Source: Planctomycetota bacterium
GTDB taxonomy: Bacteria; Planctomycetota; PLA2; JAEUHO01
DNA: 34,103 nucleotides
Assembly: GCA_029259795.1 (NCBI GenBank)
Contig: JAJDEM010000259.1
Coordinates: forward strand, 1 to 34,103
Direction of reading: 5' to 3'
The notes below the pieces were generated by a model. It ran no database searches, was not told the DNA's origin, and was given only the letters and a program-made list of their open reading frames with translations. Below, in pieces: positions 1 to 34,103 of this stretch (its first letter is position 1; each line of letters begins with the position of its first letter). A program made the translations under genes and the position numbers.

Positions 1-2
1 GC

Positions 3-1436
3 CTCCCGCTGCGCATCGAGCCAATGCGCGCGGGAGGCGGCACGGCGGAGGCCCTCGCCATCCACAAGCTCTCGCCCGTGTTCGCGGGGGCGACGACGGC
101 CGCCCTGCGCACCGACCGCGACCAACCACTGCTCACCCTCACGGCAGGTCACACGTTCGGCGTCAGCTACGATCTTGGCGAGCCGGCCCGACGCAGTGAC
201 CACCGAGGGCGCTTGCACCCCCAGGCGACGCAGCTCCTCGCGCATGAGCCCGTGCGCGAGGACGCGCGCGTCGTCGTGGTCATCGAGGGCCTTCCCGCGG
301 AGTTTCAGGGCCTGCCCATCCGCTGGGCTTCGCGGCGCAATGGCGAGGCCTGGGTACCGGCGCGTGTCACCGCCGATGCGAACGATCGGCATCATGTCGC
401 GGGCGTCACGCACTACGTGGGGGAGATCATCCACATCGCGGGATCCCTCGGGCCCCACAGCATCCGCGGGGCGGGCATCCTGCCCGCGCGGGCCGATGAG
501 ACGCTCCTCATCCGGGCGACGTTCCAGCGAGCCGAGGAGGGGGGCAAGCCGCCGGTGGGCGCGCTCCCGAAGCTGCCTGAAGCCGGGGCGTGGGCTTACG
601 GCGTGACCCTGAACCCGAGCTTCACCGTGAACCCGCGCGTGATCTCTGGCCAGCGGGGCTCCATCACGACGGAGGTCGGAGGCAAGCGTGTCCTCTTCTA
701 CACCTCGGGCGATATCGCCATCACGAGCAGCTTCCACGTACGCGGGAGGCTCGCAAGCCTCGACGATGTGACGGGCGGCCTTGAGGATGGCGCAGGGCCG
801 CTGAACTTCATCCCGAAGCAGCGTTCGGTCTATCGCGTGCGCTGCTTCCTGCCCAACGGCGAGCCAGCGATCGGGGCACGCGTCACGATCTCCGGACAGG
901 GGGCCATGACCGTCCACGCTGATGCCGCCGGCGTTGCGCGCTTTGGCGGCTTGACCCCCGGCCGTCGCGTCGCCGTGGTCTGGGGGGCTGGCGCATTGCG
1001 CCACGCGGCGTTCGACGTTCCGGCCGATGGCCGCGGCACCTTGGATGTGCGCGGAACCTGCGGCGGCACGCTCGACGTCGAGGTTGTCGACAGCGAGGGG
1101 CGCGCCTTGCCGTTCGCCACCTTGAGCATCCAGCAGCAGTTGCCGTTCGCGTGGGCGGACGTCGACTGCTCGGCACCGAAGGGGGCCGACGTCGTGCAGC
1201 GGATCGATCCGTACGTGGACGCCGACGGCCGTCGCCGCTGCCATGGACTCCAGCCGGGCGATGTGACGATCACCGCGAAGTTCGGAACACGGAGTGCCAC
1301 GCAGCGCGTGAAGGTCCTCGAGGGCCGCACGGTCGCCGTGAAGCTGGTCGTGCCAGTGCTCGCGCTCAAGCCCGACGCCGAGACGAAGCCCAAGCCCGCC
1401 CAGGTCGTGGGTCCGAAGGACGCCGATGGGCGCTGA
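3..1436 (+). CDS. Hypothetical protein with carboxypeptidase regulatory-like (Ig-like) domains, probably 5'-partial
   Basis: The frame is open from the window edge through the ATG at 24, so the gene likely begins upstream. C-terminal segments such as YRVRCFLPNGEPAIGARVTISGQGAMTVHADAAGVARFGGLTPG and GTLDVEVVDSEGRALPFATLSI look like carboxypeptidase regulatory-like repeats. Confidence 0.75.
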   Translation, partial: LPLRIEPMRAGGGTAEALAIHKLSPVFAGATTAALRTDRDQPLLTLTAGHTFGVSYDLGEPARRSDHRGRLHPQATQLLAHEPVREDARVVVVIEGLPAEFQGLPIRWASRRNGEAWVPARVTADANDRHHVAGVTHYVGEIIHIAGSLGPHSIRGAGILPARADETLLIRATFQRAEEGGKPPVGALPKLPEAGAWAYGVTLNPSFTVNPRVISGQRGSITTEVGGKRVLFYTSGDIAITSSFHVRGRLASLDDVTGGLEDGAGPLNFIPKQRSVYRVRCFLPNGEPAIGARVTISGQGAMTVHADAAGVARFGGLTPGRRVAVVWGAGALRHAAFDVPADGRGTLDVRGTCGGTLDVEVVDSEGRALPFATLSIQQQLPFAWADVDCSAPKGADVVQRIDPYVDADGRRRCHGLQPGDVTITAKFGTRSATQRVKVLEGRTVAVKLVVPVLALKPDAETKPKPAQVVGPKDADGR

Positions 1437-1459
1437 GGCGCGACCCGCGAGGCGCGTTC

Positions 1460-2491
1460 TCACGCTCCAGCTCGGTGCCCCGAGCGCGACGCCGACGTAA
1501 CGACGGCCTTCAGCGGTCCGGCCCCCGCGCCGGCGCGATCGAAGAATGCGGGCAGGTCTTCGAGATCGACCTGCTCCTCGAGGAGCAGCGCGGGAGTCAC
1601 GAAGCCCTCGCCCAGCAGCCGCAGCGCGTCGGCGAAGTGATAGGGCGTGTGGTGGAACGACGCGGTGAGCAACAGTTCTTCGTAGTGCAGGCGCCGCGGG
1701 TCGAGCGCAACATCCTCCGCTTCGCGAAGGCCGCCGAAGAGATTCACGCGGCCCCCAGCCGATGCACTGCGCATGGCGAGGTCCCACGCCTGAGCCGTGC
1801 CCGCGGCTTCGATGACGAGGTCGGCGTGGGCGGCACCAGGTGTGAAGGCGTCGGCATGCTCGACGACGTCGGCACCCAAGGCGCGAGCGGTCGCCTCCCG
1901 CTCGGGGCGACGGCCGACGGCCGTGACATGGACGCCCGAGGCCGAGAGCACCCGTACCCAGAGGAGACCGAGCGGTCCGGTCCCGATGACCAGGGCGCGC
2001 TCGCCGCGGCGCGCGGGGGTGCGGTCGCTGCCCTTGACCACCGTGGCGAGGACCTCGGAGAGGGCCGCCGTCTCGGCAGCCAGTCCCGGCGGAATCGGAT
2101 GCAGGTTCTGTGCGACGATCCGCGCCGGTACGAGGAGCTGCTCGGCGAAGAAGCCTGTCAGCCAGAGCATGTCGTCGCACTGCGCCGTGAGGCCCCGCTC
2201 GCACGCGGGACAGGCACCGCAAGGTGCGGAGTTGGCCGAGACCACGCGGTCGCCGATCGCAAAGCGCGTGACGCCCTCGCCCACGGCATCGACGACGCCC
2301 GCCCCTTCGTGACCCAGCGGCATGGGTGCTCGGCCCATACGGGCGTGGGAGCCGCGCCGCCAGATCTTCGTGTTGGTGCCCCCCGTCAGGGCGGCTTCCA
2401 TGCGTAGGCGCACTTCCCCCGGTCCCGGCACCGGACGAGCAACATCTTCGATACGCAGATCGGCCGGGCCATGCAGGATCGCGGCTCGCAT
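1460..2491 (-). CDS. Zinc-type alcohol dehydrogenase-like protein (MDR superfamily)
   Basis: MRAAILHGPADLRIEDVARPVPGPGEVRLRMEA...GHEGAGVV...CGACPACERGLTAQC...VIGTGPLGLLWVRVL. Start placed at the internal MRAAILHG, with a possible start at 2509. Confidence 0.88.
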   Translation of the reverse strand: MRAAILHGPADLRIEDVARPVPGPGEVRLRMEAALTGGTNTKIWRRGSHARMGRAPMPLGHEGAGVVDAVGEGVTRFAIGDRVVSANSAPCGACPACERGLTAQCDDMLWLTGFFAEQLLVPARIVAQNLHPIPPGLAAETAALSEVLATVVKGSDRTPARRGERALVIGTGPLGLLWVRVLSASGVHVTAVGRRPEREATARALGADVVEHADAFTPGAAHADLVIEAAGTAQAWDLAMRSASAGGRVNLFGGLREAEDVALDPRRLHYEELLLTASFHHTPYHFADALRLLGEGFVTPALLLEEQVDLEDLPAFFDRAGAGAGPLKAVVTSASRSGHRAGA

Positions 2492-2501
2492 GGTGGAGGA
2501 C

Positions 2502-3584
2502 TCAGGCATCGAGGCCCTCGCCCTGCAGGACGACCACCTTGCAGACCTCATCGCCGACCGTCGCGGCGCGCCGGAGGGCCTGCGCCGTCTGCTCGAGCGG
2601 GAAGCGGTGCGTGATCAGGCTGTCCAGCTCGATCTCCGCCTCGAAGACGATCTGCGCCGTCTCCTCCGCGAGGTCGATGGATGCGGAGTAGCTCCCCACG
2701 ACGCGCTTCTCGTCGACGCACAGGGCCCCGAGGTCGAGCGGCGCGTCTTCCCCGCGCCGGGTGTTGGCGAACAGAAGGATCGTCCCGCCAGGACGAGTCG
2801 CCTCGATGGCCTCGGCGACCGGAGCTCCGCCGGGGGCGGCCACCAGCGCGTGGTCGGCGCCGCGCGTCTTCGAGAGTGCACGGCAGAGCTCACTGAGGTC
2901 ATCGACCGTCGGGTCGATCGCATCCACAGCGCCGAAGTCGACGGCCCGCCGGCGGCGGCCGGGGAGCGGGTCGGAGACGACGACCTCGGCGCCTTCCCGG
3001 ATGGCGAGCTGGGCGAGGATGAGTCCGATGCTGCCGAGTCCCGAGACGAGCACGAGGTCGCCCTCGTCGAGGTTCAGCTGGCGGATCGCCTTCAGGCACG
3101 TATTCACCGGCTCGATGAGGGCCGCGCGTTCAAACGGTACCCCGTCGGGGATGCGGGTAAGGCCGCCGTCGCGGACGATCCACGGCATCACGCGGACGTA
3201 CTCCGCGTAGCCACCGCCGGCCGGCTCGAAGCCCGCCGTGATGCCCGTCTTGCGGTACTGGGGGCACTGGGCGAACAGCCCGCGGCGGCTGTACCAGGAG
3301 TCGCGATCCGGGACGTGGTGGTAGAGCGCCACCCGATCGCCGACGTCCCACGCCCCGACTTCGCCCTGGGTCGCCACGATGCGACCGGCCGTCTCGTGAC
3401 CCAGCACGCGGGGGGGCTCCACAAGCCCGAACTCGACTTTCTTCAGGTCCGTGCCGCAGACGCCACACGCCGCGACGCGAACCAGGACCTCGCCCTCGGC
3501 TAGCGTCGGCACGGGCAGGGTCTCCAGTCGGAGATCGTCTTGGCCGCGGTAGACCGCAGCGGACATCTGGGCGGGAAGCGTCAT
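2502..3584 (-). CDS. Zinc-type alcohol dehydrogenase family protein (MDR superfamily)
   Basis: MSAAVYRGQDDLRLETLPVP...ACGVCGTDLKKVE...VLGHETAGRIV...SGLGSIGLILAQLA. The MDR fold and catalytic Cys are clear. Confidence 0.9.
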   Translation of the reverse strand: MTLPAQMSAAVYRGQDDLRLETLPVPTLAEGEVLVRVAACGVCGTDLKKVEFGLVEPPRVLGHETAGRIVATQGEVGAWDVGDRVALYHHVPDRDSWYSRRGLFAQCPQYRKTGITAGFEPAGGGYAEYVRVMPWIVRDGGLTRIPDGVPFERAALIEPVNTCLKAIRQLNLDEGDLVLVSGLGSIGLILAQLAIREGAEVVVSDPLPGRRRRAVDFGAVDAIDPTVDDLSELCRALSKTRGADHALVAAPGGAPVAEAIEATRPGGTILLFANTRRGEDAPLDLGALCVDEKRVVGSYSASIDLAEETAQIVFEAEIELDSLITHRFPLEQTAQALRRAATVGDEVCKVVVLQGEGLDA

Positions 3585-3647
3585 GGGTGCGCGATCCTAT
3601 CCGCGTTCTCCGGTGGAACGCGTAGACTCCTCGCCCCAGGAGGCCCC

Positions 3648-4679
3648 ATGCGCTGTGTAGTGATCCGAGAGCACGGAAGCTACGAGAAGCTGCTCTTTGA
3701 AGAGCGTGACATTCCGACGCCGGGCCCCGGTGAGGTCCGGATCGAGGTCAAGGCGGCCGGGCTCAACCACCTCGACGCGTGGGTGCGGCGTGGCGTGCCG
3801 GGCCATCACTTCCCGCTCCCGATGGTGCCGGGCTGTGATGGCTCGGGTGTGATCGACGCGCTGGGCGCTGGAGTCCGCGGCCTCCGTGAGGGCCAGCGTG
3901 TCCTCGTGGCGCCCGGCGTGACGGACACAGACGACGCGTCGACGGCCGCGGGCCAGGACCACCTCTCGCCCAGCTACGGGATCTTCGGCGAGACCCGTGA
4001 CGGCACGTGCGCGGAGTACGTGGTGATCCCCGCGCGGAACGCGGTTCCAATCAAGGACCATGTGTCCTTCGAAGACGCCGCCGCCTTCCCGCTCGCAACG
4101 CTGACCGCTTGGAACATGGTGGTCCAGCGTGCCAAGCTCCAAGCCGGTGAGACCGTGCTCGTCCACGCGGCGGGCAGTGGGGTTTCCACGGCTGCGATCC
4201 AGATCGCGAAGCTTGCCGGGGCCTCGAAGATCATCGCGACGACTTCGACCGCCGCCAAGGCGGACCGTGCCCGCGCTCTCGGCGCCGACGAGGTCATCGA
4301 CTACGCCGACCCCGCGTGGTCGAAGCAGGTGAAGTCGGCGACTGGAGGCCGCGGCGTGGATGTGGTGGTGGACCATGTCGGCGAAGCCACGTTCGGCGGC
4401 TCGCTCAAGACCCTCGTCCGCGGCGGGCGCTACGTGTTCTGCGGCGCGACCACCGGCGCGCAGGCGACGCTGCATCTCAATCTCGTGTTCTTCAAGAACC
4501 TCGCGATTCTCGGAAGCACGATGGGCAGCCTGGGCGATGTGCACCGCATCGTGCGTCTGCTTGAAGCCGGCAAGCTCAAGCCCATCGTCGACAGCGTGCT
4601 GCCGCTGGCCGACGTCGGGGAAGCCCATCGACGCTTGGAGGCCCGCGAGGTGTTCGGCAAGTTGGTGCTCACCCCGTGA
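3648..4679 (+). CDS. Zinc-binding dehydrogenase / quinone oxidoreductase-like
   Basis: MRCVVIREHGSYEKLLFEERDIPTPGPGEVRIEVKAAGLNHLDAWVRRG...GETVLVHAAGSGVSTAAIQIAKLAGA. Start at the ATG at 3648 after an AGG-rich leader. Confidence 0.9.
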   Translation: MRCVVIREHGSYEKLLFEERDIPTPGPGEVRIEVKAAGLNHLDAWVRRGVPGHHFPLPMVPGCDGSGVIDALGAGVRGLREGQRVLVAPGVTDTDDASTAAGQDHLSPSYGIFGETRDGTCAEYVVIPARNAVPIKDHVSFEDAAAFPLATLTAWNMVVQRAKLQAGETVLVHAAGSGVSTAAIQIAKLAGASKIIATTSTAAKADRARALGADEVIDYADPAWSKQVKSATGGRGVDVVVDHVGEATFGGSLKTLVRGGRYVFCGATTGAQATLHLNLVFFKNLAILGSTMGSLGDVHRIVRLLEAGKLKPIVDSVLPLADVGEAHRRLEAREVFGKLVLTP

Positions 4680-4689
4680 AGGAGGCCGC

Positions 4690-5460
4690 ATGACCTACGA
4701 GACGATCCAGGTGAGCGTCGAGGATGGCGTTGCCGTCGTCACGCTCGACCGCCCCGAGGTGCGCAACGCCATCAACCAGCAGATGGTCGATGACATGCAC
4801 GCCGCGCTCGAGTCGCTCGAGACGCGCGACGACGTGAAGGCGTTGATCCTCACGGCCAGCGGCGGCAAGGCGTTCATGTCGGGTGCGGACATTGCCGAGC
4901 TGCGCGAGCGCCGCAGCGAAGACGCGCTCAAGGGCATCAACGCGAACCTCTTCTCCCGCTTGGAGCGCTTCCCGCGCCCGACCGTCGCTGCGGTGGTTGG
5001 GTGGTGCCTGGGCGGCGGCTGTGAGCTTTCGCTGTGCTGCGACTTCCGTATTGCCGGTACCTCCTCGAAGTTCGGCCAGCCCGAGGTCGGCCTTGGCATC
5101 ATGGCGGCTGCGGGCGCTACGCGGCGCCTGCCCGCGCTCATTGGCCTCGGCCCCGCGCGCCGGCTGCTGTTCAGCGGCGCGATCATCGATGCGGCCGAAG
5201 CCTCGCGCCTCGGTCTTGTGGATCAAGTCGTCGACGACGCTGCCGTGCTGGAAGCTGCGCACGCCTGGCTCCAGCCGATCCTCGCCCAGGCCCCTGAGGC
5301 TGTCCGTCGCACCAAGCAGGCGTTGCAGGCCTGGGTTCACGGCGCGGCCGAAGAAGACCTGCTCGCACTGGACAACGGGATCCAGTCTGGGTTGTTCGAA
5401 CATCCCGACAAGTTCACCCGCATGGACGCCTTCCTCGCGCGCCGCGCGAAGAAGAAGTAG
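4690..5460 (+). CDS. Enoyl-CoA hydratase/isomerase family protein
   Basis: MTYETIQVSVEDGVAVVTLDRPEVRNAINQQM...KAFMSGADIAELRER...VGWCLGGGCELSLCCDFRIA. Crotonase fold motifs, RBS GGAGG just upstream. Confidence 0.93.
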   Translation: MTYETIQVSVEDGVAVVTLDRPEVRNAINQQMVDDMHAALESLETRDDVKALILTASGGKAFMSGADIAELRERRSEDALKGINANLFSRLERFPRPTVAAVVGWCLGGGCELSLCCDFRIAGTSSKFGQPEVGLGIMAAAGATRRLPALIGLGPARRLLFSGAIIDAAEASRLGLVDQVVDDAAVLEAAHAWLQPILAQAPEAVRRTKQALQAWVHGAAEEDLLALDNGIQSGLFEHPDKFTRMDAFLARRAKKK

Positions 5461-5468
5461 GAGCCCGC

Positions 5469-6326
5469 ATGGACATCCAGAACGTACTCGTCATCGGTGC
5501 CGGCACGATGGGCCACGGCATCGCACACGTGGCAGCCTCCGCCGGTTGCCGCGCGTGGCTCTACGACGTCGACGCCGAGGTGGTCGCGAGCGGTCTGAGC
5601 AAGGTGAAGGCCAACCTCCAGAAGGGTGTCGATCGGGGCAAGGTCACGCAGGACGCGATGGATGCCGCCCTGGCCAATCTGGCCGCCGCGCCGACGGATC
5701 TTGCCGAGGCCGCCGCGGAGATGGATCTCGTTGTCGAGGCCGTGCCGGAGCGCATGGAACTCAAGCAGGCGATCTTCGGCACGCTTGGAGCGGCGTGCCC
5801 CGAGCACGCGATCCTCGCGTCGAACACCTCCTCGCTGCCGATCACCGATATCGCGCAGGCAAGTGGTCGTCCCTCGCGGGTCATCGGCATGCACTTCTTC
5901 AACCCCGTGCACTTGATGAAGCTCTTGGAGCTGGTTCGCACCGACGAGACGGCCGAAGAGGTTGTCGCCGCGGCGCAGGCGATCGGTGAGCGCTTTGGCA
6001 AGACCTGCATCGTCGTGAAGGATTCCCCCGGGTTCGCCACCAGCCGGCTCGGTCTCGTCTTGGGCCTCGAAGCCATTCGCATGGTCGAGGAAGGCGTGGC
6101 GAGTCCGCAGGACATCGACACGGCCTTGGAGCTTGGCTACCGCCACCCGATGGGCCCGCTGAAGCTCACCGATCTCGTCGGCCTGGACGTCCGCCTGGGG
6201 ATCGCAGAGCACCTGGCCAACGTCTTGGACGATCGCCGCTTCCACCCGCCGGCCCTGCTCCGCGAGATGGTCGCGGAGGGTAAGTTGGGCAAGAAGAGCG
6301 GCCAGGGCTTCTACGACTGGAGCTGA
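5469..6326 (+). CDS. 3-hydroxyacyl-CoA (3-hydroxybutyryl-CoA) dehydrogenase
   Basis: NVLVIGAGTMGHGIAHVAASAGC...ASNTSSLPITDIA...GMHFFNPVHLMKLLELV...DSPGFATSR...GLDVRLGIAEHL. Confidence 0.93.
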   Translation: MDIQNVLVIGAGTMGHGIAHVAASAGCRAWLYDVDAEVVASGLSKVKANLQKGVDRGKVTQDAMDAALANLAAAPTDLAEAAAEMDLVVEAVPERMELKQAIFGTLGAACPEHAILASNTSSLPITDIAQASGRPSRVIGMHFFNPVHLMKLLELVRTDETAEEVVAAAQAIGERFGKTCIVVKDSPGFATSRLGLVLGLEAIRMVEEGVASPQDIDTALELGYRHPMGPLKLTDLVGLDVRLGIAEHLANVLDDRRFHPPALLREMVAEGKLGKKSGQGFYDWS

Positions 6327-6399
6327 GGCGTCATTGACGCAGCCCGCTCCGAGACCTACGGTGCCTGGGACGGCGCCGCGCCGCTCGTGAGGGAGTTTC

Positions 6400-6762
6400 A
6401 TGGCCGAGTACGACGACGAAAGCTACCTGACCGACAACGACGGCGACGACGAGTACGCGCCCCGCTCGCGCAGGCGTGAAGGCCGCTCGAGTGGCGGCCG
6501 CCTCGAGCCGCATCGTGGCGTCCTGATCCTCGTCTTCGGGATCCTGGGGCTCGTGTTCTGCATCATCTTTGCGATCTTCGCGTGGATCTGGGGCAACGAG
6601 GACATGGCCAAGATCCGGGCGGGTCGGATGGACCCCGAAGGCGAGGGCATGACCCAGGCCGGCAGGGTGCTCGGCATCATCGGCTGCTGCCTGCTCATCC
6701 TCGGGCTTGCGCTCGGCGCTCTCGTGCTGGTCGCCGGTGTCGCCACCTCCTCCAGCATGTAG
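6400..6762 (+). CDS. DUF4190-like small membrane protein
   Basis: 120 aa with two hydrophobic helices: GVLILVFGILGLVFCIIFAIFAWIWGNEDMAKIRAGRMDPEGEGMTQAGRVLGIIGCCLLILGLALGALVLVAG, in DUF4190 style. Confidence 0.75.
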   Translation: MAEYDDESYLTDNDGDDEYAPRSRRREGRSSGGRLEPHRGVLILVFGILGLVFCIIFAIFAWIWGNEDMAKIRAGRMDPEGEGMTQAGRVLGIIGCCLLILGLALGALVLVAGVATSSSM

Positions 6763-6766
6763 GCGA

Positions 6767-7186
6767 ATGAACGTCTGGCTCGAGCGTGCGAGTAGGTTGC
6801 CGCGCCCACCCTGGTGGGTCTTCGTGGTCGTGGGCTTGTGGATCGGCCTCATCGTGCTCGTCTCGGCCTCGTTTGGCGGCTCTCCGAGTGCGCCGAGTCT
6901 CTGTCAGTTTCGAAACGCCACGGGCATTCCCTGCCCAGGCTGCGGTGGCACGCGCGGTGCACGGGCGATCCTCGATGGGTCTCCGGAGCGCGCGTTCGAT
7001 CTCAACCCGCTGCTGTTTGCGTTTCTCACCCTCTGGGGCGTGTTCTTCGTGCGGCGCCTGGCCACGGGCACGCGCGTCGTGGTCCGCCTGACGTCTCGCG
7101 GGCGGCGGGTCGCGTGGACCGTCGGCACGACCTTGCTCCTGCTTGGCTGGGCCTACGTCATTTGGCGGCAGGGGACGGACTGGTAG
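6767..7186 (+). CDS. DUF2752 domain-containing membrane protein
   Basis: GIPCPGCGGTRGARAILDGSPERAFDLNPLLF matches the CPxCGxTR signature of DUF2752. Start at the ATG at 6767. Confidence 0.82.
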   Translation: MNVWLERASRLPRPPWWVFVVVGLWIGLIVLVSASFGGSPSAPSLCQFRNATGIPCPGCGGTRGARAILDGSPERAFDLNPLLFAFLTLWGVFFVRRLATGTRVVVRLTSRGRRVAWTVGTTLLLLGWAYVIWRQGTDW

Positions 7187-7655
7187 CGGGCGGGCGATCG
7201 AGGCCTTTGGCCATCTGCTCGATCACCGTCTGTAGCGGCCTCGTGTAGACGCCCGCCGCCTTCTCGCGATACCCACGGAGCCAGCGCCCGTAGCCGCGCT
7301 TCCAGTCGGGGGGCACGGCGTGTTGGTCCCCGAGCAAGGCGAGGACGCTCGCGTCCAGAGCTGCCTCGCTGATCGGGATGTGCGCGATGACCGTGACCCG
7401 CCGCTCCGCAGCCGTCGCCCCACGCGGATTTGCGAGTGATAGCCGATCCACCGCGATGTGAACGACCGTGCCGTGCGGGGGTCGGACCTCCACCTTGAGC
7501 ACGAGGACGCGCGAGGCCTCCTCGCCTGGGCGTCCGGTGTAGGACCAGGCCTGCCCCGGCTTGAAGCGGGAGGGCACCGCCTCCTGGGCTTCGCCGCAGC
7601 CAGCGAGGGCGGAGAGGACAAGCAGAAGGAAGGCGAGCCGCAGCACGGCCGTCAT
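7158..7655 (-). CDS. Hypothetical lipoprotein
   Basis: MTAVLRLAFLLLVLSALAGCGEA is a lipoprotein signal peptide (LAGC). The body is a 165-aa protein without a recognised domain. Confidence 0.65.
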   Translation of the reverse strand: MTAVLRLAFLLLVLSALAGCGEAQEAVPSRFKPGQAWSYTGRPGEEASRVLVLKVEVRPPHGTVVHIAVDRLSLANPRGATAAERRVTVIAHIPISEAALDASVLALLGDQHAVPPDWKRGYGRWLRGYREKAAGVYTRPLQTVIEQMAKGLDRPPATSPSPAAK

Positions 7656-7718
7656 CTTGCCGCAACCCTCTGGCGCGTGTCCAATGCGCTGCCCCGTGTG
7701 TCTTGGAGGAGATCGATC

Positions 7719-10124
7719 ATGAGCGCACCCCACGAACCCAACGTGAGCGCGCCCTCTGCCCTCCCCGTCGCAGCCCTGCGTTGGCGCTGCGATGCCGGTT
7801 CCTTCGAGTTCGAGACCACGGCCGATGTAGCGCCGGCCCCGGGCATCGTCGGTCAAGACATCGCAGTCGACGCCCTGCGCTTTGGCCTGGAGACGTCGGC
7901 CCCGGGCCAGCATGTGTTCGTGCGCGGGCTCACCGGCACGGGCCGCGTCTCGCTCGTGCGCGAGCTTCTCAAGACGATCCAACCGTCCTGCGCGCTCGCC
8001 CCGGACCGGTGCTACGTCTACAACTTCCGCCAGCCGGATCGGCCGCGCCTCCTGACCCTGCCCCGGAGCCAGGGCGAGACCTTCCGTCGGTTGGTCGACG
8101 CCGTCATCACGTTCATCCAGAAGGAGATGGCCGAGGCCCTTGCGTCAGACGACGTGAAGGCGCAGACCGGCGACGTCGAGAAGCAGACTGGCGAAGCCAT
8201 GAAGGTGGCGGCGAAGCCCTTCGAGGATGCGCTTCGCGAGGCGGGCTTCATGGTGCTGCGGATTGCCGCCGGCCAAGGCCAGCGCCAGGTGATCGTTCCG
8301 GTCATCGACGGCGAGCCCGCGCCGCCCGATCGAATCGAGGCGCTGCGCCGCGAGGGCAAGCTCAGCGAAGAGGACGTCGAAGCGCAGCAGGAAAAGATCG
8401 AAGCGTTCGGCGAGCAGATGCAGGCGGTCGGCGAGCGCATGCAGGAGATCCACGCCCAACGGATCGCCTCGTTGGAACGCCTGATCACGGATCAGGCCCG
8501 CGAGCTCCTCGAGACGGCGCTCGCACCGGTTCGCCGCGCGTTTCCGGCGGAGGACGTGCATGCGTTTCTCGATGCGCTGGTCGAAGACCTCGTGACGCAG
8601 CGCCTTGGCGAGTTGGCTGGCGATGCGCGCTTTGTCGAGCGGTATCGCGTCAACGTCATCGCCTACCACGAGCCTGGCGAGGGCTGCCCCGCCATCAGCG
8701 AGCAGTCGCCCTCGGTGCAGTCACTGCTCGGGACCATCGATCGCTCGTTGGACCCGGACGACGACGTCAGTGCCCCCCAGATGATGATCCGCGCTGGATC
8801 CCTGCTGCGCGCCGACGGCGGCTTCCTGGTCGTGGAGGGACGCGACCTCGTCATGGAGCCGGGCGCGTGGCGTTCGCTCGTTCGCACGCTCCGTAGCCAG
8901 ACGATCGAGCTGGTGCCGCCCAGCATGCCCGGGCCGTGGCGCGTGCCGGCACTCAAGCCGGATCCGATTCCCGTCACGCTGAAGATCATCATGCTCGGCG
9001 ACGCGGGCCTCTACTACGCGCTCGACGCACAGGACTCCGACTTCCGCGACTACTTCAAGGTCCTCTCCGACTTCGAGTCCACGCTGCCCCGCGACGCCGC
9101 CAGCCTCGGCCACTACGCGAGCGTGCTGGCGCGCATTGCAAGCGAGGCGGAGATGCGGCCGCTCGATCGGACCGGCGTCGCGGCGCTGTGTGAGCATGGC
9201 GCGCGGATTGCCGCACAGACGGATCGCTTGACGGCGCGCTTCGGCCGACTGGCAGACATCGCTCGCGAGGCGGGCTATCTCGCCGATCGGACGGATGCGC
9301 CCACGATCACCGGGAAGCACGTGATCGAGGCGGTGCTGCGTACGAAGTCCCGTGCGGACCTTCCGGCTCGGCGCTTCCGCGAGATGATCGGGCGCGGCGT
9401 CATCCGAGTGCAGACGCATGGCGAGGCGGTGGGCCAGATCAACGGCCTCGCCGTCATGTCGGCCGGACCGTTGACGTACGGCTTCCCCAATCGCATCACG
9501 GCGACGATCGGCGCGGGTACCGCAGGCACGATCAACATCGACCGGGAGGCGGAGCTCAGTGGCGCGATCCATACGAAGGGCTTCTACATTCTCGGCGGAC
9601 TGCTGCGCTATCTGCTACGCACTGATCACCCGCTGGCCTTCAGTGCCTCGATCGCGTTCGAGCAGAGCTACGGCGGGATCGACGGTGACTCGGCCTCCGG
9701 GGCCGAGATGTGCTGTTTGCTCAGCGCCCTGACCGACCTGCCCCTCAACCAGGGGCTTGCGATGACCGGCGCGATCGATCAGGTCGGCAGCATCCTGCCC
9801 ATTGGCGGCGTGAACGAGAAGATCGAAGGCTACTTCGACGCCTGTCGCGAGTGCGGGCCGCTGACGGGTACGCAGGGAGTCATCATCCCGTTGACGAACG
9901 CGGGGGACTTGATGCTGCGCCACGATGTCGTCGAGGCCTGTGAGGCCGGCCAGTTCGGGATCTACCCGGTCGATACGATCCACCAGGCGCTGGCGTTGTT
10001 CACGGGGCGCGACGCGGGCGCACGCGACGACGCGGGGAACTACCCCGCGGAGTCGGTGCTCGGGCTCGCGGTCAGCCGGGCGCACGCGTACTGGGAGATG
10101 GCCATCCGCCGCAGCGAGGCTTGA
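7719..10124 (+). CDS. Lon-family protease with AAA_32-type ATPase domain
   Basis: P-loop-like GLTGTGRVSLVREL, S16 catalytic Ser in GGIDGDSASGAEMCCLLSAL and catalytic Lys in GGVNEKIEGYFDAC. RBS GGAGGA lies 8 nt before the ATG. Confidence 0.93.
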   Translation: MSAPHEPNVSAPSALPVAALRWRCDAGSFEFETTADVAPAPGIVGQDIAVDALRFGLETSAPGQHVFVRGLTGTGRVSLVRELLKTIQPSCALAPDRCYVYNFRQPDRPRLLTLPRSQGETFRRLVDAVITFIQKEMAEALASDDVKAQTGDVEKQTGEAMKVAAKPFEDALREAGFMVLRIAAGQGQRQVIVPVIDGEPAPPDRIEALRREGKLSEEDVEAQQEKIEAFGEQMQAVGERMQEIHAQRIASLERLITDQARELLETALAPVRRAFPAEDVHAFLDALVEDLVTQRLGELAGDARFVERYRVNVIAYHEPGEGCPAISEQSPSVQSLLGTIDRSLDPDDDVSAPQMMIRAGSLLRADGGFLVVEGRDLVMEPGAWRSLVRTLRSQTIELVPPSMPGPWRVPALKPDPIPVTLKIIMLGDAGLYYALDAQDSDFRDYFKVLSDFESTLPRDAASLGHYASVLARIASEAEMRPLDRTGVAALCEHGARIAAQTDRLTARFGRLADIAREAGYLADRTDAPTITGKHVIEAVLRTKSRADLPARRFREMIGRGVIRVQTHGEAVGQINGLAVMSAGPLTYGFPNRITATIGAGTAGTINIDREAELSGAIHTKGFYILGGLLRYLLRTDHPLAFSASIAFEQSYGGIDGDSASGAEMCCLLSALTDLPLNQGLAMTGAIDQVGSILPIGGVNEKIEGYFDACRECGPLTGTQGVIIPLTNAGDLMLRHDVVEACEAGQFGIYPVDTIHQALALFTGRDAGARDDAGNYPAESVLGLAVSRAHAYWEMAIRRSEA

Positions 10125-10129
10125 TCCGG

Positions 10130-11620
10130 CTAGGGCGCGACTTGGGTGATGCGATAGATGCCCGAGAACGTAGAGACGTAGAGCGAGCCGTCGGTCGCCA
10201 TGCAGACATCCAGCGGGTGGTTCGACGACGCGGAGAGCTTGAAGCGGGCAAACTCGTCCTCGCTGTCGATGTCGGTGAAGGCGGCACCCGACATCACGAA
10301 GCGTCGGATGGCATGGTCGTCGTAGGACGCCATGAAGAGGTTGTTGTTGTAGGCGGCGCCCCAGCCCGTCCCGTCGTGCCAGCAGAGCGCGGTCGGCACG
10401 ATGACGGTCTGGTAGTTGCGGATCCGGAACCCGGTGGGTGGAGGCGGATTGCCGCCCCACTCGAAGTTCATTCCGGCTTGCAGGAAGTTGAGCTCGTCAT
10501 CCGCGGCGGGGCCATTGTCCACACCGAACAGGCCTCCGGTCGCCGGGTGCACCGCGAGACCGAACGTGTTGCGTAGCCCGCGGCACCACTCGGGATCGGC
10601 GGGCGTCGGATTGCCTGCGGCAGGGGCCGCCGGCAGGGTGCTGACGTCGTACCGGAGGATCTTGCCTGCGAGTGACGTCGAGCTCGGGGCTTGGGCGTTG
10701 GCGGCATTCTGCACGTCACCGAGGCTCACGAAGAGTGCGCCGCTCGCGTCGAACAGGATCTCGCCGCCGTTGTTCACCCCGCCCGGAACCGTGACCGGCA
10801 GGTTGTCGAGGACGATGCCCTCGTTGGTTCCGATGTTGTTCACATCCGTGTAGCGCAGCACGCGGATGCGGTCGACGGTCATCGCCATCGCGTCCGCGGG
10901 GGTGCAGGCGAGAACGTAGACATGCCCACTCGTGCCGTAGTCGGGCGCTAGCGTGAGCCCGAGCAATCCCATGTGGCCGTTCTGCAAGACGTTCAGCGTC
11001 ACGAACGGTGTCGGGAGAAGGCCGGTCCCCGGGCCGGTGCCCGGCACGAAGACGCGTACGTTCCCCGTGTCGACCTCGAGGTAGAGGATGCGTCCATCGG
11101 GGGTGCGCGCGAACTTTGCGATCTTCGCGGGTGTCGGCGCGCCGGGCTCGAGCACGACCTCTGCATTGAAGCCCTCCTCCAAGAACTCCATGGCGGCGGG
11201 GAGAGCGGCCCCGACCGTGATCGTCACGGCAGCGGTGGTCTGGCCGGCTGCGTTGCTCGCTGTGACCGTGTGGACCGTCGCGCCCGCTTCGGCGGTCGGC
11301 GTGCCGCTGATCGCGCCCGTTGTGCTGCTCAACGCAAGTCCCGCGGGTAGCGCGGGGGTCACACTCCACGTCGTCACAGCCCCACCCTGCACGGTGGGCA
11401 CGTTCGGCGCGATGGCCGCGCCGTCGCGATAGAACACCGGCGAGTCGGGGTACTGCAGGTTGGACGGGGCGCTCGGCGGCGGGGGTGTGCCGGAGCCCCC
11501 GCCGCCGCCGCACGCGATCGTCAAGGCGAGCAGCGGGGCGAACGAGAGCATCGCCGCCGCGCGGAGCCAGAGGGCGCAAGCCCGGCCGGGCTGCGTGGAA
11601 TCGGACGGGGGGTTGTTCAT
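10130..11620 (-). CDS. PQQ-dependent sugar dehydrogenase-like (glucose/sorbosone dehydrogenase) lipoprotein with N-terminal putative Ig domain
   Basis: Lipobox ...LALTIACGGGGG, Ig-like PALPAGLALSSTTGAISGTPT, then beta-propeller segments GHMGLLGLTLAPDYGTSGHVYV, GGEILFDASGALFVSLGD, AGKILRYDVST, WCRGLRNTFGLAVHPATGGLFGVDNG. Confidence 0.85.
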   Translation of the reverse strand: MNNPPSDSTQPGRACALWLRAAAMLSFAPLLALTIACGGGGGSGTPPPPSAPSNLQYPDSPVFYRDGAAIAPNVPTVQGGAVTTWSVTPALPAGLALSSTTGAISGTPTAEAGATVHTVTASNAAGQTTAAVTITVGAALPAAMEFLEEGFNAEVVLEPGAPTPAKIAKFARTPDGRILYLEVDTGNVRVFVPGTGPGTGLLPTPFVTLNVLQNGHMGLLGLTLAPDYGTSGHVYVLACTPADAMAMTVDRIRVLRYTDVNNIGTNEGIVLDNLPVTVPGGVNNGGEILFDASGALFVSLGDVQNAANAQAPSSTSLAGKILRYDVSTLPAAPAAGNPTPADPEWCRGLRNTFGLAVHPATGGLFGVDNGPAADDELNFLQAGMNFEWGGNPPPPTGFRIRNYQTVIVPTALCWHDGTGWGAAYNNNLFMASYDDHAIRRFVMSGAAFTDIDSEDEFARFKLSASSNHPLDVCMATDGSLYVSTFSGIYRITQVAP

Positions 11621-11664
11621 CGTGGTGCCAGAGGGGTGGGGGGGCGGTCGGGCGAGGCGGCGTC

Positions 11665-12966
11665 CTAGACGTAGCCGAGGGTCGTGTTGATGTCCTGGAC
11701 TTCGGGGAAGACAGCCGCGCCATTGCCACCGAGGTGGTTCGTGACGGCCTCGCGGAAGATGTCGCGGTAGTCGAGCTCGTAGTGGAGCCAGTTCTGCCCC
11801 GAGATGTCGGTCTCCGTGATCTCCGGTCCGTAGAGGCGCGTTCCGGCCGTCAGTCCTCCGCCGAGGGCGAAGAATATGTTGCCGTGGCCGTGGTCGGTGC
11901 CGTTCGAGCCATTCTCGAAGTTGCGCCGGCCGAACTCAGACGAGACGAGAATCAGCATGTCGTTCCACACGCCCATCTCCTTGCAGTCGTCCACGAAGGT
12001 CCCGAGCGCGTCGTCAAGGCGCGTCATGAGGTTGGCTTGGTTGCCTGCTTCGTTGCCCTGCGCGCCATGCGTGTCCCAGCCGCCAAAGCCGGTCATGAAC
12101 AGCCGCGTCTCGAAGCCGCCCCGGATGAGGACGGCCGCGTCGCGTAGGTAGCGCCCCGGTGTATTCGTGGGGTAGAGGCCCGCGAACGAAGAGCCCGTCG
12201 TGGGATCCTCGTAGTCGCTGACCGCCTGCTGGATCTGGCCCGAGAGCTGGACGCCTTGATCCAACGCATTCTTGGCTTCGGTGGTCAGCGTGTCGCCCGA
12301 GAAGCTCTGCAGCACGTTGCTCAGGGCCGCAAGGCGGTGGGCATGGTCCGGGTCGCTGATGCTCGCGCTCGAGAAGTCGAAGCTCGAGAGGGAGCCGACC
12401 ATGAACGGGTTGGAACTGCCGCCCTCGAACTCAAGCGGTCGGCCTACGCCGATCGCCGCTGCGCCGAGCGGCGTGGGGGCGTGCAACTGCGCGTAGCGCG
12501 CCACCCAGCCGCTCGGGTCGATGCCCAGCGGCTCGAAGTCGCCGCGCACGCCCCAGCTGTGGATGTCCTGGCTGATGAAGTGGCTGAGGTTCTGGTTGGG
12601 GTAGCCCACCATGCGGAAGGCGCAGGCCTCACCGCTGCCAAACAGCCCTGCCATGTTGCTCAGCGCCGGATGCAGCGCGTAGTCGGTCTCGCCGATGCTC
12701 AATGCGTTGGCGGGATCGATGCGGATCGTGGGCCGTAGCGAGTGGTAGGCGCTGTTGGTGACCGGCACCAGCATGTTCAGCCCGTCGTAGCCGCCGAACC
12801 CGAACATGGAGACGAGGCGTCGATGGTTGGCCATCGGCGCACCGCTGGCTTCCGGCAGAAGGCCGCGCCCGAAGGAGCCGAGCGCTGCGACGCCGGCTCC
12901 GGCGAGGGTGTAGCGCAGGATGTCGCGCCGAGTGATGTTCTTGGGGAGATGCTTCTTGTTGCACAT
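11665..12966 (-). CDS. DUF1501 domain-containing protein with Tat-type signal
   Basis: NITRRDILRYTLAGAGVAALGSFGRG signal. The body has DUF1501-like motifs FGGYDGLNMLVP, GFGGWDTHGAQGN, ILVSSEFGRR, GTDHGHGNIFFALGGGL. Confidence 0.92.
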   Translation of the reverse strand: MCNKKHLPKNITRRDILRYTLAGAGVAALGSFGRGLLPEASGAPMANHRRLVSMFGFGGYDGLNMLVPVTNSAYHSLRPTIRIDPANALSIGETDYALHPALSNMAGLFGSGEACAFRMVGYPNQNLSHFISQDIHSWGVRGDFEPLGIDPSGWVARYAQLHAPTPLGAAAIGVGRPLEFEGGSSNPFMVGSLSSFDFSSASISDPDHAHRLAALSNVLQSFSGDTLTTEAKNALDQGVQLSGQIQQAVSDYEDPTTGSSFAGLYPTNTPGRYLRDAAVLIRGGFETRLFMTGFGGWDTHGAQGNEAGNQANLMTRLDDALGTFVDDCKEMGVWNDMLILVSSEFGRRNFENGSNGTDHGHGNIFFALGGGLTAGTRLYGPEITETDISGQNWLHYELDYRDIFREAVTNHLGGNGAAVFPEVQDINTTLGYV

Positions 12967-12983
12967 GGTCTTGCTCCTTTCGT

Positions 12984-14891
12984 TCAGCGCGTCTGGTAGG
13001 TGGGGTGTTGGGCGAGGATCCAGAGGAGGCCGCGGGCACGCTCCTCTGCGGTGGTGGGATCGCCCGCGGGATCAAACGGATCCGGCGTGACGGTGCCGCC
13101 TCCATCCCGCTCCGTGTCGAGGTAGGTCACCAACTCGGTACGCTCCGGTGTCGAGAGCACGACTTGGAGGCGCTCGGTGAAGGAGTCGACCGTCGCCCCG
13201 GCATCCGCCGTGGGCGTCGGGAGAAGCTGCAGTGCGTTGATTCCGAGGCTGGCTTGGATGCCCTGGGCCTGCTCGGTCACATAGTTGAGTAGGTTGGCGC
13301 GGTCGACCATCCCCTGGGCGGAGAGCCACTGCGTGCCCCCCGGCCAGCCATCGACGGTGGGTGGCTGGGTTGGGCGATGCCCCATGAGCACCAGCACCCG
13401 GTCGATCTGTACGGGATCACCGATGAGGTTGGTTGCGCGCATGAAGCCGGTGATGTGCTCGACCGGTCCCTTCACGAAACCCACGCGGGCGAGCGACGAG
13501 AAGAACGCCTCCGACTGGAAGAGCTTCATGAGGACGGGCTTGAGTTCCCAGCCGCCGGAGCGCAGGTCGTCTGCGAGTTCATCGATGACGTTCTGCGGCG
13601 GGTTGGCGTAGCAGAAGTACTGCAGGAGCGAGCGCACGATCCACTGCCCGACGCGACTCACGCCGGTGGCTGCTTCGTTCGTTCCCAAGACGATGTCGAC
13701 CATCTGGTCGTACTCGTCGACCTCGCCCGGACCCGGTGTCTGCGCCGGGATGGTCACGCCGAGCACGGTCTTCTCCGTGTGGTCGTGGCGGTTGACGTCG
13801 AACTCGATGAAGTTCTTTCCGGTCATCGAGTCGAACCGCTGGCGGTAGCCCGTGAAGGCGCGCGCGGCTTCCTCGATGTCTGTCTGGGTGTACTCGATGT
13901 CGACACCCAGACAGAAGAGCTCCAGGAACTCGCGGCCGAAGTTCTCGTTCGGCTCGCCGTCCACATTGCTGATGCCGTCGAGCCAGACGAGCATCGTGGG
14001 GTCCCGCGCCATGTCGATCAGCAGGGTGCGGAGATTGCCCGCCCCGCCGTGCCGCCACAGGTTCACATGGTCGATGAAGTAGTGGCTGTTGGCGCTGCCG
14101 AGGACCGACGTCGATGCGGCGAAGTGCTCGTGCCAGTGGAACGCGAGGTTCTCCTGGAAGGGGTTTTGGTTGAGCATGATCATGTACAGCCACCAGCGGG
14201 CGAGATCAGATGCCGAGGGAAACTCGCCGTTGGGGTCGTTTGCGTCGATGAGGTAGGCATTGCGCGCGTCGGTCTCGAGCGTGGTCGTGTCGGCGAACGA
14301 GGTCATGGCGTCGACATAGGCCGCGAGGCCGAGCTGGCCGAGCGCGTCGTAGTGGGCCTGGCTGAACCCCAGGTGGGTTCGATCGAGGAAGTAGCGCAGA
14401 TCGGCGTCGGTGATCGTCGCCTTGGGCGCGAGCGACTTCGACTCCGTCCACAACACCTCGAGGGTCACCGTGCTCGATGTCTGGCCCTCGCTGTTGCTCG
14501 CCGTCACGACGTAGCCGGTCGACGGCGCGGGCATGAGGGGCGTCCCCTGGATGGTGCCGCTCGCGTCGAGGGAGAGCCCCGGCGGCAGCGCAGGCGCCGA
14601 GACCCAGGTCGTGGGATCGCCGCCGGTCCAGCTGGCTGTGTTCGGGGTGATGGGTGCGTCGGTGCGGTAGGTCGCGGGCGACGACGCGAATGAGAGATTG
14701 GCCGGGGCGTTGCCCGCCGGCGGGGGCGTGCCGCCGCCGCCGCCGCCACAACCAAGCAGGGCGAGGCCGGGGAGGAGGAGCAGCAGGAGGCAGGCCTGGC
14801 GCATGCCTCTACGTAGGTAGGTGGCGGGCCGGTTCAGGGCATGCCGTTTCGGAATCGGTAGCGCGGAGCTGCGCATGCGGGGAGTCTGCAT
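12984..14891 (-). CDS. DUF1800 family protein (lipoprotein) with N-terminal putative Ig domain
   Basis: LALLGCGGGGG lipobox, PALPPGLSLDASGTIQGTPL Ig-like motif, and DUF1800 motifs LARWWLYMIMLNQNPFQENLAFHWHEHF, NENFGREFLELFCLGVD, EEAARAFTGYR, PVEHITGFMRA. An alternative start lies at 14804. Confidence 0.9.
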   Translation of the reverse strand: MQTPRMRSSALPIPKRHALNRPATYLRRGMRQACLLLLLLPGLALLGCGGGGGGTPPPAGNAPANLSFASSPATYRTDAPITPNTASWTGGDPTTWVSAPALPPGLSLDASGTIQGTPLMPAPSTGYVVTASNSEGQTSSTVTLEVLWTESKSLAPKATITDADLRYFLDRTHLGFSQAHYDALGQLGLAAYVDAMTSFADTTTLETDARNAYLIDANDPNGEFPSASDLARWWLYMIMLNQNPFQENLAFHWHEHFAASTSVLGSANSHYFIDHVNLWRHGGAGNLRTLLIDMARDPTMLVWLDGISNVDGEPNENFGREFLELFCLGVDIEYTQTDIEEAARAFTGYRQRFDSMTGKNFIEFDVNRHDHTEKTVLGVTIPAQTPGPGEVDEYDQMVDIVLGTNEAATGVSRVGQWIVRSLLQYFCYANPPQNVIDELADDLRSGGWELKPVLMKLFQSEAFFSSLARVGFVKGPVEHITGFMRATNLIGDPVQIDRVLVLMGHRPTQPPTVDGWPGGTQWLSAQGMVDRANLLNYVTEQAQGIQASLGINALQLLPTPTADAGATVDSFTERLQVVLSTPERTELVTYLDTERDGGGTVTPDPFDPAGDPTTAEERARGLLWILAQHPTYQTR

Positions 14892-15345
14892 CGTGGTGCC
14901 TCCGGGGCTCGTGCACGGCGGTCTCGGGGTTCCGGACCGGCGTTGGGGGGTCTACTCGGGTGCGCTCGCTGAGCATCTGGAGCCCTAGGCTCGCAAGATG
15001 GCTGCTGTTGGCGGCGGGTCTTTTGTGTGCAAGGCGATCACGCGTAGGTCCGTGTGCCCACGCGCCAGAACTGGCGTAGGCAACACGATCCTCGGAAGCG
15101 GAATCGCCCGGCGCACCCGTGGTCCCCCCTGGGGCGTGCCGGTCATGCTTAGCTTTACCCGCGAGGAGGCGGACAGGTTTCCCTACGTTTTTCGATTTCT
15201 CGTAAGGCATGGCTTACGGGCACTCCGGTAACGCTGCAGCCACCCCGGGGCCTCGATCTCACCAGAGGCCCTTCGACCGGGCGGCGCGTCGCCCTCAAGG
15301 TGGAAGTGGGGCGCGTCGCAAGCTGGAACAGGTACCCTCGGGCCG

Positions 15346-16770
15346 ATGAGCCAATCCGACTTCCAACTTCCGACCGCTGATGCGGTCCGTGCGGCCCTGA
15401 AGGCCCGGCGCAGCGCGCTGGCCGCGGCGTGGGACGCCGCGCCGGATTCGGGCGGCGGACTGCTGCTGGTCCCCTCGGGACTGGCGCTGCCCATCGAAGG
15501 CTCGGACCAGCCCTACGCGTTCCGCGCGCACGACGACCACTACTACCTGAGTGGCGCGCGCGCGCCGGCCCAGGTGTTGGTCTACGACCCGGCGGCCGCC
15601 CCGGGATGGATTCTGTTCTCCGCCGTGGCCGATCAGGACGACCGCGTGTGGCATGGAGGAACCGAAGCGCTCGAGGAGCGCGCGGCGCGACTCGGCTTCG
15701 ATGCGGTTTCAGCGCTCGAGGACCTCGGGCCCTGGCTGGCGGGGCAAGCGGGGCGTCCGGCCGCCTTGCTCGGCAGCCGCGACATTCTCGAGCGGCCGAT
15801 CGGCTACCGCCTGCATCCGGGTGACCTTGACATTCTCGCGTTCGACGCGGACTGGACGGCGCTCCTCCAGGAGCGCGTCACGGCCGGGCGCCGGGTGAAG
15901 GACGAGGTCGAGCTCGCCTACATGCGGGCTGCGGCGTTTGCGACGCGCGCAGGTCACCTCCGTGGCATCGAGCGTGCGCGCGCCGGCATGACAGAGCGCG
16001 CGCTGCAGGTCGAGATCGAGTACGCGTTCCAGCGCGCGGGCGCCGAGCGTCCCGCCTACGCGTCGATCGCCGTGGCTGGCGCGCGCTGCGCCGTGCTCCA
16101 TGCAACCCCCGGCGAGCAGCTTCTCACAGAGGGGGATCTGGTCCTGGTCGACGCGGGGGCCGAGGTCGCTGGCTATGACTCCGATGTCACGCGGACCTGG
16201 CCCGTCGGCGCCGCGTTCACGGCCGAGCAGCGCGCGCTCTACGACCTGGTGCTCTCCGTGCAGCAGACCGCGATCGATGCGGTGGGTCCCGGCGTCGAGT
16301 ACCGCGACATCCACATGCAGGCCGCCCTCGGCATCGCAGAGGGGCTGGTGGACTTCGGCCTTCTCAAGGGGCGCGCGGAGAGCCTGGTCGAGCGGGACGC
16401 GCATGCGCTCTTCTTCCCGCATGGCGTGGGGCATCTCATCGGCCTGGCAACGCATGACGTCGGGGGCTGGGCCGAGGGGCGCACGCGCAGTGACCGTCCC
16501 GGCCTCAAGTACCTGCGGATCGACCTCCCGCTTGCGGCGGGTCACGTTGTCACGATCGAGCCGGGGATCTACATGATCCCGGCCCTGCTCGAGGATCCGG
16601 AGCTCCGCCACAAGCATCATGACGACGTGAACTGGGCGCGGGCGGATGCCATGCTCGCGTTCGGCGGCATTCGCATCGAGGACGACGTCCTCGTCACGGC
16701 TGCCGGGCGCGAGGTCTTGACTGGGGCGATCCCGAAGACACCGGCCGAGCTCGAGGCGCTCCGCCGCTAG
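15346..16770 (+). CDS. pepP: Xaa-Pro aminopeptidase (M24B, aminopeptidase P family)
   Basis: N-terminal AMP_N-like region, then GDLVLVDAGAEVAGYDSDVTRTWPVG, HALFFPHGVGHLIGLATHDVGG, VVTIEPGIYMIP, GGIRIEDDVLVTAAG (metal-binding D, D, H, E, E). Confidence 0.93.
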   Translation: MSQSDFQLPTADAVRAALKARRSALAAAWDAAPDSGGGLLLVPSGLALPIEGSDQPYAFRAHDDHYYLSGARAPAQVLVYDPAAAPGWILFSAVADQDDRVWHGGTEALEERAARLGFDAVSALEDLGPWLAGQAGRPAALLGSRDILERPIGYRLHPGDLDILAFDADWTALLQERVTAGRRVKDEVELAYMRAAAFATRAGHLRGIERARAGMTERALQVEIEYAFQRAGAERPAYASIAVAGARCAVLHATPGEQLLTEGDLVLVDAGAEVAGYDSDVTRTWPVGAAFTAEQRALYDLVLSVQQTAIDAVGPGVEYRDIHMQAALGIAEGLVDFGLLKGRAESLVERDAHALFFPHGVGHLIGLATHDVGGWAEGRTRSDRPGLKYLRIDLPLAAGHVVTIEPGIYMIPALLEDPELRHKHHDDVNWARADAMLAFGGIRIEDDVLVTAAGREVLTGAIPKTPAELEALRR

Positions 16771-16779
16771 CGAGCGGCG
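16762..16779. terminator. Possible bidirectional hairpin over convergent stop codons
   Basis: CGCCGCT-AGCG-AGCGGCG is a perfect 7-bp inverted repeat spanning the overlapping stops of pepP and the NTF2-like gene. No U-tract. Confidence 0.35.
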
Positions 16780-17204
16780 TCCGAACCCAGCGCGGTTTCG
16801 TGCACGTGCAGCCAGCGCACCCGATTGCGCGCGGCGGGGGTGCGCTCGAGCAGCGCCGTGCTGAGGCGCCCGGTCTCGACGCCCCTCAGCACCTGCCACT
16901 CCTCGTAGGTGACCAGCACGGTCTCGTCGTCGAAGCGGCGGCAGTGAAAGTCGCGGATCTCGATGGCGAAGTTCGGACCCGGGCCATGCTGGCCATGCAG
17001 CGGCCGCAGTCCCGCGAGCAAGGCCTCCCGCGAAAGCAACGCGCCACCCGGGGTGATGAGGTGAAACCCGGGCGCGATGACCGCTTCGATGGAGGCCCAC
17101 ACCGCGTCCGTCGCCTCGAGCGTTCCGCAAAACCACCCCGTGAAGAACGCGTGCAGGTCTCTGACCTCGGTTCGGCAATCGGAGGCGATCTGTTGTGCGA
17201 GCAT
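16767..17204 (-). CDS. SnoaL/NTF2-like (DUF4440-type) small protein
   Basis: LHAFFTGWFCGTLEATDAVWASIEAVIAPGFHLITPGGALLSREALLAGLRPLHGQ...WLHVHETAL. NTF2-like pattern, start at MLAQQ. Confidence 0.7.
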   Translation of the reverse strand: MLAQQIASDCRTEVRDLHAFFTGWFCGTLEATDAVWASIEAVIAPGFHLITPGGALLSREALLAGLRPLHGQHGPGPNFAIEIRDFHCRRFDDETVLVTYEEWQVLRGVETGRLSTALLERTPAARNRVRWLHVHETALGSDAAR

Positions 17205-17241
17205 GCCGTGAACGTATCGTGAACGGCGGAAGGAGTGCGCG

Positions 17242-18117
17242 ATGGAAACCGTACGGATCGCCGTGCCCGGAGACGAGGAGCGCCTGCTTGCATTCCTCGA
17301 GGCCCATCCCGACACGACGCTCTTCATGCAGAGCAACCTTGCTGGCGGGGGCATCGAGGATCGCGGTGAGCGCCTTCAGGCGTCCTTCGCCTGCGCCTTC
17401 GACGGCGAGACGATCGTGGGCGTCGCGGCGCACTGCTGGAACGGCATGCTCCTGGTCGAGGCACCCGTTGCCCGCGAGGCGGTGGTGCGGGCTGCGTGCG
17501 AGGCCTCGGGCCGCGCCGTGACGGGCTTCGCGGGATCCGCGCCCGAGGTCGAGGCCGCCCGCGCGATCCTCGGCCTGCAGGACGCCCCAACGACCCTCGG
17601 ATCGCGCGAGGTGCTCTATCGCCTGGCGCTCGACGCGCTGCGCGTGCCCGCCGCGCTGGCGAGCGGGGCCGTGCGTGCGCGCCGCGCCGAAGAGAGTGAC
17701 CTGGCCGCCCTGCGCCCCTTGGGCGCGGACTACCAGATCGAGGCCATCTCGGCGCAGCCCGGCCCGGCGTTGGTGGCCAATGTCGAGGCGTCGCTGCGCT
17801 CGGGGCTCGAGCGGAGGACCGTCTGGCTTGCGGAGGTCGACGGTGTGCCCGTCGCCATGAGCCGCTTCAACGCGACGACGCCCAGCGCCGTCCAGGTGGG
17901 GGGCGTGTACACGCCGCCGGCCCTGCGTTCGCGCGGCTACGCCGCCTGCGTCGTGGCCCAGTCCCTGCTCGACGCGCGCGAGGACGGCGCCTCGCGCTCG
18001 ATCCTCTTCACCGCGGAGGAGAACCTGCCTGCCCAGCGCTGCTACGAGCGCCTCGGCTACGAGACGATCGGTTTCTACGGGATCGTGCTCTTCCGCGAGG
18101 GGCATACCGTCGTCTAG
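17242..18117 (+). CDS. GNAT family N-acetyltransferase
   Basis: METVRIAVPGDEERLLAFLEAHPDTTLFMQSNL...VQVGGVYTPPALRSRGYAACVVAQSLLDAREDGASRSILFTAEENLPAQRCYERLGYETIG. GNAT acetyl-CoA motif A and C-terminal motif. Confidence 0.9.
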   Translation: METVRIAVPGDEERLLAFLEAHPDTTLFMQSNLAGGGIEDRGERLQASFACAFDGETIVGVAAHCWNGMLLVEAPVAREAVVRAACEASGRAVTGFAGSAPEVEAARAILGLQDAPTTLGSREVLYRLALDALRVPAALASGAVRARRAEESDLAALRPLGADYQIEAISAQPGPALVANVEASLRSGLERRTVWLAEVDGVPVAMSRFNATTPSAVQVGGVYTPPALRSRGYAACVVAQSLLDAREDGASRSILFTAEENLPAQRCYERLGYETIGFYGIVLFREGHTVV

Positions 18118-18200
18118 CCCGCGCTGCAGGCGGCGCGGCTGAGTCCCGGCAGGCCCGGAATCGCCTCAATCGACCACCGTGCTGCCGTCAAAAAGCTCAG

Positions 18201-18220
18201 TTTGGGAAAATATTCCCAAA
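18201..18220. promoter_or_regulatory. AT-rich palindrome TTTGGGAAAATATTCCCAAA, candidate operator for the DUF6502 run
   Basis: 8-bp perfect arms TTTGGGAA/TTCCCAAA around AATA, with 9 of 10 dyad positions complementary. It lies in the GNAT-DUF6502 intergenic region, 116 bp before the ATG. A TGCTAGGGT extended -10-like string follows at 18226-18234. Confidence 0.6.
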
Positions 18221-18335
18221 AGTGGTGCTAGGGTGTGGGCCTTCGAGGTGAGACGCGCTCCGCGCGAAGCACTTCTTGGACTACCCCCCAGCCCCGCCCA
18301 GACCCCTCCCCCCGACCGGAACCCGCAAGACCCTG

Positions 18336-19154
18336 ATGCAAGACGCCGCCGCCCTCACCTCTGCGCTCGATCGGCTCCTCGAGCCGCTCGTCGAGGTGTT
18401 GTTGCGCGGCGGCGTCGCGCACAGGGCCTTTGCGGAGATGGCCAAGCGCGCCTACGTGCGCGTGGCGGAACGCGAGGGCGGTGTCGCCGGGCGCAAGCAG
18501 AGCGCCTCACGCATCGCCGTCCGTACGGGGTTGACGCGCAAAGACGTCAGCCGGGTCCGCGCTCTGCCGCCCTTCGAGCCGGAGCAAGCCAGTGGGCGCT
18601 ACAACCGCGCGGCCCGCGTGATCACCGGATGGATCCGTGACGAGCGGTTCCAAGAGGGCGGGGAGCCCGCCCCCTTGGCCTTCGACAGCGGCGACGCAAG
18701 CTTCTCGGTCCTCGTGAAGGACTACAGCGGCGACGTGCCGCCGCGTGCGGTGCTGGACGAACTGGAGCGCGTGCGCGCTGTCGTGCGCGACGACGATGGA
18801 CGCGTCCGTCTGGTCGAGCGCGGCTACCTACCGCGTCGCGGCGAGGCCGACAAGCTCCAGATCCTGGGGACCGATGTCGCCGGCCTGATCGGGACGATAC
18901 GGCACAACCTCGACGCGGACGCTGACGAGACGCTCTTCCAGCGCAAGGTCTTCTACGACAACCTGAGCGCGGATGCCTTGCCCAAGCTCCGTGACCTCAC
19001 GGCCGACCAGGGCCAAGCGTTGCTCGAGCAACTCGATACCTGGATGGCCGCTCACGACCACGAGGTCCATCCCGAGCTCGAGGGGCCCGCCGGGCGCCGT
19101 GCAGGGATCGGCATCTACTACTTCGAGGAACCCGTCACGGAGGACCTCGCATGA
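18336..19154 (+). CDS. DUF6502 family protein with a helix-turn-helix-like segment
   Basis: LDRLLEPLVEVLLRGGVAHRAFAEMAKRAYVRVAEREGG...QSASRIAVRTGLTRKDVSRVRAL (HTH-like)...LQILGTDVAGLIGTIRHNLDADADETLFQRKVFYDNL...GIGIYYFEE. Confidence 0.8.
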   Translation: MQDAAALTSALDRLLEPLVEVLLRGGVAHRAFAEMAKRAYVRVAEREGGVAGRKQSASRIAVRTGLTRKDVSRVRALPPFEPEQASGRYNRAARVITGWIRDERFQEGGEPAPLAFDSGDASFSVLVKDYSGDVPPRAVLDELERVRAVVRDDDGRVRLVERGYLPRRGEADKLQILGTDVAGLIGTIRHNLDADADETLFQRKVFYDNLSADALPKLRDLTADQGQALLEQLDTWMAAHDHEVHPELEGPAGRRAGIGIYYFEEPVTEDLA

Positions 19155-19357
19155 CGCGCTCCACGTGCCTTGGATTCCTGTCCCTGCCGCAGTTCACGGG
19201 CGCCGAGGGCGAAGAGCTGCTGGCGCTCGTCGAGGCCTGGATGGCCAAGCACGACCGATTTCGCGGTCCTGACGTCCAGAACAAGCGTCCGACGCAGGGG
19301 GCCATAGGCATTTACTACATCCGGGATACGGCTCTGGGGGAGGACGACCAGCGATGA
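19151..19357 (+). CDS. 68-aa protein resembling the C-terminal tail of the upstream DUF6502 protein
   Basis: ATGA overlap with both neighbours. FTGAEGEELLALVEAWMAKHDRF...GAIGIYY aligns by eye to LTADQGQALLEQLDTWMAAHDHE...AGIGIYY of the upstream gene. Confidence 0.75.
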   Translation: MTRSTCLGFLSLPQFTGAEGEELLALVEAWMAKHDRFRGPDVQNKRPTQGAIGIYYIRDTALGEDDQR

Positions 19358-20784
19358 CACGGTACCGTTCGCGAGTCTGGGCGCTTGTTGGCGCAGTTTG
19401 TCTGGCTCTGTCCTTGGGCGCCTGCGGCGGCGGCAGCGGCCCCGTGGTCGGCGGCGGCATTGGTGGCACCGGCAAGGTCGGCCTCAAGTTCGGTGGCGTG
19501 CGTACCGCCGGCGGCGTCACCGTGGGCGGCACCGTGTTCACGACGGCCGGAGCGATCGTACGCATTGGTGGCGAGGTCGTGCTTCCGGCAGCGCTTCGTG
19601 ACGGTCATGTCGCTCTCGTCGAGGGCGTGATCAACGGAGCGACCGGTGTGGCCGACACCATCACCGTCGAGGAAGTCATCAAGGGCACCCTGACCGGACG
19701 ACCCAGCGCGAACATCCTCACCGTCCAGGGCCAGCAGGTCGAGGTCGACGAGCGCACGGTCTACGGTCCGGGCATCGCGCCCTCTTCGGCGGATGGACTC
19801 TCCCTCGGCAACTTGCTCAAGGTGTGGGGCTTCGTCAAGGGTCCCGGGCTCGTCCGCGCGACGCGTATCCAGCGCGAGGACAGTCTCTCGGAGATCCGCA
19901 TCGTCGGCGTCGCCCGCAATGTGGACGCGAATCTCGACACCTTCAACATCGGCACGCAGGACATCGACCACAGCGCGGCCGACGTCAGCAAGCTGCCCGA
20001 AGCCGACCCCAGGGACGACGATCTCGTCCGCGTGCGTGGCGGTCCGGTTCTCGATGGCGATGGCCGCGTGACGGCCAGCCGTGTGGAGCCGATTGGCGTT
20101 GTGGATCAACCGGACAACGCCGAGACCGAGGTCGAAGGCTTCGTCACAGCGGTCTTCCCCGGCCAGGGCTTTCGGCTCGGCGCAGCCAAGGTCCAGACGA
20201 CGGCAGCGACCGAGTATGTCGGTGGCGAAGAGGCCGACATCCTCCTCGGCGTCGAGCTCGAAGCCGAGGGAGCGCTTGTGGGCGGCGTCCTTGTCGCGCG
20301 CAAGGTCAAGTTCAAGGGCGGCGTGCGCCTCGAAGGCGATATCGCCGCACTCGCCGGCGATCTGCTCAGCATCAAGGGGCTGCCTGGTCTCGTCATTCGA
20401 ATCGATGGACTCACCGAGTTCGATGGCGATGCCGCGAGTCTGGTCGACCTCTTGGTCGGGGATCATGTCGAGATCCGCGCCCGGGTTGCGGGCCCCTCCA
20501 CCGTTGTCGGCCTGCAGGTCAAGGAGACGGCAGCCGACAGCGATTTGATCATTCAGGGCCCGGTTGACGACGTACCACCCCCCTCGAACCCCGTCTTCTC
20601 GATTCTCGGCGTAGCGATCGACGCGTCGACCATCGTGGATGGCAAGTTTGAGTCCCCAAACGGTACGCCGCTCAACCGGGCCAATTTCTTTGCTCTGCTT
20701 CGTGGGGGCGTCCTCGTCAAGGTCGAGGGTCAGCGCGTCGGCGTTGCTGCCGTCTGGGATGAAGCCGAGATCGAAGACGAGTAG
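19354..20784 (+). CDS. DUF5666-like repeat lipoprotein
   Basis: Signal plus lipobox LSLGACGGGSG, then about six OB-like repeats (e.g. VEGVINGATGVADTITVEEV; VEGFVTAVFPGQGFRLGAAKVQTTAATEYVGG; LEGDIAALAGDLLSIKGL). Confidence 0.82.
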   Translation: MTRYRSRVWALVGAVCLALSLGACGGGSGPVVGGGIGGTGKVGLKFGGVRTAGGVTVGGTVFTTAGAIVRIGGEVVLPAALRDGHVALVEGVINGATGVADTITVEEVIKGTLTGRPSANILTVQGQQVEVDERTVYGPGIAPSSADGLSLGNLLKVWGFVKGPGLVRATRIQREDSLSEIRIVGVARNVDANLDTFNIGTQDIDHSAADVSKLPEADPRDDDLVRVRGGPVLDGDGRVTASRVEPIGVVDQPDNAETEVEGFVTAVFPGQGFRLGAAKVQTTAATEYVGGEEADILLGVELEAEGALVGGVLVARKVKFKGGVRLEGDIAALAGDLLSIKGLPGLVIRIDGLTEFDGDAASLVDLLVGDHVEIRARVAGPSTVVGLQVKETAADSDLIIQGPVDDVPPPSNPVFSILGVAIDASTIVDGKFESPNGTPLNRANFFALLRGGVLVKVEGQRVGVAAVWDEAEIEDE

Positions 20785-20793
20785 GCTGGGTAG

Positions 20794-22089
20794 ATGCCCA
20801 ACCGAAGTAGTGCAACCGCCATCCTCGTACTTCTCGTCCTGGTGGCAGGCCTGGCCGTCTGGCTGGAGCCTGCACCGGTCATCGCTGACGATGAGGGCGC
20901 TGAGATTGCCGGCGTCGAATGGCTGACGGATCTCGACGTCGCGCGCGCCAAGGCGCGCGAGAGCGGGCGACCGATTCTCGCGGTCTTCCGCTGAGAACCA
21001 TGAAAGGACTGCAAGTCCTTCGACGGGCAGGTTGTCCGTGCGTCCCCTGAACTAAGCAAAGCCGCGAAAGAGTATGTCTGCGTGCGCGTCACGAACATGA
21101 AGGGCGTGGATGTGCGCACCTTCCACTTCGACTTCGATCTGACCTTCGCCGCGCTCCTCATGCACCCTGACGGAACGATCCACCACACGTACGCGGGGCG
21201 CGACTGGACGGATCCGCAGTCGCATCTCTCGGTCGGCGCCTTCGTCGACGTCCTGCGCCGGGGTCGCCTCGACCACGACGCTTACGCAAAGAGCCCTCGA
21301 CCCCCCAAGCGGCAGAAGCCCTTGAGCGTCGATCAGATGCCGTGGATGAAGCGCCGACCCAAGCAGCCGGATTGCTACCACTGCCACAACGTGAACGACG
21401 CTCGCTTCGGCGATGCGCGTGACCGCGGCACCTTCAAGCGCCGTGACGCGTGGACATGGCCGGATCCGGTACAGGTCGGGCTGCGGCTGGACAAGACCAT
21501 CCAGACGTCCGTCGTCGAGGTCGTGAAGGGCTCAGCCGCCGCCAAGGCGGGCCTGCAGCCCGGGGATCGCCTGCGCACCCTAGGGGGCGCCTCGGTTCTG
21601 ACGTTCGGTGACGTACAGCGTGTGCTCGATGCGAGCGCAGCGGGCGCCGAGACGATCCCCGTAGTCTTCCTGCGCGATGGCGCTACGAAGAATGCGCGCC
21701 TGCGCCTCGCCAAGGGCTGGAAGCAGCCGACGCCGCTGGTGTTCTCCTGGCGCTCGACAAAGTGGCCCATGGCTCCGAAGCCCGGCTTCGGCGGGAGGCC
21801 CCTCGACGCCGCCCAGAAGCGCAAGCTTGGCATCGACAAGAGCCACTTCGCGTTCCGGATCGGCTACCTCGTGACATGGGGCGAGAACGCGTACACGGGT
21901 CGCAACGCCGCGAAGGCAGGGCTGCGCAAGGGTGATGTGGTGGTGTCGGTCGGAGGCAAGACGGACCTCACGTCGATGAATCACTTCCACGCGTGGTTCC
22001 GACTCACGCAGAAGCCTGGCAGCACGGTCGTGGTGAAGGTCCTCCGAAACGGCAAGCCGAAGACCTTCAAGTTGTCCGTCCTGAAGTAG
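20794..22089 (+). CDS. Predicted selenoprotein: exported thioredoxin-like UxxUxxC protein with a CxxCH motif and two PDZ-like domains (TGA at 20992 and 21001 read as Sec)
   Basis: 20794-20994 and 21082-22089 share one frame, and only TGA 20992-20994 and TGA 21001-21003 interrupt it. Readthrough gives ...ARESGRPILAVFRUEPUKDCKSFDGQVVRASPELSKAAKEYVCVRVTNMKGVDV.... PDZ-like segments: VVEVVKGSAAAKAGLQPGDRLRTLGG and NAAKAGLRKGDVVVSVGG. 431 aa if both TGA are recoded. Confidence 0.82.
21004..21020 (+). other. Candidate bSECIS-like hairpin 1 (for the UGA at 20992)
   Basis: AAGGACT-GCA-AGTCCTT is a perfect 7-bp stem with a 3-nt loop starting with G. There are 16 nt between the first UGA and the loop G. 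Confidence 0.5.
21023..21039 (+). other. Candidate bSECIS-like hairpin 2 (for the UGA at 21001)
   Basis: ACGGGCA-GGT-TGTCCGT is a 7-bp stem with one G-U pair and loop GGU. There are 26 nt between the second UGA and the loop G. Confidence 0.55.
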
Positions 22090-22093
22090 GGCC

Positions 22094-24514
22094 CTAGCGC
22101 GGAGCCGCGCGCAGCTTCATGCGTACCGAGACGGGTGCGTTTCGCCGCCGACGCTTGCGCTTTGACGCGGAGGCCGCGACCTGAACGGGCGTCGTAGCGA
22201 TCTGCGCAGGGTCTGTGTCCGCAAGCGCTGTGAAGGTGTAGAGCCCGTCGGGAAGCCACAGCACGAGTTGGCCACGCGCGTTGGTCTGCTTGCGGACCTG
22301 GACGGGCATTGGGTCGCCGGTTTTCCAGTGACTCAGATCACCCTGCGCGACAACGTGGCAGGCTGCTGCCGGCTTCCCGCTTGGCAGCAGCACCTCGACG
22401 TTCACACGCCGGCCCGCGCTGAGGACGAACGTCTGCCGACGAAACTGACTTGTTGTCTGGAGATAGAGATTTGCCGGCGGGAGGCCCGGAGCCTCGATCC
22501 TCAGGCGGATGCGTTGATCGGGCAAGTGGGCGAGCACAAAGTCACCGTCGGTGTCCGTGCGGGTGGAGCGCTTGCTCCAGCGCTCGTTCACCGTCACCTT
22601 GGCGCCGTGGATCGGCTTGCGGTCGGGCCCAAGCACGCGCCCCTTCCGCGGGTTCACCTTCTCGAAGGCGAGGGTGCCGAGGTCACGCGTCTCGCCGCTG
22701 CCGAAGGGCGAGCGCTCATGGATGATCAGGGGTGGGTGCCCGCGTAGGTAGAAGGCGAAACTCGCACTGCGGTCGGCATCGGGGCCGTCGCGGCGAATGC
22801 CGTGCTTCGCGTCCACGCGCAGCGGCCAGTCCGAGGAGTTCTTCGCCGCGAGCATGCTGCTGTTGAGTGACGTTCCCTTGGGGAGGTCCGGAAACGTCGC
22901 AATGACCGATGTGCCCTTCTTCAGGGTCACGGGGATCTTGCCTTCGCCAGGTCGCGCGTAGAGGTTCTCCCACGACTCGTAGGTGCGACGCGTGTGCGGC
23001 AGATCCCGAGCCGAGACCTGCAGCGCGCCTTCGATTCCGCGCAGTCCGCGCAGGTGAAAGCGGCCCCGCTCGTCCGTTCGAACCTCCACGCGCTCGGCCG
23101 GTGTCTTCACTCTCCATGTCACGAGCGCCTGCCAGATCGCGCGGCCCGCCTCGTCTTTCACGGTGCCGACCAGCTCGCCGCCCGCGTTGAACACCAGGTC
23201 AGCTCGCGTCGTGGCACCGTCCAGGAGCTTGACCGAGGCGCCTTGCGCAGGCCGCCCCGGCAGCGTTGCCGAGACGAGGAGAGCCCCTGGCGTGAGCCCC
23301 TCGATCGTGAGGACCCCCGACTCCCAATGGTCGGTGGCCGCGACCTCGAAGTGGCCCTCGCCGCTGCGCAGGCGGATGTCGGCGTGACTCATGGTCTTGC
23401 CGAGCGCGTCCTTCACGCTGAGTTGCAGGGTCGCACTGGCTACGAGCGTGATGTCGATCGTGCGCTCCTCGCCGTCGGCCACAAAGCGAACGGAGGAGCC
23501 GCGCACGATGTGGCGCGGAGCCGGGAAGGCCGCCGGAACCCAGGCATCGACGATCGGAACGCCCTCGAACACGTAGCGCCCCTCGTCGTCGGTCTGGGTC
23601 ACGGCCGTGCGCGCTTGGAGGATCTCGGCCGGGCCAACCCGTCGCCTTCCGGACTCGGCTCGCGCCCGGCCGCGCTCGGTGTAGGGGTGTCGCTCCTTGG
23701 GCATCAGCCAGACGGTCATGCCCTTCGCGGGCTTGCCCCTTGTGTCGAAGACGCGGCCGTCCAGCCGTCCGCCGCTACCGACGCGAATCAGGTAGTCGGC
23801 AGGCGCCACGGTGCCAAACACCTCGCGGCGCACATCCGGGGTGAGTCCCGGTGCGGACGTGATGAGGGTGACCGGGTGGTGGGGTCGTACGGCGTGGAGC
23901 TTGAAGTGCCCCTTCGCATCCGTGCTCGTCGCGGCGACTTCGCGCCCGAAGTCCGTGTCCCACGCGCGGATGCTGGCGCCGGCGATGCCGACGTCGCTGC
24001 CTGCACGCACCACGATGCCCGTGATGGCGATCCCCCCGTGCAGCACCACCTCGAGGGGGCGGTCGGGCGTGGCGATCCCACGGTGGATGACGTAGCCGTC
24101 CTTGCGCGCCACGAACGAGAGCCGGACGACACCTGCGTCGGCCAGGGACCACATCCCATCCTCGTCGGTCTTGCCGAGGGACTCCCCTGCGCCGTCGAGA
24201 ATGACGACGTCCTCGAGCGGGGCCTCGGTCTCGGCGTCGATCACGCTGATGTCGTAGGGGCCCGTGGGGCCGTCTGGATCCGTGCCTTCCGGGGCCGCCG
24301 CCTGCCGCGCCGCGCGCTTGGCCTTCTCGGCGGTGGCTGCGGACAGGGTGGGGGCGTCGGGCTGATGAGGCGCGAGGCTCTCCGGCTCCTCCCAGTCGAG
24401 CGGTGCGTCGGGGTCTGCCTCGAGCGGACCCCCAAGCTGGATGAGGTCGGTCGCGAGGAGCAGCACGACCACGGCCACAGCGGCAAGACCGAGCATGATC
24501 AGCAGTCGAGGCAT
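22094..24514 (-). CDS. Carboxypeptidase regulatory-like domain-containing protein, membrane-anchored
   Basis: MPRLLIMLGLAAVAVVVLLLATDLIQLGG N-terminal helix, then many repeats such as ISVIDAETEAPLEDVVILDGAGESLGKTDEDGMWSL, GGRLDGRVFDTRGKPAKGMTVWLMPK and RGRVLGPDRKPIHGAKVTVNERWSKRSTRTDTDGDFVL. Confidence 0.87.
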   Translation of the reverse strand: MPRLLIMLGLAAVAVVVLLLATDLIQLGGPLEADPDAPLDWEEPESLAPHQPDAPTLSAATAEKAKRAARQAAAPEGTDPDGPTGPYDISVIDAETEAPLEDVVILDGAGESLGKTDEDGMWSLADAGVVRLSFVARKDGYVIHRGIATPDRPLEVVLHGGIAITGIVVRAGSDVGIAGASIRAWDTDFGREVAATSTDAKGHFKLHAVRPHHPVTLITSAPGLTPDVRREVFGTVAPADYLIRVGSGGRLDGRVFDTRGKPAKGMTVWLMPKERHPYTERGRARAESGRRRVGPAEILQARTAVTQTDDEGRYVFEGVPIVDAWVPAAFPAPRHIVRGSSVRFVADGEERTIDITLVASATLQLSVKDALGKTMSHADIRLRSGEGHFEVAATDHWESGVLTIEGLTPGALLVSATLPGRPAQGASVKLLDGATTRADLVFNAGGELVGTVKDEAGRAIWQALVTWRVKTPAERVEVRTDERGRFHLRGLRGIEGALQVSARDLPHTRRTYESWENLYARPGEGKIPVTLKKGTSVIATFPDLPKGTSLNSSMLAAKNSSDWPLRVDAKHGIRRDGPDADRSASFAFYLRGHPPLIIHERSPFGSGETRDLGTLAFEKVNPRKGRVLGPDRKPIHGAKVTVNERWSKRSTRTDTDGDFVLAHLPDQRIRLRIEAPGLPPANLYLQTTSQFRRQTFVLSAGRRVNVEVLLPSGKPAAACHVVAQGDLSHWKTGDPMPVQVRKQTNARGQLVLWLPDGLYTFTALADTDPAQIATTPVQVAASASKRKRRRRNAPVSVRMKLRAAPR

Positions 24515-24570
24515 TTGGGCTCCGGCAGGAGTATAGGAACGGGAGCCTGCCGTGGGCGTAGGCTGCATCT

Positions 24571-25353
24571 GTGGACTTCGACGCCGCCCTCCTCCAGCGC
24601 CTTGCCGGTGCCTTTGAAACGACGGCAGCCGAGGGGCGCGAGCGAATCGAAGTGGGACCCTTTGCCGTTTGGTTGCACCCGTCGAGCGCGGACCCCATGC
24701 ACTCCGTCGCGGCGCCGGTGCGCGGCTGTGATGACTGGCCGAGCGCCGTGGAGGCGCTGGCGGAGGCCTTTGCCTCACGCGGGCGTACGCCCCGGGTCGA
24801 GCACTTCACCGAGCTGGTTCCGGACCTTGCAAGGGTGCTGGAGGCGGCCAGTCTCGCGTGCGAGATGCGTGCGCCCGTCATGACCCTCTTGCGGGAGGAG
24901 TTCGTCCCGTCCGCGCCCCTGGAGCCAGAGCCGACCTTCGTTCGGATCGGCGCCGACGACGAGGCCTCCGTGGAGGCATTCCTCGCCATGCAGTGCGAGG
25001 CGTTCGGCATGGACCCTGCGCGCATGGCGTCGTGGAAAGCGCTGTTTCTTGCCGGTCTCCGGCGGCGCGCGCTGCACGCGAGCCTGGCGCGGGTGAATGG
25101 TGCGGTCGTCTCGGGCGCGACGATCCAGGACGCCGGTCGCGTCGGCGAGCTCGCCGGGGTTGGCACGCGCCCACCGCTCCGGGGTCTGGGTTATGCGAGC
25201 GCCGTCTGCAGCCGCTTGCTCCGCCGCTGGTTCGATGGCGGCGGCGAGGTCTGCTGGTTGTCGGCCGGCGAGGGCGCGCAGGGTCTCTACGCCCGGCTTG
25301 GCTTCGAGGTCGTGGGCACCCAACTGAATCACGGCAGCGCGCATCCCGTCTAG
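24571..25353 (+). CDS. GNAT family N-acetyltransferase
   Basis: GTG start. GRVGELAGVGTRPPLRGLGYASAVCSRLLRRWFDGGGEVCWLSAGEGAQGLYARLGFEVVGTQLNH is a GNAT motif A-to-B region. Confidence 0.88.
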   Translation: MDFDAALLQRLAGAFETTAAEGRERIEVGPFAVWLHPSSADPMHSVAAPVRGCDDWPSAVEALAEAFASRGRTPRVEHFTELVPDLARVLEAASLACEMRAPVMTLLREEFVPSAPLEPEPTFVRIGADDEASVEAFLAMQCEAFGMDPARMASWKALFLAGLRRRALHASLARVNGAVVSGATIQDAGRVGELAGVGTRPPLRGLGYASAVCSRLLRRWFDGGGEVCWLSAGEGAQGLYARLGFEVVGTQLNHGSAHPV

Positions 25354-25414
25354 CGGCTTCCTGCGTCGTGCGGGCGAGAACCCGCGTACGTTGGCGGCTC
25401 CCGGGAGGTCTGCC

Positions 25415-26221
25415 ATGGTCCGCTTCGTTCTCGCGCTGCTCGTTCTTGCCTCGTTGTCCACGGGGGGCTGCGGCGAAGCGCCGCCGACCAAGCCGCGTAT
25501 CGTCACGGAGGCCGTCGCCTACAACCACGACGGCGTCGAGCTCGAGGGCTACCTGGCGTACGACGCGACCCTGTCGCGGCGGCGCCCGGGGGTGCTCGTC
25601 GTCCATGAGTGGTGGGGGCTGCAAGACCACCCCAAGGAACGGGCGCGGCGACTGGCCGCCCTCGGCTACGTGGCGTTCTGCCTCGACATGTATGGCAAGG
25701 GCAAGGTCAGCGACGACGTCGAGCAGGCGCAGGCCTGGTCCGGCGCGTTCTACACCGATCGCGCGGGTCATGGCCGGGCGCGTGCCAAGGCCGGTTTGGC
25801 GGTCCTTGCGAAGGACAGTCGCGTCGATCCCGCGCGCATCGCGGCGATCGGCTTCTGCTACGGCGGCAGTGTTGCGCTCGAGCTTGCGTACGCGAACGCG
25901 GGCTTGAAGGCCGTGGCGTGTTTCCACGGCTCGCTGCTGTTGCCTGAGGAGCCGAAGGATGCCGCCATCCCGACGGTGATCCTGGTGCTCAATGGTGCGG
26001 ACGACGCGTGGGTGGGCCCCGACGCGGTCGCGGCCTGGCGTGAGGCGATGGACGAGCGGGGCGTGACGTACGGCTTCCAGTCCTTCCCCGGCGCGGTGCA
26101 CGCGTTCACGAACCCGGGTGCTGACGCGCGGGGCATGGACAACGTGGCCTACAACAAGGGCGCGGACGACAAGTCCTGGTCGGCCTTGGACGGCTTTCTT
26201 CGCCTGCACCTAGGCCGCTAG
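25415..26221 (+). CDS. Dienelactone hydrolase family lipoprotein
   Basis: Lipobox STGGC. PGVLVVHEWWGLQDHPKERARRLAALGYVAFCLDMYGKG, nucleophile motif GFCYGGS, VHAFTNPGAD. RBS GGGAGGT. Confidence 0.92.
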   Translation: MVRFVLALLVLASLSTGGCGEAPPTKPRIVTEAVAYNHDGVELEGYLAYDATLSRRRPGVLVVHEWWGLQDHPKERARRLAALGYVAFCLDMYGKGKVSDDVEQAQAWSGAFYTDRAGHGRARAKAGLAVLAKDSRVDPARIAAIGFCYGGSVALELAYANAGLKAVACFHGSLLLPEEPKDAAIPTVILVLNGADDAWVGPDAVAAWREAMDERGVTYGFQSFPGAVHAFTNPGADARGMDNVAYNKGADDKSWSALDGFLRLHLGR

Positions 26222-26272
26222 CCTCAGGGCCCTGTCCCCCGGCGGTCCGACCATGGACCCTCGGAGGACGGC

Positions 26273-27433
26273 ATGCCCGGATGGTTTGAGCGTTGGCTGG
26301 AGTCCCTGCAGGTCCTGTCGTGGTGGGAAGTCCTCATCTACGGCTCGCTCGCGGCCGTGCTCTCCCAGCTCATCCTCACGCGCCTGATCAAGCTCCTGAC
26401 GAGCCGCACGAAGACCGACATCGATGATCGCGCGATCGCCGCGGTGCGCTGGCCGATCTTCTGGTCGGTCTTGTTCGTCGCGCTCTACGTGATGCTGCGC
26501 AGCTTGGAGCCGGGGGCGCCTGCTCTGGAGGAGCTACCCGCTACGCCGGGCCCTGGCGAGGCTGAACGTGTCACGGAGGCGAACGAGGCGCTCACCGCGT
26601 CCCACGCGGCCGCGCTCGGTTCCTATTGGCGTGCGGTCTTCCTGACGATCCACATCCTGCTGACGATGGCGATCTGGATGTGGTCTCGCGCGCTCATGAA
26701 GTGCAGCGACGCCCTCCTTGAGGCCCTCGCCCGGCGGGCGGATGACTTCTCCTGGATCGAGCCGCGTTCGCTGCCCCTCTACGAGATCGGCACCAAGCTG
26801 CTGCTGCTCGGCGGCACCGTGTACGCGATCATGTTGGTGTGGGACATCGACGTCACCGCCTGGTTGGCATCGGCGGGCATCCTGGGCATCGCCGTGGGCT
26901 TCGCGGCGAAGGACACGCTCGCCAACCTCTTCGCCGGGATCTTCATCCTGACCGACGCGCCCTACAAGCTGGGCGACTACATCGTCCTCGCTTCGGGGGA
27001 GCGTGGGGTGGTCACGGACATCGGGATCCGCTCGACGCGCCTGCTGACCCGCGATGACATCGAGATCACCGTTCCGAACAGCGTGATGGCGAACTCCAAG
27101 ATCGTGAACGAATCCAGCGGACCCGGCGTCAAGCGGCGCCTGCGCGTCGACATCGGCATCGCCTACGGAAGCGATCTCGCCGAAGCGCGCGAGGTGATGA
27201 CCAAGGCAGCCGCGAGCTGCGAGCTGTTGGCGAAGGAGCCGGCCCCGAGCGTGCGCATGCGCTCCTTTGGCGACTCGGCCTTGATGTTGCAAGTGCGGGG
27301 CTTCATCGATCAGCCCGTGCTGCACGGCAAGGCCGTCGATCAGGTCTGCACCCGCCTCTACGACGCGCTGAACGAGGCGAAGATCGAGATCCCGTTCCCG
27401 CAGCGCGTCGTTCACATGCCGCCAGTCGGCTAG
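26273..27433 (+). CDS. Mechanosensitive ion channel family protein (MscS-like)
   Basis: ASAGILGIAVGFAAKDTLANLFAGIFILTDAPYKLGDYIVLASGERGVVTDIGIRSTRLLTRDDIEITVPNSVMANSKIVNES. Confidence 0.94.
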   Translation: MPGWFERWLESLQVLSWWEVLIYGSLAAVLSQLILTRLIKLLTSRTKTDIDDRAIAAVRWPIFWSVLFVALYVMLRSLEPGAPALEELPATPGPGEAERVTEANEALTASHAAALGSYWRAVFLTIHILLTMAIWMWSRALMKCSDALLEALARRADDFSWIEPRSLPLYEIGTKLLLLGGTVYAIMLVWDIDVTAWLASAGILGIAVGFAAKDTLANLFAGIFILTDAPYKLGDYIVLASGERGVVTDIGIRSTRLLTRDDIEITVPNSVMANSKIVNESSGPGVKRRLRVDIGIAYGSDLAEAREVMTKAAASCELLAKEPAPSVRMRSFGDSALMLQVRGFIDQPVLHGKAVDQVCTRLYDALNEAKIEIPFPQRVVHMPPVG

Positions 27434-27475
27434 CCAGGCCGGGGCCCGTCGACGCATGCTGGTTGGGCGACCCGT

Positions 27476-29071
27476 CTACTTGGGGGGGCTTGTCACGATC
27501 TGACAGGAGCCGCCGGTCAGCGTGGCGAGGCGCTTCATGAAGCGCTTGATCCCCGCGAGGTTGCCCTTGTTGAGTCCGTCGGGCTCGAGGTCTTCCAATG
27601 TGAGCGCGAAGGTGTTGACGACGACGCGGCGGAAGCGGTTCCAGCGTCCGACGCTTGCGAGAATCGCCTCGGGAACGATCGGTTCGCCGTCGGTGGCGAG
27701 TCCGTCGGTCAGCAGGAAGATCGTGTCCACCTGCGGGTTCTGCTGGAACGCTGTCTCGAGGGCCGCGTGCATGAACGTGCCGCCCTCGGGTTTCTCGAAC
27801 GTCTTGTCGATCCAGCGCAGGGCGCTGGCCACCGCGTCCTCGGTTGCGAGGGTCTCGCCGTTGGGCCGCCAGGCCTTCACGTGGTCGGAGAAGACAATGA
27901 CGTTGAAGAGCGTCTTCTTGTCCTGGGCCTTGATGGCGCGGACCAGCTCGCGCTTGGCCACGCCGATGCGGGTCTTCGCGGACTCCTCGCCCCACGGGAA
28001 GGCCATCGATCCTGAGAGATCGATGATGAACAGCAGCCGGTCCGAGTGCATCTTCATGCCGTAGTAGGTGGCAACACTCGTCGAGGGCGCGGGCTGGATC
28101 TTGGTGGGCTCGTCGGTGCGATTCTTCCACCAAGTCTTCCAGTGGTGCGGGTCCCAGCCCAGGTCGCGGTGGTGCATGGCCTGCAGCGCGTCGTGCGCCA
28201 CGGCGCGCGTCCGGAGGTGGACTCCGTTGAGGAGCTCGGCGACTGCGTCCGTCAGTTCCACGATGCCCATCCTGCCGATGCTCTCGGCGGCGGCCTCCCG
28301 GACAATGGGACTGTCGTCGTTCAGGAACGCGACCAGCGTTCCTCTGATGTTGATGTCGACCGGCTTCAGCCGCGCGATCGTCTCGGCGCCCGCAAGGCGC
28401 AGCCGCCAGTCTGCGTAGGACGGCGTACGGAGCAGCAGTCGGCGGTCGCGGCTGTCCGCGATGTTGCCCAGGGCGCGCAGGGCGGCGAACGCGAGGATCA
28501 CCCCCGCGCTGCGATCCTTGTGCTTCTCGAAGATGGCTTGCAGCGGCTCGCGTGCACGCGGGTCCGCATGGATGAGCTGCGCGTCGAGGACCGCCTCGAG
28601 CACGGCGGGCTCCTTGATCTTCAGGGCGTCCGTCGCGAGCCACGTCAGGGCATCCTCGCTCGACGCGAGCATGTAGGCCTGGCCCAATGCCTGCGTCAGG
28701 AGCGGATCGCGCTTGCGCCCCACCAAGTCGGCGAGTGTCTTGGCGGTCTTGGCGTCCAGGCCTGAGCCGAGCGTGCTGATGGCAACGATCCGGTCGTCGA
28801 TCGAGCGGGAGCTGCGGGCAATGGACAGCAGGTAGGTACGAGCCTTCGGTGACTTCAGGCGCCCCAGGGAGCGGATCGTCGCCATGCGCTTGGAGAACGT
28901 CGAGAAGTCCGTGAACTTTACGGTCTTCAGATACTCCTTGTGGAGCGCGTCGGCATCCGCCGGGCTGTTCTCCCCCGCAGCCAGCGGGAACGCACCCAGC
29001 GACACCATGGCCAGGACGGCGGCGGCGAGGAGGATGCGCGCGTGGGCGGGGCGGGAGCGGCTGGCGGGCAA
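27476..29071 (-). CDS. Exported HEAT-repeat plus von Willebrand factor A domain protein
   Basis: Signal peptide, HEAT-like repeats (IRSLGRLKSPKARTYLLSIAR; LVAFLNDDSPIVREAAAESIGRMG), MIDAS motif LLFIIDLSGSMAFPWG and TIFLLTDGLATDGEPI. Confidence 0.88.
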   Translation of the reverse strand: MPASRSRPAHARILLAAAVLAMVSLGAFPLAAGENSPADADALHKEYLKTVKFTDFSTFSKRMATIRSLGRLKSPKARTYLLSIARSSRSIDDRIVAISTLGSGLDAKTAKTLADLVGRKRDPLLTQALGQAYMLASSEDALTWLATDALKIKEPAVLEAVLDAQLIHADPRAREPLQAIFEKHKDRSAGVILAFAALRALGNIADSRDRRLLLRTPSYADWRLRLAGAETIARLKPVDINIRGTLVAFLNDDSPIVREAAAESIGRMGIVELTDAVAELLNGVHLRTRAVAHDALQAMHHRDLGWDPHHWKTWWKNRTDEPTKIQPAPSTSVATYYGMKMHSDRLLFIIDLSGSMAFPWGEESAKTRIGVAKRELVRAIKAQDKKTLFNVIVFSDHVKAWRPNGETLATEDAVASALRWIDKTFEKPEGGTFMHAALETAFQQNPQVDTIFLLTDGLATDGEPIVPEAILASVGRWNRFRRVVVNTFALTLEDLEPDGLNKGNLAGIKRFMKRLATLTGGSCQIVTSPPK

Positions 29072-29164
29072 CGAGATCTCCGAGGCGGTGTGGTGATTCT
29101 ACGGGACGGAACGGGATTTACGGGTGCGTGACATGCGAAACGTTTACTCGGGCAGGCTCGACGC

Positions 29165-30936
29165 GTGTCATCGGCAGCCACTCCCCGTCAGGCCATCCTT
29201 CTGCTCGCGGCGGGCGCGGTCGCCCTGGCTCTCGTCGGTTGGCGCGTACTCCTACTTGAGCAGACAGAGCGCGAACGTCGTGCGATGCGTCACTCAGGCC
29301 TGGCCGTGGCCCGTGCGAAGGCCGATGCGGATCGCTTGGCGCGCGCGCCCCGCGGGCGGCCCCTTGCGGCCTGGCGGATCGAGGGCGACAGTGCGGTGAC
29401 GCCGGAGCGGCAGGCCGGGCTGCTCCACTGGGATCGGCTGCGGCGGGTCGCCGCCCTGGAGGGCGATCCCACGCGTGCCCTCGCCGAGTATGAGGCCCTC
29501 CGCGATCCGCGGCAGCCCAAGTGGCTGCGCGACATCGCCGCGCTGCGCTCGGGCGGCTTGCTTGCGGCGCTGGGGCAACCGGCCGCCGCCGAACTCCTAT
29601 GGGCACAAGCGGCCGAGGCGAGTCCCCTGCTCTTCGGCGTCGAGAACGAACACGTTCGCATGATGGCCTTGCGGCACTTGGCGCTCGCAGGCCTCGTTCG
29701 CGGTGATGCCACGCGCTTTCGCCAACTCCTCGAGGAAGCCCAGGACGGGATCCGGCTTGCGGCCGGGGGCGTCATGGGACCTGCGCGACTGGTGATGGAG
29801 TTCGAGGAACTCCTCACCGCGCCGCAGCGCGCCGCCCTTGCTGACGAAGATCAGGAGCGGCTCCGTCGCGCGGTCGCCCATGCGCGCCGCGGTCTCGGCG
29901 TCATGTTGGCTCTGCCCCAGGACGGAACGCGACTCGTCGAGGGCTTGGTGGCATGGCGCCAAGGTGCGCAGCTTCTGCTGTTCCCGGTCTCGAGTCTGGT
30001 GGAGCCCGCCCTGCCCGGCTTTGACCCCGGCTTCGCGCTCGAGCGCCGCTCGCCGGGCAGTGCGCTGCCTCCGGGGGCCGTTCGGCTGGCCGAGCCGTTG
30101 GCAGACCTGATGGTCCGACCCGTGCCCGTGGCGGGCGACAGCGCGATTGGGTGGTGGGTCGCCGTGGCCTTGGGCTTTGGCATGCTGGTGTATGCCGTGG
30201 GGGCTTTCGTCGCCCTCGCGGGCTGGCGTCGAAGCCGCATCGCCGCCGTCCAGCAGGCCGACTTCACCGCGGCCGTGTCGCACGAGATGAAGACCCCGAT
30301 TGCCTCCGTGCGCGCCATGGCCGAGTTGCTGGGCGATGGTGGTGCGCAAGATGCCGAGCGCACGCAGCGCTATCTCGCGCGCATCGAAGCGGAGATGCAG
30401 CGCTTGGGCTCGACCGTCCGCAACGTCTTGGATGCCGCCAATGTCGAGCGAGGCAGCCTGCCCGTGCATCCGGTGGCCGGGGACCCGGCGGACCTGCTCG
30501 AGAGCGTGGCTGCGGTTCTCACGCCGGCCCTCGAGAGCCGGGGGTTCGTGGTGACCGTCGAGGCGGAGCCGGCGCTCGAGCCCGTGGCGTTTGATGCCGC
30601 CGCCCTGGAGGGGGTCCTCATGAATCTCGTGGACAATGCCGCGAAGTTCTCGGCGGAGCGCAAGCGAGTCGGCCTCCGGGGGGCGCCGACCTTGTCCGGC
30701 GGCTACCGGATCGAAGTGGCCGATCGCGGCCTCGGACTCGATCGCGGGAACACAGAGAGGCTGTTCGAACGTTACTACCGTGGGAACGCCGCCCGTGAGG
30801 GTGCGGTCCCGGGGGTCGGCCTTGGTCTTCACATTGCTCGAGAAGTCATCGAAGCCCATGGCGGGCAGCTCAACGCGCGTGCTCGCACGGGTGGCGGGGC
30901 GGTGTTCGTGATCGAGCTGCCTGGAGCGCCGATCGC

Positions 30937-30940
<4 letters not shown>
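29165..30940 (+). CDS. Sensor histidine kinase
   Basis: GTG start. Two TM segments, H-box DFTAAVSHEMKTPIASVRAMAELL, N-box LMNLVDNAAKFS, G-boxes VADRGLGLDRG and GVGLGLHIAREVIEAHGG. Confidence 0.93.
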
Positions 30941-31620
<680 letters not shown>

Positions 31621-31682
31621 CTTCCCAGCCCACCCGTTGCGGACTTCATCGTGGTGGAGGTGCCGAGTAGGCTCCGGGGCTC

Positions 31683-33506
31683 ATGGACCTCCCCGTCGAA
31701 GGCTGGATCGCACTCGCTACCCTTGCGGCGGCCACGACCCTGTTCATCACCAAGGCGCTGCCGGTGCCGGTGACCGCGCTCTCGATCCCCGTGATCCTCT
31801 ACGCAACGGGCGTCCTGCCCGACGCCCGCGTCGCCCTGGGCGGCTTCGGCAGCCAGGCCGCCCTTGCGATCGCGGCGGTGTTCATCCTGGGCGCCGGGCT
31901 GAAGGAGTCGGGCGTCGCCTCCTTGCTCGCCCGGCTGCTCCAGCGCGTCGGTGGCAAGAGTGAGGCGATGCTCGTCGCGCTGCTGATGATCTCTTGCGGC
32001 GTGCTCTCCGCGTTCATGAGCAACGCGGCGGTGGTGGCGATCCTCCTCCCGGTTGGGATGGCCTTGGCTGGTCGCGCCGGAGTTCCTGCGTCGCGCCTGC
32101 TCATGCCGCTCGCGTTCGCCGCGGTGCTCGGCGGCACCGTTTCCTTGATTGGTACGGCGCCGAACTTCCTCGTCGGGGACTACGTCCTCACCACGGAACT
32201 CGAGGAACTGCAGGGACTCGAGTTCCACATCTTCGACTTCGCGCCGGTCGGGCTGGCCATCCTTGGGGTGGGCACGCTGTTCATGGTTGTGATCGGTCGC
32301 CGCATGCTGCCGTCGCTCCGGTCGGAGGATCGCCTCGCGGCGGCTCGGCTGCCCGCCGAGGTCGCCCGCACGTTCGATGTGGCGGATCGCTTGTTCGGCT
32401 TGGCGGTTCCCGCAGATTGCACCGTGCGTGGGAAGACCATCGCGCAGGCCGACATCCGCAACAAGTATGGGCTTGGGATCGTCATGATCCACCGGACCCG
32501 CGCGGTGCCGAAGCGCTGGATGGAGCCTGAGCCCGACCGCACGCTCCGCGAAGGCGATGTGCTCTACGTCCAGGGCGACGAGGTCCAGGCGTGGGCGTTC
32601 TGCGAGGAAGAGGGTCTGCAGTTCAGCTTGCCGGAGGAGAAGACGGTCAGTCGGATCCTGCGGCATGGCTCGACGCTTGCCGAGTTCGCGGTTCCGCCCT
32701 ACTCGCGGGCCGTGGAGCGGACGGCGCGGGGCATGAAGTTCCGCGAGCGCTTCGGCCTCAACATGCTCGCCATCAACCGGCGGACGGATGTGCTGACCGA
32801 CAAGCCGCAGGACCAGCCGCTGCAGGTGGGTGACGCCTTCCTGGTCTCGGGCCCAGTGGACAAGATCCACCGACTCAGCGGTCATCCCGACTTCACGCTC
32901 TTGAGCGACATTTCCCAGGCTGAGGACGCGACCCGCGCGCCGCTGGCGATCTTGCTCCTGTTCGCGGCCATTGTCCCGTCCGTGGCCCTGCAGGTGCCGC
33001 TCGCCGTGAGCGCCATGGGGGCCGCCCTCTTGATGATCGTTACCGGCTGCGTCTCGCGCCGGGCGGTGCGCCGCGCCGTGGACTGGAACGTCATCTTCCT
33101 GATCGTGGGCACCCTGCCTCTGGGCGTCGCGCTCGACCAGCACCATGTGGCCGCGCAGGCGGCCGGCTGGATCGTCGACGCGGGGCAATCGACGGGGGTG
33201 GTCGGCGTGTACACGCTGTTGTTCCTGCTCGCCGCCGTCCTTGCGGTGCTGACCAGCAACGCAGCTGCGGCCGTCATCGCTGCGCCCGTGGCGGCCCGCG
33301 CGGCCATCGAGTTCGGCATCGACGTCAAGAGTGCGCTGCTCGTCATGGCCTACGGCTGCAGCTGTGCGTTCCTGCTGCCGTTTGCCCAGTGCAACATCCT
33401 CGTCATGGCGCCCGGCGGCTACACGACGAAGGACTTTCTCCGGGTTGGTGCGGCCATGAGCCTCGTCATGGCTGTGACGACGATCCTCTGCTTCTCGCTT
33501 CTCTGA
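31683..33506 (+). CDS. SLC13 family permease with TrkA-C-like domains
   Basis: AFMSNAAVVAILLPVGMALA, LAFAAVLGGTVSLIGTAPNFLVGD, central RCK_C-like CTVRGKTIAQADIRNKYGLGIVMIHRT, C-terminal transporter half. Confidence 0.92.
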   Translation: MDLPVEGWIALATLAAATTLFITKALPVPVTALSIPVILYATGVLPDARVALGGFGSQAALAIAAVFILGAGLKESGVASLLARLLQRVGGKSEAMLVALLMISCGVLSAFMSNAAVVAILLPVGMALAGRAGVPASRLLMPLAFAAVLGGTVSLIGTAPNFLVGDYVLTTELEELQGLEFHIFDFAPVGLAILGVGTLFMVVIGRRMLPSLRSEDRLAAARLPAEVARTFDVADRLFGLAVPADCTVRGKTIAQADIRNKYGLGIVMIHRTRAVPKRWMEPEPDRTLREGDVLYVQGDEVQAWAFCEEEGLQFSLPEEKTVSRILRHGSTLAEFAVPPYSRAVERTARGMKFRERFGLNMLAINRRTDVLTDKPQDQPLQVGDAFLVSGPVDKIHRLSGHPDFTLLSDISQAEDATRAPLAILLLFAAIVPSVALQVPLAVSAMGAALLMIVTGCVSRRAVRRAVDWNVIFLIVGTLPLGVALDQHHVAAQAAGWIVDAGQSTGVVGVYTLLFLLAAVLAVLTSNAAAAVIAAPVAARAAIEFGIDVKSALLVMAYGCSCAFLLPFAQCNILVMAPGGYTTKDFLRVGAAMSLVMAVTTILCFSLL

Positions 33507-33562
33507 TCCAGATGCCGGTCTGCCCTCTGGGCTCGGATTCTCGGCTGCGCTAGGATCCCCGG

Positions 33563-34103
33563 ATGGACTTGGACTTCCATGGCTGGGTTGCGCTCGCGAC
33601 GCTCGTCTTCGCGACGACGTTCTTGATCACGCGCTGGCTGCCGATCCCCATTACGGCCCTGTGCATCCCCGTGATCCTGGTCTCGACCGGGGTGATCGAG
33701 GACTCCAAGCATGCGCTGATGGGCTTTGGCAACGCCGCCGTGATTGCGATCGGCGCCATCTTCGTCGTCGGGGCGGCGCTGCGTGAGAGTGGGCTCGCAA
33801 CGATCATCGCTCGCGGGTTGCAGCGGGTCGCCGGGAAGAACGAAGTCGGGATCCTCTTCCTGATGATGGGGGCGACGGCTGTGCTCGCCGCCTTCATGAA
33901 CAACACGGCCGTCGTAGCGATCCTGCTGCCGGTCGGTGCGGTCCTGGCCCACCGCTCCGGCATCGCACCCTCGCGACTCTTGATGCCGCTCTCCTTTGCG
34001 GCGGTCCTGGGCGGCACGATCAGCCTCATCGGTACGGCGCCGAACTTCATCGTGGCCGACCACTACAACGAGCGGGCGGCGCTGGCCGCCAGCGAGGCGC
34101 ACT
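33563..34103 (+). CDS. Second SLC13 family permease, 3'-truncated by window end
   Basis: Own translation from the ATG at 33563: MDLDFHGWVALATLVFATTFLITRWLPIPITALCIPVILVSTGVIEDSKHALMGFGNAAVIAIGAIFVVGAALRESG...AFMNNTAVVAILLPVG...GTISLIGTAPNFIVADHYN. No stop before the window end, so it is absent from the ORF track. Confidence 0.9.
   Translation, partial: MDLDFHGWVALATLVFATTFLITRWLPIPITALCIPVILVSTGVIEDSKHALMGFGNAAVIAIGAIFVVGAALRESGLATIIARGLQRVAGKNEVGILFLMMGATAVLAAFMNNTAVVAILLPVGAVLAHRSGIAPSRLLMPLSFAAVLGGTISLIGTAPNFIVADHYNERAALAASEAH

Follow-up and report, generated by a model that had tools for sequence, protein, structure and literature searches.

The 20-bp palindrome TTTGGGAAAATATTCCCAAA at positions 18201-18220 (no strand assigned) of the window, that is, of the whole 34,103-nt stretch of DNA analyzed here, very probably serves as operator for the DUF6502 protein whose gene lies downstream; this protein most likely represses its own DUF6502-DUF5666 operon. 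An autoregulatory operator had been proposed in an earlier reading of the bare sequence (the sequence-only reading), and comparative data lend this proposal support, as the site is conserved upstream of DUF6502 genes (65/169) and its core appears to covary with the recognition helix of the protein. The computational support covers conservation, architecture, the association with DUF6502 and DUF5666 genes and the covariation with residues 68 and 69. In addition, structure models provide a strong lead towards a fold resembling that of HetR, the master regulator of heterocyst differentiation in cyanobacteria, whose own fold was described as novel.

The palindrome and the operon downstream

The palindrome consists of the half-sites TTTGGGA (18201-18207) and TCCCAAA (18214-18220). 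Counted by hand, the dyad pairs at positions 1-8 and 10 and not at position 9 (A/A), which bears out, at exactly 18201-18220, the 8-bp perfect arms and nine of ten dyad pairs described in the sequence-only reading. A search for TTTGGGAA-N4-TTCCCAAA with up to three mismatches returned a single match in the window and none in 100 dinucleotide-preserving shuffles, in agreement with the earlier impression that the window holds no second copy. The genome-wide search suggested at that time identified the palindrome as the sole exact copy in the 4.29-Mb assembly, the next best sites carrying three mismatches. The element lies within a 218-bp gap between the stop of a GNAT gene at 18117 and the DUF6502 ATG at 18336, and its end is separated from this ATG by 115 nt. 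The extended -10 string reported just downstream, TGCTAGGGT (18226-18234, + strand), is not supported as a promoter: a consensus scan of 18100-18360 detected neither a sigma-70-like promoter nor a terminator, and since no sigma-70-like promoter was found, the string is retained as a weak candidate. A similarly placed TGCTATCGT is present at one related locus (L013).

The DUF6502 gene (18336-19154, + strand) encodes a predicted HetR-like DNA-binding regulator of 272 aa, and its earlier annotation is correct, with residues 6-266 matching PF20112 at an E-value of 7e-78 (261.6 bits, cut-off 27). A predicted helix-turn-helix comprises residues 57-76 (codons at 18504-18563, + strand), including the recognition helix at residues 68-76 with R68 and K69. 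The gene is followed by a 68-aa ORF (19151-19357, + strand), which resembles a stand-alone copy of the C-terminal, hood-like region of DUF6502 (E 3.8e-5 against a DUF6502 C-terminal profile; E 0.24 against PF20112 positions 219-262), and by a DUF5666 lipoprotein-like gene (19354-20784, + strand; PF18914, E 2.3e-26), the presumed regulated target in the operon. ATGA start/stop overlaps link the three genes. The same genome contains a second DUF6502 operon (L005/L024; L024 from 9680), which begins with an acidic lipoprotein gene and is preceded by two degenerate tandem palindromes, AATGGGATAGTTGTCCCAAA and AGTGGGCCATGTGTCCCAAC. Elsewhere in the window, 21082-22089 encodes a protein near the Trx7/PDZ (seleno)protein family (NF041199, 297 bits, slightly below the cut-off) and 12984-14891 (- strand) a DUF1800 protein (PF08811, E 1.5e-79).

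Distribution of the site and its putative regulon

Starting from the protein, a site was found within 70 bp upstream of 65 of 169 distinct DUF6502 genes (0.26 expected from shuffles) and within 300 bp upstream of 79 of the 169 (1.7 expected). The conservation upstream of DUF6502 orthologues on which the sequence-only reading had staked its proposal is thus present, and it extends over several phyla. About half of the DUF6502 upstream regions contain no recognizable site, a lack attributed to genes inside operons, to different spacings or to different operators. The same dyad precedes DUF6502 in relatives as TTTGGGAATATAATACCAAA (L008), TTTGGGATTTTATTCCCAAA (L009), TTTGGGAATATTTTCCCAAC (L012) and TTTGGGAAAAAAAGCCCAAT (L011), while at L007 and L013 an acidic lipoprotein gene lies between the dyad and DUF6502. 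In relatives of the same genus, the palindrome has likewise been kept ahead of the DUF6502 operons. A set of HRKD/HRRE-type DUF6502 genes (L267, L272, L273, L219, L220, L280 and L281), which includes alphaproteobacterial plasmid copies, is associated with GTGGGA-type sites of the form GGG-N7-CCC, 1 bp shorter than in the main group. The family occurs in 78 of 274 sampled Gammaproteobacteria and also in Planctomycetota, Desulfobacterota and Alphaproteobacteria; none was detected in the viral contigs searched.

Starting from the pattern, an exact search for TTGACN9TTTGGGAN6TCCCAAA among GTDB species contigs (approximately 85,000 species genomes) yielded 24 loci, compared with about two expected by chance according to our own arithmetic. 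These loci belong to Gammaproteobacteria, Desulfobacterota and Planctomycetota, plus one apparent chance match in a CPR genome. At twelve of them a DUF6502 reading frame follows directly, in one case (L051) as a decayed copy, two are one gene further upstream, one sits at a DUF6502 start that is truncated and four precede DUF5666-like genes identified by inspection; DUF6502 is encoded in 19 of the 22 genomes with such loci. The decayed copy at L051 (approximately 4365-4622) is a second DUF6502 copy whose promoter-operator is still perfect. Among gammaproteobacterial genomes drawn irrespective of the motif, WTTGGGAN6TCCCAAW occurs in 20 of 41 with DUF6502 and in 2 of 60 without it (Fisher p 5e-8), where the former proportion may overstate the rate among all carriers because these 41 are the higher-scoring ones. 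The 30 distinct sites comprise 12 directly before DUF5666, as judged with a profile built from operator-linked genes, seven before DUF6502 and 11 before neither family; of these 11, two are found before lipoprotein genes of other kinds and two before the gene of a small secreted protein rich in glycine. Outside the genome of the window, DUF5666 genes thus have an operator copy of their own. At L147, L148, L150 and L153, operators without DUF6502 or DUF5666 neighbors are followed by genes for small secreted proteins rich in glycine or for other lipoproteins, which are possible further members of the regulon. Among the papers searched, none dealt with DUF6502 (PF20112) or with the operator string.

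Promoter architecture and operator recognition

The arrangement usually seen in Gammaproteobacteria, Desulfobacterota and Planctomycetota is TTGACW-N8-[wTTGGGA-N6-TCCCAAw]-1..2 nt-ATG. Palindrome positions 9-14 are TATAAT or close to it, which places the -10 box inside the palindrome in these relatives, with a spacer of 16 bp to the -35 hexamer. Transcription would start at the ATG or right beside it, yielding a leaderless mRNA. Operators of autorepressors positioned over the -10 box offer a parallel, as they likewise place a dyad on the core promoter of the regulator gene; here, in contrast, the ATG follows 1-2 nt past the operator, and some loci are mirror-symmetric. At the latter (L035, L046 and L049, also L123 and L134), TTGAC flanks the palindrome on both sides and the N-terminal codons recur on either strand, resembling the product of an inversion and duplication of the promoter together with the gene start. 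The window copy is atypical in its 115-nt leader and the absence of a good -35 where one would be expected. In the tree, its closest sister is L011, which is leaderless, and for this reason the longer leader in the window appears to be derived.

That DUF6502 binds the palindrome and mainly activates transcription, as HetR does at several promoters, is considered unlikely. The -35 and -10 elements of the window copy are weak, as is frequent in activator-dependent promoters, and would be compatible with such a role. HetR has itself been described as a positively autoregulated activator (PMC4649674). In most relatives, however, the promoter is near-consensus and its -10 box is covered by the operator, a placement that favors occlusion.

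The identity of the binding protein was addressed with a scan of the upstream regions that scored dyad symmetry and promoter hexamers and gave zero weight to GGG. This GGG-blind scan placed 49 of 168 upstream regions above the 1% shuffle threshold, with 1.7 expected. Proteins with R68 and K69, the residues that start the predicted recognition helix (H68-76), had GGG in at least one half-site in 40 of 45 cases, whereas AGG was present in all three cases with L68 and a GAA core in the single case with I69. Only four proteins other than R68K69 had a significant site, and independent substitutions are few because the three L68 genes represent one clade; a decayed N69 copy (L051) was left out of the substitution count. 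As leads only, GTA occurs twice upstream of the gene of a K69P protein (L185), at a score slightly under the threshold, and the operators of two K69H proteins (L019, L022) also score below it. Fisher tests of core against residues gave p-values of 2e-4 and 6e-4, with relatedness ignored. Other residues must matter too, since L017 and L082 are R68K69 yet have GGT and GTG cores. With these few independent substitutions, changes in the operator go together with changes in the DUF6502 recognition helix, making DUF6502 the most likely binder; direct reading of the operator by this protein would predict such covariation, and another binder would be hard to reconcile with it.

An unrelated regulator that binds the palindrome and controls both DUF6502 and DUF5666 genes could account for the 11 of 30 sites preceding genes of neither family, but is quite improbable given that the core changes with DUF6502 residues 68 and 69 and that few genomes lacking DUF6502 contain the site (2/60). 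Even less credence is given to a chance AT-rich dyad with no function in the genome of the window: the copy there lacks a canonical promoter context and is the single perfect one in the genome, but 0 of 100 shuffles reproduced it and conservation in same-genus relatives contradicts this reading. Finally, a terminator or RNA hairpin of the upstream GNAT gene, suggested by an inverted repeat 3' of a gene end, can practically be dismissed, as there is no U-tract and no terminator call, and in relatives the palindrome is pinned to promoters and start codons beside unrelated upstream genes.

Autorepression by DUF6502 would then proceed as follows. The protein is predicted to be a dimeric helix-turn-helix regulator in which Arg68 would read the first G and Lys69 the next two G of the GGG in each half-site. 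In most relatives the operator overlies the -10 box of a promoter of the form TTGACW-N16-TATAAT, with the start codon 1-2 nt on, so that RNA polymerase should be excluded and the gene repressed once the dimer is bound. The probable outcome is negative autoregulation of the DUF6502 operon, with separate DUF5666 lipoprotein genes as putative co-regulated targets. An inducing signal, perhaps acting via the C-terminal domain, would lift the repression, and the window copy, with its 115-nt leader and no canonical -35, may work likewise.

Resemblance to HetR and its implications

AlphaFold models were of moderate confidence for the DUF6502 proteins of the window (pLDDT 77, pTM 0.54) and of a Desulfobacterota representative (pLDDT 76.8, pTM 0.51). 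The first PDB match over the whole chain was HetR in both cases: 4izz for the window model (probability 1.00, TM 0.47/0.45) and 4j00 for the Desulfobacterota model (probability 0.99, TM 0.34/0.33), each with an E-value of about 3e-3 and an rmsd above 9 Å. The two models are not independent of the family alignment because both rest on the same 15 sequences. The winged-helix regulators MarR and IclR gave partial fold matches as well; these differ in having lower probability, in covering part of the chain only and in the absence of a sequence match.

HetR combines a DNA-binding, a flap and a hood domain, and PatS peptides bind to the hood (PMC4649674, PMC4192349). It requires a GGG-N5-CCC target, and in the HetR-DNA structure Lys73 contacts g5/g6 (PMC4649674). 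In our own manual alignment, HetR LEPKRVK is aligned with DUF6502 LSRKEVK and Lys73 pairs with K69. The two proteins are of similar size and share a GGG...CCC inverted-repeat target, a recognition-helix lysine facing a run of G and, in the case of HetR, known autoregulation; by our own count, both the Lys73 contacts and the DUF6502 GGG are centered about 5.5 bp from the dyad axis. The targets differ in spacing, GGG-N5-CCC for HetR versus GGGA-N6-TCCC, equivalent to GGG-N8-CCC, for DUF6502 (GGG-N7-CCC in the HRKD subfamily), and the target genes are different. Inhibition by the PatS peptide RGSGR at the hood is characteristic of HetR; we know of no PatS peptide for DUF6502.

Sequence methods do not support the relation, and membership in the HetR family, represented in Pfam by PF03574 and PF18460, is therefore not claimed. 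A Pfam search with the window DUF6502 at E-values up to 10 returned only PF20112 and insignificant families, with no match to PF03574 or PF18460, and PF18460 (HetR_C) was nowhere above the cut-off in the genome search. Comparisons by hhalign with single HetR sequences reached E-values of about 0.1, equalled by shuffled HetR, and HMMER results were insignificant. Plasmids and viral contigs provided no HetR relatives for building a HetR profile. A PDB sequence search with the DUF6502 profile yielded just two spurious matches, to a designed repeat protein and to a receptor. If the DUF6502 region that the 68-aa protein resembles corresponds to the HetR hood, it may be speculated that this small protein forms mixed dimers or competes for ligand.

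A slightly better than even case can be made that DUF6502 proteins are HetR-like factors outside cyanobacteria with their own operator code and a DUF5666 lipoprotein regulon, potentially tuned in some operons, including that of the window, by a separate hood-domain protein through mixed dimers, and that HetR is one branch of a wider superfamily. A domain of unknown function would thereby become a testable transcription factor with a predicted operator, contact residues and target genes. Should the resemblance to HetR hold, a cyanobacterial developmental regulator would gain relatives in many bacteria, opening a route to asking about the origin of HetR.
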